From Chloroflexota bacterium (GTDB lineage Bacteria > Chloroflexota > Anaerolineae > Anaerolineales > Villigracilaceae): a stretch of DNA of 64,000 nt. Position numbers and translations under genes: made by a program. Below the pieces are notes generated by a model. That model was not told the DNA's origin. It did not search any database and saw only the letters and a list, made by a program, of their open reading frames with translations. The DNA is taken from NCBI GenBank assembly GCA_026390015.1, contig JAPLGS010000157.1, positions 9,782-73,781 of the forward strand. The letters are read 5' to 3'. Positions 1 through 64,000 of this stretch are shown here, in pieces (within the stretch, counting starts at the first letter, position 1; each line of letters opens with the position of its first letter).

Positions 1-1
1 C

Positions 2-925
2 ACACGCACTCTGGAAGAAATTGTCACGCTATTTGAGCAGGCTGGTATTCGGCCTTTGCTACTTAAAGGTCTGGCTCTGGCTTACGAATATTATCCAGAC
101 CCTGCTCTTCGTCCGATCAGAGATATTGATCTCTTGTTGAAGCAGAATGAAATTATGCCCGCATTGGATTTGCTTGCTGGCGCAGGTTTTCGTGTGGATG
201 CGCCTCCAGTTTCGCGAATCCCCGGCCTGCTACCGAAAGAACTGACAGCGGATTCGCCCTTACATGAGGGAATGATCACTCGCATCGAATTACATCATTA
301 CGATTCGAGGCACCAATTACTCAACGACAGCACGCCGGATGATAACTTTATCGGATTCGACGCATCACCGCATAAGCTACTGATCGGCAAGAGTGCTGTT
401 TACGTACCTGCACCTATGGATACGCTCAATTATTTATTCAGGCACCTAAAGAAGCATTTATTAGTGGGAACCACGAATAGCCCATTGTTGCTTAAGTGGG
501 TTGCGGATATTGTCAGCGTTGTGGAAAGGCATACCGAAACATTAGATTGGGATTACCTGCGGCGGCATGATCCGGCTTTTTTGGAACGCCTCGAAGTATT
601 TTATAGCCTGACCCCCATGCCCGAAATTTACGCAAAGATCATACCTGTCGGGCAGGTCACATTCCCTTCAGGGCTCAACCAGTACCCGAAAGGCTGGCCG
701 AATGCGAAGATCAAAAAATGGAGGCAAGTTGGATTATTGCGATTTTTATGGCAAACTTTTACCCCGCCTTCCGAGTGGTGGTTACGCCTTTACTATGGTA
801 TTGGTAGGGGATCTTGTTTCTGGTATGGACAGGTCGTCCATCGCCTACGAATAATTGGATTAATGGTTTGGTTGATGATCGGCAAGATCCTGAATATCGT
901 GTCAAAATATAATCTCCAAAGGTAA
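2..925 (+). CDS. Nucleotidyltransferase-family protein, 5' end outside window (lasso tailoring candidate)
   Basis: The reading frame is open to the first base of the window, so the N-terminus is missing; the TTG at 56 is internal, not the start. The visible part begins with a hydrophobic helix and then LLKGLALAYEYYPDPALRPI followed by RDIDLLL. This is the signature of the uncharacterised nucleotidyltransferase family (NTP_transf_5), with the acidic DID pair as the metal-binding site. Members of this family occur in lasso-peptide clusters; in the pseudomycoidin system one adds sugars to the peptide tail. The gene converges on the lasso operon and shares its terminator, so tailoring of that peptide is a reasonable inference. 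The substrate cannot be read from the sequence. Confidence 0.75.
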   Translation, partial: TRTLEEIVTLFEQAGIRPLLLKGLALAYEYYPDPALRPIRDIDLLLKQNEIMPALDLLAGAGFRVDAPPVSRIPGLLPKELTADSPLHEGMITRIELHHYDSRHQLLNDSTPDDNFIGFDASPHKLLIGKSAVYVPAPMDTLNYLFRHLKKHLLVGTTNSPLLLKWVADIVSVVERHTETLDWDYLRRHDPAFLERLEVFYSLTPMPEIYAKIIPVGQVTFPSGLNQYPKGWPNAKIKKWRQVGLLRFLWQTFTPPSEWWLRLYYGIGRGSCFWYGQVVHRLRIIGLMVWLMIGKILNIVSKYNLQR

Positions 926-971
926 TTCAGAAATTCAATGGCCACCATCATGGGCCTTTATAAAATAAATA

Positions 972-1010
972 AAGAGGCTTGTTCTATTAATTGAACAAGC
1001 CTCTTATTTT
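972..1010. terminator. Bidirectional intrinsic terminator
   Basis: A perfect 13-bp inverted repeat, AAGAGGCTTGTTC at 972-984 and its complement at 993-1005, encloses an 8-nt loop. T-rich tracts flank it on both strands. It separates the rightward nucleotidyltransferase gene from the leftward lasso operon and can end both transcripts. Confidence 0.9.
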
Positions 1011-1030
1011 TGATTGATCGTAAGGATTAT

Positions 1031-1189
1031 TTATCGGTTATTAGTAGATCCACTGGAACCGTCGGTAGGTGAGCCGGCCCCCGCTGTAGTGTCAAGGCTC
1101 ACAGAAATACGCGTAACTTCGGGTTTGTGCCAAAGCAGGAGTTCCTGGGTAGGCTTATCAATCAATATTGTGGTTATTTTGGTTTCCAT
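1031..1189 (-). CDS. Putative lasso-peptide precursor (A protein), 52 aa
   Basis: This small gene starts at the ATG at 1189, behind an AGGAG Shine-Dalgarno sequence. The 52-residue product has a leader containing WHKPEV at 20-25 and ends SLDTTAGAGSPTDGSSGSTNNR-like at 31-52. It fits the B1-recognition pattern Y/W-x2-P-x-L/V-x9-10-T that precedes lasso cores: W20, P23, V25, T35. Counting strictly from that motif, the core begins at Gly37 and closes on Asp43 (7-residue ring). By analogy with paeninodin-type precursors (T-x-A-G-x-G), it begins at Ala36 and closes on Asp43 (8-residue ring, core AGAGSPTDGSSGSTNNR). It is the last gene of the operon, right before a strong terminator. The tail lacks bulky aromatic plug residues, leaving Arg52 as the only large one. 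Function is inferred from motif and context. Confidence 0.8.
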   Translation of the reverse strand: METKITTILIDKPTQELLLWHKPEVTRISVSLDTTAGAGSPTDGSSGSTNNR

Positions 1190-1267
1190 GGATTTGTTCT
1201 CCTATAATAATTTAAATTTTATCTATTTTACGTGAAGGATGGTTTAAACACAAGGTTGAATCGGTTC

Positions 1268-1717
1268 TTAATTACCAATAAAAACTGAAAGAATAGTAAA
1301 AGTTTCATGGCCGCTTGCGCCAATTAATATTCCATTACCGGCCTTCAACCAGGCATGGGCGGATAATTTTCCATCCGAATCTTTTTTCATACCCAGGAAA
1401 AGCCGGGTTTCCAATCCGTACCGTTTGAGCATAAATTTTCCGGTTATAGCCTGGGCAAGACAGGCGCTTTCCCATGGTGTTTGTCCCGCGGCTGTCTCAA
1501 CAGCCCAGCTCACACGCCGCGTCCACTCAGGCGGATCACCTTGATCAGGATCTTCGGGCAGGTCAAGGGTTTGGCGTCCGAGTCGGGGAGCTATAAATTT
1601 AAAAGGTACCACCAGCAGAGCGGCGCGCGTGACTCCCAGTCTTAAGAATGCATCCAATAATAAAAAACGATCAGCCCAGGATAGCTGCAAAAATTTCTTA
1701 AGTCTTTTGGCTGTCAA
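1268..1717 (-). CDS. Lasso peptide B2 protein (transglutaminase-like leader protease)
   Basis: The 149-aa size and pattern fit the lasso B2 / Transglut_core3 family of cysteine proteases, which remove the leader peptide before cyclisation. The catalytic Cys lies in ESACLAQA (about residue 77) and the His in SAHAWLKAG (about residue 120). The preceding FMLKRYGLETRLFLGM segment is typical of the family. The start overlaps the end of the PqqD-like gene by 20 nt, which suggests translational coupling of B1 and B2. The precursor gene follows 78 nt downstream. No defects are visible. Confidence 0.88.
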   Translation of the reverse strand: MTAKRLKKFLQLSWADRFLLLDAFLRLGVTRAALLVVPFKFIAPRLGRQTLDLPEDPDQGDPPEWTRRVSWAVETAAGQTPWESACLAQAITGKFMLKRYGLETRLFLGMKKDSDGKLSAHAWLKAGNGILIGASGHETFTILSVFIGN

Positions 1718-1991
1718 TCCGGATCATCCTATCTTTATATAGCTTTTCAAGGAAAGAGAGCACATCCGCCTGGCACTCTTCAAGTGAAACAGCATAGCGT
1801 GTTTGCAATGCGGCAACAATATCTTGAACTGCGGAAGGCGATTCAATTAGCCCCCAGATCTCGGCTGCGATGGGGTCAAGGGAGTAGTATGCGCCCTCTT
1901 CAACATTTAACATCATCAGTTCACTGTTTACGGGCGCTGTCACAAACCCGCTTGCGCGGGAAATTTGGGTTCCCAGGTTTATCGTTGTCAT
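1698..1991 (-). CDS. Lasso peptide B1 protein (PqqD-like RiPP recognition element)
   Basis: The 97-aa PqqD-family protein has the classic core MMLNVEEGAYYSLDPIAAEIWGLI (residues about 26-49, key residues LN, G-YY-L, A-IW). A helical segment with an E-C-x-x-D-V-x-x-FL pattern follows. Such proteins bind the leader peptide and deliver it to the B2 protease and the cyclase. The gene follows the sulfotransferase by 20 nt and overlaps B2. A good ribosome site (AAGGAG) lies just upstream of the ATG. Confidence 0.9.
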   Translation of the reverse strand: MTTINLGTQISRASGFVTAPVNSELMMLNVEEGAYYSLDPIAAEIWGLIESPSAVQDIVAALQTRYAVSLEECQADVLSFLEKLYKDRMIRIDSQKT

Positions 1992-2011
1992 CGGAGCAAC
2001 TCCTTATAAAA

Positions 2012-2875
2012 TTAAAATAGCGGATCATTATTCTGATCCAAATATCCAAAGCGCCGCATCACATCAGCATTAACCTCTATAATTTTATCAGCCAATTCTG
2101 AATTCAATTCCTCGCGCCAAGTGCCTGATCGTCCCTGACGAAAAAAGGGCGCATCGGCCCGCATGGTACGTTCTTTAAAGCCTGCGCGGCTTTCCTGCTC
2201 CTGGATCGATTCGAAGCGTGACAATTCTACAGCTTTAGAGAGGCGAATCGGATCAAGATCCAGCTTCAGGGCGCGGATGATGCGCTCAAAGGCTGCTTCT
2301 GGCTGGGTCAGCATATCTTCATAACGGATCACAGTCACTGCCAGACCAGACTCATCCACCCACGAACGGACATGCGCGCTCCATGAAAGCAAACGCTGAG
2401 GGATCTGCGGCGGTAGGAGTTTTGGATTCTCATAGACGATCCCATCCTGATCGCATAAATTTTTAACCTCCTGTTCGAGTGTGCGCCCCGAGTGATGGGC
2501 ATAGGATACTGCCACATCCAATGGATTACGGATCAAGTAGATAACCGCAGAAGTTACATCGCTGGGGAAGAGCATTTCGCAGTCACTGTTGCGGATGCAG
2601 GCGTCGTGAACTTTGATATAGAGAGGGTGCGCGATGTGAAGCGCCATCTGGCGGTACACGTGCGGCCGAAAATCCGCAATATCATCAAAGGATAAGTCGG
2701 AGGCTTCCACCCCTGCCCAGCGGTCAAATAAATCGCGGTCGCTTGCGATCGGGCCGCCTTTCAGGTGATTAATATCTGCAGGTTGATCCGCATCGTTCAG
2801 ATAATTGGTCAGAAAAATGCGGGTCCAGGTATTGCCGGATTTTGGATAGGAAGCAAGCCAGTTGATCTGATTCAT
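2012..2875 (-). CDS. PAPS-dependent sulfotransferase, lasso tailoring candidate
   Basis: The 287-aa protein opens with INWLASYPKSGNTWTR, the 5'-phosphosulfate loop (YPKSGxTW) of cytosolic-type sulfotransferases. The 3'-phosphate motif VIYLIRNPLDVAVSYAH lies near residues 110-127, and the C-terminal FRQGRSGTWREEL corresponds to the RxGxxGxW motif. Together these show a PAPS-binding enzyme that moves sulfate to a hydroxyl or amine. The ATG overlaps the kinase stop codon (ATGA), and B1 follows 20 nt downstream, so it is embedded in the lasso operon. The likely target is a Ser or Thr of the precursor peptide. Substrate assignment is inference; a role in another pathway is less likely given the tight operon. 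Confidence 0.85.
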   Translation of the reverse strand: MNQINWLASYPKSGNTWTRIFLTNYLNDADQPADINHLKGGPIASDRDLFDRWAGVEASDLSFDDIADFRPHVYRQMALHIAHPLYIKVHDACIRNSDCEMLFPSDVTSAVIYLIRNPLDVAVSYAHHSGRTLEQEVKNLCDQDGIVYENPKLLPPQIPQRLLSWSAHVRSWVDESGLAVTVIRYEDMLTQPEAAFERIIRALKLDLDPIRLSKAVELSRFESIQEQESRAGFKERTMRADAPFFRQGRSGTWREELNSELADKIIEVNADVMRRFGYLDQNNDPLF

Positions 2876-3792
2876 ATAAGCGGCTGCAAATCCTTTTTAA
2901 AATCCGCCTCGATCATGTCGGCCATTTCTGTCAGGCGGAATGGCAGCTGAGGCCGCGTCAAGCGTGCAATATAAACCTGCGAAGCTATTTTGGCAGCGGT
3001 CATAAAATGCCATTCGCGCAAACCAAGCCCAACCAGCGTTAATTTCTGCCAGGTATTATCCAGCAAGCCATTAAAACGTTTTGTTTGCCCGAGAGATTCC
3101 AATATAAATTGCGGAGAATTATGCTGGCTCAAAAGATAAATGGCGTGCAAGGTTGTTGGCTGGGGGTCAAAATTATCGTATGTGGGGGCGGCGAATTTAT
3201 CATATTGTTGTAAAACGCGCCGCAAGCCGTCTGTGGAACGACCCAGGGCTTCAGCCGAATCAGCCCACAGTTTAACTTGTGGAAAGCCGGGCAGCACATG
3301 CAGACGGTTATTCTCGTCGAAGGTGATCGCCAGCATATCGTCTGATAACATTTTATAGCCGCGCTGTAAAAATGCGCTGACCAGAGTGGATTTGCCCGCC
3401 CCGGAATGTCCTGCAAACAAGACTGCGCCGCGTTCTGTATGGATGCCGCTGACATGCAAAGCAAACATTTTCCGTTGATGCAGTAATATGGACAAACAGG
3501 AACTCAATAGGAAGGTGCGTATATTATCTTCAGAAATCGGATCCACAGGTTGAATGATGATCTCGCGGCCGGCCCGAACCAGGAAACGGCCAACCCGTTT
3601 AAGATTTAGGAGAAACAAGCCTGGGGACGTCTGCCAACGCGCACCGGAATCAACTGGACTCTCAAGCTCCTGCGGGACTTCGCCGAAACGAATGACGATC
3701 TCGGGTGCGGCGCCAGATTCATCCACTAATAGTTCCGGGCAAAATATAGGAGATTCAAGCGAAAGGCCAAATACTTTATAGTAATAAGACAT
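2872..3792 (-). CDS. HPr-kinase-like protein, lasso-peptide kinase candidate
   Basis: The 306-aa protein starts MSYYYKVFGLSLESPI and has a Walker A loop GHSGAGKST near residues 125-133. A downstream SDDMLAI matches the HPr kinase Asp-Asp site. Stand-alone HprK-like proteins of this length accompany lasso clusters of the paeninodin type, where they phosphorylate the precursor's C-terminal Ser. Here the predicted peptide ends in Arg, so the phosphosite, if any, must be an internal Ser or Thr. The gene follows the cyclase by 9 nt and overlaps the sulfotransferase by 4 nt. True HprK (with an N-terminal sensor domain, next to ptsH) is unlikely. Confidence 0.85.
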   Translation of the reverse strand: MSYYYKVFGLSLESPIFCPELLVDESGAAPEIVIRFGEVPQELESPVDSGARWQTSPGLFLLNLKRVGRFLVRAGREIIIQPVDPISEDNIRTFLLSSCLSILLHQRKMFALHVSGIHTERGAVLFAGHSGAGKSTLVSAFLQRGYKMLSDDMLAITFDENNRLHVLPGFPQVKLWADSAEALGRSTDGLRRVLQQYDKFAAPTYDNFDPQPTTLHAIYLLSQHNSPQFILESLGQTKRFNGLLDNTWQKLTLVGLGLREWHFMTAAKIASQVYIARLTRPQLPFRLTEMADMIEADFKKDLQPLI

Positions 3793-3801
3793 GGAATATC
3801 A

Positions 3802-5703
3802 CTAACCTTCTTTTTCAAGATTTGAAAGATACAGACCGGCCATCAGACCGCGCGTCAAAATTGTAACCGCAAGATGTGTATTCTGTACATTCACATCTTT
3901 TTGAAGCGCATTCCATACATTCCGCATACGCTCAACGGCTAAATATTGATGTGCCAAGTGACAGGATTCTACTTGTGAGAGTGCAGCTTCCATTTCAGCG
4001 GGAGAATCCAGCAGGCGTTGACCGAGGTCTGCAGCTTGACGTCCACGGCGACGGTTCAAGCGTACTTCATCTGGTAGTAATCCCTGCATCGCCTGACGGA
4101 TCAACCAACGATCCTTGCCCTGTGGGCCAATGTATTCGCGGTCCGGCACAGATAGAGTAAATTCCATTACACGTTTATCAAAGGTCGCATCCCGAACCTC
4201 CATGCCATAGGCAGCTCCGTTTTCAGCCCAATTACTGCCTAGAAAAGATTCGCCCGGTTTAATGATCGCGTAGCGGTGCATGGAGGCCGGCTGCCAGTCT
4301 TCAACATTTGAAATCTTGCCAGCATTCTGGTTATATTGATCCGAGAGATTGAGGCGCTTTACAAGATCAGGATGGATTGCACTAGCCTGCCATTTGTGGT
4401 CAATGTTTATAATTCGATGGATCAATCCGTTTAAGGTTGGGCGAAGGCTTGTTGGTGTGATGGAGAATAGCCCATATCTAATGATGCTTTTCCACTTCCC
4501 GCGTTTGGTATATCCACGAAAAATATCGCGGGTTGATTTACCTGTCCAGGAAACGGTCGCATTCCCGCCTTGTCCCGTCATCAATGTTCTTATGCCGTCT
4601 TTTTGAGCAGTAGCCATCAATTCCTGAATCCAATACATATTTCCGGCTGCATGTCCCGGTTCGCCATGTACATGCAAGCCATGCAGCATTGACTGAATGG
4701 GTGTAAGATTTCGGGCCTGAATCTCAAACAGGTCAACATTGCCGGCAAAATTTGCAGTTGCTTTTGCAAAAGGAAGTTCGTCACCGAATCCTTGACTGCC
4801 AACAGCGTTGCTGACGTCATATAGCGGTACGGAAGTGTAAGCAGTCAATCTTTGATCCTGCTCTTTAAGTGCACGCGCCATTAATGCAGTGACCGAACCA
4901 GAATCCAGCCCTCCGCTGAGGGTAACGCCGGTTGAACTGTGAGACCGCAAACGGTCTCGGACGGCGCGATCATATACTTCCAAAAATCCGTCTACATAAT
5001 CGTCTGAATTCTTCAGGCGCGTTTCTCTAACATCTTCCAAGCGCCAATATTGATTGACGAGGATGGAATGATCCACTAATGTCAATGTATGGGCTGGTGG
5101 TAAACGTTTTAGATCCTCTTCGATGGTCTGCGGCCCGTGATGTGCGGTCCAGGAAATCAGTACACAAGCCAGATAAAATTCATTCAGCCTTCTTGGAATT
5201 CCCAAAGCGAATAGGGCTTTACGATCGGATGCAAAGGCAAAACGATGTGCATCTGCATAGTAATACAAGCTGGTATTGCCAAAATGATCGCGAGCCAGAA
5301 ACAATTTCTTTTCATTTGGATGCCAGGCTGCGAACGACCAATCGCCCAGCAAATGGGAAGTGCAATCCTGGCCCCAGATTTCATAGGCTCTTAAAATGAG
5401 ATCCCCATCCGGGATCTCTTGAGCGTCACGAAAATTAATATCAAGTTCCGCGCAAAGTTCCCGCCGATTATCAAGCCGCGCCTCGGCCGTCAACACAAAT
5501 CCGCGATTTGATTTCCTTGGCATATTTTCATGGATCGATTCGGGTGTGTTGAATAGTAGCAAACTCCCAAAGCCAGCAGAGCCTTCATTCCACATATTTC
5601 CACCGTTCGGTCCCCAATGCGCCATAGCCTGATGCATGGCAGCAGGGAATTTAGGATCGATCGGCAATCCGTCCAAATTAATGATTCCATAAATTCCGCT
5701 CAA
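3802..5703 (-). CDS. Lasso peptide cyclase (asparagine-synthase-like, isopeptide-forming C protein)
   Basis: The protein has an N-terminal class II amidotransferase-like domain and a C-terminal ATP-pyrophosphatase domain with the SGGLDSGSV loop (about residues 263-271). This is the architecture of lasso cyclases, which adenylate the Asp side chain and close the macrolactam. I place the start at the TTG at 5703, because GGAGG sits 5 nt upstream and the product then begins MSGIYGIINLDG, like AsnB. A GTG at 5715 adds four residues but overlaps that ribosome site. Residue 2 is Ser where glutamine-dependent AsnB has its nucleophile Cys, so glutaminase activity is not expected, as in other lasso cyclases. 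It is the first gene of the operon. Confidence 0.88.
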   Translation of the reverse strand: MSGIYGIINLDGLPIDPKFPAAMHQAMAHWGPNGGNMWNEGSAGFGSLLLFNTPESIHENMPRKSNRGFVLTAEARLDNRRELCAELDINFRDAQEIPDGDLILRAYEIWGQDCTSHLLGDWSFAAWHPNEKKLFLARDHFGNTSLYYYADAHRFAFASDRKALFALGIPRRLNEFYLACVLISWTAHHGPQTIEEDLKRLPPAHTLTLVDHSILVNQYWRLEDVRETRLKNSDDYVDGFLEVYDRAVRDRLRSHSSTGVTLSGGLDSGSVTALMARALKEQDQRLTAYTSVPLYDVSNAVGSQGFGDELPFAKATANFAGNVDLFEIQARNLTPIQSMLHGLHVHGEPGHAAGNMYWIQELMATAQKDGIRTLMTGQGGNATVSWTGKSTRDIFRGYTKRGKWKSIIRYGLFSITPTSLRPTLNGLIHRIINIDHKWQASAIHPDLVKRLNLSDQYNQNAGKISNVEDWQPASMHRYAIIKPGESFLGSNWAENGAAYGMEVRDATFDKRVMEFTLSVPDREYIGPQGKDRWLIRQAMQGLLPDEVRLNRRRGRQAADLGQRLLDSPAEMEAALSQVESCHLAHQYLAVERMRNVWNALQKDVNVQNTHLAVTILTRGLMAGLYLSNLEKEG

Positions 5704-5720
5704 GTAAACCTCCACATTAA

Positions 5721-5752
5721 AAAAGAGCCGTCAATGATCTGATTGCTCTTTT
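5721..5752 (-). terminator. Terminator-like hairpin directly upstream of the lasso cyclase
   Basis: On the minus strand, AAAAGAGC (5752-5745) pairs with GCTCTTTT (5728-5721) across a 16-nt loop, followed by more T. It lies only about 18 nt before the cyclase start, and no promoter fits in between. Lasso transcription from upstream must read through it, so it could act as an attenuator. Confidence 0.6.
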
Positions 5753-5760
5753 ATTTAATC

Positions 5761-5784
5761 AACATTCTGACAGGATTTTCCAGA
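5761..5784. repeat. Duplicated 3' end of the E2 gene
   Basis: This 24-nt segment matches 5991-6014, the last codons of the acyltransferase gene, at 22 positions. Read on the minus strand it again encodes LENPVRML before a stop codon. It looks like a small local duplication left in the E2-cyclase spacer. Confidence 0.55.
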
Positions 5785-5845
5785 AAGACTGTCACTTCGT
5801 TATGACGCTCTTTCGTTAGCGGCATCTTATTGAAATTCTTCAAGG

Positions 5846-5923
5846 TCAGCGACAGCTTTGGGTCTCCCGCTGGATTTCTTGTTCTTCTTCAGGTTTATTA
5901 TCGGGAAATTGGTTTTCGTCCAT
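5846..5923 (-). CDS. Small 25-aa ORF, possible leader peptide or frameshifted gene remnant
   Basis: The ATG at 5923 follows a TATACT box (5935-5930) by exactly 6 nt, as at other leaderless genes in this window. The product is strongly acidic at its centre (KPEEEQEIQRE) and ends at a TGA at 5846. In another frame downstream, an open segment ends TKERHNEVTVFLENPVRMLI plus Lys and stop, just before the hairpin at 5721-5752. A single frameshift could join the two into one small protein of about 60 residues. I do not recognise the product. Expression is plausible because of the promoter, but function is unknown. Confidence 0.35.
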   Translation of the reverse strand: MDENQFPDNKPEEEQEIQRETQSCR

Positions 5924-5929
5924 GTGATT

Positions 5930-5935
5930 AGTATA
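5930..5935 (-). promoter_or_regulatory. -10 box TATACT, likely promoter leading into the lasso operon
   Basis: TATACT on the minus strand lies 6 nt before the ATG at 5923 and just downstream of the pdh terminator. It is the only promoter-like element I see between that terminator and the lasso cyclase. No clear -35 is visible. Confidence 0.5.
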
Positions 5936-5942
5936 GCATAGC

Positions 5943-5981
5943 AAAAGACCTCCGAGTTTTCAAAAAACTCGGAGGTCTTTT
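5943..5981. terminator. Strong intrinsic terminator of the pdh operon
   Basis: AAAGACCTCCGAGTTTT and its complement form an almost uninterrupted stem of about 17 bp with a very short loop and a T8 tract. It begins a few bases after the E2 stop codon and isolates the pdh operon from the lasso operon. Confidence 0.92.
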
Positions 5982-5983
5982 TT

Positions 5984-7216
5984 TTATAACAACATCCTAA
6001 CAGGATTTTCCAGATACCCCGCCAGCGCTTGCATGAATTGCGCTGCCTCAGCTCCGTCGCTGACCCGATGGTCAACAGAGATGGTGGCTTTCATTTTCCA
6101 GCCAATTTTCAACTGACCACTTTCCACTACAGGAACTTCTCTCGCGGAAGAGATCGCCAATATCCCAGCTTCGGGCGGATTGATGATGGCGATGAATTCT
6201 TCGACATCATACATGCCTAAATTGGATGTGGAGAATGTTGAACCATCAATATCATCAGGTTTGACTTTGCCTTCACGCGCGCGCGTCGCCATCGATTTGA
6301 CTTCACCCGAGATTTGACGCAAAGTTTTCTGATCGGTATCTTTGACAACTACGGTCATCAATCCGCCGGGAACTGTTACAGCCACGCCGATATTGACGTG
6401 ACCGAATTGAATGACTTCGCCGCCTTTGAGAGTCGCGTTCAAGTTGGGGAATTGACGCAGCGACAACGCCACGCCTTTCAGAATAAAGTCATTCACCGAA
6501 ACTTTTTCATGTTCTGGCAAATACGCATTGACCTGCTTGCGCATGTCCATCAACGCGTCCATTTTGAATTCGTGCGTCACGTAAAAATGCGGAATGGTTG
6601 ACTTTGATTCAACGAGTCTGCGCCCGATGGCTTGACGTAGCTTTGTGGTTTGAATCGTTTTATTTTCAATGGATGAGATTGGAGGTCCAAGAAAAGCCAC
6701 AGATTGGCTGACCACTGGTGATAGTTTGCTGCTTGATAGCGCCGCCTCAATATCCTTGCGGACAATTCGTCCGCCGGGGCCGGTGCCTTGAATGTGTGAC
6801 AAGTCAACTTTTTGGTCGCGGGCGATCTTCTTCGCGAGCGGGCTGGCTTTGACAGAATCAACATCCAGCGCAACCGATATTTGTTGAACAGAATCAACTA
6901 TCGGCGTGGATCGAGTCGCGGGCTTTTCATCCGCAACTTTTTTACTATTCACTGATGACTGACCGCTAATCACTTCTCCCGCACTTCCAATAATCGCGAT
7001 CGGCGCATTCACCGGAACCATCGTGCCCTGATCCACAATAAGTTGCAGGACAACGCCGCTCGCAGAAGATTCAACTTCGACGGTGGCTTTATCAGTTTCA
7101 ATTTCAGCAAGCACATCGCCTTTGTTGATGTTCTCGCCGACTTGTTTTACCCAGCGCACGAGCAAACCCTCGGCCATATCGAAGCCAAGTTTGGGCATGG
7201 AAATTGTTTCAGCCAT
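5984..7216 (-). CDS. pdhC: Dihydrolipoamide acyltransferase (E2) of a 2-oxoacid dehydrogenase complex
   Basis: The 410-aa E2 carries one N-terminal lipoyl domain with the lipoylated Lys in EIETDKATVEVES (about residues 40-52). A Pro/Ser linker and a peripheral-subunit-binding domain (SPLAKKIARDQKVDLSHIQG, about 125-144) follow. The catalytic acetyltransferase domain ends in SVDHRVSDGAEAAQFM, with the DHRxxDG active site. It transfers the acyl group to CoA in the pyruvate or a related dehydrogenase complex. Its start touches the E1beta stop (ATG within TAATG), showing operon coupling. No E3 gene is in the window. Pyruvate is the most likely substrate; acetoin dehydrogenase is an alternative. 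Confidence 0.9.
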   Translation of the reverse strand: MAETISMPKLGFDMAEGLLVRWVKQVGENINKGDVLAEIETDKATVEVESSASGVVLQLIVDQGTMVPVNAPIAIIGSAGEVISGQSSVNSKKVADEKPATRSTPIVDSVQQISVALDVDSVKASPLAKKIARDQKVDLSHIQGTGPGGRIVRKDIEAALSSSKLSPVVSQSVAFLGPPISSIENKTIQTTKLRQAIGRRLVESKSTIPHFYVTHEFKMDALMDMRKQVNAYLPEHEKVSVNDFILKGVALSLRQFPNLNATLKGGEVIQFGHVNIGVAVTVPGGLMTVVVKDTDQKTLRQISGEVKSMATRAREGKVKPDDIDGSTFSTSNLGMYDVEEFIAIINPPEAGILAISSAREVPVVESGQLKIGWKMKATISVDHRVSDGAEAAQFMQALAGYLENPVRMLL

Positions 7217-8190
7217 TATTTCAAAACCTCCTTGACCGCCGCGACGATGTCGGCCACCTGCGGGAGCGCGGCTTGTTCGAGCGTGCGGTTGTAGGGCAGC
7301 GGCACTTCTTTTTGCGCCACGCGGATGATGGGCGCGTCGACGTAATCAAACGCTTCTTCATAAATGCGGCTGACGATCTCGGAGCCGATGCCGTAAGATT
7401 TCCAGCCTTCTTCTACAACCACCGCGCGATTTGTTTTCTTGAATGACTCGATGATCGGTTCCATGTCGAGCGGGCGCAGTGTGCGCAGGTCAACCACTTC
7501 AACTTCGATTCCTTCTCTCGATAATTCTTCGGCGGCTTTCATCGAAAGTTCGAGTCCTTTGCAATATGTGACAATGGTCACGTCTTTGCCGGCGCGCTGT
7601 ACTTTTGATTTGCCAATTGGAATAGTGTACTCGCCCTCAGGCACTTCGCCGCGGACTTGATACATAGTGGCATGTTCGATGAAAAGAATCGGATCATTCG
7701 ACCTGATCGCTGATTTCAAAAGACCCTTGGCATCTTCCGGCGTCCCAGGCGACACAACTTTCAAGCCGGGGAAATGCGCGAAGATCGCATCCGGAGTCTG
7801 CGAGTGCGTCGCCCCAAGTTGACGACCACCGCCGCCGACAGCGCGAATCACCAAAGGTAATGTGAACTGTCCGCCAAACATATAATGTAGTTTCGGAGCC
7901 TGGTTGACGATGTAATCCATCGCAGAGAATCCAAAGTTGATGGTCATCAATTCCGCGACGGGACGCTGCCCCACCATAGCCGCACCGATCGCGCCGCCGA
8001 TGATCGCGTTTTCAGCGATGGGTGTATCTTTGACACGCATCGCGCCATACTTATCGAAAAAGCCTTTGGTGACAGCATATGTACCGCCCCAGACGCCAAC
8101 CTCTTCGCCCATGATGAATACCTTGGGGTCGCGGTCCATTTCTTCCATGAGAGCTTGCGAGATCGCCTCGCGCATTGTTATTTTTGCCAT
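7216..8190 (-). CDS. pdhB: 2-oxoacid dehydrogenase E1 component, beta subunit
   Basis: The 324-aa protein begins MAKITMREAISQALMEEMDRD and contains GEEVGVWGGTYAVTKG, typical of the TPP-binding E1beta subunit. The transketolase C-terminal domain is seen in VVDLRTLRPLDMEPI. Together with E1alpha it decarboxylates the 2-oxoacid and hands the acyl group to E2. Length is standard. It lies between E1alpha and E2 in the conserved order and directly abuts E2. The 110-nt spacer to E1alpha holds a small palindrome. Confidence 0.93.
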   Translation of the reverse strand: MAKITMREAISQALMEEMDRDPKVFIMGEEVGVWGGTYAVTKGFFDKYGAMRVKDTPIAENAIIGGAIGAAMVGQRPVAELMTINFGFSAMDYIVNQAPKLHYMFGGQFTLPLVIRAVGGGGRQLGATHSQTPDAIFAHFPGLKVVSPGTPEDAKGLLKSAIRSNDPILFIEHATMYQVRGEVPEGEYTIPIGKSKVQRAGKDVTIVTYCKGLELSMKAAEELSREGIEVEVVDLRTLRPLDMEPIIESFKKTNRAVVVEEGWKSYGIGSEIVSRIYEEAFDYVDAPIIRVAQKEVPLPYNRTLEQAALPQVADIVAAVKEVLK

Positions 8191-8255
8191 GTTTAATTCC
8201 TCTTTTGGGGCGGATAAATCCGTTCCAACTTTTGCGATGATGCCCTTTGTCGATT

Positions 8256-8273
8256 AGTCCACACAGGTGGACT
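8256..8273. repeat. Short palindrome in the pdhA-pdhB spacer
   Basis: AGTCCAC and GTGGACT flank ACAG. The palindrome sits in a stretch with further short complementary pieces (GCGACTAAAGTTGTAGC on the minus strand). It resembles a degenerate dispersed repeat and could also weaken transcription between the two subunit genes. Confidence 0.45.
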
Positions 8274-8299
8274 TTGCAATTGTTGCTGTTGCTACAACT

Positions 8300-9256
8300 T
8301 TAGTCGCAATAAATATCTGTATACAACTCTTCCATCGCAGGCTCGGGACTCGCCTCGGCAAATTCTACAGCCTTTGCAACTTCCTCTTCCACGCGTACTT
8401 CGATTTCATCCAAAGCTTTGGCAGTGGCAACCTTCTTTTCCAACAACTGTTTATTGAAAATTCCGATCGGATCATTCTCCTGCCACTTCTTCACTTCCTC
8501 CGCTTTGCGATAGCGTTCCGGGTCGCCCATCGAATGTCCACGGAAACGATAGGTGTCAATCTCCAGCAGATAAGGCTGTGAATTTTCGCGGACGAATTTC
8601 AACGCATCCTTCGCGGCATCATAAACCTTTAGCACATCCATGCCGTCCACTTGACCATTCTTCATTCCATAGCCTTCCGCTTTTTGGCGGATCTCGGTCA
8701 CAGCCGATGCGCGATCAACTGAGGTACCCATGCCGTATTGATTATTTTCGCAAACCCACAGCACACGCAATCCCCAGGTCTTGGCGATGTTCAATGCCTC
8801 GTGAAAATATCCGATATTGGTCGCACCGTCGCCGAACATGCAAATCGTGATATTATCGTTGCCAGCATATTGATCGCCAATGGCGAATCCCGAAGCGATC
8901 GGCAGGTGACCGCCCACGATGGCGTGCCCACCCCACATATTTTTGGATGTATCCGCCATGTGCATCGAGCCGCCCTTGCCTTTAGACATACCCGTCGCTT
9001 TGCCAAGCAATTCCGCCATTACTTCATTGGCAGAGATGCCGCAGTTCAAGGCCACACCGTGGTCACGGTAGGCCGTGATCACCCGGTCGCGAGGTTCACG
9101 CGCCGCGATCAAACCCGTCGAAACAGCCTCTTGCCCAATGTACAGGTGCATAAAGCCGCCGATCTTGCCCGCCTGATACAACTCCGCGCCGCGTTCTTCA
9201 AGGCGGCGGATCAAAACCATCTGGTAATACAAATCAAGTTGTTGTTCTTTCTTCAT
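8300..9256 (-). CDS. pdhA: 2-oxoacid dehydrogenase E1 component, alpha subunit
   Basis: The 318-aa E1alpha has the TPP motif GDGATNIGYFHEALNIAKTW (GDGx about 24 to N) near residues 142-161. The C-terminal phosphorylation-loop region is RFRGHSMGDPERYR. The start follows GGAGAAAATA, a usable ribosome site. It is the first gene of a three-gene operon (E1alpha, E1beta, E2) ending at the strong terminator at 5943-5981. A short hairpin (CCAGAG/CTCTGG, 9289-9305) lies in the divergent spacer upstream. Confidence 0.93.
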   Translation of the reverse strand: MKKEQQLDLYYQMVLIRRLEERGAELYQAGKIGGFMHLYIGQEAVSTGLIAAREPRDRVITAYRDHGVALNCGISANEVMAELLGKATGMSKGKGGSMHMADTSKNMWGGHAIVGGHLPIASGFAIGDQYAGNDNITICMFGDGATNIGYFHEALNIAKTWGLRVLWVCENNQYGMGTSVDRASAVTEIRQKAEGYGMKNGQVDGMDVLKVYDAAKDALKFVRENSQPYLLEIDTYRFRGHSMGDPERYRKAEEVKKWQENDPIGIFNKQLLEKKVATAKALDEIEVRVEEEVAKAVEFAEASPEPAMEELYTDIYCD

Positions 9257-9387
9257 TATTTTCTCCGCTAAAAGATTGCAAAAAATAACACCAGAGTTTC
9301 TCTGGCGTTTCGCTTATTAGGCAAACACGGCATTATATCAGAGAATTTTAGTCCAGATTTCTCTCAAATCATCTCACCTTTGAGGTG

Positions 9388-9393
9388 TAAAAT
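9388..9393 (+). promoter_or_regulatory. -10 box TAAAAT, leaderless start
   Basis: TAAAAT ends 6 nt before the ATG at 9400, and no Shine-Dalgarno sequence precedes that ATG. Transcription would start at or next to the start codon. Confidence 0.55.
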
Positions 9394-9399
9394 AGAACG

Positions 9400-10539
9400 A
9401 TGAATTGGCTCACTGGCGGAACTCATGGCGAATCAAAAAGGCTGATAGCCCAACTTGCGGATTCCACGAAACGGGATATCGCCGCACAGGAGTTGATCAA
9501 ACTCGGTGCAGACGCCGTGCCGTCACTAATCGACGCGCTTCAGACTCAAGACTTGAGCCTGCTTCTGCGCTACCAGCAGATCCTCGCCCGAATCCCTTCC
9601 GCCACCCCCGCATTGACGAAGACTCTTTCAACAGCGCATCCGATCATTCGTGCAAGAGTTGCCGAAGTATTTGGCATTAGCAAAGATAAGTCAGCAGTTC
9701 CCGTCTTACTTGACGCATTGAAAGGGGAATACTTTACCGTCCGTTCACGCGCCGCACTTGCGTTGGGAAATATCGGTGACCCGCGTGTCATCCCAGTTCT
9801 TTTGACTCATCTTAAAGACAAGGAAGATGAAGTCCGTTCAGCCGCATGTATTGCGCTTGGTAAATTCCGCGATCCTGATACTTTCGAAGAAATTGCAAAT
9901 ATTTTAGTGGACGATATAAAGATAGAAGTCCGCCAGGCCGCTGCGCTTGCGTTAGGAGACACAAAACATCCCGCCGCGATTCCCTTTTTAATGGAAGCTC
10001 TGCATGATTCTTTTTGGTGGTTTGAACGTGAACAAGCCGCCACTGACCTGTTGAATGCGATTGAGAAAATGGGCGCCGCAGTTGTTGAACCATTGATCAT
10101 GGCGCTTGGCGATAAAGAAGGGACGGTCCGCAAATTTGCCGCGATCGTTCTCGGAAATTTGCGTGATCCACGCGCGATCGATGAGTTGGGCATGGCGTTA
10201 TATGATCTGCATACTGAAGTTGGGAAAGCGGCTTCAGACTCGCTCGCAAAATTCGGTTTGCAGGCAGTGGGTGTATTAATCGATTCTATTCATCATCCCG
10301 AAGCGGGCATTCGAGAGAATGCAGTAGTTGCTTTAGGGAAAATCAAGGATGTTCGAATTACTCCCGTTTTGATAGATATGCTTCTCGACCCTGACCGCGA
10401 CGTGCAAAAACAAACCATGCACTCGCTTGGACAGTTGCACGATCAACGCGCAGTACCTGCCTTGCAGGAGATCGCCGCCAATCGCGCAGACAGGGAAATG
10501 TCTGCGCTGGCGAAACAAATCCTTGAGTCTATGAAATGA
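9400..10539 (+). CDS. HEAT-repeat (PBS-lyase-type) protein
   Basis: The 379-aa protein is built almost wholly of 30-31-residue helical repeats. Typical units are VRSRAALALGNIGDPRVIPV, VRSAACIALGKFRDP and VRKFAAIVLGNLRDPRAIDE. They match the E-Z / PBS-lyase HEAT-like family, which forms alpha-solenoids for protein binding. I see no catalytic domain, signal peptide or membrane helix, so it is probably a cytoplasmic scaffold. It is monocistronic, with a leaderless-type promoter. The partner is unknown. Confidence 0.85.
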   Translation: MNWLTGGTHGESKRLIAQLADSTKRDIAAQELIKLGADAVPSLIDALQTQDLSLLLRYQQILARIPSATPALTKTLSTAHPIIRARVAEVFGISKDKSAVPVLLDALKGEYFTVRSRAALALGNIGDPRVIPVLLTHLKDKEDEVRSAACIALGKFRDPDTFEEIANILVDDIKIEVRQAAALALGDTKHPAAIPFLMEALHDSFWWFEREQAATDLLNAIEKMGAAVVEPLIMALGDKEGTVRKFAAIVLGNLRDPRAIDELGMALYDLHTEVGKAASDSLAKFGLQAVGVLIDSIHHPEAGIRENAVVALGKIKDVRITPVLIDMLLDPDRDVQKQTMHSLGQLHDQRAVPALQEIAANRADREMSALAKQILESMK

Positions 10540-10546
10540 ATCCTGG

Positions 10547-11467
10547 CTAATTTATTTTCAAATATTCATTGATCGCAGGCGCAATTCCTGTCAAATCGTG
10601 AATATCTTTTTGGAATTCGCGGCGGCTGTTTAAATCCCCGAATAATAAAAGCGGAACATTTGCATCGGTATGCCTGCGCGTGGATAGATCTTCCATGTTG
10701 CCATGATCGGATGTAAGCAAAATGATTCCATCTTCAACGCGCCATGTTTCCAGCAAACCTTTTAGCACGCTGTCTAAAGTTTCCAACTGCCTGATCGCCC
10801 AATCCATATCCTGTTTGTGACCAGCGTAATCACTGGCCCAATATTCAAAAAAGGAAAAGTCATACTGCCTGGCGAGTTCAGCCAGTTTATTTCCCGCTGC
10901 TTCTGGTTCATATAAAGGTGAATCATCTAGTTTCATGAATTCACGCCAGCCTTTGCCTGTGAAATCTGCAGAGAGCGCGCGGCCTGCATAATAATCCTCT
11001 TGTGTGAAAAGCGGCAAACCCGCATTTGTCAGCGCAAGAGGAATTGCAGAATATAGGCGCTTGCCAGAATCGATCCCATCAAAGTAACGTGAAGGATAGG
11101 CGTTAAGTAATGCTGTTTTTTTGCCAGCCTTTACTATTTTTGCGAAGATAGTTTTTCCATCAAGATATTGAGCCACTTCGGGGTTTGGTTTGGGACCGTA
11201 GTGATAGCCCAATTCTTCTGGAATATTAATTCCAGTAAGAAGAACACTCTGTCCCGTTGCGGATTGGGGAAAGCCTTTTACGCCGAGATTCGGGTCGACA
11301 GAAATTAAGCTGGCGCGATCGCCTTCAAAGGGCGCAGACTCGTCGATGAGGGATTGCCCGCCAAGTATGGATCGCAAATATGGCATCTCAGCGCGCGCGA
11401 ATGGATTTTTTTCGGAGTTGTTCTCGCCGAGCCCGATACCATCGAGGAAGAGGAAGAGAATTTTCAT
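10547..11467 (-). CDS. Alkaline-phosphatase-superfamily metalloenzyme (phosphomutase-like)
   Basis: The protein starts MKILFLFLDGIGLGENN, with the Asp metal ligand in FLDGIG, and ends near TSDHGNMEDLSTRRHT (His/Asp metal ligands). This is the fold of phosphopentomutases and cofactor-independent phosphoglycerate mutases. At about 306 aa it is shorter than iPGM, so the exact reaction is open. I chose the ATG at 11467; an upstream ATG at 11527 would add 20 residues and overlap the methyltransferase gene. It is probably co-transcribed behind the methyltransferase. Confidence 0.7.
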   Translation of the reverse strand: MKILFLFLDGIGLGENNSEKNPFARAEMPYLRSILGGQSLIDESAPFEGDRASLISVDPNLGVKGFPQSATGQSVLLTGINIPEELGYHYGPKPNPEVAQYLDGKTIFAKIVKAGKKTALLNAYPSRYFDGIDSGKRLYSAIPLALTNAGLPLFTQEDYYAGRALSADFTGKGWREFMKLDDSPLYEPEAAGNKLAELARQYDFSFFEYWASDYAGHKQDMDWAIRQLETLDSVLKGLLETWRVEDGIILLTSDHGNMEDLSTRRHTDANVPLLLFGDLNSRREFQKDIHDLTGIAPAINEYLKIN

Positions 11468-11502
11468 GGAGGAAACGATTAAGAGTGTGCGTGGTATTCT
11501 GT

Positions 11503-12066
11503 TTACTTCTTCTGAAACAGGAACCATGCTGAAGGACGTTCGCGTTTATCAAAACCATCGCGGCGGGAGGTGAGGGTTAATGCCCGGGTTGAGATCATTT
11601 TCAAGTCGGAGTCAACAAGCCCGGGCCCAGATTGATTCGCGTCTTGTTTGAAGAATCCGTACATTAACCAGAATCCATTTGGGGCGAGGATCTTATCCAG
11701 TTGAGTCAGATAATCCACTTTATTTTTTACGCCGTGAAAACAGCCGATATCGAGGGCGAGCTCGAATTGCGAATCTACTTTGAAGTTAGTCACATCGCCG
11801 ACAAGCAACTTCGCGTTGATGTTTTGTTTTTTGAGTTTTTTCTTCGCGATCTGGATGGCGCGTGAGGCAAAGTCTATCCCCGTCACTTGCCAGCCTGTTT
11901 TTGCCAGCGTGAGAAGATTCGTGCCTGTGCCGCAGCCAAGATCAATGGCGCGGCCCGCGGGATGAGATTGAATGAATTCAAATAGTTCGGGCGGAGTGAT
12001 GCCGCTATCCCAGGGCGGTTTGCGGAAATATAAAAAATTAAATGTAAGGCGGCGAAGAAAACTCAT
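11503..12066 (-). CDS. Class I SAM-dependent methyltransferase
   Basis: This 187-aa protein has motif I AIDLGCGTGTNLLTLAK (about residues 39-55) and a following acidic residue in VTGIDFASRAIQIAKKK. The LLVGDVTNF segment corresponds to motif II. It is a small Methyltransf_11/25-type enzyme. The substrate cannot be told. Its ATG overlaps the stop of the thioredoxin-like gene (ATGA), so the two are translationally coupled. Confidence 0.85.
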   Translation of the reverse strand: MSFLRRLTFNFLYFRKPPWDSGITPPELFEFIQSHPAGRAIDLGCGTGTNLLTLAKTGWQVTGIDFASRAIQIAKKKLKKQNINAKLLVGDVTNFKVDSQFELALDIGCFHGVKNKVDYLTQLDKILAPNGFWLMYGFFKQDANQSGPGLVDSDLKMISTRALTLTSRRDGFDKRERPSAWFLFQKK

Positions 12067-12578
12067 TTGAGGGAATCCCGTATTTTTTGCGGATCGAATT
12101 CTCCGACCGATCGCCAGATTTCATTGCCCTGCGCGTCGAAGAAAATAAAAGTTGGCGTGTATTGAAAGTCATACATGGGCGCGAGTTCCATACCCGCTTT
12201 TTCCTGAATATTTAATCGGATGAAATGAATGCGGCTACCCAATTCCTGTTCAAGCTCGTCAACGGCGGGCTTTATTGCGGTGCAAGCCAGTCAGTAGGGA
12301 GATTGGAATTCAAGTACTACAGGCGTGCCTGCGCCGATCATTTCTTTCACCAGTTTTGCATCGTTCATGAGCAATGTTTGGCGCGGATGGTACAGCGCCC
12401 AGGCGAAGATCAACGCTAATACAATCATTCCAAAAGCCAGATAGCCTTTCCATTTTGACTTGTTTCTAAGCACAATAAATCCTGCGGCGATGATCAACAG
12501 GATAGAAAATACAATAAAAGAATATTGATTTAGCAGAAAACTCACGGGATCACCTTGCAGTACCAAAATGTCATGCAT
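12063..12578 (-). CDS. Membrane-anchored thioredoxin-like protein with in-frame UGA at the active site
   Basis: The N-terminus has two hydrophobic helices (about residues 18-37 and 47-64). A thioredoxin-fold domain follows: PVVLEFQSPY, then TGA at 12291-12293, then LACTAIKPAVDEL, and later YTPTFIFFDAQGNEIWR with the cis-Pro. The TGA takes the place of the first Cys of the usual CxxC, giving U-x-x-C with the second Cys intact. The frame runs on for 75 codons to a TGA that overlaps the next gene's ATG, so the downstream part is clearly still coding. It is either a selenoprotein (Sec96) or a gene broken by a TGC-to-TGA change or error. Only a weak SECIS-like hairpin is visible (12252-12272). Confidence 0.75.
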
Positions 12579-12597
12579 TGTCTGTGACGTTCACACT

Positions 12598-12626
12598 TTG
12601 ACAATTCACTTGAGTTCTTTTACAAT
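12598..12626 (+). promoter_or_regulatory. Sigma-70-type promoter for the EF-G-like gene
   Basis: TTGACA (12598-12603) and TACAAT (12621-12626) are separated by 17 nt, a near-consensus housekeeping promoter. It predicts a 5' leader of about 90 nt before the start at 12723. Confidence 0.75.
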
Positions 12627-12722
12627 CGGACAACTTGCCTTCCGGCATACTCGAATTCAATGTCGTGTGAGGCAGGATAAAGAACAGTTTTACATCCTAT
12701 AACTTGAGGAAGGGCTTTTTCG

Positions 12723-14816
12723 ATGAAAGAGTATACCACCGAGTTTCTTCGCAACATCGCGCTTGTTTCGCATGGCGGCGCGGGTAAAACAATGTTGGCG
12801 GAGTCATTTCTACATGCTACGGGGGCAACTACCCGCCTGGGTAAGATCGAAGATGGTACGACGGCTTCAGACTATGACGATGAAGAACACCGTCGAAAGA
12901 TCTCCATCTATTCAAGCGTAATTCCAATAGAGCACCGCGATCACAAAATAAATATTATCGATGCTCCAGGCTACACTGATTTTGTGGGCGAGATCATCTC
13001 TGCCCTGAGTGTTGCTGATGGCGCGATCATTTTAGTGGACGCTGTCTCAGGGATCGAAGTCGGCACTGAACTCGCCTGGCGTTACGCAGAAGAATTTAAT
13101 CTACCGCGCTTTTTTGTGATCAACAAAATGGATCGCGACAATGCGAATTTTGAAGAAGCATATGATGCCATTGAAGCGTTCGTCAAAGCGCATGGCAAAC
13201 GAGCCATCAAAGTCCATTTGCCGATTGGTGAAAAAGCCGGCTTCAAAGGAGTGGTCGATATCATCGGCATGAAAGCCTATATGGGTGATGGCAAAACCAC
13301 CGCAGAGATTCCAGCGGATCAAAAAGAAGCGGCGGAGAAAGCCCATTTTGCGCTGGTGGAAGCTGCCGCAGAAGGGGAAGACGAGCTGATGGAAAAATAC
13401 CTCGAGAACGGTTCCCTCACTGACGCAGAAATGGTGCGCGGACTGGAAGATGTAGTCTATGCTGGAGAATTCGTGCCCGTCTTCTGTGCCGCAGGTGGGC
13501 ATGAAGTTGGCACAATTGCGCTTCTCAACGACATCATTGACCTGATGCCATCCCCATTACAAGCTCTTGCAAGAAGCGCGAAAGGGAAGGGCGGCGATGA
13601 GCAAATCAAGCCGTCTGATTCAAGTCCATTAGCCGCTTATGTTTGGAAGACTACCGCCGACCCATTCGTGGGGAAGATGTCTTACTTCCGAGTGCTTTCT
13701 GGTACCATCCAGGCGGAAGGACATATTTGGAATCAAAGCAAGAATGCGGAAGAACGTGTTTCAGGCTTGCATTTCCAACGCGGCAAAGAAACGATCGCCG
13801 CAAAAATTATCCATGCTGGTGATCTTGCCGCGGTTTCCAAGTTGACAGTAACTTCCACAGGCGATACCTTCTGCGACAAAGGGCATCCGCTCACAGTTGA
13901 AAAACCGAAATTCCCTGCCGCGTTGTACCGTGTGGCCATCACTCCGAAGAGTCAGGCCGACGCAGCGAAAATCTCCCCGACATTGACTCGTCTGTGCGAA
14001 GAAGATATGACTCTCTTATGGGAGAACGATCATATTACCCATGAGACCGTCTTGAAAGGCATGGGCGACCAGCATATTGACGTGGCGCTTCACCGTGCGC
14101 AAGCCAAATTCCAGGTGGGACTTGCGACGCATGAGCCGCGTGTTCCGTATCGCGAAGGAATCACACGCAAAGCCAGCGGACAATATCGTCACAAAAAACA
14201 AAGCGGCGGCTCGGGTCAATTTGGAGAAGTTCATCTTCGCATTGAGCCTTTGCCGACAGCCGACTTTGAATTCGCAGATGAACTCGTCGGGATGAATTTA
14301 TCGAAATCCTATTTGCCCCCGATCGAAAAAGGCATTAAGGCGACGATGGAACGCGGCGCGTTTGCGGGCTATCCCATGAGTAACGTCAAAGTGATCGTGT
14401 ATGACGGCAAGGAACATGAAGTGGATTCCAAACCGCTCGCCTTCGAAATTGCGGGCCGCGAAGCCTTCAAGCTCGCGGTACATGATGCGGGCCCGGTCTT
14501 GTTTGAGCCGATCATGACCATTCGCGTCACGGTTCCAGATGCGCACATGGGCGATGTGATGAGCGACCTCAGCACACGCCGCGGCCGTGTACAGGGAACC
14601 GATTCGGAACACGGCAACACCGTTATTGTGGCAAATGTTCCTTTGGCTGAAATATTGCGCTACACAACCCAACTCCGCTCCATCACTGGCGGACGCGGAT
14701 ACTTCACGATGGATCTCGATCATTATGATACAGTCCCGTCTCACATCACAGGCCCGATCATTGAAGCACATCGGAAGGAAATGGAAGCGAAGAAAGAAGA
14801 GCAAGGTGGAATATAG
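12723..14816 (+). CDS. EF-G-like translational GTPase (second-type elongation factor G)
   Basis: The 697-aa protein has all EF-G domains. The G-domain motifs are SHGGAGKT (P-loop), DAPGYTDF (G3) and NKMDRDN (G4), followed by domains II to V ending in RSITGGRGYFTMDLDHYD. The P-loop lacks the AHIDAGKTT form of canonical FusA. That marks the EF-G-like paralogue group found beside normal EF-G in Thermus, Chloroflexota and Actinobacteria. A GAGGAAG ribosome site precedes the ATG. It could assist translocation or ribosome rescue or recycling; the precise role is not shown. It is not a tetracycline ribosome-protection protein by these motifs. Confidence 0.85.
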   Translation: MKEYTTEFLRNIALVSHGGAGKTMLAESFLHATGATTRLGKIEDGTTASDYDDEEHRRKISIYSSVIPIEHRDHKINIIDAPGYTDFVGEIISALSVADGAIILVDAVSGIEVGTELAWRYAEEFNLPRFFVINKMDRDNANFEEAYDAIEAFVKAHGKRAIKVHLPIGEKAGFKGVVDIIGMKAYMGDGKTTAEIPADQKEAAEKAHFALVEAAAEGEDELMEKYLENGSLTDAEMVRGLEDVVYAGEFVPVFCAAGGHEVGTIALLNDIIDLMPSPLQALARSAKGKGGDEQIKPSDSSPLAAYVWKTTADPFVGKMSYFRVLSGTIQAEGHIWNQSKNAEERVSGLHFQRGKETIAAKIIHAGDLAAVSKLTVTSTGDTFCDKGHPLTVEKPKFPAALYRVAITPKSQADAAKISPTLTRLCEEDMTLLWENDHITHETVLKGMGDQHIDVALHRAQAKFQVGLATHEPRVPYREGITRKASGQYRHKKQSGGSGQFGEVHLRIEPLPTADFEFADELVGMNLSKSYLPPIEKGIKATMERGAFAGYPMSNVKVIVYDGKEHEVDSKPLAFEIAGREAFKLAVHDAGPVLFEPIMTIRVTVPDAHMGDVMSDLSTRRGRVQGTDSEHGNTVIVANVPLAEILRYTTQLRSITGGRGYFTMDLDHYDTVPSHITGPIIEAHRKEMEAKKEEQGGI

Positions 14817-14834
14817 GCAGTAAAAAATAAAAAG

Positions 14835-14871
14835 TAAAAGTCCCGAGGCTAAAAACTTTGGGACTTTTTAT
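14835..14871 (+). terminator. Intrinsic terminator after the EF-G-like gene
   Basis: AAAAGTCCC and GGGACTTTTT form a stem around a 15-nt loop, ending in T5, just after the stop codon. Confidence 0.75.
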
Positions 14872-14904
14872 ATCCTTTATCTTTCACGCAAAGCGAACAT
14901 CCTG

Positions 14905-14910
14905 TATACT
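14905..14910 (+). promoter_or_regulatory. -10 box TATACT, leaderless start
   Basis: TATACT ends 6 nt before the ATG at 14917, and no ribosome site precedes the ATG. Confidence 0.6.
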
Positions 14911-14916
14911 ATTCCC

Positions 14917-15189
14917 ATGGCCATCGTCCGTTTCCCCGCGCTCATGAAATTTTACGTTGACAATCAAAGCGAATTTTCCGCCGCAGGTTCCACAGTCAGG
15001 GAACTGCTTGATAATATTGTTGTTCGTTATCCAACACTCAAGACGCATTTATTTGACTCAAACGGCGGCCTGCGCCGTTATTTTAATATTTTTGTAAATG
15101 GCATTCATATCCGCGAGTTGAACGGAATGGATTCCCCGCTGAATGAAAATGATAAGATCATCTTGATGGCATCTGCCGCAGGAGGCTAA
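14917..15189 (+). CDS. MoaD/ThiS-family ubiquitin-like sulfur carrier
   Basis: The 90-aa beta-grasp protein ends in AAGG, the Gly-Gly tail that is adenylated and then thiocarboxylated. The body (VRELLDNIVVRYP, FVNGIHIRELNG, DKIILMASAAGG) fits MoaD-like proteins. The activating enzyme lies 1 nt downstream, so the pair forms a sulfur-transfer module. It could serve molybdopterin, thiamine or cysteine synthesis. The genes that would decide this (moaE, thiG, cysM) are not in the window. Confidence 0.88.
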   Translation: MAIVRFPALMKFYVDNQSEFSAAGSTVRELLDNIVVRYPTLKTHLFDSNGGLRRYFNIFVNGIHIRELNGMDSPLNENDKIILMASAAGG

Positions 15190-15190
15190 C

Positions 15191-16351
15191 ATGCTGCCTG
15201 AACTTTCACACGAAGAAATTTTACACTATTCCCGTCACTTGTTAATTCCAGAAGTTGGATTGGAAGGACAACGCAAACTGAAGAATTCCTCGGCGCTGAT
15301 CGTTGGTACCGGCGGACTTGGATCGCCAGTGGCTTTGTATCTGGCTGCGGCAGGTGTAGGCCGCATCGGGCTCGTGGATTATGATGTGGTAGAGCCGTCG
15401 AATCTCCAGCGCCAGGTGATCCACGGCACATCCACAGTTGGAAAATTAAAAGTGGATAGCGCCAAAGAAAAATTGCAGGATCTGAATCCCGATATTCAAA
15501 TAGATATTTATAACGAGCCGTTCACATCCGCCAACGCCATGCGCATCGCAAAAGATTATGATGTTCTAATTGATGGCACGGATAATTTTCCCACGCGCTA
15601 TCTCACAAATGATGTCTGCGTATTTCTTGGCAAGCCAAACATCTATGGTTCCATCTTTCGCTTTGACGGGCAGTTGAGTGTCTTCTACGCAAAGGAAGGT
15701 CCGTGCTATCGCTGTCTATTTCCCGAACCGCCGCCGCCCGGGCTTATCCCTTCGTGCGCGGAAGGCGGTGTGCTGGGAATTCTGCCCGGCACCATTGGCA
15801 CACTGCAAGCCACCGAAGCCTTGAAAGTTTTACTCGGAATCGGCGAACCGATGATCGGCAAACTTTTGCTTTATAACGCGCTGGATATGTCTTTTGATTT
15901 TGTGAATCTAAAGAAGAATCCCAAATGCCGAGTCTGCGGACCAAATGCGGATATCAAGGAATTAATTGACTATGAAGAATTTTGCGGCGTTCCAGGCCAT
16001 GACCATGAGGATGGATCAGCTGGCGCAGGCTTGGATATATCGGCGCTTGACCTAAAGAATCGTCTCTCGCCTGCAGGTAACTCAAAGCTGATTCTGCTCG
16101 ATGTGCGCGAACCTCACGAGTTGCAGATTTCTGCATTGCCCAATGCCATCAACATTCCGCTGGGGCAGCTCGCGGCGCGGTTGGCCGAACTCGATAGCGC
16201 CGATGACATGGTCATCTTTTGCAAAGCCGGGACTCGCTCTGCGCGCGCGCTGGAATTATTAGTCAGTGCGGGATTCAAAAAGGTGAAGAATCTCAAGGGT
16301 GGCATCAATGCCTGGGCGATGGATGTGGATCAGAGTTTGCCAATTTACTAG
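15191..16351 (+). CDS. moeB: MoeB/ThiF-type adenylyltransferase with C-terminal rhodanese domain
   Basis: This 386-aa protein has the E1-like nucleotide site GTGGLGSPVALYLAAAGVG (about 37-55) and DYDVVEPSNLQRQ. Zinc cysteines are seen in CYRCLFPEP and CRVCG. A rhodanese domain follows (about 285-386) with the active-site loop FCKAGTRSA. It adenylates the Gly-Gly end of the carrier encoded just upstream, and the rhodanese Cys can pass on sulfur. The two genes form a compact operon behind a leaderless-type promoter. Confidence 0.9.
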   Translation: MLPELSHEEILHYSRHLLIPEVGLEGQRKLKNSSALIVGTGGLGSPVALYLAAAGVGRIGLVDYDVVEPSNLQRQVIHGTSTVGKLKVDSAKEKLQDLNPDIQIDIYNEPFTSANAMRIAKDYDVLIDGTDNFPTRYLTNDVCVFLGKPNIYGSIFRFDGQLSVFYAKEGPCYRCLFPEPPPPGLIPSCAEGGVLGILPGTIGTLQATEALKVLLGIGEPMIGKLLLYNALDMSFDFVNLKKNPKCRVCGPNADIKELIDYEEFCGVPGHDHEDGSAGAGLDISALDLKNRLSPAGNSKLILLDVREPHELQISALPNAINIPLGQLAARLAELDSADDMVIFCKAGTRSARALELLVSAGFKKVKNLKGGINAWAMDVDQSLPIY

Positions 16352-16408
16352 AAAACCGAATCAGATTTCCGTTAGTATTTGATGCGCGGGGCTGGTTCTT
16401 TATCCAAT

Positions 16409-16870
16409 TTACAAAGAAACAAAATCTCCGACATAGCTATCGTTTACCCAAATGGTATATCGCCCTGCGGAATATATGCCGAGCAAAACAGCCGCATCGA
16501 ATTGTTGAAAGACATTGTTACATTTTAATTTTGGGCCGGTAACACTGTAGATTTCAATAAAAATTTGGAATGTGTCGTTGGGCGGGTTGACTATTATGCG
16601 CAGTTTGCTGCATGTGTTTGGCATGGATCCCAAAGCGCGAAATTCATTTTGAATGGGTGTGAGATCGGAACGTTCAGAAAGATTTGTTGATGTGAGTATG
16701 ATCTCGCCCCGCTTCCAGCCCGTGTCTCCGGTTTGTGGCGCGTAAGGATTATCCGCTTGTTTGATCACGTAGGGCGCGTTTGCAGTTGCTGCAAGCGTTG
16801 GTGCAGTTGCAGGTTGCGCGAGGCAGGCGCTTAATAAAAAGGCACAAAAAATAAGCACGGCTTTTTTCAT
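16409..16870 (-). CDS. Hypothetical lipoprotein
   Basis: The 153-aa product starts MKKAVLIFCAFLLSACLAQ, a lipoprotein signal with lipobox LSAC (Cys16). A short Ala/Thr/Pro linker follows. The mature domain contains two Cys (in PNTCSKLR and KLKCNNVF) that could form a disulfide. I do not recognise the domain. Its ATG overlaps the thioesterase stop (ATGA), so it is the last gene of the MFS-thioesterase-lipoprotein operon. Confidence 0.75.
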   Translation of the reverse strand: MKKAVLIFCAFLLSACLAQPATAPTLAATANAPYVIKQADNPYAPQTGDTGWKRGEIILTSTNLSERSDLTPIQNEFRALGSMPNTCSKLRIIVNPPNDTFQIFIEIYSVTGPKLKCNNVFQQFDAAVLLGIYSAGRYTIWVNDSYVGDFVSL

Positions 16871-17304
16871 TTGTTGCCTGATAACCTTACCTTATCGAAC
16901 AGCTTTGGGGCTGAGACATAAATTCCGCGCCCGCTGACGGCGACCGTTGAATCAGCCAGTTTGATCTCGCCTGTCGAGAATATCTTTCTATTGTCTACTT
17001 GTGTGACACATGCTTTAACTATGAGCGGTTGCAATAGCGGAAGCGGCTTGTGGTAATTGATCTCCAAATTAACTGCGGCTACTTTGTGCCCGGCAGCCCA
17101 AACCACGAGTCCCATGGCTTCATCTAAAATCGCGGCGGATGCTCCACCGTGTGCATGCCCGGGTGGCCCTTGATGGGCTTCATTCAATGTGAATTCGGAC
17201 GTCAAAATGCCATCGTCATCTACAAACCAGGTCAGGCCAATGCTGTGCGGGTTGTCGTGTCCACAGACAAAACACCAGCCGTGATAAGGGAGTTGTTGTT
17301 GCAT
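16867..17304 (-). CDS. PaaI-type hotdog-fold thioesterase
   Basis: The hotdog fold is recognised from GPPGHAHGGASAAILDEAMG, with the catalytic HGG-x-A-x-x-x-D/E pattern. The N-terminal CFVCGHDNPHSIGL is common in this subgroup. The likely activity is hydrolysis of acyl-CoA. I prefer the ATG at 17304, preceded by GGGGA; an ATG at 17343 would overlap the MFS gene by 32 nt. The substrate is unknown. Confidence 0.82.
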   Translation of the reverse strand: MQQQLPYHGWCFVCGHDNPHSIGLTWFVDDDGILTSEFTLNEAHQGPPGHAHGGASAAILDEAMGLVVWAAGHKVAAVNLEINYHKPLPLLQPLIVKACVTQVDNRKIFSTGEIKLADSTVAVSGRGIYVSAPKLFDKVRLSGNK

Positions 17305-17311
17305 AGTTTTT

Positions 17312-18565
17312 TTATCCCCATTTGAGAATGGCGAAACCTGCAAGGATGCGAAGTACGCCGAATATGATGAGCGCGTTGATCAGGCCAGTCATCTCCGCGA
17401 TGGCGGGGCCGGCCAGCGAACTTGCAAGAATTGCAACATTGAGGATGATGCTGTACCACGCGAGGTGAGAGGGGCGATCGTTGGGCGGGATATTTTCGAG
17501 CATGTAGTTGATGTACGCGCCGTTGACCATGGCAAAGAGGAATCCTCCCAGGAATGACAGCACATAAAATTGCCAGACGCTATGAGCCCCCGCAAGCATG
17601 AATGGATAAATGGCCATGCCGGCTACGCTCCAGCCTGTCACTTTTTTGTTTCCATAGCGTTGAGCCACTCGTCTGAATTGAGTGGAGCCGATCAGAACGG
17701 TCAGATAATAAAGCGCTGTGCCTGTGCCAAGATTTTTGTCGTTGAGATTCAAGACGCGCACATTGTAGAGCGGATAGATCGGCGAGGATATATATTGCGC
17801 CAGATGAAAGCAGAACAACACGAGCAGGATGTTCCGAAATGGAGTTTGCCAAATATCAAGGCGCAGCACAGATTTAATGCCACGGGGAGAGTCTGCTCGG
17901 AGAGTTGGATCAAGTTGCGGCGAAGCGGGAAGCGGGAATTTTTCCTCCTGCAAAGGTTCAATGTGATAGATGTGGTAACTGCTCATCGCCGCGCCAAACG
18001 CCCCAATCGCAAAGATGACTGGGTAACCTATCTCAAGAGGCAGGCTTTTTAGAATATAACCCGCGCCGAATGAAGTCAGCATATAGGTGATCGCAAAAGT
18101 GATGTTGCGTGTGCCCGCCACTTGTGCGCGGAATCGGTCTGGAACTGCCTCAGCAAATAGTGCGTTAAAGCCGACGCCGAGCGGTGTCAGCGGAATGGCC
18201 ATTAGGAAAGCGAGAATGATCAGCGCCCAGATCTGTCCTTGCGCGTCGAAGAGCCATGGCAGCGGAATCCATAATACGTAGCCGAGACGGAAGATGACCG
18301 AAGACCAGAAAACCGCGCGGCCTGTGTGACGTTTTTCGATCCAACGGCCTGCGGGGATGGCGAGGAAGAGGTTGACGACGGCGGCCATGGCTGTGAGCAG
18401 ACCGATCTGCAAACCTGACGCTCCGAGTCGCGTGGCGTATATGTTTAGAAAGTTTACAGCTGTACCGCTCAATATGCCGAACCAGGCAATGTCGAGATAC
18501 AGATGCGAAAAATTGGAACGATATTTTTCGGGGACGTCGGATTGTCGAAATAAATTGAAACGCAT
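17312..18565 (-). CDS. Major facilitator superfamily transporter
   Basis: The 417-aa membrane protein has about 12 predicted helices. Loop 2-3 (AIPAGRWIEKRHTGR) is the MFS motif A-like region. The organisation is 6+6, with a cytoplasmic loop around residues 200-235. The transported compound cannot be predicted. It heads an operon with the thioesterase and the lipoprotein. Confidence 0.82.
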   Translation of the reverse strand: MRFNLFRQSDVPEKYRSNFSHLYLDIAWFGILSGTAVNFLNIYATRLGASGLQIGLLTAMAAVVNLFLAIPAGRWIEKRHTGRAVFWSSVIFRLGYVLWIPLPWLFDAQGQIWALIILAFLMAIPLTPLGVGFNALFAEAVPDRFRAQVAGTRNITFAITYMLTSFGAGYILKSLPLEIGYPVIFAIGAFGAAMSSYHIYHIEPLQEEKFPLPASPQLDPTLRADSPRGIKSVLRLDIWQTPFRNILLVLFCFHLAQYISSPIYPLYNVRVLNLNDKNLGTGTALYYLTVLIGSTQFRRVAQRYGNKKVTGWSVAGMAIYPFMLAGAHSVWQFYVLSFLGGFLFAMVNGAYINYMLENIPPNDRPSHLAWYSIILNVAILASSLAGPAIAEMTGLINALIIFGVLRILAGFAILKWG

Positions 18566-18849
18566 ACAGATGATTATAACTATGAATGTAGATTCGCGAT
18601 TTTGGATTTACGATTGCGATCGTATTTCCCCTCCCGCAGACATGTGACTTGCAGTGCGATCCTTTCGCGAAGTGAGTTTTCCTACTTGACACATCCCACT
18701 CTCCGTCATAGAATACCGCCCAATCACATATATAAAACGTTGACGAGGACGAGTACACTTCAAAGCGAATTCCAGAGAGCCGAGCAGAAATTCTGAAAGC
18801 AAGGCAAAAGCGCAGAAGTGGAATGGACCTCCGAGTTGAGAGGACGAAC
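18566..18849. other. Non-coding spacer
   Basis: No convincing gene is found here on either strand. The sequence contains short complementary pieces (GATCCTTTCGCGAAGTG and similar) that look like eroded dispersed repeats. The translations available are shadows without start signals. Confidence 0.5.
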
Positions 18850-18896
18850 GGTGGTCGAGTAGTTTCGAGCGATAGCGAGAAACGTATCGAGACCAC
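18850..18896. repeat. REP-type palindrome, single copy
   Basis: GTGGTC and GACCAC bound an imperfect palindrome with inner arms GTTTC/GAAAC and a GCGATAGC centre. The GAGTAG and CGTATCGA edges recur in the paired copies at 24908-25042, so this is one dispersed family. Confidence 0.75.
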
Positions 18897-18970
18897 AATT
18901 GAGTAGTCTAATTCGGGACGCTCCCGTTACAGAGCAAGGGTATAACCATTTTCTTCTGATTACTGATCAC

Positions 18971-19114
18971 TGAAATGGCGTATCTGAAATAGTGAAGCTG
19001 GCTTTTGGATCTCTGTTGCTTACAACAGAGATTTTATTTTAAGGTAACTTCAAACCTGGGTTGGCACCACGGGAGTCCTCTCTCGTCCCTTTTGGACGGA
19101 GAGGATTCTGTTTT
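18971..19114 (+). promoter_or_regulatory. T-box leader of the trp operon
   Basis: A conserved T-box-like core GGGTTGGCACCACGGG lies at 19058-19073. It is followed at 19076-19105 by a terminator stem, TCCTCTCTCGTCC with its complement, and a T-rich run. Upstream is a perfect stem-III-like hairpin (ATCTCTGTTG/CAACAGAGAT, 19009-19032). A short stem-I candidate at 18969-18994 carries a UGG triplet at 18976-18978. The TGGC bulge pairs with a tRNA ending GCCA, that is discriminator G73, as expected for tRNA-Trp. The model is that uncharged tRNA-Trp stabilises the antiterminator and turns on trpE. Stem I is not resolved. Confidence 0.8.
19076..19114 (+). terminator. Regulated terminator of the trp T-box
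   Basis: CGTCC/GGACG plus a 7-bp lower stem (one bulged T) is followed by TTCTGTTTT. Its 5' arm follows directly on the T-box sequence, as in transcription-attenuating T-boxes. Confidence 0.8.
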
Positions 19115-19149
19115 AATACGTTTGACCATTTATCTTTTAGGAGCAAAAT

Positions 19150-20589
19150 ATGTTACTTGATGTCAGTACTGTAACCACGATCATCCGCGAGGTATCTGCG
19201 GATCTGGAAACCCCGGTTAGTTTATATCTCAAACTGCGCGGCGATGGCGCATCTTTTTTATTGGAATCCGTCGAAGGCGGCGAACGCATTGCGCGCTATT
19301 CATTTATCGGTGTCCAACCTAGAGCGGAATATATTTTGCGCGATGGTCAGATTGAGATCAAGGAGAATGGTGAAACGCGCATCGTTCAACTCGATAATGC
19401 TGACCCGACGATATTTTTGCAAAATGAAATGAACCGTTTTCCCGCTATCCGCTTGCCGAACGCGCCGCGCTTTACGGGTGGGTTGGTGGGCTACCTCGGG
19501 TATGAATCTGTCAGATTTTTTGAATCAACTCTCAGCGAGAAAATGAAGCGTTCTTCAATTCCAGATGGAATTTATTTGCTCGCCGATACCATCGTCGCAT
19601 TTGATCACGCGCGCCGCACCATCTTTCTCATCGCAAATATTTTGGATGGCGATACGCAAGCCGCCGAACAAAAACTTGATATGATTGCCGCGCGCATTCA
19701 TCAGCCATTGCCTGCCGCGCAAAAAATAAATGTTACGCCGTCGAAGGTCAAGGCGAGTCACACGCAGGGAACTTATGAAGATATGGTGCGCGCCGCCAAG
19801 GAGCACATTACCGTGGGCGATATTTTTCAAGTGGTGCTTTCACAACGCTTCAGCCGCGAAACCAATGTCGAGCCGTTCGATGTTTATCGTTCGGTGCGTC
19901 GTTTGAATCCATCACCCTACATGTTCTTTTTTGATTTCGGACTCGTGGACGATGAACCGCTTTACATTGTTGGATCGTCGCCTGAGATGTTCGTGCGTTT
20001 GGAAGGAAGAACCGCTTCGCTTCGCCCGATCGCTGGGACGCGCCCCCGAGGAACGGATGCCGCCGCTGATGAAGCGTTTGCCAAAGGCCTGCTCGCTGAT
20101 CCGAAGGAACGCGCGGAGCATGTGATGCTGGTTGATCTGGGTCGCAACGATCTTGGGCGCGTGTGCGAATATGGCACGATCAAAGTTTCTGATTTCTTCA
20201 CCGTTGAAAAATATTCACATGTCATGCACATTGTCTCTCACGTTGAAGGGACTCTGCGGCCTGAGTTAACTGCGTTCGATCTGGTGAGAGCCGCCTTCCC
20301 CGCAGGGACTGTCAGCGGCGCGCCGAAAGTCCGCGCGATGGAGATCATCGCCGAGTTGGAGTCAGACGCGCGCAATGCTTATGCAGGCATGATCGGCTAC
20401 TTCGGCTTTGACGGCGCCATGGATACCTGCCTCGCCATCCGCACCATGATTGGGCGCGGCAACACTGTCAGCGTGCAGGCAGGCGCAGGCATTGTTGCTG
20501 ATTCAGATCCGTTCACAGAGTTTCAAGAGACAGTCAATAAAGCGAGCGCGATGTTGAAAGCGATTGACGCCGCGGAGAATCAAGGATGA
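19150..20589 (+). CDS. trpE: Anthranilate synthase component I
   Basis: The 479-aa chorismate-binding enzyme has the N-terminal feedback-site segment LLESVEGGERIARYSFIG. The C-terminal catalytic motifs include GTRPRGTDAA, DLGRNDLGRV, FPAGTVSGAPKVRAMEII and IQAGAGIVADSDP (here VQAGAG). It converts chorismate to anthranilate with ammonia from TrpG. The ATG follows TAGGAG. It is the first gene of the operon under T-box control, and its stop overlaps the trpGD start. Confidence 0.95.
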   Translation: MLLDVSTVTTIIREVSADLETPVSLYLKLRGDGASFLLESVEGGERIARYSFIGVQPRAEYILRDGQIEIKENGETRIVQLDNADPTIFLQNEMNRFPAIRLPNAPRFTGGLVGYLGYESVRFFESTLSEKMKRSSIPDGIYLLADTIVAFDHARRTIFLIANILDGDTQAAEQKLDMIAARIHQPLPAAQKINVTPSKVKASHTQGTYEDMVRAAKEHITVGDIFQVVLSQRFSRETNVEPFDVYRSVRRLNPSPYMFFFDFGLVDDEPLYIVGSSPEMFVRLEGRTASLRPIAGTRPRGTDAAADEAFAKGLLADPKERAEHVMLVDLGRNDLGRVCEYGTIKVSDFFTVEKYSHVMHIVSHVEGTLRPELTAFDLVRAAFPAGTVSGAPKVRAMEIIAELESDARNAYAGMIGYFGFDGAMDTCLAIRTMIGRGNTVSVQAGAGIVADSDPFTEFQETVNKASAMLKAIDAAENQG

Positions 20590-22203
20590 ATGGAGAACCT
20601 ATGTTAATCCTTATAGATAATTATGATTCATTTACCTACAACCTCGTTCAATATCTCGGCGAACTCGGCGCGGATATTCGCGTTTTTCGCAACGATCAAA
20701 TTTCATTGAACGAGTTAATCGCGCTCAAACCCGACCAGCTTGTTATCTCTCCAGGTCCAGGCGAACCGCTCAAAGACGGCGGAATCTCGCCCGAAGCCAT
20801 CAAATATTTCACAGGCAAAATTCCAGTGCTCGGCGTTTGTCTCGGTCATCAATGCCTCGGCGCAATTTACGGCGGCAAAGTGGATCGCGCGCCGCGTCTT
20901 ATGCACGGCAAGACTTCGCCCGTCACTCACAATGGGCAGGGAGTCTTCAAAGATATTCCTTCGCCTTTTGAAGCCATGCGCTATCACTCGCTTGTAGTTT
21001 ATGAACCCGTCCCCGCCGAACTGGAAATTGTCGCGCAAACTTTCGAAGGCGAGATCATGGCGCTCAAACATCGTCAACACCCAACTTATGGCGTGCAGTT
21101 CCATCCTGAGTCCATTCTGACCGAGCACGGCAAACAACTGCTCAAGAATTTTCTTGATATAAGAATCGCCCCGCCCGTTGGTGCGCCTACAGAACCTGCG
21201 ATGCTTAAGTCGTTCATTGCTAAAACTATTAATCGAACCGACCTCACTGCCGAAGAAGCCGAAGAGGCGATGAACATCATCATGACTGGTCAAGCGACGC
21301 CCGCACAGGTCAGCGCGTATCTGGTTTCGCTGCGTATGAAAGGGGAGACCATTTCTGAGATCACAGGTTCTGTGCGTGCCATGCGTGCCAATGCGTTGAA
21401 AGTAAAGCTTGCGAATCCAGATGAACGCATTTACGATATCGTCGGTACAGGCGGTGACGGCGCACACACGTTCAATATTTCCACAGCCGCCGCATTTGTC
21501 GTCGCGGGCATGGGACGCAAAGTTGCCAAGCATGGCAATCGCGCCGCTTCATCGCAATGTGGTTCCGCCGATGTGCTCTCTGCACTCGGTGTCAATCTTG
21601 ACCTCACGCCCGAGCAAGTTGCCAAAGCAATTGATACCATCGGCATTGGATTTATGTTCGCACCCAAGTTTCATCCTGCGATGAAATATGCCGTCGGTCC
21701 GCGCAAGGAGATCGGTCAGCGCACGATCTTCAATATTCTTGGCCCGCTCACTAATCCAGCCAATGCAAATATTCAATTGACAGGTGTCTTCGATCCCAAA
21801 TTAACTGAGCCGCTTGCCAATGTTCTCCATCAACTTGGTTCAAAAGCCGCAATGGTAATTCACGGCGCAGGCGGCACAGATGAACTTAATACTTGCGGCG
21901 TCAATCGCATTAGCCACCTTAAAAATGGCGCAGTCAAAACCTATGATCTTGATCCCGTTGAACTCGGCTTCTCGCTTGCCGTGATGGAAGATTTGCGCGG
22001 AGGCACTCCCGATGAATCCGCAAAGATGATGCGCGATCTGCTCAGCGGAAAACTGAAAGGCGCCTGTACTACTCAACGCCGCTGGCGCTCTCGCGGCAGA
22101 AACTGGTGATTTCAAGTCCGCGCTTATGGAAGCCACGGCGTCTCTTGATAGCGGCAAAGCCCTCGCCAAGCTGGACGCGCTGGTTGAATTTTCAAAACAA
22201 TGA
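20586..22203 (+). CDS. trpGD: TrpG-TrpD fusion (glutamine amidotransferase and anthranilate phosphoribosyltransferase), frameshifted near the C-terminus
   Basis: Residues about 6-195 are the class I amidotransferase, with the nucleophile Cys in VCLGHQCLG and the His-x-Glu in VQFHPES. Residues about 210 onward are TrpD, with GTGGDGAHTFNISTAAAF and KHGNRAASS. The frame read from the start stops at 22109 after a non-homologous tail. The family-typical ending (VLLNAAGALAAETGDFKSAL and about 30 more residues) continues in another frame from about 22073 to the TGA at 22201. That TGA overlaps the trpC ATG. The break lies near 22065-22075, within LKGA. The ATGA coupling in the second frame argues that the full-length form is, or recently was, functional. 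Confidence 0.85.
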
Positions 22204-23003
22204 ATATTCTCGAAAAAATTATTTTACAAAAGCGGATTGAGATTGCAGCGCTCGACGCCCCAATATTGCGCCGCGCCGCAGAGTCTTCGCCTGTGCCTAG
22301 AGATTTTCTTTCCGCAATCAAGCGCCAACGTTTTTTTTCACGCCCGAGCCTGATCGCTGAACTAAAGAGGGCCTCTCCCTCCAAAGGGATTCTCGCTTCC
22401 CACCTCGATCTCTTTCAGGTCGCAGACATCTACGCTCAAAACGGCGCCGCCGCGATTTCTGTATTGACTGATGAAAAATTCTTTATGGGCAAACTTGAAA
22501 CTCTTCACGATTTGCGTTTCACTCGCAACTCGATTTTGCCTTTGCTTCGTAAAGACTTCATCATTGACGAAGCCCAAGTCTACGAATCCCGCGCCAATGG
22601 CGCCGACGCCATCCTGCTCATCGCCGCTGCATTAATAGATGACAAACTCTTCGCCAGCCTGCACGCTTGTGCCATAAATTTGGGATTGACCGTGTTAGTT
22701 GAAGTCCATGATGAAGCCGAAACTGAACGAGCCTTGAAATTGCAGGATGTGAAACTGATCGGTATCAACAACCGCAATCTCGCCACCTTTGAAGTTTCAC
22801 TCGAAACCACGGAGCGCCTCCGCCCGATGATCCCCGCTGAAATTGGCGTTGTCGCTGAATCAGGAATTTTTAGTGCGCAAGATGTTGAGCGATTAGCAAT
22901 CATAAACATTGACGCTATTCTTGTAGGTGAGGCCTTGGTCACATCCAATGATATTCCTGCGAAGGTCAGCGAGTTGGCAGGCATTAACGTTCAATCGTCA
23001 TGA
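22200..23003 (+). CDS. trpC: Indole-3-glycerol phosphate synthase
   Basis: The 267-aa TIM barrel has LIAELKRASPSKG, LRKDFIIDEAQVYESRANGADAIL, LVEVHDEAE and IGINNRNLATFEV, all family signatures with the catalytic Lys and Glu residues. It closes the indole ring from CdRP. It overlaps the end of trpD and the start of trpF by 4 nt each. Confidence 0.96.
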   Translation: MNILEKIILQKRIEIAALDAPILRRAAESSPVPRDFLSAIKRQRFFSRPSLIAELKRASPSKGILASHLDLFQVADIYAQNGAAAISVLTDEKFFMGKLETLHDLRFTRNSILPLLRKDFIIDEAQVYESRANGADAILLIAAALIDDKLFASLHACAINLGLTVLVEVHDEAETERALKLQDVKLIGINNRNLATFEVSLETTERLRPMIPAEIGVVAESGIFSAQDVERLAIINIDAILVGEALVTSNDIPAKVSELAGINVQSS

Positions 23004-23617
23004 CGATCATAAAAATCTGCGGTATCAAAACATTGATAGATGCCCTCGCTGCAATAAATGCAGGCCCGAATTATTTGGGATTCAATTTTTATCCCAAGAG
23101 TGTGCGCTTTATTGAGAAAGAAATTTGTGCAGAAATAACATCCGTTTTGAAACGTGAATATCCACAAATAAAACTTGTCGGAGTGTTTGTAAATTCAGCC
23201 GTGGGTGAAGTAAAAAATATTTTGGAAACTTGTTCACTGGATCTGGCTCAACTTCACGGTGACGAAACGCCAGAGATGTTTGCTCAACTTGCGCCGCGCG
23301 TGTTCAAGGCCTTTCGTGGAATCCCATCAGATATTACTGGCTATGAACGCGATGATGTGCCTGCGCTATTAGTGGATGCTGCCGTCAAAGGTGTTTACGG
23401 TGGAAGCGGCGTGGCTGCGGATTGGTTGGCGGCGGCAGAGTTGGCGAAGCGTTATCCGCTGTTGCTGGCGGGCGGGTTGACTCCGGAGAATGTCGCGGAC
23501 GCGGTGCGGCAGGTGAGACCCTGGGGCGTGGATGTTGCCTCTGGCGTTGAATCAGCTGCGGGTGAGAAAGATGCGGCGAAGATGAAGGCTTTCGTGCAGG
23601 CAGTTCTAAATGGATAG
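23000..23617 (+). CDS. trpF: Phosphoribosylanthranilate isomerase
   Basis: The 205-aa protein starts MTIIKICGIKT, with the catalytic Cys in the KICGI motif. It contains FYPKSVRFI, VGVFVN and the catalytic Asp in LLVDAAV. It isomerises PRA to CdRP. It is translationally coupled to trpC and followed by an 88-nt gap before trpB. Confidence 0.95.
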   Translation: MTIIKICGIKTLIDALAAINAGPNYLGFNFYPKSVRFIEKEICAEITSVLKREYPQIKLVGVFVNSAVGEVKNILETCSLDLAQLHGDETPEMFAQLAPRVFKAFRGIPSDITGYERDDVPALLVDAAVKGVYGGSGVAADWLAAAELAKRYPLLLAGGLTPENVADAVRQVRPWGVDVASGVESAAGEKDAAKMKAFVQAVLNG

Positions 23618-23705
23618 AGTCAAGTTTGAGCGTGGAAAAATTTACCAATCATCCAAAAGAAGGAGATTGCTTTGGCGAAAAAATATCGCCTTGCAATGAT
23701 ATGAA

Positions 23706-24902
23706 ATGAAGACAACTTTATTTCCCACAAAATTTGGTACGTATGGGGGACAATTTGTCCCTGAAACTTTAATGCCCGCGTTGATCGAGTTGGAGCGGGC
23801 TTTCGTGGGTGCGCAAAAAGACCCAGACTTCAGGCGCGAATATGAAGGTTTGTTGGCGTCGTTCGTGGGCAGACCCACGCCGTTGACTTATGCAAAAAGA
23901 TTGTCGGAGAAATTGGGCGGCGCGCAAATTTATTTGAAGCGCGAAGATCTGGCACACACAGGCGCACACAAGATCAACAACGCGTTGGGTCAGGCCTTGC
24001 TCGTGAAACGCATGGGAAAGAAGCGCGTCGTTGCTGAAACAGGCGCAGGTCAACATGGAGTGGCGTCTGCAACCGCCGCTGCATTGCTTGGTCTCGATTG
24101 CGTGGTGTATATGGGAGTTGTAGATATTGCGCGACAAGAGCCGAATGTCTTTCGCATGAAGTTGCTCGGAGCGGAAGTGCGCCCCGTGATATCGGGCACG
24201 CAAACGTTGAAAGACGCCATCAACGAAGCCATCCGCGATTGGGTGACGAATGTGAGCGACACACATTATTTGCTCGGGTCGGCATTAGGTCCACACCCAT
24301 ACCCGACCATCGTGCGCGAGTTTCAATCAGTGATCGGAATCGAAGCACGCGAACAAATGTTGCGTGATGTGGGACGACTGCCTGATGCGGTCATTGCCTG
24401 CGTGGGCGGCGGATCAAACGCCATCGGCGTCTTTAGCGGATTCGTGGATGATGAATTAGTTGAGTTGATCGGAGTCGAAGCAGGCGGCAGTGGAATCGCC
24501 TCTGGCAAACACGCCGTGCGATTTGGCGATGCGACCAAGGCGCGAGTGGGAGTCATCCATGGAACTCGCACGTATGTGTTGCAGGATGAAGATGGACAGA
24601 TCGCAGAAACCCATTCCATTTCTGCGGGATTGGATTACGCGGCGGTCGGTCCCGAACATGCGATGCTGCGGGATAACGAGCGCGCATTTTACACATCCGC
24701 GACGGATGAAGAAGCATTAAGTGCATTCCAAACTTTATGTCATATCGAAGGGATCATTCCCGCGTTAGAGTCGTCTCATGCTGTGGCGGAAGTCATCAAG
24801 CGCGCGCCGACCATGCGGAAGGATCAGGTGATTCTGGTCAATTTGTCAGGGCGGGGAGATAAGGATTTGAATACGGTGATAAAGGAATTAGGGACTTTAT
24901 AG
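23706..24902 (+). CDS. trpB: Tryptophan synthase beta chain
   Basis: The 398-aa TrpB1-type protein begins with [17 protein letters not shown]. The PLP Lys is in [18 protein letters not shown], the phosphate loop is GGGSNAIG, and the C-terminus has NLSGRGDKD. It joins indole and serine. It lies between trpF and trpA, and a REP pair follows its stop. Confidence 0.97.
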
Positions 24903-24907
24903 ATACT

Positions 24908-25042
24908 TGGTGGTTGAGTAGCGATGAGCGATAGCGAAGGGCGTATCGAAACCACCAGTGTTATGTATAAATATTATTTTAAATTTACTTATCATGTGTT
25001 GGTTTCGATACGGGTGAGAAGAGCGCTCGCCCTACTCAACCA
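24908..25042. repeat. Paired inverted REP palindromes (REPIN-like) in the trpB-trpA gap
   Basis: One copy at 24908-24957 runs TGGTGGTTGAGTAG to CGTATCGAAACCACCA. A second at 24999-25042 runs TTGGTTTCGATACG to CTACTCAACCAA in the opposite orientation. An AT-rich 41-nt spacer separates them. Each copy is itself palindromic, and together they can fold into one long hairpin in the trp mRNA. The family also occurs at 18850-18896. Confidence 0.82.
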
Positions 25043-25071
25043 ATGGAATATGAATGGAATAAGGAATCATT

Positions 25072-25845
25072 ATGAACAGAATCGAAAACGCTTTCAAAAA
25101 TAAACCGATCTTCATGCCCTATTTCCCGTTGGGATACCCTGACTTGGACACATCCATTGATGTGATCGAAGCCCTCGCACAAAATGGAGCAGACTTGATC
25201 GAAGTGGGGCTTTCCTTCTCCGATCCGCTGGCAGATGGGCCTGTCATTCAAAAGGCGACACAGGTTGCTTTGGAAAAAGGAATCACGATCAAGAAGTCGC
25301 TCGCGGCTGTTGCGGAGTTACGCAAGCGCGGCGTGACCATCCCATTTATTTTGATGGGATATTTCAATCCCATGCTGGCATATGGACTGGAGAAATTTGT
25401 CCACGATGCGCGTGAAGCAGGCGCGGATGGATTTATCATTCCCGATCTTCCGTTAGAGGAAGCGGGTGAATTTCAAACTTTGGTTGGAGACCTACCTTTG
25501 ATCCAAATGCTCGCGCCGACATCGCCGAATGCGCGCATGGAATCCATTGCGCGTCATGCGAAGGGATTTATTTATCTCGTCAGCGTAACAGGCGTGACAG
25601 GTGCACGCACAACCATTTCAGATGGGCTTGGCGATTTGATTAATCGCGTTCGTGAACATGCGAAGCAATCCGTACCAGTGTGCGTGGGGTTTGGAATTGG
25701 TACGCCCGAGCAAGCCAGGCAAGTCGGCGTACTGGCGGATGGAGTCATCGTTGGCTCGGCATGTGTGAAAACGATCGGGGAGAGTCAAGACCCGATTGAG
25801 GCGGCGCGTAAATTTGCAAAAAATTTTAGGGACGCGCTAAGATAG
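25072..25845 (+). CDS. trpA: Tryptophan synthase alpha chain
   Basis: The 257-aa TIM barrel has FMPYFPLGYPDLDTSIDVIE, catalytic Glu in LIEVGLSFSDPLADGP, ADGFIIPDLPLEEA and GFGIGTPEQARQV. It releases indole from indole-3-glycerol phosphate for TrpB. It is the last gene of the trp operon. The 169-nt distance from trpB is filled by the REP pair. Confidence 0.96.
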   Translation: MNRIENAFKNKPIFMPYFPLGYPDLDTSIDVIEALAQNGADLIEVGLSFSDPLADGPVIQKATQVALEKGITIKKSLAAVAELRKRGVTIPFILMGYFNPMLAYGLEKFVHDAREAGADGFIIPDLPLEEAGEFQTLVGDLPLIQMLAPTSPNARMESIARHAKGFIYLVSVTGVTGARTTISDGLGDLINRVREHAKQSVPVCVGFGIGTPEQARQVGVLADGVIVGSACVKTIGESQDPIEAARKFAKNFRDALR

Positions 25846-25852
25846 TTTGTCT

Positions 25853-25858
25853 TATAAT
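25853..25858 (+). promoter_or_regulatory. -10 box TATAAT, leaderless start
   Basis: A consensus TATAAT ends 6 nt before the ATG at 25865, without a ribosome site. It lies 8 nt after the trpA stop. Confidence 0.65.
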
Positions 25859-25864
25859 CATAAA

Positions 25865-27010
25865 ATGAATCCTCTAAAACAATACTTCCTCCTCGATCCA
25901 AATATTTGTTTTCTCAATCACGGTTCATTTGGCGCAACTCCGAAACCCGTCTTCGATGAATATCAACGCTGGCAGCGCGAGCTTGAAAATCAACCCGTTG
26001 AATTTATGGGCAGGCGTTTCACTGGGTTGATGGCTGAGTCCCGTGCTGTGCTTGGTGAATATCTTGGCGCTCATGCGAACAATCTGGTCTACACTCAAAA
26101 TGTGACTATTTCCATGAACATCGTTGCGCGTTCCCTAAAATTGGGTGCAGGCGACGAAGTGCTTACCAGCGATCATGAATACGGCGCAATGGATCGCACC
26201 TGGCGTTTCCTCGCGAAGGAATATGGATTTTCTTACATCAATCAACCAGTTTCTTTAACATCCAAAGAAGCCTTTATTGAATCTTTCTGGTCTGCTGTCA
26301 CTGAACACACGCGGGTAATTTTTCTGAGTCATATTACTTCACCGACCGCAGTGATATTTCCGGTAGCTGAAATTATTCAGCGCGCGCGTGCGGCGGGGAT
26401 TATTACGGTCATTGACGGCGCGCATGTCCCAGGTCAGCTTCCACTTGCTCTTGATTCTCTTGGCGCAGATTTTTACGGCGGGAATTTGCATAAATGGTTA
26501 TGTGCCCCAAAGGGCGCGGGATTTTTGTACGCCCGCCCCGAAATGCAGCAGCTATTAAAACCCCTGGTCGTTTCTTGGGGATATGAATCCATAACGCCGA
26601 GCGGCTCGGAGTTTGTAGATCATCATGAGTGGTGGGGCACGCGCGATGTCGCTGCGTTTTTATCTGTCCCTGCCGCGATTAAATTTCAACAGGAACATGA
26701 TTGGGATAAAGTACGAGTCGCCTGCCATGAACTTGCAGAAGATGCTCAGCGCAGGATTTGTGAATTAACTGGAATTGCCCCGCTTCACGCTTCTCATCAA
26801 TCTGACAGTTGGTTTGCCCAATTGACCGCCGCCCCCCTCCCAGTTGATTCTGACCTAGTTGCGCTTAAGGCGCGTTTGTATGATGAATTCCAAATTGAAA
26901 TCCCGCTCATCCCGTGGCAGGATAAAAAATTGATCCGCGTTTCCATTCAAGGATACAACTCAAAGGAAGATGTAGATCGTTTGCTTGATGCGTTATCCGC
27001 GTTGTTGTAA
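25865..27010 (+). CDS. Class V aminotransferase-family PLP enzyme
   Basis: The product (about 381 aa) begins MNPLKQYFLLDPNICFLNHGSFGATP, as in isopenicillin-N-epimerase-like and cysteine-desulfurase-like proteins. The PLP Asp is in VIDGAHVPGQLPL and the Schiff-base Lys in FYGGNLHKWLCAPKG. I prefer the ATG at 25865, placed by a TATAAT box, over the TTG at 25847. The reaction (epimerase, desulfurase or aminotransferase) cannot be fixed from sequence. Confidence 0.82.
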   Translation: MNPLKQYFLLDPNICFLNHGSFGATPKPVFDEYQRWQRELENQPVEFMGRRFTGLMAESRAVLGEYLGAHANNLVYTQNVTISMNIVARSLKLGAGDEVLTSDHEYGAMDRTWRFLAKEYGFSYINQPVSLTSKEAFIESFWSAVTEHTRVIFLSHITSPTAVIFPVAEIIQRARAAGIITVIDGAHVPGQLPLALDSLGADFYGGNLHKWLCAPKGAGFLYARPEMQQLLKPLVVSWGYESITPSGSEFVDHHEWWGTRDVAAFLSVPAAIKFQQEHDWDKVRVACHELAEDAQRRICELTGIAPLHASHQSDSWFAQLTAAPLPVDSDLVALKARLYDEFQIEIPLIPWQDKKLIRVSIQGYNSKEDVDRLLDALSALL

Positions 27011-27065
27011 ACGGAATCCAAAGTCTGGAAACTTTGTTTCTGTATTTTGTGATAAATTCATACAG

Positions 27066-28088
27066 ATGAATAAAAAACATTTTTGGCTTCCCCTTTGTTC
27101 GGTGCTGGTATTGATGTATTTGCTTGCCCAGACAAAGGATGCCTATGCCCAGCCGCAGTTTCAACAGGCGATCACTTCCCCATCGCAATTGATCAACGCG
27201 GTCAATAGTCTGCGCTTGGCGAATGGCCTGAGCGCATTAACTGTTCATCCCATCCTTAACCAGTCTGCCCAATCTCAAGCAGATTATATGGCGGCGACGG
27301 GTCAGATCACACATGCGCGCCCCGGTGGATCAACATTCACACAACAGTTGCTCGCGCTTGGATTCCCTCTTTCAGGAGATCTTTCTCTCGGCGGATTTCG
27401 CGCGGAAAATATTCTTATGGATTCGAATCCGATAGTATGGGACGGTGTACCTTCGGCCTGGCAGGATGAGCAACACATGAACACCATGCTTTCGCAAAAT
27501 TTTACTCACATCGGCGCGGGAATATCACAGAATGCTGATGGATATTATTATGCAGTCGATTGTGCCGCCGCTACTGGCTCTGGTCAAATGCAGAATTCCG
27601 CATCCGCAATTCTGACGAGTGTCCCGGCTGGTATCGATCAAGGCGTCAGCCAATTCATGGTTCCTGTGGTGATGGTGACAGCCCTTCCCAATGGTGATGT
27701 GTTCCATAAAGTTCAGTATGGACAAAGCCTTTGGAGCATTGCCATTGAATATGGAACTACGATCAAAAATATACAGGCCTTGAACAATCTTGGGGAAAAT
27801 TCAGTGATACAACAAGGACAGGAATTATTGGTGAAGAAGGCTGCCACGCAGCCAGAGCCTGCCACATTGGAAGCAACTGCTTTTATTTCTGCTACCCCGA
27901 CAATCGAAGTTACTCCTACAATTTTGATTCAAACTGCAACAATTATTCCCACGATGACGATACCCACAGAACCGCCGTCTACTACGCCGAAGAATGGAAA
28001 CTCCTCCAAATTGCTGGTTGGCATATTGATCATCGCGGCATTTGTCGGCGCGGGCGTGGCTGTTTGGTTGATCCGCGACCCAAACTAA
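27066..28088 (+). CDS. Secreted SCP/CAP-domain and LysM protein with C-terminal membrane anchor
   Basis: The 340-aa protein starts with a signal peptide (MNKKHFWLPLCSVLVLMYLL). Then comes an SCP/CAP domain (about 40-185) with LINAVNSLRLANGL and ITHARPGGSTFTQQL. A LysM repeat follows (about 213-258, VQYGQSLWSIAIEYGTTI) that binds peptidoglycan. After a Thr/Pro-rich linker there is one C-terminal helix (LLVGILIIAAFVGAGVAVWL). The ATG at 27066 follows a TAAATT box by 7 nt. It is likely an envelope protein of unknown activity. Confidence 0.85.
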   Translation: MNKKHFWLPLCSVLVLMYLLAQTKDAYAQPQFQQAITSPSQLINAVNSLRLANGLSALTVHPILNQSAQSQADYMAATGQITHARPGGSTFTQQLLALGFPLSGDLSLGGFRAENILMDSNPIVWDGVPSAWQDEQHMNTMLSQNFTHIGAGISQNADGYYYAVDCAAATGSGQMQNSASAILTSVPAGIDQGVSQFMVPVVMVTALPNGDVFHKVQYGQSLWSIAIEYGTTIKNIQALNNLGENSVIQQGQELLVKKAATQPEPATLEATAFISATPTIEVTPTILIQTATIIPTMTIPTEPPSTTPKNGNSSKLLVGILIIAAFVGAGVAVWLIRDPN

Positions 28089-28159
28089 AACTGGTCAATA
28101 CATGAAAGGTATAATCCCTTTCTTTCGTGCTGTCTATTTATCGAAAGGTAATAAAAAAT

Positions 28160-29041
28160 ATGGATATAACATTGGCATTAGGCGGCGGTGGAGCCAAGGG
28201 AAATTCTCACATTGGCGTAATTCGCCGCCTCGAAAAAGAAGGATATAAGATCCGCTCGGTTGCAGGAACTAGCTTTGGTGGATTGGTTGCTATTTTATAT
28301 GCATCAGGACTCACGCCGAATGAGATCGAGGAATTTTTCACTTCGACTGATCAAGGCAGTTTATATGCACGCGACTCGAATGATGGCCCCTCTTTGTTGG
28401 GGCTTTCCGGCGTCCGAAAATTATTGGATACGGTACTGGGCGAGAAAACTTTCAATGATCTGAAAATCCCCTGCGCTGTCACTGCCGTGGATACAAAGAC
28501 CGGCAATGAGATCGTCATCTCTGAAGGTTTTTTGAGAGACGGTGTACTTGCCACGATCGCATTGCCTGGTATTTTTCCGCCGCATCGTTTGAACGGTTGG
28601 GAACTGATGGATGGCGGCGTACTGAATCCTGTCCCTGTTTCAGTGGCGCGTATGCTTTCGCCAGATCTGCCCATCGTCGCTGTCGTTTTGAATGATCCGC
28701 TTGATATCCCAGTTCGCACGTATTCCATTCCTGTTCCATCCATACTGCCGAAGCAGATCTCAGATCGAATCCATCGGTTGCAATATGCGCAGGCCTTTGA
28801 TATCTTCATGCGCGCAGTCGATCTCAGCAGCCGCGCGCTGGCGCATTACCGCCTTGAAGCAGATGCGCCCGATATCATCGTCAGACCGAATGTTCATCAT
28901 CTTGACCTGCTAGACAAGGTTGTAGTAAAAGATGTGGCGCTGCTCGGCGAAATTGCAGTTGAAGCCATTTTGCCTGAATTAAAAAAAATTACTTCGTGGA
29001 CGAGCCGTATGAATAAAAAAATATTTGGAAGTAAAAGATGA
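28160..29041 (+). CDS. Patatin-like phospholipase (RssA/YchK type)
   Basis: The 293-aa protein has the oxyanion loop LALGGGGAKGNSHIG, the nucleophile elbow AGTSFGGL and the catalytic Asp in LMDGGVLNP, i.e. the Ser-Asp dyad of bacterial patatins. I start at the ATG at 28160, after AAAGGTAAT. An in-frame GTG at 28127 would add 11 residues. It overlaps the following small membrane-protein gene by 4 nt. Confidence 0.88.
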   Translation: MDITLALGGGGAKGNSHIGVIRRLEKEGYKIRSVAGTSFGGLVAILYASGLTPNEIEEFFTSTDQGSLYARDSNDGPSLLGLSGVRKLLDTVLGEKTFNDLKIPCAVTAVDTKTGNEIVISEGFLRDGVLATIALPGIFPPHRLNGWELMDGGVLNPVPVSVARMLSPDLPIVAVVLNDPLDIPVRTYSIPVPSILPKQISDRIHRLQYAQAFDIFMRAVDLSSRALAHYRLEADAPDIIVRPNVHHLDLLDKVVVKDVALLGEIAVEAILPELKKITSWTSRMNKKIFGSKR

Positions 29042-29265
29042 GTCGTGATCTGCGCAGTTATATCAAAGATACAAACGTGCGTCTTATCTTTGGTTCGCTT
29101 GTCTTGTTATTTATTGTCGGCGACGGCCTGATCTGGCTCATCTATGGTTTCGGAGCGGCGATCATGGGGCTGGTGTGTATGCTCGGCGCTTTCGTTCCGA
29201 TCGGGCTGATCTTCCTGCTTCTCAACTTATCTGATTGGATCGTAAAACGTGCGAACCGCGACTAA
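29038..29265 (+). CDS. Small two-helix membrane protein
   Basis: The 75-aa product has two hydrophobic segments (about 14-34 and 39-66). It ends in basic residues (VKRANRD). Its ATG overlaps the patatin stop, and its end overlaps the next gene, so it is part of a three-gene operon. I do not recognise the family. Confidence 0.7.
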   Translation: MSRDLRSYIKDTNVRLIFGSLVLLFIVGDGLIWLIYGFGAAIMGLVCMLGAFVPIGLIFLLLNLSDWIVKRANRD

Positions 29266-29908
29266 CACCGAACTTATTGAATTCAACGATTGGACTCTGC
29301 GTGTACGCGCATCCCAAACTATAAATCCGCGTTTGCTGATTCTCATTCACGGTTGGACTGGCGACGAAAACTCGATGTGGGTTTTCGCGCGTGGACTTTC
29401 AACAGATTTTTGGATGATCGCGCCGCGCGCGCCATATCCTGCGGACCCAAGTGGATTCTCGTGGCGCGCGCCTGAACTCTTGACCGAGGGCAGGTCCAGC
29501 CTCGAAGCGCTTCGACCAGCTGCTGACGGGTTGATCCGCCTCATAGACGAGTACTCAGCTTCCGTTAAGGTGGATGCGCTGCAATTTGATCTGGCAGGAT
29601 TCAGTCAAGGCGCGGCGATGGTCAATTTGGTTGCGATGCTTTATCCGCACAGAGTCCGCAAGATGGGTGTGCTGGCTGGTTTTGTTCCGGCGGGTCTTGA
29701 GGAATTAATTTCACAAAAACCACTGACAGGAAAAAATATTTTTGTGGCGCATGGCACGCAGGATAATATGGTTCCAATTGATCATGCGCGCGCGTCGATT
29801 GAGCTGCTCGAACAAGCCGGCGCGCAGGTGACGTATTGCGAAGACGAGGTCGGCCATAAAGTGAGCGCCACCTGTATGCGCGCGTTGGAAAGTTATCTGC
29901 AAGATTAA
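29249..29908 (+). CDS. Alpha/beta-hydrolase, carboxylesterase/phospholipase-like
   Basis: The 219-aa protein shows LLILIHGWTGDENSMW (oxyanion region), the nucleophile elbow LAGFSQGAAM, then HGTQDNMVP (Asp) and VGHKVS (His). This is a complete triad of the carboxylesterase/YpfH-like group. The GTG start overlaps the small membrane gene by 17 nt. The substrate is unknown. Confidence 0.85.
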   Translation: MRTATNTELIEFNDWTLRVRASQTINPRLLILIHGWTGDENSMWVFARGLSTDFWMIAPRAPYPADPSGFSWRAPELLTEGRSSLEALRPAADGLIRLIDEYSASVKVDALQFDLAGFSQGAAMVNLVAMLYPHRVRKMGVLAGFVPAGLEELISQKPLTGKNIFVAHGTQDNMVPIDHARASIELLEQAGAQVTYCEDEVGHKVSATCMRALESYLQD

Positions 29909-29984
29909 TCCATTCTCACAAGTATGTTGACGCTCTTTTAATTTGCAGGTATCCTTGCGAAAACAATTAACAAAAAAGGTGAAT

Positions 29985-31071
29985 ATGCATCGGTCGTTTT
30001 CCCGTCGTGATTTTCTAAAAGTGGCAGGTCTTGGTTTTGGCGCGCTGACGTTCAAACCTTACAAGTTTCCTCTCAAATATCTTGAGTCGTATAACGCGCC
30101 CAGGCAACTTCCACAATTTCCGAATAGCGAAATTATTGGACGGCTCGTAGATGCTACTGACGTTCGAAGCCGCCCAACGAATGATCCTGCGTTGAATACA
30201 TCCATTGGAACCCTGCCCGCCGACACATTGATCCCCTGGACGCGCGAGGTGATCGGAAGCGTGGCGGCTTTGACGAATCAGAAATATCTTGAAACTCCGC
30301 AAGGTTATATTTGGTCTTCGCGAATTCAACCCACACGAAATATTCCAAATAAACCGATCACAGAAATCCCCGCAGGCCAAGCTGGTTTTTGGGCTGAGGT
30401 GACTGTTCCGTATGTTGATCTTTCGTTGGACGGCGCGCCGATTTCGCCGTGGATCCAAAGTTTGATCCAGTTTAATTTCCCGCCGCGTGCATACTATAGT
30501 CAAGTGCTTTGGATCGATCAAGTCCGCCAGACGAATGGATTTGTGGAATACCGCTGGAATGAATCGCCGAATGGTCATGGCTATGGGTTTGGCGATATTT
30601 TCTGGGCGGATGGCGCCGGGCTAAAGGTTCTTTCTGAAGCGGATGTTGCCCCGATCAGCCCTGATATTGATCCCAAAGAAAAGAAGATCGTTGTAGATTT
30701 AACATATCAGACTCTTTCTGCCTTTGAAGGGAATCGCGAAATTTACTTTTGTCGTGTTTCCAGCGGCGCGGTCTATGACCCTGCAACCGGCGCCATCTCT
30801 GATGAACGCGCTACGCCGGTCGGTGACTTGTTAACTCACTGGAAAATTATTTCATTAAATATGAGCGGTGGCGGTTCTGCCCATTCACGGCGCGTTCTGG
30901 CATAACGATTTTGGCGAAAGGCGTTCGCATGGTTGCATCAACGTGAAACCTGAAGATGCAAAATGGATCTTCCGTTGGACGACGCCGTACATCACACTCG
31001 CACAATCTGAACAGCGTATGACATATCCCGATCATGGCACGGAGGTTACGACAACAGAACTAAAGATTTAA
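29985..31071 (+). pseudogene. L,D-transpeptidase (YkuD) with Tat-like signal, frameshifted and internally deleted
   Basis: The N-terminus MHRSFSRRDFLKVAGLGFGAL is a Tat-type signal. The first frame carries the exported region and the start of the YkuD domain (KIVVDLTYQTLSAFEG to HWKIISLNMSGG) and stops at 30905. The catalytic block HGAFWHNDFGERRSHGCINV lies in another frame, starting about 30880 and ending at 31071. Between the SGG and IHGAFWH motifs, roughly 20 residues normally present in the family are absent. A deletion plus frameshift near 30862-30880 therefore explains the break better than a single indel. As read, the enzyme would be inactive. An assembly error cannot be excluded. Confidence 0.75.
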
Positions 31072-31079
31072 TACATAAT

Positions 31080-31178
31080 GTCATTACGAGGATGCTCTTG
31101 TTCTTGTCCGAAGCAATCTCATTCCCGTGCCGGAGATTGCTTCACCGTTAAAACCAAAGGCGCGGCTCGCAACGACGC
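31080..31178. repeat. Palindromic dispersed repeat (MITE/REP-like)
   Basis: Outer arms GTCATTACGAG and CTCGCAACGAC are imperfectly complementary. Inner arms GAAGCAATCTC (31110-31120) and GAGATTGCTTC (31133-31143) are perfect. This layout is common to a widespread family of small palindromic repeats. It separates the L,D-transpeptidase from ccdA. Confidence 0.75.
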
Positions 31179-31203
31179 CATTTTTTTGTTTACGAGGTAT
31201 TAA

Positions 31204-31932
31204 ATGGGAATTTCACAAATTAGTGTTGGGCTTGCTTTTCTGGCTGGGTTGGCGTCTTTTCTGTCACCCTGTGTTTTTTCGCTGGTTCCTGCCTACATCG
31301 GCTATCTTGGCGGACTTGCCGCAGGCGGAGAGAAGAATCAAGCGGCGAATCGTTGGATCACCTTTAGTCATGGACTCGCTTTCGTGCTCGGATTCAGCAC
31401 AGTGTTTGTTGTGCTTGGCGTTTTGGCTTCGGTTGCAGGCGGCCTGCTTTTTGAAATTAGATATTGGCTGGCGAAGATCGGCGGCGTGGTTGTAGTAATT
31501 TTTGGTCTGCACATGATCGGCGTGTTCCATATTCCATTTCTTGCGTATGACACCCGCGTTCAGAAAGCGCCAGATCCGAAGATGGGATATTTATCCTCCG
31601 CGTTGATGGGCGTCTTTTTCTCAGCGGGTTGGTCTCCTTGTGTAGGGCCTGTACTCGGCACGATTCTCACGCTTGCCATCAATGGCGGATCGATCTCGCT
31701 TGGCGCGATTCTTCTTACTGCGTATTCGGCTGGCTTAGCCATCCCGTTTTTGATCGCCGCACTTGGTATCGGCTGGGTATCAAATATCTTGAAAAAATAT
31801 AGCAAAACCATGCGTTACGTGGAGATCGCAATGGGAGTCATTCTGGTGATCGTGGGCGGATTGCTTTTTACAGGCATCTTCGAATTGATCGCCCAACGCG
31901 CCCAGTTCTTCTGGTTTGATTTCGGGATCTAA
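31204..31932 (+). CDS. ccdA: CcdA-family thiol-disulfide transmembrane transporter
   Basis: The 242-aa protein has about six membrane helices. The first redox Cys is in ASFLSPCVFSLVPAYIGYLG and the second in SAGWSPCVGPVLGTIL, the CcdA/DsbD-beta signature. It carries reducing equivalents across the membrane, for cytochrome c or extracytoplasmic thiol proteins. The next gene encodes a glutaredoxin-like protein, which fits a redox role. Confidence 0.92.
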   Translation: MGISQISVGLAFLAGLASFLSPCVFSLVPAYIGYLGGLAAGGEKNQAANRWITFSHGLAFVLGFSTVFVVLGVLASVAGGLLFEIRYWLAKIGGVVVVIFGLHMIGVFHIPFLAYDTRVQKAPDPKMGYLSSALMGVFFSAGWSPCVGPVLGTILTLAINGGSISLGAILLTAYSAGLAIPFLIAALGIGWVSNILKKYSKTMRYVEIAMGVILVIVGGLLFTGIFELIAQRAQFFWFDFGI

Positions 31933-32009
31933 AGTTACCATATCCATCGTTCCGCAGATTAGATGATTATTTCGTAAAACCTGCGGGATGTTTTTGTTTA
32001 GGATTAACC

Positions 32010-33020
32010 ATGCTCAATGTCACTCTATACACCAGCAAAGACTGCAAATTATGCGATGAAGTCAAAGCAGATTTGAATGAACTGCAATCCCAATATCCGC
32101 ACCGCCTGGCGGAAGTGGATATTGAATCAGATAATGCTCTTCTCGCAAAATTTCTTGTCGAGATCCCCGTTGTGGAAGTTGGACCGTACAGCCTGAAAGC
32201 TCCCATTTCGCGCCAGAAATTGCAAATGACCCTCGGCGCGGCTTCTGACAGAAAGAATCAGTTGGAGAAACTCGGTGACCCGGAATATCAGATGAAGATA
32301 AAGAAAGGACAAAAAGTGACAACAGGAGATCGCGTCTCATTTTGGATCGCAAAACGTTATTTGCTTATGTTGAACTTGTTCATGTTGATCTATGTCGGCC
32401 TTCCATTTCTCGCGCCGACCTTGATGAAGTTGGGGGCAGAACTGCCAGCGAGAGCCATCTATCGAATATACAGCCCGCTTTGTCATCAATTTGGTTTTCG
32501 ATCTTTTTTTCTATATGGAGAGCAAGTTGTTTATCCGCTGGCCGAAGCGCACATGACGGGCATAAAAACTTTCGAGCAGGCAACAGGTATTCCAAACCTT
32601 AACGATCCATATAGCGCCACTCGTTTTGATGCGCGTAAATATACTGGTGATGAAACAGTCGGATACAAAGTCGCGTTATGCGAACGGGATGTGGCCATCT
32701 ATCTTGCGATTTTATTATTTGGGATCATGTACGGGTTGTCTGGCCGCCGAGTTAAATCTTTGCATTGGGCAATTTGGCTCCTGATCGGCATCGCGCCGAT
32801 CGGCCTGGATGGCTTCTCGCAACTCTTCAGTCAATTCAATTGGGCGTGGCTCAATTCCATTCTGCCATATCGCGAGAGCACTGTCTACTTGCGAATACTC
32901 ACCGGTTCCTTATTTGGATTTATGACTGCCTGGTTTGCATATCCAAATATTGAAGAGTCCATGAACGAAACGCGCCAGTACTATATTAAAAAATTCGCAG
33001 TCCATCAGGTTTCAAAGTAA
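32010..33020 (+). CDS. Glutaredoxin-like domain fused to DUF2085 membrane domain
   Basis: Residues 1-85 form a glutaredoxin-like fold with YTSKDCKLCDEVK (C-x-x-C) and the cis-Pro in VEIPVVEVG. The rest (about 115-336) has several membrane helices with SPLCHQFGFRSFF and LCERDVAIYLAI, the DUF2085 pattern. The fusion suggests a membrane thiol-redox or metal-related protein. The function of DUF2085 is unknown. It ends 1 nt into the pgeF start (TAATG overlap). Confidence 0.82.
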   Translation: MLNVTLYTSKDCKLCDEVKADLNELQSQYPHRLAEVDIESDNALLAKFLVEIPVVEVGPYSLKAPISRQKLQMTLGAASDRKNQLEKLGDPEYQMKIKKGQKVTTGDRVSFWIAKRYLLMLNLFMLIYVGLPFLAPTLMKLGAELPARAIYRIYSPLCHQFGFRSFFLYGEQVVYPLAEAHMTGIKTFEQATGIPNLNDPYSATRFDARKYTGDETVGYKVALCERDVAIYLAILLFGIMYGLSGRRVKSLHWAIWLLIGIAPIGLDGFSQLFSQFNWAWLNSILPYRESTVYLRILTGSLFGFMTAWFAYPNIEESMNETRQYYIKKFAVHQVSK

Positions 33021-33799
33021 TGCCTTTTCACGAACAAAATGGACTTCGCTATTATAGTTTTGATATTTTTTCCAACGCTGTCAGGCAAGGTATCTTTACC
33101 CGGCGCGGCGGCGTAAGTTCTGCTCCCTGGCATTCGCTTAATCTAGGCGGATCGGTGGGGGATGACCCCGCGCACCTCGCAGAGAATCGAAGCCGTGTAT
33201 TTCGCGCCATGGGATGTGCCCCCGATTCCTTTCCGGACGTTTGGCTGGTTCATGGAACAGAGATTGTCTACGCTGACGCAACGCCCCAGCTCGATCAGCC
33301 GCTCGCGAAAGCGGATATTATTTTTACCAATAATCCCAACGTTTCATTATTCATGCGCTTTGGCGACTGCGTGCCGATCCTGCTCCACGACCCGCAGAAA
33401 AAAGTGATCGGCATTGCCCATGCCGGTTGGGTGGGAACTGTGCGCGGCGTAGTGCAAGCCGCCGTCGAAGGAATGCAATCACATTATGGATGCAAACCTG
33501 AGAATATTATCGCCGGCATTGGCCCCTCTATTGGAGTCGATCATTACGAAGTAGGCGCGGATGTGATCTCGCAGTTTCAGGAAAAATTTACGCAAGATGC
33601 AGACCAGATGCTGCAAACCAGAAATGGAATCACCTTTCTCGATATGTGGACTGCGAACGCGATCCAACTAAAAAACGCGGGCGTCGAGCAGATCCAAATT
33701 TCGGGTGTCTGTACCGCCTGTCATTTGGACGATTGGTTCTCGCATCGCGCCGAAAAAGGCAAAACGGGTAGATTCGGCGCATTGATGAAACTTGCATAA
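33020..33799 (+). CDS. pgeF: Peptidoglycan editing factor PgeF (YfiH/LACC1 family)
   Basis: The 259-aa protein has the zinc-site segments VHGTEIVYAD, RFGDCVPILLHD and GIAHAGWVGTVRGVVQ. The C-terminal CTACHLDDWFSHRAEKGKTG is also typical. Family members remove wrongly attached L-Ser from peptidoglycan precursors or act as purine or polyphenol enzymes. Its neighbour order with yggS and yggT is common in Gram-positive-type genomes. Confidence 0.88.
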   Translation: MPFHEQNGLRYYSFDIFSNAVRQGIFTRRGGVSSAPWHSLNLGGSVGDDPAHLAENRSRVFRAMGCAPDSFPDVWLVHGTEIVYADATPQLDQPLAKADIIFTNNPNVSLFMRFGDCVPILLHDPQKKVIGIAHAGWVGTVRGVVQAAVEGMQSHYGCKPENIIAGIGPSIGVDHYEVGADVISQFQEKFTQDADQMLQTRNGITFLDMWTANAIQLKNAGVEQIQISGVCTACHLDDWFSHRAEKGKTGRFGALMKLA

Positions 33800-33908
33800 A
33801 AACGGAGTTCAAAAACCCCTGACATTGGACTCTGTAGGGTAGCCTATCTCCGTGTCGCTTCAGCAGGCTAGAGTTAAGAAAGATGCGAAGTTCTGTTAAA
33901 ATCAGATT

Positions 33909-34646
33909 ATGAATGATTTAGTCGAATCGATCCGTGAACGATATCTATCCACGTTGAAAAAAATCGAAGGTGCGGCAAAGCATGTTGGCCGTGATCCTGA
34001 ATCTGTTAAATTGGTGGTTGTGACCAAAACGCAATCCATTGAAATCGTGCGCGCCGCAATTGATGCGGGCGTGCATATTCTTGGAGAGAATTATCCTGAA
34101 GAGGGTGTTACGAAACTAAAATCTCTGCACGGGGTTTCTGCGGTAGAATGGCACATGATCGGTCATGTGCAAAGCCGCAAGGCGCAGATGGTTGCTGAGA
34201 ACTTTAACTTGTTACATTCTTTGGATAGCTTGAAGCTTGCGCAAAGACTCGACCGTTTTTGCGGGGCGGCTGGACGTTGCCTGCCCGTGTTGTTGGAATT
34301 AAATCTTGGCGGCGAAGAAAGTAAATCTGGCTGGCTGGCGTCGGACGAGATTCCTGGGTCTGCATTGATGGATGATCTTTCTGCGATAATAGCCTTGCCG
34401 AATTTACAAGTGCGTGGTTTGATGGTGATGCCGCCGCTTGGGATAGCCGCAGAATTATCACGGCCTTATTTTCAGAAGTTGAAACGCCTTCAGGAATATT
34501 TAACTTCGCAATTTCCAAAGGTGGATTTTTCAGAGCTGTCGATGGGAACCAGCTCTGATTTTGAAGTAGCCGTGCAGGAAGGCGCTACTTTGGTACGAGT
34601 TGGTACTGCCATTGTCGGTGCGCGTCAATATAAAACGGAGGTTTAA
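33909..34646 (+). CDS. yggS: YggS-family pyridoxal-phosphate homeostasis protein
   Basis: The 245-aa protein has the PLP Lys in VKLVVVTKTQSIE. It also has ILGENYPEEGVTK, WHMIGHVQSRKA and SMGTSSDFEVAVQEGATLVRVGTAIVG. It keeps free PLP in balance. The ATG at 33909 follows a TAAAAT box (33897-33902) by 6 nt, a leaderless arrangement. It is the first gene of a yggS-yggT-DUF167 operon. Confidence 0.93.
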   Translation: MNDLVESIRERYLSTLKKIEGAAKHVGRDPESVKLVVVTKTQSIEIVRAAIDAGVHILGENYPEEGVTKLKSLHGVSAVEWHMIGHVQSRKAQMVAENFNLLHSLDSLKLAQRLDRFCGAAGRCLPVLLELNLGGEESKSGWLASDEIPGSALMDDLSAIIALPNLQVRGLMVMPPLGIAAELSRPYFQKLKRLQEYLTSQFPKVDFSELSMGTSSDFEVAVQEGATLVRVGTAIVGARQYKTEV

Positions 34647-34903
34647 TGAATTTTATTATCTTGGTTACATTTATTAGAGTACTTTCCCAGCTTTTTATTT
34701 GGGTCGTGATCGGTTCGTCTCTGCTATCGTTTTTTATGCCGCCTGATCACCCTGTGCGTGAAGCATTGGATCGTATCGTCAACCCGTTTCTGACTCCGAT
34801 CCGTCGTGTTGTTCCACTGGCGGGCAATCTTGATTTCAGTCCGCTGGTATTAATTATTGCAGTTCAGATCTTGTCCGGCTTTTTGATCAACCTTTTAAGT
34901 TGA
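34646..34903 (+). CDS. yggT: YggT-family membrane protein
   Basis: The 85-aa protein has two membrane helices around the conserved PPDHPVREALDRIVNPFLTPIRRVVP loop (residues 31-56). It overlaps the yggS stop by 1 nt. The family lies beside cell-division and PLP genes and is linked to osmotic or division functions, not firmly defined. Confidence 0.9.
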   Translation: MNFIILVTFIRVLSQLFIWVVIGSSLLSFFMPPDHPVREALDRIVNPFLTPIRRVVPLAGNLDFSPLVLIIAVQILSGFLINLLS

Positions 34904-34911
34904 GGTAAATT

Positions 34912-35220
34912 ATGCCAAGGAATTTTGATCTTCACCACGGTCAACGCGGATCTGCTCTGGCTGTGCGCATCACGCCGCGCGCGAGCCGCAACCAGATTGT
35001 TGGTGTGTTGAACGATGGAACGGTCAAAGTGCATCTTGTCGCAGAGGCTTCAGATCAAGAAACCAATAAGGAATTGATCAGTTTTCTGGCTGAAACATTG
35101 GGCGTCCCGAAGTCGCGTCTTGATATTGTGGCAGGGTTAAGCGGCAGGGATAAGATCGTCGCAGTGATGGATATGGATGTGGACACGGTAAATCAGAGAG
35201 TCATCTCGCATCTGGAGTAG
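34912..35220 (+). CDS. DUF167 (YggU) family protein
   Basis: The 102-aa product shows VRITPRASRNQIVG, VKVHLVAEASDQETNKELI and LDIVAGLSGRDKIV, the DUF167 pattern. The molecular function is unknown. It completes the yggS operon and ends at the bidirectional terminator. Confidence 0.88.
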   Translation: MPRNFDLHHGQRGSALAVRITPRASRNQIVGVLNDGTVKVHLVAEASDQETNKELISFLAETLGVPKSRLDIVAGLSGRDKIVAVMDMDVDTVNQRVISHLE

Positions 35221-35238
35221 TACGATTCTGGAAAACGA

Positions 35239-35280
35239 GAATCAAAAAAAGATGAAGTAATCTTCATCTTTTTTTGATTC
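35239..35280. terminator. Bidirectional intrinsic terminator
   Basis: GAATCAAAAAAAGATGAAG and its exact complement surround a 4-nt loop (TAAT), a 19-bp perfect stem with A and T tracts. It separates the convergent DUF167 and lytic transglycosylase genes. Confidence 0.93.
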
Positions 35281-35290
35281 AAAAACCTGA

Positions 35291-37708
35291 TTACTCTGCC
35301 ATGCCATATAAACGTCTGTAGATGACGTATATCTCATAGATGTTGCGAATGTAATTTCGTGTTTCTTCAAAACGGACACTTTCGAGAAATAGATCAGGGT
35401 CAGCGCCTGAAAGTTCCTTCCAGGTTTGGGCATTTCCCGGCCCGCCATTGTACGCTGCCAGGGCAGCGTAGATGTCGCCGTTCAATAAATCTCGATTGGT
35501 TGCGAGGTAATGCGTTCCAAATGCTATGCTTACATCAGGGCGGTAGAGATCTTGATCGGTGTAATTAAGCGGCCAGCCAAGTTGAAAAGTGATCTGCTCG
35601 CCTGTGGCAGGGACGATCTGCATTAATCCTCGTGCGCCGGCGCTGGAGCTGACAAATCCCTCAAAGAGACTCTCTTGCCTGATCACACTTAAAATAAATA
35701 AAGGGTCAAAATTATTTGTCTGTGCATCCGGGATGATCAGGTCGGAATAATATAAGCCATAGCGGACATGAGCAAAATAAGGAGCCGCGGTCATCGATTC
35801 GATGTGATCGTCCAGCCCAGTCAGAGTAAGAGTTTGACGCGCTGCAAAGATGGCTGTACGGTATAAACCAAGGCTAAGCAGATGATTTGCCAGCCGGTAA
35901 CTTCCCACGGCGTCTTGATTCAGTTCCAATTCTGAGCGTAAACTTTCAAATTCCAGACGTGCTTTTTCGTACATGCCCATATCCCATAGCTCATTCCCAC
36001 GCACCACGCGTTCATCTCCGGCAAGCGCGCCAAGCCCGCTTAGGTCAGTTTCTATGGGAAGATTTAGAGTCAACCTTAACCAAGTCTCAGCATCCTTGCG
36101 TTCTGATTCGAGGTTTGGCGCTGTGCTCAATGAAACGGGCGCAGTAAATGGAGCGCGATCTAAGAGCAGGTCGCGAGCCCGCTCGCTGTAATATCCGCCT
36201 GGGTCAGTAGATTGACTCCCGCGCCAGGTGTTCATGGCGTTGTCAATCTCCCCTAGTTTTTGGTATGCCTTCCCCATCCATAAATAAGCGCGTGCCTTGT
36301 CTGATGGAGAGGCTGCCAAGCCGAGGCTGCGGTTGAAAGATTCCAAAGCTGTAGCGGCATCTCCATTGCGGTACGTTATGATTCCCATAAAGAAGACCGC
36401 CGTGGAGGCCTGTTCTGTTCCGGGGAAATCATTTGCAATACGCGCCCATGTTTGCAAGGCTTCAGAATATTGGGCGTTGCTTTCATAAATGCGCGCGGCT
36501 CTCATTAGATAATCCGCTGCCAATGGGTTGCTTGGCGATGCAGATGCGAAATCCATTAAGGTCTTTGCGGCATCCGCATCAAGTCCCAGAGAAAACAATT
36601 GGATGTCTGCTTTTTTGCCCCAGGCAATTCCCCAGTTTGGGTTCGTTGGGTAGCCTATGATGAAAGTTGATAAATCCAGAAGCGCCTCATCATAAAAATC
36701 CAATTCCTTTTTGGCGAGAGCGCGATAGTAATATGCAGTCCCGTCATTGATTGGATATTTCGAAATATAAATATCCAATCGTTTGATGGCGACATCGTAT
36801 TCCCCGTAGTAATAATCCACCAGACCGCGGTTGAGATCATCCACTTCTGCGTTGGCATCTAAAAGAGCAACAAGGGAAAGGTAGGCGTAATTGGATAACG
36901 GATAATTTTCCACAGCCAGGCGGAATTTTCCCTGCGCTTCATCGTTCCGACCGAGGGCTTGATATACCAGCCCAGCCTCGTATGCAGCCTGGGCTTTGAT
37001 GTAATCATTCGGCGCGCGCGCAGCGATTCCATCGTAGAGCGCCAGCGCTGATTCGTAATCACCCAGATCAGTTTGTGTGGATGCAACCTTGAGGTCAAGG
37101 TTAATGTCATCACCAAGCGAGGGCGCTTGAATGGCTGCCGTATATGCAGATAACGCATCTGTGTAATTGCCAGAATCGAAGAGCGCATCACCGCGTAATT
37201 CCTGTGCATACGCATCCAAATAACCCGGGCGGATGGTGAGGTAACTCTGCCACGAATCCGCGGCGGCTTGATAATTTCCCAAACGATAATGTGCCAGACC
37301 TTGCAGGAAGTGTGCCTGCCCAATGTGCGTGGATTGGGAGTATTCATTGATCAAGATTTGAAGCGTGTTGATGGTATCTTGGTAACGTTCTTGCGCAAAG
37401 TAAATGCGCGCTTCGCCCCATTTTGCGGATGCGCGCACCTGCGGATCTGGCGAGTCGTTAAACGCAGTTTGATAATGGATCAGCGCCGAATCATATTCAC
37501 CATTAAAGAAGGCCTGGTCACCGACACTCACACGCGCCACCGGGAGCGGTGTCGGCGTGATGGTGGGAGTAAATGTCGCTTCGAGAGTTGGCGATAAACT
37601 TGGGGTCGCGGTTTGGCCTGGCGCGAGAGTGGGAAGTCCTGAGGGCAGCGAACAGGCTATTAGCGCAGTAGCAAGCCAAAGTCCAGAAAGGGTGCGAATG
37701 TATTTCAT
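35291..37708 (-). CDS. Lipoprotein lytic transglycosylase with long TPR solenoid
   Basis: The 805-aa protein starts with a lipoprotein signal (LATALIACSLPSG, Cys19) and a Thr/Pro linker. About 550 residues of TPR-like repeats follow (ALIHYQTAFNDSPDP, AQGKFRLAVENYPLS and others). The C-terminal SLT domain has the catalytic Glu in SVIRQESLFEG, then SSAGARGLMQIVPAT and AAYNGGPGNAQTW. It resembles an Slt70-like murein lyase tethered to the membrane. TATAAA lies 6 nt before the ATG, and no ribosome site is seen. Confidence 0.9.
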   Translation of the reverse strand: MKYIRTLSGLWLATALIACSLPSGLPTLAPGQTATPSLSPTLEATFTPTITPTPLPVARVSVGDQAFFNGEYDSALIHYQTAFNDSPDPQVRASAKWGEARIYFAQERYQDTINTLQILINEYSQSTHIGQAHFLQGLAHYRLGNYQAAADSWQSYLTIRPGYLDAYAQELRGDALFDSGNYTDALSAYTAAIQAPSLGDDINLDLKVASTQTDLGDYESALALYDGIAARAPNDYIKAQAAYEAGLVYQALGRNDEAQGKFRLAVENYPLSNYAYLSLVALLDANAEVDDLNRGLVDYYYGEYDVAIKRLDIYISKYPINDGTAYYYRALAKKELDFYDEALLDLSTFIIGYPTNPNWGIAWGKKADIQLFSLGLDADAAKTLMDFASASPSNPLAADYLMRAARIYESNAQYSEALQTWARIANDFPGTEQASTAVFFMGIITYRNGDAATALESFNRSLGLAASPSDKARAYLWMGKAYQKLGEIDNAMNTWRGSQSTDPGGYYSERARDLLLDRAPFTAPVSLSTAPNLESERKDAETWLRLTLNLPIETDLSGLGALAGDERVVRGNELWDMGMYEKARLEFESLRSELELNQDAVGSYRLANHLLSLGLYRTAIFAARQTLTLTGLDDHIESMTAAPYFAHVRYGLYYSDLIIPDAQTNNFDPLFILSVIRQESLFEGFVSSSAGARGLMQIVPATGEQITFQLGWPLNYTDQDLYRPDVSIAFGTHYLATNRDLLNGDIYAALAAYNGGPGNAQTWKELSGADPDLFLESVRFEETRNYIRNIYEIYVIYRRLYGMAE

Positions 37709-37807
37709 CTTGATTTTATACTGGCAAAAGATTAAGTCGTCAAGCGAGGTTTATTCGAGTTATCTGGACTATAATCGCGCAAGTAAATATTCAAAAAAAG
37801 AGGTAGA

Positions 37808-38938
37808 GTGAAGCTACAACAGAAAATATTATGTTTGGTTCTATTTTTTTTGCTGCCCGTCGTGGCATGTTCGGCAAAAACTGAAAACTCAGCGGCGCAT
37901 GTCACATCCACTGGTTTCGTTTGCCCTGAACCAAGTCCGCGTGTACAGTTTGAAAGTACAGAGATCAATATTTTTACATGGACTGAGTATGTGCCCGCCG
38001 ACATTCTCGATTGCTTTGAGCTTGTATATGGCGTCAAAGTGAATGTCGATTATTTTTCTTCAAACGAAGAACTACATACAAAGATGTCGCTTGGCGCAGG
38101 TTTGAATCGCTATGATGTCATCCATCCCAGCGATTACATGATCGATGTGTTGATCCGCGAAGGACATTTGCAAAAACTTGATCAAAGTAAATTACCTAAC
38201 AGTAAAAATCTGGATGCGAGTCTGGTGAGCGCCTACGGGAATTCTGTTGATTATCTTGTGCCCTATCAGATGGGTACACAAGGCATTATCTATAATAAAA
38301 AAACAGTGACAACTCCGCCGACCTCCTGGGCCGATCTTTGGCGCGCTGAATATAAAAACCGCATGGTGGCCGTGGATGACAGCCGAGTGATCATTGGGGT
38401 GGCTTTACTGGCTCTCGGTTATGATGTGAACTCAACGGATAAGACCCAATTGGCTGAAGCAAAACAAAAGCTGTTTGAGTTAATGCTGAACATCCGCGTG
38501 TTTGATAGTGACAGTCCGAAGACTCCGCTTGTGGCAGGGGATGTGGATCTTGGGATCGTGTGGAATGGGGAAGCGTTTTTAACTCAACAGCAAAACCCTG
38601 ATTTTGAATATGTATTCCCAAAAGAAGGAACCATCATTTTTTTTGATGGAATGGGCATTCCCGACAATGCGCCGCACGCCGATGCGAGTTACGCCTGGCT
38701 AAACTATTTAATTCAAGGTGATGTATTTTGGTTGACACTGGTGGATTATCCATACACAAACCCGAATCGCGCGGCGTTGGAATTTGCAAAAACCAATCAT
38801 CCTGAAGTCTACGACTCTTATATGGCTTCCCCGATCACCAATACACCTGCGGATATTTTCAGCAGCGGTCACAAAGTGAAAGACCTTGGCGAAGCGCTTG
38901 TTGTTTACGATCAGATCTGGACCGAGATAAAAAAATAA
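37808..38938 (+). CDS. Spermidine/putrescine-type ABC transporter substrate-binding lipoprotein
   Basis: The 376-aa protein starts at GTG behind GAGGTAGA. Its lipoprotein signal has lipobox VVAC. The mature part has NIFTWTEYVPADILDCFE, VDYFSSNEELHTKMSLGAG, DVIHPSDYMIDVLI and YQMGTQGIIYNKK, as in PotD/PotF. No permease or ATPase gene is adjacent, so it is an orphan binding protein here. A TATAAT at 37770-37775 is the likely -10 box. It is followed after 13 nt by the aldolase gene. Confidence 0.85.
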   Translation: MKLQQKILCLVLFFLLPVVACSAKTENSAAHVTSTGFVCPEPSPRVQFESTEINIFTWTEYVPADILDCFELVYGVKVNVDYFSSNEELHTKMSLGAGLNRYDVIHPSDYMIDVLIREGHLQKLDQSKLPNSKNLDASLVSAYGNSVDYLVPYQMGTQGIIYNKKTVTTPPTSWADLWRAEYKNRMVAVDDSRVIIGVALLALGYDVNSTDKTQLAEAKQKLFELMLNIRVFDSDSPKTPLVAGDVDLGIVWNGEAFLTQQQNPDFEYVFPKEGTIIFFDGMGIPDNAPHADASYAWLNYLIQGDVFWLTLVDYPYTNPNRAALEFAKTNHPEVYDSYMASPITNTPADIFSSGHKVKDLGEALVVYDQIWTEIKK

Positions 38939-38951
38939 TCCCAAGGCCACC

Positions 38952-39620
38952 ATGTTAAATTTCCCTTCCTTTGCAACCGAAAATGATTTACGCCAGGCCA
39001 TCGTGGATTGTGGACGGATTTCATACGAGCGCCACTTGATGACTTCGAGTGACGGAAATATTTCCGTTCGAATGAACGATGCTCATATTCTTATAACACC
39101 TTCTGGAATTTCAAAAGGCCGCCTGTCAATGGATGACATGCTGGTGGTTGATCTTGAAGGCAATATAATTTCATCAAGAACCGATCGAAAACCGTCTTCT
39201 GAAACGCCCATGCATCTTGAAGTTTACAAGCAAAGGGAGGATGTGCACGCAGTTCTCCATGCACATCCAATTTTTGCAACCACACTGACCGTGGCTGACC
39301 TTGAATTTCCAATGGACGTGCTTCCTGAAGTATTGCTTACGATGGGTGCGGTTCCAGTTACAAATTATGCAACCCCTTCCTCGCATGAAGATGCAGAAGT
39401 GATCCGTCCGTTCGTGAAGGATCACAATGCGCTGTTGCTTCGTCAACATGGCAGCCTTACCTATGGAAAAAACCTTGATGAAGCGTTGATCCATTTGGAG
39501 CGCATTGAGCATGTTTCTGAAATTTATTGGCGTGCGAAAATGCTCGGTACAGTCAAACGTGTCCCACTCGAAGCGCAGGCTCAACTCATTGCCCTGCGCG
39601 AAAAATATTTCAAAGGTTAA
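38952..39620 (+). CDS. Class II aldolase (fuculose-phosphate aldolase family)
   Basis: The 222-aa protein has SSDGNISVRMNDAHILITPSG, the Zn ligands in VLHAHPIFATTL, and the second His in LLRQHGSLTYG. It lies 3 nt upstream of mtnA. Class II aldolases paired with MtnA cleave methylthioribulose-1-phosphate or 5-deoxyribulose-1-phosphate to DHAP and an aldehyde (the DHAP shunt). MtnB, a dehydratase of the same fold, is the main alternative. No mtnC, mtnD or mtnE genes are near. Confidence 0.82.
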   Translation: MLNFPSFATENDLRQAIVDCGRISYERHLMTSSDGNISVRMNDAHILITPSGISKGRLSMDDMLVVDLEGNIISSRTDRKPSSETPMHLEVYKQREDVHAVLHAHPIFATTLTVADLEFPMDVLPEVLLTMGAVPVTNYATPSSHEDAEVIRPFVKDHNALLLRQHGSLTYGKNLDEALIHLERIEHVSEIYWRAKMLGTVKRVPLEAQAQLIALREKYFKG

Positions 39621-39623
39621 ATT

Positions 39624-40658
39624 ATGAGAACTGTATTCTGGGAAAATAACGAACTTAAAATGATAGACCAGCGCATCCTGCCCGCGCGTTTTGAAGTTAT
39701 CTCATACCGCGCACATAAAGATGTTGCTTTTGCCATTACGGATATGGTAGTGCGCGGCGCGCCCGCCATCGGAGCCGCTGCCGCGTTTGGTCTTGCGTTG
39801 GCGGGATATGAATCCGATTCAACTTCAACTGACGGCTTGCTTGCTGACCTGCAAACAGCCGCTGCCGTTTTAAAGTCTGCGCGCCCAACCGCAGTGAACC
39901 TCGCCTGGGCAGTGGATAGATTGATGAATGTTGCGAAATCAATAACGGGCTCTACCGCCGATCTACGAGTAGCAGTTTTGAACGAAGCGCAAAAACTTGC
40001 AGATGAAGATGTTGAGATCAACAAACGCATGGCGGAACATGGCGCGGCGTTGATCAACGACGGCGACACCATCATTCATCATTGCAACACCGGCGCGCTC
40101 GCCACCGTGGATTGGGGAACTGCGCTGGGCGTTATCCGCACGGCGCATGAGCAAGGGAAGCGTATTCATGTGCTGGTCGACGAGACACGTCCGCGATTGC
40201 AGGGTGCGCGCCTCACCGCGTGGGAATTGGAACAATATGGAATTCCCTATGAAATAATCAGCGATAACATGTCGGGCTATTTTCTAAAAGCAGGTCAGGC
40301 GCAAAAAGTTTTCTTCGGCGCAGACCGCGTCGCCGCGAATGGGGATGTAGCAAATAAAATTGGTACTTATATGCTTGCGCTCGCCGCATTCGATAATGGC
40401 ATCCCCGCCTATTCGGTCGTGCCAACCTCCACCATTGACTTATCTCTCGCGCACGGCGGTTTGATTCCCATCGAAGAGCGCAATACTGATGAAGTGCTTG
40501 GCATTCAATTTCACGGTGAACCGATCGCGCCGAAAAATGCCCGGGCGCGCAACCCAGCTTTCGACGTCACACCGAACCGGTTACTGAGCGGCATCGTCAC
40601 AGAGAATGGAGTTGTCTATCCGCCGTTTGATGTGAATTTCGCAAAAGTAATCCGCTGA
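39624..40658 (+). CDS. mtnA: Methylthioribose-1-phosphate isomerase
   Basis: The 344-aa eIF2B-related isomerase has VRGAPAIGAAAAFGLAL, the catalytic Cys in HHCNTGALATVDWGTALG, DETRPRLQGARLTAWEL, and the Asp in FFGADRVAANGDVANKIGTY. It converts the phosphorylated aldose from MTA, and in some systems from 5'-deoxyadenosine, to the ketose. It forms an operon with the upstream aldolase and is closed by a terminator. Confidence 0.94.
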   Translation: MRTVFWENNELKMIDQRILPARFEVISYRAHKDVAFAITDMVVRGAPAIGAAAAFGLALAGYESDSTSTDGLLADLQTAAAVLKSARPTAVNLAWAVDRLMNVAKSITGSTADLRVAVLNEAQKLADEDVEINKRMAEHGAALINDGDTIIHHCNTGALATVDWGTALGVIRTAHEQGKRIHVLVDETRPRLQGARLTAWELEQYGIPYEIISDNMSGYFLKAGQAQKVFFGADRVAANGDVANKIGTYMLALAAFDNGIPAYSVVPTSTIDLSLAHGGLIPIEERNTDEVLGIQFHGEPIAPKNARARNPAFDVTPNRLLSGIVTENGVVYPPFDVNFAKVIR

Positions 40659-40726
40659 ATTCATAGATTCAAAACTTTACAATACAATCATCGCGTGATA
40701 AACTTTCGCGCGTTCGCTGCATTCGG

Positions 40727-40751
40727 GCGCACTCCTGCGAGTGCGCTTTTT
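40727..40751 (+). terminator. Intrinsic terminator between mtnA and the PfkB gene
   Basis: GCGCACT and AGTGCGC enclose a 6-nt loop and are followed by T5. The PfkB ribosome site begins only about 15 nt further on, so any transcript of that gene from upstream must read through it. Confidence 0.8.
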
Positions 40752-40776
40752 CCTGCGTAATTTCTGGAGGTACGTG

Positions 40777-41733
40777 TTGGATATATTGCTCACTGGTTCT
40801 GTCGCTTATGATTATTTGATGACCTTTCCCGGTCTCTTCAAGGAACAAATTCTGCCCGAACGGCTGGCTTCCATCAGCCTCTCGTTTTTAGTAGACTCGA
40901 TGTCTAAGCAGCGCGGCGGCGTTGCTCCGAACATCGCGTATAGCATGGCTTTGTTGGGAGAGAGACCAAAAGTAATGGCGACTGTCGGCGAAGACTTTGG
41001 GGATTATCGCGTGTGGTTGGAATCAAAAGGCGTCGATACAACTTTGATGAAAGTTGTCCCTGGACTATTCACCGCCTCGTTCTTTGCCACGACCGATCAG
41101 GCTTCTGCTCAAATTGCATCTTTCTACCCTGGAGCGATGGGCGTGGCTTCCACGCAATCGGTGAAAGATTTGACCAGCAAACCAGATCTTGTGATCGTCT
41201 CGCCGAATGCGCCAGCTGCGATGATGAAGTTCCCAGCCGAATGTCGTGAATTGGGAATCAAATATTTATATGATCCCAGTCAACAAGTATTGCGCCTCGA
41301 AGGAAGTGAATTGGCGCGTGATATGGAAGGCGCATATTTCCTGTTTTGCAATGATTATGAATTCGGTTTGATCTCCAAGAAAACAGGCTGGAGCCTGGAT
41401 CAGATCCTTGACCACGTACAAGTCTTGGTGATTACGCGCGGCAAAGATGGCGCTGACTTGTACATGGGCGGCGAATCCGTTCACATCCCAACTGTCCCGG
41501 AAGATGAGATCGTTGACCCGACTGGCGTAGGTGATGCCTTCCGCGGCGGATTCCTGGCCGGCTATTCTCATGGCTTTGATTGGAAGTTATGCGGTGAGAT
41601 CGGCTCGCTGGCTGCGGTATACTGTCTCGAACAGCGCGGTCCGCAAAGTCACACGTACACACGTGAAGAGTTTGTGAAGCGCTTCCGCAAACATTTTGAC
41701 GATGCAGGCAAATTGGATGCCTTCCTAAAATAG
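40777..41733 (+). CDS. PfkB-family carbohydrate/nucleoside kinase, adenosine kinase candidate
   Basis: The product (about 318 aa) begins MDILLTGSVAYDYLMTFPG from a TTG at 40777, 6 nt after GGAGG. A GTG at 40774 is also possible. It has RGGVAPNIAYSMALLG and the C-terminal anion-hole motif DPTGVGDAFRGGFLAGY with the catalytic Asp. Its place directly before S-adenosylhomocysteinase suggests adenosine as substrate, which would pull that reversible reaction forward. This is inference from context. Confidence 0.83.
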   Translation: MDILLTGSVAYDYLMTFPGLFKEQILPERLASISLSFLVDSMSKQRGGVAPNIAYSMALLGERPKVMATVGEDFGDYRVWLESKGVDTTLMKVVPGLFTASFFATTDQASAQIASFYPGAMGVASTQSVKDLTSKPDLVIVSPNAPAAMMKFPAECRELGIKYLYDPSQQVLRLEGSELARDMEGAYFLFCNDYEFGLISKKTGWSLDQILDHVQVLVITRGKDGADLYMGGESVHIPTVPEDEIVDPTGVGDAFRGGFLAGYSHGFDWKLCGEIGSLAAVYCLEQRGPQSHTYTREEFVKRFRKHFDDAGKLDAFLK

Positions 41734-41775
41734 AAATTCTTGGAGTGTGGACTTTATTTAGTTCGCAAGCCTTAA

Positions 41776-43167
<1,392 letters not shown>

Positions 43168-43185
43168 ATCTATTGTTGATTTTAT

Positions 43186-43221
43186 AAAAACCCCGCGGAT
43201 ATTCATCTACGGGGTTTTTTT
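43186..43221 (+). terminator. Intrinsic terminator after ahcY
   Basis: AAAAACCCCG pairs with CGGGGTTTTT around a 14-nt loop, with a T-rich end. It may also serve the convergent gene ending at 43251. Confidence 0.88.
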
Positions 43222-43250
43222 ATATTTAACGATTAGCAAGATATAAAATG

Positions 43251-44048
43251 CTACGGGCAGATGATTGTGATATTCTTTTTGCCAGATTTTCCTGTGGAGT
43301 TAAATGCCTGGACCGACATTTGGATGGAGCCGCCTGGTGCCAATAATAAATTGGGGATCGGCGAAATATTCCCATTGGCAGGAACGACATTGACCAACCC
43401 ATTTCCAAGATAGACGTTATAACCATCTTCATTGGCTCCATCATTCCACGATATGGATCCGCTGAGATGATATGACAATCCATCCCAAAAACAGATCTTG
43501 TTGGCGGTCAGACCTTTTGGCGATTCCGGCGCGGATGGGGTAGGTGTTGCGGGGATGGGAAATTCCTGCAACTTTGAAGTATCGCCAGTGACAGTCGCGT
43601 AATTTCCCCACAACCAGCAGTTACCATCACGTTCGGGATTTTTGATGATCCAATAACCAGTGGATGTGTTTTTGCCAACGACTTCAGCAGATTTTCCAAT
43701 GAGCAACGCACCCAGATAATCATACGCTTTGGATGGACCGCTGCGGCAATTTGTATCTGCGCTGACTGTGAGCATGGGAATACTTGGAGATGGAGTCAGG
43801 GTGATGGTTGCAGTGGGAATTGGCGTATGTGTGAAAGGTATTTGTGTCGCCAATTCAGGAGTCGCTGTGATTACGATCACAGCCGGTGACGGCTGGATGA
43901 TCTCCGTCGGCTGGATCAGCAATGCCTGTGCGGTGATGGTCGCCACAAAATCTGGTGCGCTGGTGGGAGCTTGCCCGCCCGCCACGTTACATGCAAGAAT
44001 TGTAACCAAGGCGAGTATTGAAAATAGGAATTTATTTGATCTGGCCAT
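43251..44048 (-). CDS. Lipoprotein with SH3b domain and C-terminal beta-sandwich
   Basis: The 265-aa protein has a lipoprotein signal (LALVTILACNVAGG, lipobox ILAC). A Thr/Pro/Ile linker follows, then a bacterial SH3 domain (about 95-155, CRSGPSKAYDYLGALLIGKSAEVVG). The C-terminal domain is fibronectin-III-like (ISWNDGANEDGYNVYLG). It is likely exposed at the cell surface and may bind wall material. An AAGGAG ribosome site precedes the ATG. Confidence 0.8.
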   Translation of the reverse strand: MARSNKFLFSILALVTILACNVAGGQAPTSAPDFVATITAQALLIQPTEIIQPSPAVIVITATPELATQIPFTHTPIPTATITLTPSPSIPMLTVSADTNCRSGPSKAYDYLGALLIGKSAEVVGKNTSTGYWIIKNPERDGNCWLWGNYATVTGDTSKLQEFPIPATPTPSAPESPKGLTANKICFWDGLSYHLSGSISWNDGANEDGYNVYLGNGLVNVVPANGNISPIPNLLLAPGGSIQMSVQAFNSTGKSGKKNITIICP

Positions 44049-44133
44049 TTTGCACTCCTTGAAAATTGAAATCGGCTTCGAGTTACAAAAATAGAAAGAA
44101 AATAAGACAGCATTAAATCAAGGTTACTTTATT

Positions 44134-44970
44134 TTATCTCTTTTCACATAACATTTTCCATTCCTCAATGGTCAATGTCTCTGCTCTGCGCATGAAATCA
44201 ATACCTGCGGAAGTGAGTAGTGCTTCGGCTTCCTGTGGTTTGATGTACAAACCCGATGAAAGCGAATTCCGTAAGGTTTTCCTTTTTTGGCTGAAGCCGG
44301 CCTTGATAAGTTTGAAGAAAGTTTTTAATAATTCTTTTGGAATGAGCGCTTCATCATAAATATCAATGCGCAGGATTGCAGAATCAACTTTGGGGACGGG
44401 GTGAAATGACGCGGCGGGGATGATGGATGCAATGCTTGGTTTACCATACACTTGTACGCTGAGCGCCAACAAACTTAAGTCGCCAGCTTTGGCGCAGATG
44501 CGTTCAGCGACTTCCTTTTGAATGGTCAGAACCACGCAGCGCGGTTTGTTGCTGCTTTCCAGCAAGTGGCGGATGATCGCGGAAGTGATGTTGTATGGGA
44601 TATTCGCCACAACCAGATAATCTGTTTGCTGGATGATCTCCGAGATGGATAATTTTAGGATATCGCCATGTATCACGCGCACGTTTTGATACGGTGTGAG
44701 AACTGCCTGTAGTGGGGCAAGCAGGTCTGGGTCCAGTTCGACCGCTGTTACCTGTTTGGCAGAGACAGCCAGATAGCGGGTTAAACTTCCGAGGCCGGGA
44801 CCAATTTCCAAGACGCAGTCATCCGCTTGAATTTCTGCAGAGAGGGCGATCTTTTCCAGCGCAGATGAGTCTTGTAAAAAATTCTGCCCAAGATTTTTTT
44901 CGGCGCGCAAGTGAAATCGTTTGAGAATTGCAACGGCATCCAGCGGGGGAATGGTGGAATAAATGTTCAT
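44134..44970 (-). CDS. rsmA: 16S rRNA (adenine1518/1519) dimethyltransferase
   Basis: The 278-aa KsgA enzyme has AEKNLGQNFLQDSSALEKI, the SAM site VLEIGPGLGSLTRYLA, and the catalytic NIPYNITSAI (N-x-P-Y). The C-terminal FFKLIKAGFSQKRKTLRNSL contacts rRNA. Its ATG overlaps the LCP gene by 4 nt. Confidence 0.95.
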   Translation of the reverse strand: MNIYSTIPPLDAVAILKRFHLRAEKNLGQNFLQDSSALEKIALSAEIQADDCVLEIGPGLGSLTRYLAVSAKQVTAVELDPDLLAPLQAVLTPYQNVRVIHGDILKLSISEIIQQTDYLVVANIPYNITSAIIRHLLESSNKPRCVVLTIQKEVAERICAKAGDLSLLALSVQVYGKPSIASIIPAASFHPVPKVDSAILRIDIYDEALIPKELLKTFFKLIKAGFSQKRKTLRNSLSSGLYIKPQEAEALLTSAGIDFMRRAETLTIEEWKMLCEKR

Positions 44971-46091
44971 TGGCAGTTGATCTCAGTTTTTTGAGCGTTG
45001 GTTTCAACCGTGGGGCTTGGCACTGGCCATGTGCCCGTCTGAAAGCGGTCAACGTAATCCCTTAGAATGTTGAAGTCTACATCCCAGATAAAAACTCTTT
45101 TATCAAAGACAGGATCCAGCATGCGGGTTTGTTTGAATAATTCCTGAGGGAAGCTCGCAAATTGAATATTCTGCGGAGGCAGTCTTGTGCCAAGGCATGC
45201 CAGCTGACCGAGTTGTGCGGGGGTGAAATCAGTGATGATATTGTCGCGGAAGGAATTGATCAGGTCAGGGATCTGCGTCATCACTTTTGGATTGGTGAGT
45301 TTTTTGCGAAGTGCGCATAAAACTATATTCTGATTGTCGGCGCGGCTGAAGGTACCCAACTGACGATTGCGCGCAACCTTGAGCGCCTCATCCCCGTTCA
45401 GATGATTCGCTCCAGTCGGAAGGTTAAGGTTCCTGGAAGTGTCCTGATCGGAGACTTTGATGTCAATTCCATCCACGGCATTGACGACATTGACAAATGT
45501 GCGCATATTGACCGCGACATAATGATCGGTGCGAACACCGAAATTTAAGTTGAGTGTTAGCGCCAGCAGCCCCGCTCCGCCGCTTGGGTCATCCCAATAT
45601 TTGAAGCCGGGTTGGCCGTACAAATACGCCTGATTTAATTTTTCGTGATCCTGTCCATCGAGATTGTCTGCGATGTTCGGGATCTCCACCCATAGATCGC
45701 GCGGGAATTCAAGCACGGTCACCTTTGGGGTTACAAAATCCACACGCACGAGGCGGATGGCGTCGCCCAATCCGTATAAATAAGAATCTGAGCGCGAGTC
45801 TGAACCGACCATGACGATGTTCATCACTGCCTGCCCGCCGCAAAAAGATTGTGGTGTGTTCGTGGGGAAGGAGATCGTCGGCACGAGCGTCACATCTCCG
45901 TTTTGCGTAACCTTGTTGGAGTCCGGCGTCCACGTGGGCGGCAGGCTTATTGGGGTAAATGGAAGCACAGGCCCAAGCGGTTGTGTGGCAAATGATTGGT
46001 AGCTTTGAAGTGCGTAAACTCCAGCACCGATGATAAGCGCAGGTGTGAAGATCGAAAGAAACAGGATAATGTATTTTTGTGTTCGCGACAT
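44967..46091 (-). CDS. LytR-CpsA-Psr (LCP) family glycopolymer transferase
   Basis: The protein has one N-terminal membrane helix (KYIILFLSIFTPALIIGAGVYAL) and an outside LCP domain. The domain shows GSDSRSDSYLYGLGDAIRLVRVD, VTVLEFPRDLWVEIP and NRQLGTFSRADNQN, the Asp/Arg pattern that binds polyprenyl-phosphate. Such enzymes attach glycopolymers to peptidoglycan. I chose the ATG at 46091; a TTG at 46100 would add three residues. Confidence 0.88.
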   Translation of the reverse strand: MSRTQKYIILFLSIFTPALIIGAGVYALQSYQSFATQPLGPVLPFTPISLPPTWTPDSNKVTQNGDVTLVPTISFPTNTPQSFCGGQAVMNIVMVGSDSRSDSYLYGLGDAIRLVRVDFVTPKVTVLEFPRDLWVEIPNIADNLDGQDHEKLNQAYLYGQPGFKYWDDPSGGAGLLALTLNLNFGVRTDHYVAVNMRTFVNVVNAVDGIDIKVSDQDTSRNLNLPTGANHLNGDEALKVARNRQLGTFSRADNQNIVLCALRKKLTNPKVMTQIPDLINSFRDNIITDFTPAQLGQLACLGTRLPPQNIQFASFPQELFKQTRMLDPVFDKRVFIWDVDFNILRDYVDRFQTGTWPVPSPTVETNAQKTEINCQ

Positions 46092-46167
46092 TTTATTCAA
46101 AGGAATTTATCCGCAGATTGCACAGATCGTGCAGTTTTTTTAGAAATCCTGATCTGCGGATTATTTT

Positions 46168-47388
46168 TTATTTCAAAAAATAAGGAATCTCCGCGGGGGC
46201 GGGGGCGAGAAAATAAACAGTTACCCAGCCGTTCATGTTTCGCATCTCGCCTTCATTGAATCCGAGGTCGATCCATTTTGTACGCGGCACACCCAATGCG
46301 GATTCGATAATTGGGCCGCCGCCTGTGTCGCCGATCGTCGCAACACCATAACCGGGAATGTACACGCGCATTCCAGCGAGATAACTGAAGATCGAATAAT
46401 CCACTGCCACAATGCCCTGACCCGCGCGCGCGCCGCTCGCAGTTCCATACGAACATCCGCCTGTGCCGGAGGCGCAAGGCGAATAAACAGTTGCGTACAT
46501 TTCCACCGCTCTCCAGTAATCATATGGGATGCTTCCGCCCACGGGCGAAAGCACGATCTGTTCGCCGCTGGCAACGATCCGTTCCTGCGGCTCGCGCGTC
46601 ATGGTTTCACTTTCAGGTGTGCGGCTCACTTCTTTTCCATCCTCATAGCGGATGCGTGTACGGATCATTGCCAATCCGTCGATGCCGGGTTGGATCGTAC
46701 TCTCCTGTCCAAGTGGAATATCGACGGATTGGATTTTTTTTGTTGTAAATGGAATCGACTTTACTTCAACAGTGGTTGTCTCAAAGACTCGCACCACGCG
46801 GATTATTCCATCAGGCACATCATGCTCCGTTTCTAGCGGGGAGCTGGTGTCTGCGCCCATGAGCGGGATCCCAGCTTCGGCAAGAATCTCACCAACTGTT
46901 TCGGCGGCCGAACGGAAATTGAACTTGTTATCCCCCACAGAAATAACGAAGCCACGGCTTTGCGTGTAGGTAATTGTTATTGATTGTTTGATGGGAGTAT
47001 CAGCAGGTGGATCTACCAAATCGCCGAGGTTGATTAAATAGCCGGCTTCACTCAAAACTTGTCCCACCGTGAAGGCGGAAGATTGGATTGATTGCTGCCC
47101 TTGGGGAGTAATTATATTTATAGTCACAGCCCGCCTCAGTTGTAATTGATAAAAATTTGCCGTAGGTAGAGGCTGGTTAATCGGGACGACGATCCCGTTA
47201 AAAAGAACACGGTCTTTAGGAGTGGGGACAATTCCATTTTGCGTAAGCAGAATCAACGGCACACGTTCTGTCGAAGTGAAGCTGTAAACTTGTCCGTCAT
47301 TAATGATCGTGATGGAGGAAGTCGTTTTTGGCTGGCATGAAATCAATAGGAATATCAACGATAATGCCAACCACCGAAATGTTTTCAT
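46168..47388 (-). CDS. YabE-like lipoprotein: DUF348, G5 and 3D domains
   Basis: Starting at the ATG at 47388, the product begins MKTFRWLALSLIFLLISCQP, a lipoprotein signal. Two DUF348-like ubiquitin-fold segments follow, then a G5 domain (VEVKSIPFTTKKIQSVDIPLG). A C-terminal 3D domain has three Asp (VAVDYSIF, TIGDTGGG, WIDLGFNEGE), a double-psi-barrel as in MltA-type and Rpf-like wall hydrolases. The start is set by TATAAT (47401-47396) 7 nt upstream; ATGs further 5' are not needed. YabE lies beside ksgA in Bacillus too. Confidence 0.88.
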   Translation of the reverse strand: MKTFRWLALSLIFLLISCQPKTTSSITIINDGQVYSFTSTERVPLILLTQNGIVPTPKDRVLFNGIVVPINQPLPTANFYQLQLRRAVTINIITPQGQQSIQSSAFTVGQVLSEAGYLINLGDLVDPPADTPIKQSITITYTQSRGFVISVGDNKFNFRSAAETVGEILAEAGIPLMGADTSSPLETEHDVPDGIIRVVRVFETTTVEVKSIPFTTKKIQSVDIPLGQESTIQPGIDGLAMIRTRIRYEDGKEVSRTPESETMTREPQERIVASGEQIVLSPVGGSIPYDYWRAVEMYATVYSPCASGTGGCSYGTASGARAGQGIVAVDYSIFSYLAGMRVYIPGYGVATIGDTGGGPIIESALGVPRTKWIDLGFNEGEMRNMNGWVTVYFLAPAPAEIPYFLK

Positions 47389-47528
47389 GAATGGGATTAT
47401 AAACCACTCCATTAATTTCATTGCGAGCATACTTTCTGGCGGGGCAGGTGATAATTTATAGAGAGCAGGATGTCAAAGAGGTTCTGAAGTCGTATGGTTT
47501 TGGATGGTTTTTGGTTTAAAATGAACTC

Positions 47529-48305
47529 ATGAAAAATCCCCTGATTACCAGCCCGTCCAACCCGCTTATTAAACAGGCGCGTGCGCTGCGTCAAAAGAAA
47601 GCGCGTGTCGAAAGCGGCTTATTTCTCGTTGAGGGAATTCATCACGTGGGCGAAGCCTTCGAAGCGGGATGGGAGATTGAAACAGTTCTGTATTCATCGG
47701 GTTTGTTGACCAGTCCCTTTGCGCATGATCTAATTTCCCGGCTCTCGTTTCAGCCTCAGCCGGTTACTGCGCAAGTAATGGAATCGTTGGCTGATAAAGA
47801 AAACCCTCAGGGAATTATCGCCGTCGTCCACCAGCGGAAGACGCAGCTCAAGGATGTCAAACCATTTATACGTGCTGTTGGGCTGGTCTCTCCACAAGAT
47901 ACAGGCAATGTTGGGACAATTCTACGCACATTGGATGCCGTTGGCGTGGATGCGCTTTTTTTGCTGGATGGCGGTGTCGAGCAATATCATCCGACCGTTG
48001 TCCGCGCGAGCATGGGGACGATCTTTTGGAAGCCGATGATCCAAACTTCATTCGATGAATTTATTGATTGGTCGCATAAGGGACAATATCAGGTGATTGG
48101 CACATCTGCAAAAGCAGAGTTGGGTTATCAGGCGCTCGATCTGCAAACACCCTGGATATTAATTTTAGGCAATGAGCAAAAAGGATTGTCGCATGAGCAA
48201 AGCGCGGCGTGTGATGTAACTGTATCACTTCCAATGCAGGGGCGCGTGAGTTCATTAAATCTGGCTGTGGCCGCGGGTGTGTTGTTGTATCAGTTTTTGA
48301 AATAA
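47529..48305 (+). CDS. TrmH/SpoU-family RNA 2'-O-methyltransferase
   Basis: The 258-aa protein has the substrate-binding N-terminus SNPLIKQARALRQKKARVES. The SPOUT knot follows: VGLVSPQDTGNVGTILRTLDAVG, ILGNEQKGLS and LPMQGRVSSLNLAVAAGVLLYQ (motifs 1-3). It methylates a ribose in rRNA or tRNA; the site is unknown. A TAAAAT box (47517-47522) lies 6 nt before the ATG. Confidence 0.93.
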   Translation: MKNPLITSPSNPLIKQARALRQKKARVESGLFLVEGIHHVGEAFEAGWEIETVLYSSGLLTSPFAHDLISRLSFQPQPVTAQVMESLADKENPQGIIAVVHQRKTQLKDVKPFIRAVGLVSPQDTGNVGTILRTLDAVGVDALFLLDGGVEQYHPTVVRASMGTIFWKPMIQTSFDEFIDWSHKGQYQVIGTSAKAELGYQALDLQTPWILILGNEQKGLSHEQSAACDVTVSLPMQGRVSSLNLAVAAGVLLYQFLK

Positions 48306-48342
48306 TATTTGAGCGCTCCACAGGCTCACTCGGAGCGAAATC

Positions 48343-48377
48343 AAAAACAGCCTGCTCGTAAAGAGCAAGCTGTTTTT
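48343..48377. terminator. Intrinsic terminator
   Basis: AAAAACAGC-x-TGCTC and GAGCA-x-GCTGTTTTT form a stem around GTAAA between the convergent TrmH-type and acidic-protein genes. It can work on both strands. Confidence 0.8.
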
Positions 48378-48409
48378 CAGGATCAATTATCAGTTAAGCG
48401 TGAACGAGA

Positions 48410-48640
48410 TTAGAACTCGTCTTCTTCATCGAGCCAGTCATCGTCTTCTTCATCTCCCTCTTCTTCATCCCACTCTTCTGTTTCCTCTTCGGAGTCCCAG
48501 TCGTCAGCTTTCTTGGCAACACCTTCGGTGGCAGAGAAGGTATTGCATCCAGTGTCTGGATCCAACTCTACTGCGGCGGCGGAACAATAACCTTCGTCGA
48601 CAAATACGCAATCTATGTAGTGACACTTAATACGGGGCAT
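48410..48640 (-). CDS. Small Cys-containing protein with highly acidic tail
   Basis: The 76-aa product has four Cys within the first 32 residues (C6, C11, C19, C32 in IKCHYIDCVF, GYCSAA, TGCNTF), a likely metal knuckle of the DUF1540 kind. Residues 45-76 are almost entirely Asp/Glu/Trp. AGGAGG precedes the ATG. It lies 11 nt downstream of the VKOR gene, probably in one operon. The function is unknown; the composition suggests metal or basic-protein binding. Confidence 0.72.
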   Translation of the reverse strand: MPRIKCHYIDCVFVDEGYCSAAAVELDPDTGCNTFSATEGVAKKADDWDSEEETEEWDEEEGDEEDDDWLDEEDEF

Positions 48641-48651
48641 TTAGCTTCCTC

Positions 48652-49080
48652 CTAAGATTGGGGCTGTTTGATCAGGCGTATGACTGCAATTATGAAAATC
48701 AGGGTCATGGCTGCCTGGGATGTGAGACAGAAAGGGCAGATTGCATTTATTAAGGCAACTTCCACGTATATCAGCCAGATCGTGAAAAGAAAACCAGTCA
48801 ACGCCATGCCGAAGATCATCAGGGTTCCGTTTTGTTTGAAAAATGAATTTCGTTTTTCAAAATATAGCACGGCCAGAATTGCCAGATAGCCAAGTATTCC
48901 AATGATCGCCACCGGAATCCCGTTGACTTCAGAATAGCGACTGGAGTTCACAGTTGAGCAATCGCCGGACCCGAGGCACATCGAATTATTTGATGTGATT
49001 TTATATATGGTCATGTAAATCGAAACCAGTAAACCCAAAACCACGAGCACGACCGAACTTCGGTACAACCATTTATTCAT
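48652..49080 (-). CDS. Vitamin K epoxide reductase (VKOR) family membrane protein
   Basis: The 142-aa protein has four to five membrane helices. The loop Cys pair is in SMCLGSGDCSTVNSSRYSEV, the conserved Ser/Thr follows, and the active-site CxxC is in AICPFCLTSQAAM. Bacterial VKOR homologues reoxidise the disulfide-forming partner using quinone. No DsbA-like partner is adjacent; CcdA and a thioredoxin-like protein are elsewhere in the window. Confidence 0.9.
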   Translation of the reverse strand: MNKWLYRSSVVLVVLGLLVSIYMTIYKITSNNSMCLGSGDCSTVNSSRYSEVNGIPVAIIGILGYLAILAVLYFEKRNSFFKQNGTLMIFGMALTGFLFTIWLIYVEVALINAICPFCLTSQAAMTLIFIIAVIRLIKQPQS

Positions 49081-49086
49081 AATTCC

Positions 49087-49230
49087 TCATAATAGTAAAG
49101 CCGCTACTTTCTGGCCAACAGGCACGCATTTTACACCAGCGGGGATAATTAGTAAAGCGTCAGATTGCACAAGTGTAGGCAAATTTCCCGAGCCTTGATA
49201 ACCTGTCAACTCTGTGAAGTAGTTTCTTTT
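49087..49230 (-). pseudogene. 3' remnant of moeA (molybdopterin molybdenumtransferase)
   Basis: The frame just upstream of the VKOR gene reads RNYFTELTGYQGSGNLPTLV and then QSDALLIIPAGVKCVPVGQK with a VAALLL ending and stop. This matches the last 45 or so residues of MoeA (GSG-x-L, A-x-LLIIP, G-x-x-V-x-x-LLL). Further upstream the frame is closed and no other MoeA motifs follow, so only the C-terminal domain end survives. It shows loss of a moeA copy at this site. Confidence 0.7.
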
Positions 49231-49353
49231 ATTTCGCGGAGTTTTGCGCGCAGGTCACTTTCGCGCGCTTCGGTTACGGATGGCATGGCTTGAAGCGGCG
49301 GGATTATACCGCATTCATTTGGTGTATCGGAATGAAAATAAAACGGGGAATTT
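49231..49353. other. Non-coding spacer
   Basis: I see no gene here. A 26-codon open stretch on the minus strand (ending about 49206) overlaps the moeA remnant in another frame and has no support. Confidence 0.4.
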
Positions 49354-51579
49354 TTAGCCCGGACTTGAGCGATGCGCTTCCATTACGTTGGGAAGGTTTT
49401 CTATACGAGTAAGAATTCGGCTTAGTTGAGAGAGGTCTTTTACTTCAATGATAAGACGCAGGTCAGCGATGCTGCGATTAACATTTACTTTTACATCAGC
49501 GATATTGATATTTTCATCCGAAAGCAGATTAGAAATATCGCTTACCAAACCCTGCCGGTCATACGCTTTAATTTTTACTGGTACCGGGTAGGTGCGTTCC
49601 ACACGTCCCCAGCCAACCTGCAGTAAACGCTCGCGTTCTTTTGTTTGCAAAATATTCGGGCAATCCTGGCGGTGAATGGTGACGCCGCGTCCACGTGTGA
49701 TAAAGCCAACCACTTGATCTCCGGGTGTAGGGTTACAGCAACGCGCTATGGCGGAAAGCATGCCTTTGAGTCCAACAACTTCGATCGCGTTTGTCGAGGT
49801 GGAGGGAGTGGTGCTTGGATTTACCTCGAAGATGTCTGGAGATTCTTCCGGCTGCGAGAATTGCCTGATGATCTTGCTGAAGGACAGATCTCCATTGCCC
49901 AGCTCAATGAACATTTCATCCGGCGTTTTGTAATTAAGATTGCGCGCAATTTTTTCAAAGTTGATGTCTTTGAGTCCCAGCCGCTGAAGTTCTTTTTCAA
50001 GACCGCTCCGGCCTTGAGCCAGATTCTGCTCATCTTCCTGTTTCTTGAACCAGACTTTGATCTTGGAACGCGCACGCTGAGTTTTGACCAGCCCCAGATT
50101 CGGATTCAGCCAATCGAGGCTTGGACCGCCCCGCTTCGCTGTCAGGATCTCAACCTGGTCGCCGGTGTTAAGCTTTTGATCCAACGGGACGAGTTTCCCG
50201 TTAATGCGCGCGCCGCGGCAGCGATGACCAATATCCGTGTGGACGTGGTAGGCGAAGTCAATGGGCGTGGCGCCAGACGGCAGGTCTATGGCGTCACCGC
50301 GCGGAGTGAAAATATAAACGTGATCCTGGAAGACATCCGTGTGCATTGATTCAACAAACTCGGTGGCGTCACGCACATCAGGTCCCCATTCCATCATGGA
50401 GCGGAGGGAGTTGATTTGTTGTTCATAATTTTTATCAGCTTGCTTTGAGCCTTCCTTGTAGCGCCAGTGTGCAGCGATTCCATACTCCGCGTTGAGGTGC
50501 ATATCGTGGGTGCGGATCTGCACTTCGAGCGGGCGTTTATCCTCGTAAATAACCGCAGTATGCAGAGATTGATAAAAATTATCTTTTGGCGCTGCGATGT
50601 AATCATCGAATTCTTCTTTGATCGGGCGCCATGAAGTATGAATAAAGCCGAGCGCGGCGTAACAGGATGGCACGTCCGGCACGATCAGACGAACTGCCCG
50701 CACATCCCGCACCATATCGAAGGGTTTATCCTTCTTTTGCATTTTTCTGAAAATGGAATAAATATGTTTGGGACGTCCGCTGATCTCTGCCTTGATGTTA
50801 TTTTGTTCAAGCAGTTTTATAAGATTTTCCTTGATGTCTTCAAGTTGAGATTCTCGGTCGGGTCTTTTCTCGGTCAGCAATTCCGCGATCTCTTTATATT
50901 TAACTGGATTGACATTGCGAAAGGCGAGGTCTTCGAGTTCCCATTTGATCTGCCAGATGCCCAATCGATTCGCGACCGGGGAAAAAATATCAAGGGTTTC
51001 CTGCGCAATGCGCTTGCGCTTATGTTCAGGCATATGACTAAGTGTGCGCATGTTATGCAAACGGTCTGCAAGTTTAATGAACATGACGCGTACATCTTTG
51101 CCCATGGCAAGGAAAGTTTTTCGTAAAGTTTCTGCGACGATCTCGTCCTTGCGGCCAAGCAAAGCAGGAGCGGACGGAGGTTCTTCATCCTCTTGTTTGA
51201 CAGCGTCACTATCAGCGTGTTGGTCACCGCGTGAGACGTGCGGCAGGTGTGTCAATTTCGTGACGCCATCTACTAGGGCGGTGATCGCATCTCCAAAGTC
51301 ACGGCGAATATCGGCCAGAGTAACCGACGTATCTTCAACCGTGTCGTGCAAGAGGCCGGCGGCGATCACCTCTGGCGGTACTTTTAACTCAGCTAATATG
51401 CTGGCAACTGAGACACAGTGATTAATATAAGGTTCACCCGAAAGTCGTTTTTGTTCGCGATGGGCTTCCTCCGCCACCCGATAAGCGTGCTGAACCAATT
51501 CGCGGTCGGCTACGGTGTAGATATCGGGGAGTTGCTCAAGAAGCTTCTCAAGCGGGATGGCGGTGTTGGTTGATTTCAT
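49354..51579 (-). CDS. Bifunctional (p)ppGpp synthetase/hydrolase, RelA/SpoT family
   Basis: The 741-aa Rsh protein has an HD hydrolase domain with intact metal residues (YINHCVSVASILAEL, GLLHDTVEDTSVT, KLADRLHNMRTL). The synthetase domain has HIYSIFRKMQKKD, VRDVRAVRLIV and NFYQSLHTAV. A TGS domain (VYIFTPRGDAIDLPSGATPIDFAY), a Zn/helical segment (ARCCNPTPGDQVVGF) and a C-terminal ACT domain follow. Both activities should be present. Confidence 0.93.
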   Translation of the reverse strand: MKSTNTAIPLEKLLEQLPDIYTVADRELVQHAYRVAEEAHREQKRLSGEPYINHCVSVASILAELKVPPEVIAAGLLHDTVEDTSVTLADIRRDFGDAITALVDGVTKLTHLPHVSRGDQHADSDAVKQEDEEPPSAPALLGRKDEIVAETLRKTFLAMGKDVRVMFIKLADRLHNMRTLSHMPEHKRKRIAQETLDIFSPVANRLGIWQIKWELEDLAFRNVNPVKYKEIAELLTEKRPDRESQLEDIKENLIKLLEQNNIKAEISGRPKHIYSIFRKMQKKDKPFDMVRDVRAVRLIVPDVPSCYAALGFIHTSWRPIKEEFDDYIAAPKDNFYQSLHTAVIYEDKRPLEVQIRTHDMHLNAEYGIAAHWRYKEGSKQADKNYEQQINSLRSMMEWGPDVRDATEFVESMHTDVFQDHVYIFTPRGDAIDLPSGATPIDFAYHVHTDIGHRCRGARINGKLVPLDQKLNTGDQVEILTAKRGGPSLDWLNPNLGLVKTQRARSKIKVWFKKQEDEQNLAQGRSGLEKELQRLGLKDINFEKIARNLNYKTPDEMFIELGNGDLSFSKIIRQFSQPEESPDIFEVNPSTTPSTSTNAIEVVGLKGMLSAIARCCNPTPGDQVVGFITRGRGVTIHRQDCPNILQTKERERLLQVGWGRVERTYPVPVKIKAYDRQGLVSDISNLLSDENINIADVKVNVNRSIADLRLIIEVKDLSQLSRILTRIENLPNVMEAHRSSPG

Positions 51580-51673
51580 GGTGGTTTATTTTACTACGCA
51601 CATTAGCGAAGAATTCGATCATTTGCATTCTGACTGTTCTGCAAAATCAAGATGCGGGCGTTGCTGTTCCAAT

Positions 51674-52024
51674 TTATTTAAGATGGTTTTTAATTTTATC
51701 GCGCAGGTCGAGCGAGTTGCCAAAAATAAATCCGAAGATCATAAACAATATTGTTGCGAATGCGCCCGTATAAATTGCGTATTGAGATTCCCATAGGTTG
51801 GGTAGAATTACAACGATGAGGATGCCAATGACGAGACCGTAAAATGGAGATCTGATGCTATGCGGGATTTCGCGCCACGCTTTTATTAATGAAAAAGATT
51901 TTTGCATTCGTTTTTCTTTGATAATACTGCTGCGTTGAAATTGACGTTGCTTGACTAATGGATCGCGTTCGCTGAGCTGTTTTCTGCGAAGTCGCTTTAG
52001 CCTTTCAGATTCTGAGTCTGGCAT
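51674..52024 (-). CDS. Hypothetical two-helix membrane protein
   Basis: The 116-aa protein has a basic N-terminus (SERLKRLRRKQLSERDPLVKQ) and two hydrophobic helices (about 57-76 and 84-104). AAGGAGG lies 5 nt before the ATG, a strong ribosome site. It shares a divergent spacer with the YbaK gene. I do not recognise the family. Confidence 0.7.
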   Translation of the reverse strand: MPDSESERLKRLRRKQLSERDPLVKQRQFQRSSIIKEKRMQKSFSLIKAWREIPHSIRSPFYGLVIGILIVVILPNLWESQYAIYTGAFATILFMIFGFIFGNSLDLRDKIKNHLK

Positions 52025-52072
52025 GCCGGCCTCCTTTATTTATGTTTATAATTGTACAGGATTTTATATCAG

Positions 52073-52561
52073 ATGACCATTACAAATAATGTCACAAGAT
52101 TTTTGGATGCGCGCAAGGTGAAGTATATCGCGCACGAATTGCCTGCCGAAAAACTTGGCGCAGTGCAAGCCGCGCTCTATATGCACGCCCCACTCGACCA
52201 GGTTTTCAAGACGATCGTGATCACTCGTGAAAAAAAGAAACCTGTGCTGGTGGTCATTCCTGGCCCTCGAATTGTGGATTTAAAACATCTGGCTTTATTT
52301 TTGGCTGAAAAAAAAGTACATCTGCCGACAGAGCGTGAAGCCGAAGAATTGACCGGGCTGCAGGCTGGTGGAATTTCTCCACTGGCTTTGATCAATAAAG
52401 GATTTCAAGTGGTAATTGATACCGCCGCGCGGGGCTTTGAGCAGATCTACATCTCTGGCGGCCAACGCGGGATGGATATTCAATTGCGCGTGGATGATCT
52501 GGCAAAGCTAACGAATGCCAGGTTTGGATATATTAGCAAAGAAGAACAGATCAGCACCTAA
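52073..52561 (+). CDS. ybaK: YbaK/EbsC-family aminoacyl-tRNA deacylase
   Basis: From the ATG at 52073 the product is 162 aa. It has VFKTIVITREKKKPVLVVIPG (with the Lys of the family), AEELTGLQAGGISPLALINK and IYISGGQRGMDIQLRVDDL. It removes Cys mischarged on tRNA-Pro. An upstream in-frame TTG at 52052 adds seven residues with little support. TATAAT at 52047-52052 is a likely -10 box. Confidence 0.9.
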   Translation: MTITNNVTRFLDARKVKYIAHELPAEKLGAVQAALYMHAPLDQVFKTIVITREKKKPVLVVIPGPRIVDLKHLALFLAEKKVHLPTEREAEELTGLQAGGISPLALINKGFQVVIDTAARGFEQIYISGGQRGMDIQLRVDDLAKLTNARFGYISKEEQIST

Positions 52562-52640
52562 AACTCAACAGGCTGGAATCTAGGTTGATTGTAACAATTT
52601 GAAATAATAGACATAATTGAAATCATGCTGCTTATCGATT

Positions 52641-52672
52641 TGACAATTATTTTTGTCATATTAGGATATAAT
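52641..52672 (+). promoter_or_regulatory. Inverted repeat and -10 box ahead of the sensor-kinase operon
   Basis: TGACAA-6 nt-TTGTCA (52641-52658) is a perfect 6-bp inverted repeat. It lies 8 nt before TATAAT (52667-52672). Its position over the -35 area suggests an operator for a dimeric regulator, perhaps the NarL-type protein of this operon. The TTGACA within it is 21 nt from TATAAT, too far for a normal -35. Confidence 0.5.
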
Positions 52673-52781
52673 TTATCTGGTATTTTTCAATAATAATTCA
52701 GATACTTTGATTTGGATTTATTCTGGCAGGTTTCACAACGAACTTTTTTTATATGTTTTTGAGGTGTTTGAGAGAATCTTA

Positions 52782-54209
52782 ATGTTTACACGCGTATTCA
52801 AATTGTTACCACGCTTGAGTTCGATCCACCTGTTTAGACTTGTGGGTTTTTTTGTGATGGGACTTGGCGCTATTGTCATTGGCAGGTGGGTCGCAGAAAA
52901 AATAAAAACAGAAACCATCAATGAGTCTGCAGCTACAACCGCACTTTATATGAATAATTTTATCGATCCCAACCTGCAGGAACTTGGAAATTCGAATTCA
53001 TTAACGCCCGAGCAGATTGCAGCATTGGGTAAGGCTCTGAAAGATACCGAGCTAGGCCGTCAGGTAGTGATCATTAAAGTTTGGGATAAAACTGGGAGTG
53101 TGCTATATAGCAACACACCATCACTGATCGGTAGGAATTTTCCGCCAGGGGATGATCTAATTAAGGCCTGGCAGGGAAGTGTCATAGCGAAAATCTCTGA
53201 TTTACAGGATGCCGAAAATTTTGAAGAACGAAAAGTGTATACAAGATTGTTGGAGATATATACTCCCGTCCGTTTAGTTGACACAAATCAAGTCATTTCC
53301 GTAGCTGAGTTCTATGTGCAAGTAGATGCGCTTGAGAAAATCATTACTGCTGCTCAGAGACGTAGTTGGTACGTGATTAGCGCGATTATGATGATTATTT
53401 ATTTGATATTGGTGGTTTTCGCTCAATATGCTGCGAACCTAATTGGAAGTCAGGAATCTAAATTAAGAAATCAAGTCGTAGAGTTAACCTTATTGATGGC
53501 TCAGAATAATGAGCTTGACGAACGCGTCCGTCGGGCGGCAGCAAATGCCACAGCGCACAATGAGGGTTTACTGCGACGAACGAGCGCAGAACTTCATGAT
53601 GGGCCGATCCAGGAAGTTAGCCTTGCCCTTTTGCGATTGGACCGGGTCAATGCCCAGAATGAAACCTGCCGAGTGATCACTCCTGAATTTGAATGTAACG
53701 ATCATCTTCCCACGGTTCAAACTGCGTTGCATGTTTCCCTGACTGAAATGCGTTCCATTGCTGCCAATATCGGACTTCCAGCCCTTGAAAACCTAACGCT
53801 TTCAGAAACCTTTGCTCGGGCCGTGCGCGCTCATGAGAAACGAACCCGCACAAAGGTAGGTGTAAGTATTACTGATCTTCCTGAACAAACTACTCTATTA
53901 AACAAGATCACTGTTTATCGGCTGATCCAGGAGGCGTTGAGCAACGCTTATCGCCATGCTGGTGGCGCAGGCCAACAGGTCAGAGTGACGCGTGAAGAAA
54001 ATCATATGCAAATTGAGATATCAGACGAAGGCCCCGGCTTTGATCTGACCCAAGCGATCGACTGGGAAAATCATCTTGGTTTGGAAGGTATGCGCGAACG
54101 TGTTGAAAGCCTTGGAGGGATGTTCAAAATAGAAAGCAAATTCAATGAAGGAACGAAGGTGATGGCCAGACTTTTCCTGCATGGTGCTGAAGTCGATTCG
54201 GCTGGATAA
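52782..54209 (+). CDS. Membrane sensor histidine kinase, NarX/LiaS class
   Basis: The 475-aa protein has TM1 (about 20-38), an outside sensor domain (about 40-205), and TM2 (about 205-228). The HisKA_3 domain has the phospho-acceptor His272 in SAELHDGPIQEV. The ATPase domain has the N-box EALSNAYRHAGG and DEGPGFD. The C-terminal GLEGMRERVESLGGMFKIES is also typical. The ATG at 52782 is supported by end-to-end alignment with the next gene's product; a TTG at 52707 would add 25 unmatched residues. It is followed after 6 nt by its paralogue. Confidence 0.9.
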   Translation: MFTRVFKLLPRLSSIHLFRLVGFFVMGLGAIVIGRWVAEKIKTETINESAATTALYMNNFIDPNLQELGNSNSLTPEQIAALGKALKDTELGRQVVIIKVWDKTGSVLYSNTPSLIGRNFPPGDDLIKAWQGSVIAKISDLQDAENFEERKVYTRLLEIYTPVRLVDTNQVISVAEFYVQVDALEKIITAAQRRSWYVISAIMMIIYLILVVFAQYAANLIGSQESKLRNQVVELTLLMAQNNELDERVRRAAANATAHNEGLLRRTSAELHDGPIQEVSLALLRLDRVNAQNETCRVITPEFECNDHLPTVQTALHVSLTEMRSIAANIGLPALENLTLSETFARAVRAHEKRTRTKVGVSITDLPEQTTLLNKITVYRLIQEALSNAYRHAGGAGQQVRVTREENHMQIEISDEGPGFDLTQAIDWENHLGLEGMRERVESLGGMFKIESKFNEGTKVMARLFLHGAEVDSAG

Positions 54210-54215
54210 AAAAAT

Positions 54216-55637
54216 ATGTTGAGCCGTATTCGTAAGTTTTCAGCACAAGGGACCTTAATACATCAATTCACCATCGGTAGTTTAATTATTATGATCCTCG
54301 GGATGGTTAGCATAGGCCGTTGGATTGAAGAACAAATTAAGGTCGGCGTGGTCAATGAAGCCGGGGTTACAACCGCAGATTATATGGATAGTTTTATCTC
54401 CCCCAATATCCAGGAACTTGCGAGCTCGAATTCGATTAGCACCGAACATTACGCAGCTTTAAACAGCTTGTTCAGTGATACGGAACTTGGCCGCCGTACA
54501 GTCTCCATAAAGATATGGGATAAAGATCACCGTATAATTTATAGCAATAAGCCATCTCTGGTTGGAAAGATATTTGCCAATACTGAGGATCAGAGCCCTG
54601 CCTGGCAAGGCCATGTGTCTGCAAATATCAGCAACCTGAAAGATGAGGAAAATGTTGAAGAGTTCACCTTGTATTCTCGTTTACTTGAGATATATGCTCC
54701 GGTGCGGTTAAACGGTACCGGTGAAGTTATTGCTGTAGCGGAATTCTACATGAATGTGGATGCTCTCGAATCTGGAATTGCTGCGATTCAGCAGCGCAGT
54801 TGGCTTGTTGTTGGTTCGACCATGGCTTTCATCTATCTTTTATTGCTTGGCTTTGTTCGATATACCGGGAATACACTCGGGCGCGTCGAAGGCGAATTAA
54901 GTGACCAGGTGGAGTGGTTGGAAGATCTTTTGGCTCAGAATATTGAACTAAATAAGAAGGTGCGTCGCGCTGCGGCTGATACGGCCACTTACAACGAGCG
55001 ATTCCTGCGTCGCACCATTTCTGAACTTCAGGATGGTCCCATACAAGAAATCAACCTGGCATTGTCACGACTCGAACGCGTCAAGAGTCAGAACGAGACC
55101 TGCAAACTGATCAATCTAAATATTAAACTTGAATGCTCCGATCACCTGCCTTCTGCGAAGAAAGCCTTGCAGACAGCGTTGCAAGGTATTTATTCCATTA
55201 CGGATGGCATTGGGCTTCCAGCGGGACTGGAAAAATTAACTCTACCGGAAATCCTTGCGCAGGTTGTGCAAGCTCATGAAGGTTATACAGGAACAAAGGT
55301 TATGCTTAGTTTCAATGATCTTCCTGAAAGAACTCCGCTTGCCCTCAAGATCACAGCATATCGCATTATTCAGGAAGCACTAAATAATGCGCACAACCAC
55401 GCTGGTGGAGCGGGTCAGCAGGTACGGGTCAGATATGAAACGGATAATATTTATATTGAAATATCAGACCAAGGCCCTGGCTTTAATGTCTCCGAACCTG
55501 TAGAATCAGAGAAGCGGGAACACCTCGGACTGACTGGAATGCGTGAACGAGTGGAAAGTCTTGGTGGATTATTTAAGATCGAGAGTAAGATTAATGAAGG
55601 CACAAAAATTATCGCTTCTCTTTCACTTCAAAAATAA
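54216..55637 (+). CDS. Paralogous sensor kinase lacking the phospho-acceptor His (pseudokinase candidate)
   Basis: The 473-aa protein matches the preceding kinase along its full length: SIGRWIEEQIK, TTADYMDSFISPNIQEL, LRRTISELQDGPIQEINLAL, EALNNAHNHAGGAGQQV, GLTGMRERVESLGGLFKIES. The position equal to His272 is Gln272 (CAG at 55029-55031, CAT in the paralogue). The protein therefore cannot autophosphorylate at the usual site. The ATP-binding motifs are intact, so it may phosphorylate its partner in a heterodimer or act as a sensor only. It is a tandem duplicate in a three-gene operon. Confidence 0.9.
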   Translation: MLSRIRKFSAQGTLIHQFTIGSLIIMILGMVSIGRWIEEQIKVGVVNEAGVTTADYMDSFISPNIQELASSNSISTEHYAALNSLFSDTELGRRTVSIKIWDKDHRIIYSNKPSLVGKIFANTEDQSPAWQGHVSANISNLKDEENVEEFTLYSRLLEIYAPVRLNGTGEVIAVAEFYMNVDALESGIAAIQQRSWLVVGSTMAFIYLLLLGFVRYTGNTLGRVEGELSDQVEWLEDLLAQNIELNKKVRRAAADTATYNERFLRRTISELQDGPIQEINLALSRLERVKSQNETCKLINLNIKLECSDHLPSAKKALQTALQGIYSITDGIGLPAGLEKLTLPEILAQVVQAHEGYTGTKVMLSFNDLPERTPLALKITAYRIIQEALNNAHNHAGGAGQQVRVRYETDNIYIEISDQGPGFNVSEPVESEKREHLGLTGMRERVESLGGLFKIESKINEGTKIIASLSLQK

Positions 55638-55648
55638 CGGAGAAATTT

Positions 55649-56314
55649 ATGATGGATAAAATTCGACTTGTGATCATAGACGACCACCCAATATTTCGTG
55701 AAGGAGTGGCTGCCATTCTTGGTAGTGAACCGGACATTGAAATCGTGGGTCAAGGCATCTCAGCCGACGACGCCATGGCCATGACCCGTGATTTTTTACC
55801 AGACGCGATCCTGTTGGATGTCAATATGCCGGGCGGAGGATTGAATGCGGCAGGGGCAATTGCAAATACATTCCCCGTGGTTAAGATTATTATGTTAACC
55901 GGGTCTGCCGACGAAGATGACGTAGTGGCGGCGCTCAAAGCTGGAGCACATGCCTATGTTCTTAAAGGGGTGGCGGCTCGGGAATTGAACGGCATCCTGC
56001 ATACGGTTTATGCGGGAGAAGGTTACGTAACTCCTTCTCTGGCCGCCAACCTGCTTTCTGTCATGAAGACATCAACGAACCGCGGAAAACAAGAGGAGGT
56101 TGACGGCTTCGATGAGTTGACGGAACGGGAGCGCCAGATACTTGAGTTGATCGCGGCAGGAACAAGCAACAAGGAGATCGGTCAGAATTTATTTTTAACC
56201 GAAAAAACGATCAAGCATTATGTGACCAATATTTTGCAAAAACTGCATGTTAATAATCGGGTACAAGCCGCTCTTCTCGCTCAGAAAAAAATGCAAACAA
56301 AGTCTTCTGCCTAG
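55649..56314 (+). CDS. NarL/FixJ-type response regulator
   Basis: The 221-aa protein has a receiver domain with the acidic pair in IIDDHPIFREGV, phospho-acceptor Asp57 in AILLDVNMPGG and the Lys in YVLKGVAA. The LuxR-type HTH is at the end (LTERERQILELIAAGTSNKEIG to TVKHYVTN-like IKHYVTNILQKL). It is the output of the two upstream kinases, 11 nt after the second. The inverted repeat at 52641-52658 may be its own binding site. Confidence 0.94.
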   Translation: MMDKIRLVIIDDHPIFREGVAAILGSEPDIEIVGQGISADDAMAMTRDFLPDAILLDVNMPGGGLNAAGAIANTFPVVKIIMLTGSADEDDVVAALKAGAHAYVLKGVAARELNGILHTVYAGEGYVTPSLAANLLSVMKTSTNRGKQEEVDGFDELTERERQILELIAAGTSNKEIGQNLFLTEKTIKHYVTNILQKLHVNNRVQAALLAQKKMQTKSSA

Positions 56315-56386
56315 TAATAAATTAATGGAAACACAATTTCTTTGCCGGGATAATGTGGAATTCCTGCGAACGTGTACGTTGTTAAA

Positions 56387-56959
56387 TTAATCGAACCAGT
56401 TCTCACTCAATGCGGGCCATTCGTCACTTTGGTCGGCGCGGCTTTCCCAATTTTCCTTGCCACTCCACTCTTCAATCTTAATTGCATATACTGACGTGGC
56501 GCGTAATTCTTTTTCCGTGATCTCGCGGTATTCCTTGCCGGGGGTCATGGCGGGGAAGTATTTTGAGATCAATCTGTACAACAGTTTTTTTGCCTCTTCA
56601 GAATCCGTGATCACCCTGGCGATACCGAACAAAATGACGCTTCGATATTGAAGTGAAAACTCAAGGGCCACATTGGATGGGAGCAATTTTCCCAACTCGC
56701 TCGCCTCCATGCTCACCTTTGGGTTGCTCTCAATATTCGAGCGGACTCGCCCCGCGATATTGGAATGAAAAATGATCTGATGATTTTCCTCGTCATACCA
56801 AAAAGTTGTCGGGTTGAGATAGGTCTGGTTTTCCACACAAGTGGCGATGTGCCCCACCTGAGCTTGTTTTAGGAAGGCGCGAATCCAAGGATCATCTTTT
56901 GTAAGATGGGTTCTGCGTTGAAATGCGGTGGGGGATTGATTTTCGTAATTGCGGGGCAT
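56387..56959 (-). CDS. Pyridoxamine-5'-phosphate-oxidase-like flavin-binding protein
   Basis: The 190-aa split-barrel protein has AFLKQAQVGHIATCVENQTYL, TFWYDEENHQIIFHSNIAGRVRSN and VSMEASELGKLLPSN, as in PPOX-type/heme-utilisation-like oxidoreductases that bind FMN or F420. It is not PdxH by length and motifs. It is followed on the same strand by nothing close; a membrane-protein gene lies 15 nt upstream of it. Confidence 0.82.
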   Translation of the reverse strand: MPRNYENQSPTAFQRRTHLTKDDPWIRAFLKQAQVGHIATCVENQTYLNPTTFWYDEENHQIIFHSNIAGRVRSNIESNPKVSMEASELGKLLPSNVALEFSLQYRSVILFGIARVITDSEEAKKLLYRLISKYFPAMTPGKEYREITEKELRATSVYAIKIEEWSGKENWESRADQSDEWPALSENWFD

Positions 56960-56973
56960 ATTATTCCTTTCGA

Positions 56974-57555
56974 TTATTGATCATCTATCAGTAGGTGTTT
57001 GTACCACGCCCACAAACTTAAGTATCCGATCGGAAAACTAACAAAAACGGGAATCAAAGTTATAAATTTCATGGTTGCGATCGAATTCATCAGAAAATAC
57101 GTTGCCGCGCCTGTCGTGAGGGCACCAAGCAGCGCCACTTCAACCGCCATTAGATTTGCAATGCTGTGAGGTTTATCTGTGGATGGAATGGAACTCATCC
57201 GCCACTTAAAGGCTGGCGCAATATCAGGATTGTCATTGATGTAATGATCCTTAATCATATTCATGGCTTGTACCGATTCGTGCCATGCGGCGCGCAACCT
57301 CGCGAGCTGGGCGATGGTCAATGCGCCCAGGATGGTGAGAACCAGAAAAAGGATAAAGAATGCGGGTGAAACATTCTTTACCTGTGACGCTGCAAATTGC
57401 GTGCCAAAAATTGCGGCGATAAGTGAACCTGTCGAAACAAAATAAAAGGAAGTCACCCGCGAGCGGTCTTCGTTTGCTTGAAAAGCTGTGTTGGCAATGT
57501 AATTGTATTCACTGATCAAAATCTCATCGTGGATTAATTTATTTTTGATTGCCAT
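56974..57555 (-). CDS. Hypothetical four-helix membrane protein
   Basis: From the ATG at 57555 (ribosome site GGAG), the product is 193 aa with about four hydrophobic helices. Two lie near residues 25-75 and two near 130-185. Between them is a helical cytoplasmic-type loop (LRAAWHESVQAMNMIKDHYI). An upstream start at 57609 would add 18 residues without a ribosome site. The family is not recognised. Confidence 0.7.
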   Translation of the reverse strand: MAIKNKLIHDEILISEYNYIANTAFQANEDRSRVTSFYFVSTGSLIAAIFGTQFAASQVKNVSPAFFILFLVLTILGALTIAQLARLRAAWHESVQAMNMIKDHYINDNPDIAPAFKWRMSSIPSTDKPHSIANLMAVEVALLGALTTGAATYFLMNSIATMKFITLIPVFVSFPIGYLSLWAWYKHLLIDDQ

Positions 57556-57572
57556 AGCGTCTCCATATATTA

Positions 57573-57827
57573 TTAATTGTCGATCATAAATTCCACTTGA
57601 AAAACCCATTCACCCTGCCTCATGACAGGTTCGCGTACGCCATCTATGTTCATTGCGCCGACGCGATGTGCAGCTTTTCCTGATGTGTTTTTCCAATCAT
57701 AAACCCCAATAAATTGGAATTTCCCAAGTATAGCACGTGCGATTATATTCTTCCTCTTGATGAAAGTGTGCGCGAACACCTCAAACTGGATTCGGCGCCG
57801 TTGGTTTTTCTGATTTTGAGCTGTCAC
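57573..57827 (-). CDS. Doubtful small ORF
   Basis: The 84-codon frame opens at GTG and carries a basic N-terminus and an ordinary-looking C-terminal half (VYDWKNTSGKAAHRVGAMN). It has no recognisable domain and only a weak AAAAGG upstream. It may be the remnant of a gene or spurious. Confidence 0.3.
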   Translation of the reverse strand: MTAQNQKNQRRRIQFEVFAHTFIKRKNIIARAILGKFQFIGVYDWKNTSGKAAHRVGAMNIDGVREPVMRQGEWVFQVEFMIDN

Positions 57828-57895
57828 CTTTTCTGTGATATTCGGGTATATACTGGTGAATACTAATAATCTTTCGTCAGCAACGAGGAGTTCTT

Positions 57896-58420
57896 ATGCG
57901 CCATCCGCTTGAGTTTGTCCCTGAACATTTACGCCGACCTTTGTTTTTTACATTTTTTGCAATGACCATTTTAATCTTTGGTATCTTCAACCAATCTGAG
58001 CAATATCTACAAACGTCTGCCGCCCCCAATGGGATCGTCTCGTTTGAATTGGCAGGGAATGTTGAAACATCCCAGTCAATTCTCGATGCCTGGAATCCCG
58101 AAGCTCGACTCGTGGCCGCGTTTGGTCTTGGATTCGATTTCCTCTTCATGCCTGTCTACGCACTTGCGCTATCCCTTGGACTCTTATTGGCTTTAAGTGG
58201 AAAAACAGGAACCTATCGTCATTTCGCGGTGTGGATGGGTTGGGGGGTATTTGTGGCTGCGTTGTTTGACTCGATGGAAAATTATGCCCTCTGGTGCGTC
58301 TTGACAGGCGGTGCGTTATCGCCATATCCGCAAATTGCCGCTTTTTGTGCGGTGACGAAATTCACTCTGTTGATCGTGGGCTTGATCACTGCTCTGGCAG
58401 GCAGGCTAGTAAAAAGTTAA
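57896..58420 (+). CDS. Hypothetical four-helix membrane protein
   Basis: The 174-aa protein has four hydrophobic helices (about 16-34, 75-102, 110-130 and 145-168). A periplasmic-type loop follows the first. GAGGAG precedes the ATG. The family is not recognised. It is followed at once by a bidirectional terminator. Confidence 0.72.
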   Translation: MRHPLEFVPEHLRRPLFFTFFAMTILIFGIFNQSEQYLQTSAAPNGIVSFELAGNVETSQSILDAWNPEARLVAAFGLGFDFLFMPVYALALSLGLLLALSGKTGTYRHFAVWMGWGVFVAALFDSMENYALWCVLTGGALSPYPQIAAFCAVTKFTLLIVGLITALAGRLVKS

Positions 58421-58458
58421 AAAAAAGAGTGGATGTTAACGAACATCCACTCTTTTTT
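58421..58458. terminator. Bidirectional intrinsic terminator
   Basis: AAAAAAGAGTGGATGTT and its exact complement enclose a 4-nt loop. The stop codon of the leftward histidine kinase (58436-58438) lies at the edge of this hairpin. Confidence 0.92.
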
Positions 58459-60775
58459 CAACCATCTCAATCTTCGGCGGTACGCCTGAATTGTCCCCTC
58501 TGGTCGAGCTGTTTTCAGATCTGCCCAATGGCAAAACCACATGAAAGTGACTGCCGGGAAAGTTGATCTCATCATAACCGGGGCTTTCCACATAAATTTG
58601 CCCGCCGTGCGCCTCGACAATTCCCTTCGCAAGCGCCAATCCCAATCCTGCGCCGCCGCCTTTGAATCGAGTTTTTCCGCTGGAGTGGTTGTTTATTTCA
58701 CCCGGCTGATAAAATTTGGTAAAGATGATCTCGCGGAAGTTAGGGTCTACGCCTACGCCGGTATCGCTGACAATGATCTTGATCCCGCCATTTGGCATGT
58801 TGATGATCGCGGGAATGTAATGGCCGCTGATCGTGATCGCCCCATTATTAGGTGTGAATTTAATCGCATTGCGAATGAGGTGATGGAATAATTTTCGCAA
58901 CAAATTCGGATCCGCATTGACATCCGGCAGGGAGGGAAAATCAACTTTGATGGATTGATGGCGTTCCATCAGGGAAGGTGCTAGCTCCACACAAACATCT
59001 TCAATCAATTTCTCGATTTGAATAGGTTGGATGTGCGGTTTCAGTGAGCGCGCATCGAGCTCGGCGATGTCGAACATTGAGTCCATAATTTCATGCAGCC
59101 GCATCGTGCCTGCATGAATTCCGTCCATCATTTGTTTGAAACTTGGGTTGAGGCTTTTTTCTTCGAGCATCATTTCTGTGTAGCCTTTGATGACGGTTAG
59201 CGGTGTGCGCAGTTCGTGTGATGCGATGCTGATGAAGTCGGATTTCGCTTGATCTATTCGTTCGAGATCCTGATTATTCTTTTCCAGAGCGTGCCGCGCA
59301 ATGCGTAAATCATTATTTAATTGCATTAAATTATCAACAAGCCGCGCGTTCTCCAAAGCAACCGCGGTTTGACTCGCGTGAGAACTCAGCGTATTTAGAT
59401 CTTCCTTTGTGTATCGATTGCCGTTCAGTTTTGATCCGAGTGCGAGTAATCCGATCCACTGTTTCTTTGCAAAAATGGGAATATAAACTTCCGCGCGTAA
59501 CAGGTTGAACCATTCCCTCTCAAGGGGAAGTGCAAGCCGCAGGGCCGGAAGAAGATCAAGGTCATATTGAAGAAGCGGCCGCTGTTCCTGAAGAAAATAG
59601 GATGCGATCACCCCATCCTCATCCAATTCAACGGCGATGATTTGCCTTTCTTCCGGGCTTCGTGCAGAGCGTAATTTGTATGTTTTGCGTCCATTGGCTT
59701 CCCGTTCTCCATCAACGAGGAAAAGGAATCCACGCTCGATCTGCATGGCTTCAAGAATGATTCCAACCGCTATGCTTGCAAGGCGATCCATCTCAAGTAT
59801 GTTGCTGATGCTCTCGCTGTATTGATGAACGGTGCGGCTGGCGTCGTACTCATCGCCTTTCATCCATTGATTCACCGTCCGCGAGATCAATGCCAACACA
59901 GGCGCAAATATCAAGGCAAGCAGTAACGTGATGAATGCGCCCGCGATAAGCGGATTGAAATTTTTCCCCTTTCCGAATATGACCTGTAACAAAAGGAATC
60001 CCGCAACATATAAACTGACGATCACGAATGCGATAAGAAGATATACCAGCGCGCGCCGCAGAATTAACTTCAAGTCGGGAACATGGTGCGTGCCGATCAC
60101 ATACGCCATCATGATCGCTGCAACCAATCGGATGGGTTGCCCAAGTACAGGCGTTCCTGAAAAAAGCAGAATATCATTTAGAAACATCAAAAAAATAGTC
60201 GGCCACCAATAGTTCAGACGATTTCGGAATAATTGTTGGCGAGCCCGCCTGTTTGCATCTGCGATGGTTAGGATCAGGCTGACAGAAAAAACAAGCCAGC
60301 CTAAAATTATCCAGGAAGTGTCGAGGCGGTCACGTCGCAGAACCAGGTTTCCATTTTTCCAAAGTATATCCGGTAGATTAAACGTATTGGTGAGGATGAG
60401 CGCCAGGCCAAACATCCAGATCAACCAGAAAGCGATCCATAGCCACCAATCCTCATGTTTTAAGAATGCTTGAAGTGCCAGCATGAACACGGCTGCAAGC
60501 GAGAATGCGGCGTATATTTGCAGTTTATGAAATAATGGTTCGCTGCTTTGTGATGTTTCCCCGTTCAGTCTAATTGCTTCAACAACATTCAAAACCAATG
60601 CCAGCAACGCGTAAGAAGCCACAAGCCAGGTTGCCGTTCCATGGCCATCAAGCCGCCGTTGTATAGCAAAAAATATTACCGGCAGATAAAGGGTACCAAG
60701 TAAAAGTAAAAATACAATTTGAGTCAGTGACGCATCCATATTAACTGGAGAAGATTTTACTCGAAAATTATCCAT
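58436..60775 (-). CDS. Hybrid-membrane sensor histidine kinase with GAF domain
   Basis: The 779-aa protein has about eight N-terminal membrane helices (to about residue 300). A GAF domain follows (about 335-490, with SYFLQEQRPLLQYDLDLL and IYIPIFAKKQWIGLLALG), then a coiled segment. HisKA has the His in FISIASHELRTPLTVIKGY, and the ATPase domain has N-box LIRNAIKFTPNNG, DTGVGVD and GAGLGLALAKGIVEAHGG. No response regulator is adjacent. It is divergent from the GH13 gene with only 19 bp between the starts. Confidence 0.92.
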   Translation of the reverse strand: MDNFRVKSSPVNMDASLTQIVFLLLLGTLYLPVIFFAIQRRLDGHGTATWLVASYALLALVLNVVEAIRLNGETSQSSEPLFHKLQIYAAFSLAAVFMLALQAFLKHEDWWLWIAFWLIWMFGLALILTNTFNLPDILWKNGNLVLRRDRLDTSWIILGWLVFSVSLILTIADANRRARQQLFRNRLNYWWPTIFLMFLNDILLFSGTPVLGQPIRLVAAIMMAYVIGTHHVPDLKLILRRALVYLLIAFVIVSLYVAGFLLLQVIFGKGKNFNPLIAGAFITLLLALIFAPVLALISRTVNQWMKGDEYDASRTVHQYSESISNILEMDRLASIAVGIILEAMQIERGFLFLVDGEREANGRKTYKLRSARSPEERQIIAVELDEDGVIASYFLQEQRPLLQYDLDLLPALRLALPLEREWFNLLRAEVYIPIFAKKQWIGLLALGSKLNGNRYTKEDLNTLSSHASQTAVALENARLVDNLMQLNNDLRIARHALEKNNQDLERIDQAKSDFISIASHELRTPLTVIKGYTEMMLEEKSLNPSFKQMMDGIHAGTMRLHEIMDSMFDIAELDARSLKPHIQPIQIEKLIEDVCVELAPSLMERHQSIKVDFPSLPDVNADPNLLRKLFHHLIRNAIKFTPNNGAITISGHYIPAIINMPNGGIKIIVSDTGVGVDPNFREIIFTKFYQPGEINNHSSGKTRFKGGGAGLGLALAKGIVEAHGGQIYVESPGYDEINFPGSHFHVVLPLGRSENSSTRGDNSGVPPKIEMVEKRVDVR

Positions 60776-60782
60776 AATCGGT

Positions 60783-60788
60783 TATCAT
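60783..60788 (+). promoter_or_regulatory. -10 box TATCAT, leaderless start of the GH13 gene
   Basis: TATCAT ends 6 nt before the ATG at 60795, with no ribosome site. It lies inside the 19-bp divergent gap, so its upstream region falls within the histidine-kinase coding sequence. Confidence 0.5.
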
Positions 60789-60794
60789 TGTTTT

Positions 60795-63608
60795 ATGCTA
60801 CTCTCTCGCGCTTCCCGTCTCAAATATAAATTTTCCGCGGATTTTTTCCGCCCGGACGGACATGTGATCTTCACCGATCTTGCCTCCGCCCGTGCCTTCG
60901 CCTCTCAAATGTCCACGCCGAATGCCGACCCCGCATCCGCCACGGATTTATATGCGCTTTCGCTGCTTGATGAGGCGTACCACATCCTCCTCAAACATTT
61001 TTATAGCAGATTCGCCGGCGTGATGGAACGCGCCATGGGAATTCTGCAATCCAACCTCGGCTCAAAATATGACTTAACCCTCAGTAAATTTACCGAAGAA
61101 TTTCCGCCTTTATCAGTCTTTCGAGGCGAAGTGACGGCTGACGCATATCTCTCAAGCAATGTTTCAAGTCTCGCTGATTTTGGACGGGGCGTACGCGCCG
61201 CCGCCATTGAAGAAATGTTGTTGATCAATAACTCAAACAGCAATCCAGCAGTGATCCGCTATAAAGATTTAATTGACGAATCTGTGATGAGTGGATCAGC
61301 GTATAAAGAATTATTGCAGCACTTGCTGGGTTTCTTCGCGCGTCAACCTGGTTTTGACAATGGAGAATTTGCGCAGGGCGAGACCCTGATTGACATTCTC
61401 GCCGCTCCGATCAAAGCCTCGCCAGATTCTTTGGAAGGCCAGTTGCGCTTCGTCGTGGAAAAATGGGGCTATTTGCTTGGCGAAACATTCTCGGTCCGCA
61501 TAATGCGCGGATTGGATTATCTGCGCGAGGAAGTTATCCGCAAAGGACAAGGCCCAATCGATTCGCAAAAAGCCGAAACGTATGTCCTGAATTTTTCTGG
61601 CAATGATTATGCAGAGTACGAACGCTACAGCCCAGACAAAGACTGGATGCCGCGATTGGTTCTACTTGCCAAGAACACTTATGTCTGGCTGGGACAACTA
61701 TCCAAAAAATATCAACGTGATATAACAACGCTCGATCAAATTCCCGACGAAGAATTAGACCTGCTCGCCTCGCGCGGATTCACAGGCTTATGGCTGATCG
61801 GCCTCTGGGAGCGCAGCCGCGCTTCGCAACGCATCAAACAGCGCATGGGACAGGATGACGCTGTCGCTTCTGCATATTCACTTGATTCGTATGACATCGC
61901 CGATGATCTTGGCGATTGGAACGCATTGAATAACCTGCGCTCCCGTGCCTGGTCGCGCGGCATTCGCCTCTCTGCGGATATGGTTCCAAATCACATGGGT
62001 ATTGATTCTGCCTGGGTCAATGAGCATCCCGATTGGTTTTTGTCTTCTTCTTTTTCTCCATACCCAGCCTATGCATTCGGCTCCGAAAATCTTTCAGACA
62101 ACTCGCGTGTAGGGGTTTACCTCGAAGACCATTACTATAATAAGACTGATGCAGCGGTTGTTTTTCAGCGCCGTGATTTTCAAACTGGCGACGTTCGCTA
62201 TATCTACCACGGCAATGATGGCACATCCTTTCCGTGGAATGATACGGCTCAATTAGATTACACCAACCCCGCAATGCGTGAGGCAGTCATTCAAGTCATT
62301 TTACATGTTGCGCGTAATTTTCCCGTCATTCGTTTTGACGCGGCCATGACTCTCGCCAAGAAGCACATTCAACGACTATGGTTTCCTGAGCCTGGTGCGG
62401 GCGGGGCGATTCCATCACGTTCGCAACATGGCATGACGAAATCTGAGTTCGATGAAAAAGTCCCCGAAGAATTTTGGCGCGAGGTTGTTGACCGCGTTGC
62501 CAAAGAAGTTCCCGATACACTTTTGCTTGCTGAAGCCTTCTGGATGATGGAAGGATATTTTGTCCGCACGCTGGGTATGCACCGCGTATATAACTCCGCG
62601 TTCATGCACATGCTGCGTGACGAAGACAACGCCAAATATCGCCTCGCCATTAAGAGCACGCTTGAATTCGATCCGCAAATTCTTAAGCGTTATGTCAACT
62701 TCATGAACAATCCCGATGAAAAAACCGCCGTTGAGCAATTTGGAAATGGCGACAAATATTTTGGTATCTGCACGGTCTTATCTACATTGCCTGGTCTGCC
62801 CATGTTCGGTCATGGACAAGTGGAAGGCTATTCTGAAAAATATGGGATGGAATTTCGCCGCGCCAAATGGGACGAAACTGCAGACGATGGGCTCATCCGT
62901 GGTCATGAGTGGCGCATCTTCCCGCTCCTTCATCGCCGCTACCTGTTTGCCGACGTCGAGCAGTTCCTACTCTACGACTTTTACTCCCCTAAAGGCGGCG
63001 TAGACGAGCAAGTCTTCGCCTACTCCAACCGCTTCAACGACGAGCGCGGACTGGTCATCTATCACAACAAATTCGCCGACACACGCGGCTGGATCAAAAC
63101 CTCCGCCGCGTATATTAATAAATCTTCAGGGAAAACAATCCGCAAGAACCTCGCCGAAGGACTCGGCTTGCCTCGTGTTGGTCATCAAAGCCACGCTTTC
63201 ATGGATTGGCGCTTCGTTGGTGATGTTGAGTGGAAGACAATTTGTGATCAATTTAATGGCGCGGGTGTACAGTCTATGCAGGATGAATGGGAAAAACTGT
63301 TTAGTGTTGTTGGAGAAGCCAAGCTTGAAGAGAAAATCTTAGCGAAGAAACGAGCTGTTCGTAAAGTTGTAGTGAAGGCGAAGACAGTAAATAGTAAAAA
63401 GAAAGAGACGGTTGGCGTAAAATCAACAACAAAGAAAGCGCCAGTGAAAAAAGCGACTGTAAAAAAGATCGCTCCTTCTAAAGCTAAAAATGAAAAGCAG
63501 CCTGCAACTAAAACGAAGCCGGCTGCGAAGAAAGCAACAGAAAAGAAAACTACCTCTGCAAAGTCAATAAAAAGAAAGCAGACTAATCCGGGCCAAGGTG
63601 ATGATTAA
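60795..63608 (+). CDS. GH13 alpha-amylase-family protein with Lys/Ala-rich C-terminal tail
   Basis: The 937-aa protein has an N-terminal helical domain of about 290 residues, then a GH13 barrel. Region I is SADMVPNHMG, region II (nucleophile Asp) PVIRFDAAMTLAKKH, and region III (acid Glu) LLAEAFWMMEG. Region IV reads FMNNPDEKT, with Pro where the usual His stands. The last 85 or so residues (from about 850) are very rich in Lys, Ala, Thr and Pro (KKAPVKKATVKK and similar), like histone H1 or HU tails. The reaction is not settled; a trehalose-synthase- or maltosyltransferase-like role is possible. Confidence 0.85.
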   Translation: MLLSRASRLKYKFSADFFRPDGHVIFTDLASARAFASQMSTPNADPASATDLYALSLLDEAYHILLKHFYSRFAGVMERAMGILQSNLGSKYDLTLSKFTEEFPPLSVFRGEVTADAYLSSNVSSLADFGRGVRAAAIEEMLLINNSNSNPAVIRYKDLIDESVMSGSAYKELLQHLLGFFARQPGFDNGEFAQGETLIDILAAPIKASPDSLEGQLRFVVEKWGYLLGETFSVRIMRGLDYLREEVIRKGQGPIDSQKAETYVLNFSGNDYAEYERYSPDKDWMPRLVLLAKNTYVWLGQLSKKYQRDITTLDQIPDEELDLLASRGFTGLWLIGLWERSRASQRIKQRMGQDDAVASAYSLDSYDIADDLGDWNALNNLRSRAWSRGIRLSADMVPNHMGIDSAWVNEHPDWFLSSSFSPYPAYAFGSENLSDNSRVGVYLEDHYYNKTDAAVVFQRRDFQTGDVRYIYHGNDGTSFPWNDTAQLDYTNPAMREAVIQVILHVARNFPVIRFDAAMTLAKKHIQRLWFPEPGAGGAIPSRSQHGMTKSEFDEKVPEEFWREVVDRVAKEVPDTLLLAEAFWMMEGYFVRTLGMHRVYNSAFMHMLRDEDNAKYRLAIKSTLEFDPQILKRYVNFMNNPDEKTAVEQFGNGDKYFGICTVLSTLPGLPMFGHGQVEGYSEKYGMEFRRAKWDETADDGLIRGHEWRIFPLLHRRYLFADVEQFLLYDFYSPKGGVDEQVFAYSNRFNDERGLVIYHNKFADTRGWIKTSAAYINKSSGKTIRKNLAEGLGLPRVGHQSHAFMDWRFVGDVEWKTICDQFNGAGVQSMQDEWEKLFSVVGEAKLEEKILAKKRAVRKVVVKAKTVNSKKKETVGVKSTTKKAPVKKATVKKIAPSKAKNEKQPATKTKPAAKKATEKKTTSAKSIKRKQTNPGQGDD

Positions 63609-63782
63609 TGTTTAGGCATCGGCGATGCGCCTTGGGTGGAATCAGGCTTCATATGAAGAGTGATGCATGTAGAATTCAAACCTACAGTTTCTATATGAAT
63701 CTATTTAATTCAAAATTCAGAGTCGCTACTTTCATTGACACTACTATTCCCCCATGGTAAACTATCGGCCGCTCAGTTAATT

Positions 63783-63856
63783 GGTCCCGTGGTGTAGCGG
63801 CCTAACATGCGGCCCTGTCAAGGCCGAGATCGCGGGTTCGAATCCCGTCGGGACCG
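63783..63856 (+). tRNA. tRNA-Asp (anticodon GUC)
   Basis: The acceptor arm GGTCCCG/CGGGACC with discriminator G is clear. The D-arm is GTGTAGCGGCCTAACAT, the anticodon stem GGCCC/GGCC around CTGTCAA gives anticodon GTC at 63817-63819, and the T-arm is CGGGTTCGAATCCCG. CCA is not encoded. A terminator follows. Confidence 0.96.
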
Positions 63857-63889
63857 CAGTGCGTAACATTTTGACAAAGTGGCAAAATG

Positions 63890-63929
63890 CCGACTGATGA
63901 TGAGAAAACTCATCGGAGGTCGGTTTTTT
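63890..63929 (+). terminator. Intrinsic terminator after tRNA-Asp
   Basis: Arms CCGAC/GTCGG and GATGAG/CTCATC surround an AAAA loop and are followed by T6. Confidence 0.85.
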
Positions 63930-63954
63930 GTATTCCGGCTTCAGGAGGACATAT

Positions 63955-64000
63955 ATGTCAGCCGGAAAATCAGATTCAGATCAAGAAAAACTTTTTAGCA
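63955..64000 (+). CDS. Start of a gene cut by the window end
   Basis: The ATG at 63955 follows AGGAGG by 6 nt. The visible 15 codons read MSAGKSDSDQEKLFS and stay open. Too short to identify. Confidence 0.6.
   Translation, partial: MSAGKSDSDQEKLFS

Follow-up and report, generated by a model that had tools for sequence, protein, structure and literature searches.

The window, as we call the whole 64,000-nucleotide stretch of DNA analysed here, comes from a member of the Chloroflexota, a bacterial group that is under-studied and that the initial annotation had already thought the probable source. At one end of it lies a minus-strand lasso-peptide operon (1031-5715) with the gene order C-K-ST-B1-B2-A, facing a nucleotidyltransferase gene, N:

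2..925, plus strand: N, NTP_transf_5 nucleotidyltransferase, 3' part (PF14907, 110.0 bits for the in-window part)
972..1005, both strands: bidirectional intrinsic terminator, 13-pair stem, common to the operon and the convergent N gene
1031..1189, minus strand: A, precursor, 52 aa, last gene of the operon (ORF plus two sister-locus homologues)
1268..1717, minus strand: B2, leader peptidase, transglutaminase-like (profile matches)
1698..1991, minus strand: B1, PqqD-like leader-recognition protein, or RRE (profile matches)
2012..2875, minus strand: ST, PAPS sulfotransferase (Sulfotransfer_1 PF00685, 85.1 bits)
2872..3792, minus strand: K, HPr-kinase-like peptide kinase (weak profiles plus predicted fold)
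3802..5715, minus strand: C, lasso cyclase, an asparagine-synthetase-like macrolactam synthetase (profile matches, SGGLDS)

Profiles, open reading frames and a structural model thus recover all six members of the single operon that had been proposed from the letters alone, and the PF14907 match bears out the proposal that a nucleotidyltransferase gene converges on the operon's terminator, which folds at -21.7 kcal/mol (z -7.1) on the minus strand and is terminator-like on both.

The cyclase, B1 with B2, and the precursor motifs all occur in the window, with the cyclase linked to B1/B2, and the operon is almost certainly a lasso-peptide biosynthetic cluster. C finds its best NCBIfam match in the lasso cyclase model NF033535 (369.6 bits, under the model's cut-off of 525), matches PF00733 (Asn_synthase) and PF13537 at 91.6 and 80.4 bits, and carries the ATP-pyrophosphatase motif SGGLDS. 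B1 exceeds the cut-off of PqqD PF05402 (72.8 bits) and reaches 76.6 bits against lasso_PqqD_Bac NF033536, whose cut-off is 80; these two sub-threshold NCBIfam scores, of C and B1, count against the scheme proposed below. B2 matches NF033537 at 93.8 bits (cut-off 33) and PF13471 at 79.6 bits, with Cys86 and His121 invariant in an alignment of 12 rows. No exporter was seen among the open frames of the lasso cluster; frames of ABC/FtsX type, named by eye, lie at L002:1736-5552, with no link to the cluster shown. It is very improbable that the cluster is decayed or silent: an assembly gap does lie inside N, and the sister locus L060 has a split B2 frame, but every operon frame in the window is open, and K, ST and B2 retain the residues that their alignments show as invariant.

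The precursor drew no family match in the profile searches. It is supported instead by a WxxP motif in the leader (WHKP), Thr at -2, Asp8 and an AGGAGA site just ahead of its start codon ATG, and divides into a leader, METKITTILIDKPTQELLLWHKPEVTRISVSLDTT (1085-1189), and a predicted core, AGAGSPTDGSSGSTNNR (1031-1084), with a predicted ring from Ala1 to Asp8. In L060 the arrangement C-K-ST-B1-B2 is repeated with two homologues of A, the leaders of which are conserved while the cores diverge. The aromatic-x-x-Pro leader, Thr(-2) and Asp8 are conserved in L060, L068, L098, L156 and L093, and a leader and core pattern like that of A is found in L068, L098, L156, L093, L211 and L212. The window core contains no Tyr and ends in Arg, so that a C-terminal Ser is absent.

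Of the three additional enzymes, K is an HPr-kinase-like protein that is weak by sequence and clear by predicted fold. It scores 22.2 bits with Hpr_kinase_C PF07475 (cut-off 33.3) and 36.5 bits with TIGR04352, also below cut-off; its AlphaFold2 model (pLDDT 96.9) is matched by Foldseek to PEPCK and HPrK/P structures (1kkl, 3tqf). It carries a Walker A motif GHSGAGKST, SDD and His113, and His113, Gly133, Lys134, Ser135 and Asp151 are invariant across 38 aligned rows. In ST, Lys12, His90, Arg116, Ser124, Arg246 and Gly248 are invariant (10 rows), and we take the motifs to be the 5'-PSB Lys, the catalytic His, the 3'-PB Arg/Ser and the C-terminal Arg-x-Gly. Among solved chains, the sulfotransferases closest to it by sequence are Teg14 (E 6e-14) and Teg12 (E 1e-13), with StaL ranking below SULT1B1 and SULT1C3. 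The substrates of Teg14 and Teg12 are glycopeptide antibiotics, not ribosomal lasso peptides. The genome also encodes an APS kinase (APS_kinase PF01583, E 1.4e-56, within a 576-aa frame).

The full frame of N, L002:9483-10706 (407 aa, PF14907 128.8 bits), is cut by the window edge and holds an assembly gap, a stretch of Ns directly preceding the first position of the window. Its DxD motif, RDID, is present (the DxD is invariant in 28 rows), and it is the only PF14907 match above cut-off in the genome. The predicted model of a relative of N (L075) matches MenT1, of NTase fold, at E 1.6e-4, and FKRP and antibiotic nucleotidyltransferases weakly, at E above 0.001.

The association of K with ST was followed across ST loci comprising the best 80 of 585 confirmed stretches by similarity to the window ST, with plasmid and Chloroflexota loci added; being best matches to this ST, they are not a random sample. 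Counting K as directly upstream when it lies on the same strand at a spacing of -200 to 400 bp between the aligned parts, it holds that position in 75 of the 79 lasso-associated STs of this sample, and in all 41 of those flanked by 7 kb or more on each side. From the K stop to the aligned ST start the median distance among these best matches is +4 bp, with 69 of 76 pairs within -10 to +30; in the window the two genes overlap by 4 bases. The sample's STs without B1/B2 (n=26) have K upstream in 12 cases, downstream in one and nowhere in 13, and those 13 show neither C nor N. Beside B1 or B2, the K-ST tandem occurs in at least 10 named phyla within the same best-80-of-585-based set. In our reading K and ST work as linked tailoring enzymes within a module of wide distribution, and they very probably act on the window's lasso peptide. 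It is hardly likely that the extra enzymes serve a different small molecule as mere neighbours of the lasso genes; six more sulfotransferase-family matches elsewhere in the genome would accommodate such a role, but the recurrence of the tandem with B1 or B2 in so many phyla argues against it. The ST-partner kinases do not form one clade, a tree of 125 kinases needing 16 label changes against a shuffled mean of 35.2, so they are clustered yet not of single origin. A plasmid search with C supplied Priestia and Paenibacillus comparison clusters and led no further.

The initial annotation knew of no characterised lasso system that adds a sulfotransferase to a kinase and a nucleotidyltransferase. 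The combination is not unique, as lasso loci with K, ST and a nucleotidyltransferase recur across phyla, and the gene families had already been reported: anaerobe lasso clusters that contain HPr kinase and ST (PMC4289311), and putative ST and nucleotidyltransferase genes in kinase-bearing Firmicutes lasso clusters, the passages concerned leaving their co-occurrence in one cluster unstated (PMC8498205). What stands is the absence of a characterised lasso ST: none was found, nor any report of the role of a lasso-cluster ST, within a literature coverage short of most subscription papers.

N is tied to ST less tightly than K is. In the window's class (C plus B1 or K, 6-kb flanks), N accompanies 6/6 loci with ST and 5/16 without (Fisher p 0.012, a generous value since the loci are related), or 6/7 and 7/27 when the condition on C is dropped; the table covers 78 distinct B2 loci, made up of family places, class places to E 3.7e-16 and the class loci found through ST. 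In the best-80-of-585-based sample, N is nearby in 29 of the 41 intact ST loci with 7-kb flanks, and the fetched flanks of the other 12 show none, which rules out an obligate partnership with ST, so the substrate of ST does not have to be a sugar placed by N. This bears on a rather unlikely one-site relay, in which K phosphorylates a Ser/Thr, N glycosylates the phosphate and ST sulfates the hexose, all on one side chain. The adjacency of K and ST, the enrichment of N beside ST in the window's class, the predicted fold of the N relative and the reported placing of hexoses on the pseudomycoidin phosphate by PsmN (PMC8498205, in the section concerned) would all suit such a relay; against it stand those 12 loci, the opposite strand of N in the window, and the relevant section of PMC9266682, which does not exclude a host glycosyltransferase for pseudomycoidin. 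The convergent transcription of N, outside the operon, and the assembly gap that its frame crosses also count against its part in the scheme. N probably acts on the window's lasso peptide.

As for where K might act, precursors were collected by an automatic filter requiring Thr at -2, giving 59 from 41 ST loci and 32 from 30 kinase-only loci; it admits a few false ones (e.g. the second L002 row) and misses others, many ST loci giving none. Among 17 cores with a W-leader, Gly4 and Asp8, Ser/Thr5 goes with the absence of a C-terminal Ser in 13, and the other four show the reverse, a C-terminal Ser without Ser/Thr5 (p 0.0004, likewise generous for related loci). The 13, among them the window core, have Ser/Thr counts of 0,4,1,0,13,0,4,0 at ring positions 1-8, and each also has a Ser/Thr in the tail. 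L111, with a Tyr leader, has Ser5 and a C-terminal Ser together. Because nearly all kinase-only loci are from Chloroflexota and the ST loci from many phyla, the contrast between the two sets in C-terminal Ser is confounded with descent. Tyr occurs in 20 of 38 C-terminal-Ser cores and in 1 of 13 sister-type cores; Tyr sulfation was rejected as the general role of ST, and it is impossible in a window core without Tyr.

Most kinases of loci with window-type cores, eight in number, group in a single clade (support 100/98). A later search using kinases of that clade brought in two of the eight, and their cores fit the window type; a third newly found kinase lies outside the clade and its core ends in Ser, although this three-locus test was not blind, the new cores having been read before the tree was built. 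For L213 the search score alone had suggested the window type. Two loci with the Ser/Thr5 pattern, L078 and L085, have ST-partner kinases that fall outside the clade, the L085 one being a fragment. L109 (long branch), L085 and any second pair from the same locus are left out of the final tree. The newly found L211 breaks off within ST, and the match reported for its kinase contains one TGA. Whole clusters may simply have been inherited together, which would account for the tie of kinase clade to core type, and Ser/Thr5 may be conserved for folding, not modification. Judged from these cores, the substrate of K in the window cluster looks new, with a Ser/Thr at ring position 5 in place of a C-terminal Ser.

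Precisely here the window departs from the systems to which it had been likened. In the accounts cited, lasso kinases act on a C-terminal Ser (reviews PMC8498205 and PMC9266682). The paeninodin cluster of Paenibacillus dendritiformis also joins lasso core genes to an HPr-kinase homologue, and its kinase modifies such a Ser (PMC8498205, in the part concerned), whereas in the window the last core residue is Arg, and the cluster also contains ST, has A as its final gene and shows no exporter. The psm cluster of Bacillus pseudomycoides likewise combines kinase, nucleotidyltransferase and lasso precursor, with phosphoglycosylation on the C-terminal Ser and no ST mentioned in the relevant parts of PMC8498205, PMC9266682 and PMC7533575. 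The likeness to paeninodin and pseudomycoidin holds for the kinase and nucleotidyltransferase, but the analogy depends on a C-terminal Ser acceptor that the window precursor lacks, a point that the initial annotation passed over. Firmicutes lasso clusters (Zhu et al. 2016, JBC, via PMC8498205) share ST and a nucleotidyltransferase beside the core genes; there, in the passage available, ST stands at the cluster start with its function unstated, whereas in the window K directly precedes it. The LPP family of Bacillota (lppA-K-B-S-D-N) resembles the window in its HPrK-like kinase, NTP transferase and RRE, and differs in that the core set, as described in the relevant part of PMC13381572, has no cyclase, B2 or named ST and relies on signal-peptidase-like leader removal. 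Precedent for an acceptor elsewhere than at the C-terminus comes from the LPP kinase, which acts on Ser3, close to the N-terminus of the core (same part of PMC13381572).

For the window cluster we infer the following chemical steps, with their order and sites, as a likely scheme overall. By analogy with their families, B1 would bind the leader of A, B2 would cleave after Thr(-2)-Thr(-1), and C would close the eight-residue ring, Ala1 to Asp8 of AGAGSPTDGSSGSTNNR. K would most likely phosphorylate a Ser/Thr on the linear precursor, a site sought in the ring or tail because a C-terminal Ser is absent; ring Ser5 is the first choice, if a tentative one, and a tail Ser/Thr the second. ST would move sulfate from PAPS onto a second hydroxyl, of a Ser/Thr or a sugar, and N would probably decorate the phosphate with a sugar (alternatively a sugar-phosphate or nucleotide), in line with what is reported for its homologue PsmN. 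Phosphorylation is thus predicted in the ring or tail, and sulfation on Ser/Thr or sugar, not Tyr. A plausible though far from assured arrangement has K and ST working independently on separate Ser/Thr residues (e.g. Ser5 and a tail Ser/Thr), with N modifying the phosphate; the pairing of Ser/Thr5 with a tail Ser/Thr in 13/13 window-type cores and the ST loci without N are consistent with it, and the tight tie of ST to the adjacent K is something it does not by itself explain. Improbable, and purely inferential, is a mixed phosphate-sulfate group, made by ST sulfating a phosphate or polyphosphate laid down by K; we know of no PAPS sulfotransferase with a phosphate acceptor. The near-obligate tandem, the few hydroxyls in short cores such as AGGPGITDAGFLS, and related kinases that put several phosphates on one Ser (PMC8498205 and PMC13381572, in the parts cited) would favour it.

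A kinase lineage paired with ST accompanies precursors that lack a C-terminal Ser and have a ring hydroxyl. It is conceivable, though doubtful, that in this sub-family the K-ST target has moved from the C-terminal Ser to ring Ser/Thr5, with phosphate and sulfate (with or without sugar on the phosphate) decorating ring or tail of one lasso. Such a product would be, to our knowledge, the first sulfated and the first ring-phosphorylated lasso peptide; neither kind appeared in PMC literature search listings. If the site has moved, phosphate and sulfate placed inside the ring would offer lasso engineering, and the tuning of solubility, a new handle. The tandem's spread over at least 10 named phyla, among those best matches, turns a brief literature remark into an enzyme pair that can be tested on substrates both small and clean.

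The window's operon is firmly a lasso cluster. It occupies the minus strand from 1031 to 5715 and is transcribed in the order cyclase (C), HPr-kinase-like protein (K), PAPS sulfotransferase (ST), B1, B2 and precursor (A), all six of the components that the initial annotation had placed in one operon being located there:

5715-3802, minus strand, lasso cyclase (C), named by profile search
3792-2872, minus strand, HPr-kinase-like protein (K), weak by sequence and assigned from its predicted fold
2875-2012, minus strand, PAPS sulfotransferase (ST), named by profile search
1991-1698, minus strand, PqqD-like leader-binding protein (B1), named by profile search
1717-1268, minus strand, leader peptidase (B2), named by profile search
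1189-1031, minus strand, 52-aa precursor (A), without a family match in the profile search

Built on an alignment of 38 sequences, the AlphaFold2 model of K has high confidence (pLDDT 96.9). Among solved structures it matches PEP carboxykinases best; the HPr kinase/phosphatases 3tqf and 1kkl rank 39th and 45th. Directly upstream of the operon, at 5943-9256, lie three minus-strand frames resembling, by eye, a pyruvate-dehydrogenase-type operon (E1 alpha, E1 beta, E2), and an 18-pair hairpin at 5943-5981 was called terminator-like on the plus strand.

The nucleotidyltransferase gene N (PF14907) lies on the plus strand and runs toward the operon, the two meeting at a strong bidirectional terminator at 972-1005, just as had been claimed from the sequence alone. 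The window starts inside N, immediately past an assembly gap, which is a run of Ns at 9750-9781 of L002 (the locus containing the window start), just before window position 1; as read across this gap, N totals 407 aa. N is the sole PF14907 match above cut-off in the genome. A modelled relative from locus L075 matches MenT1 in structure (E 1.6e-4); its matches to FKRP and antibiotic nucleotidyltransferases are weaker. An APS kinase is encoded in the window's genome; its 576-aa frame shares contig C117 (L200, L203, L208) with two further sulfotransferase-family matches, possibly a separate sulfation locus.

The sister locus L060, from the same genus, is 95.6% identical in DNA to the window operon over 4713 columns and has the same gene order, with two precursors behind B2. 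The leaders of the window and sister precursors are nearly identical, while the cores differ (AGAGSPTDGSSGSTNNR in the window, AKLGSNTDGLGGATPL and YGPGSPTDASASGSTNAP in L060); by sequence, such a near-constant leader joined to a divergent core is the behavior of a RiPP precursor. An eight-residue ring is predicted because of the WHKP motif, the Thr at -2 and the Asp at core position 8. In the sister cluster, B2 is broken into two frames that overlap (L060:5157-5607), through assembly error or decay.

How widely is this arrangement shared? Within the window's family, 30 of 152 genomes contain a match to PF13471, the B2 family (27 above the cut-off). Among 30 fetched regions besides the window's own, 17 carry K, B1 and B2 but neither ST nor N (C being present in 13 of the 17), and six carry ST. 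A pattern scan for ST across one genome per GTDB-220 species gave 585 confirmed stretches, and the best 80 of these, together with plasmid and Chloroflexota loci, yielded 105 distinct ST genes. In this set 79 of the 105 lie in loci with B1 or B2, and 75 of these 79 lasso-associated genes have K directly upstream on the same strand; of the other four, L070 is a fragment, L119 stands at a contig start, L086 is divergently arranged and L151 has no detected K. Where at least 7 kb is available on both sides, again from the best 80 of 585 plus plasmid and Chloroflexota loci, K is adjacent in 41/41, C present in 37/41 and N in 29/41. Among the matches listed, 69 of 76 pairs have the K stop codon -10 to +30 bp from the point where the ST alignment begins, and the 79 lasso-associated genes span at least 11 named phyla (at least 10 for those with adjacent K). 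Also among the matches listed, 26 ST genes have neither B1 nor B2. K still precedes 12 of them, several of which sit at a contig end or have C or N nearby; in L124 the K gene instead follows ST, and the remaining 13 are without K, C or N.

The K-ST coupling is firm as a genomic fact; its best explanation is that the two enzymes act together on the peptide. Single frames match ST plus a second kinase (L114:9995-11785) or B2 plus a nucleotidyltransferase (L098:11074-12960, L085:11117-12742), fusions that are compatible with joint action on one peptide. Several ST clusters have two kinase genes, one alone standing directly before ST (L039, L041/L075, L064, L072, L074, L078, L079, L097, L157). The Tistrella mobilis plasmid pTM1 (L062:4391-8727) carries K-ST with an annotated nucleotidyltransferase and two Ser-ending precursor-like peptides nearby; no cyclase was found within 7 kb, the best cyclase-like match on the plasmid being ~38 kb off.

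N is a frequent but non-obligate partner of ST, since it is enriched with ST in the window's class and yet absent near 12 of 41 intact ST loci across phyla (from the best 80 of 585 plus plasmid and Chloroflexota loci). Within that class, loci with flanks of 6 kb or more on each side that hold C together with B1 or K carry N in 6/6 cases with ST as opposed to 5/16 without (Fisher p 0.012); dropping the C condition gives 6/7 and 7/27 (p 0.007), and all 78 B2 loci give 10/17 and 15/61 (p 0.016), these p values being generous because the loci are related.

Lasso kinases modify the C-terminal Ser, according to two reviews (PMC8498205, PMC9266682). Among the matches listed, a C-terminal Ser is present on 38 of 59 filter-extracted ST-cluster cores as against 4 of 32 kinase-only cores, a contrast confounded with phylum. 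Window-type cores have no C-terminal Ser. Seventeen cores behind leaders with a WxxP motif combine Gly4 and Asp8 (among the matches listed): 13, from eight loci with four from L085 alone, have Ser/Thr5 and none ends in Ser, while the remaining four lack Ser/Thr5 and all end in Ser (p 0.0004). Across ring positions 1-8 of those 13 listed cores, Ser/Thr is tallied 0, 4, 1, 0, 13, 0, 4 and 0 times. For ST-cluster cores with this leader more generally, again among the matches listed, Ser/Thr5 occurs in 14 of 20 without a C-terminal Ser, while the 32 with one show no position-5 peak (eight at position 5, 11 at position 1). L111, with a Tyr leader, is an exception in having both Ser5 and a C-terminal Ser. 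Kinase-only clusters of the window's family (L032-L058) also have no C-terminal Ser; Ser/Thr occupies position 3 in 13 of 15 cores and position 9 in 11 of 15, a pattern that could mark a second non-C-terminal kinase acceptor. LppK, which is HPrK-like but belongs to a different RiPP family, is reported to act on Ser3 of a core that is not a lasso (PMC13381572).

In a phylogeny of 41 kinases partnered with ST, three changes are needed for the label "Ser/Thr5, no C-terminal Ser", versus 7.3 in shuffles, and six of the eight labelled kinases fall in one supported clade that unites a Burkholderiales locus with Chloroflexota. The ST tree needs two changes for the same label, versus 7.4. L078 lies outside the clade despite a core with the pattern, and has two kinases. 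Searching 400 genomes of the phylum with the clade's kinases gave six new loci, a test on new loci and not a blind one, the cores having been read before the tree was built. The L211 and L212 kinases fall inside the window-type clade (8 rows, support 100/98), and their cores (YKTGSNTDAGASGNVTD and KSTGSGSDGGSATK) are both Gly4-Ser5-Asp8 without a C-terminal Ser. For L213 the window type had been expected from search score alone; the tree instead places its kinase among those of C-terminal-Ser clusters, and Ser is the last residue of its core. L214-L216 have K without ST and were left out of the tree.

A search for lasso peptides with sulfotransferase, sulfated, Chloroflexi, Chloroflexota or Anaerolineae, and for paeninodin with sulfotransferase, showed, among the papers listed, no sulfated lasso peptide or tested lasso sulfotransferase in titles and abstract openings of mostly non-subscription literature. 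Given the predicted core, Tyr sulfation in the window is ruled out by core composition, and classical C-terminal Ser phosphorylation by sequence. The most economical proposal is that K would phosphorylate a ring or tail Ser/Thr, N would transfer a sugar onto the phosphate, and ST would sulfate a further hydroxyl.
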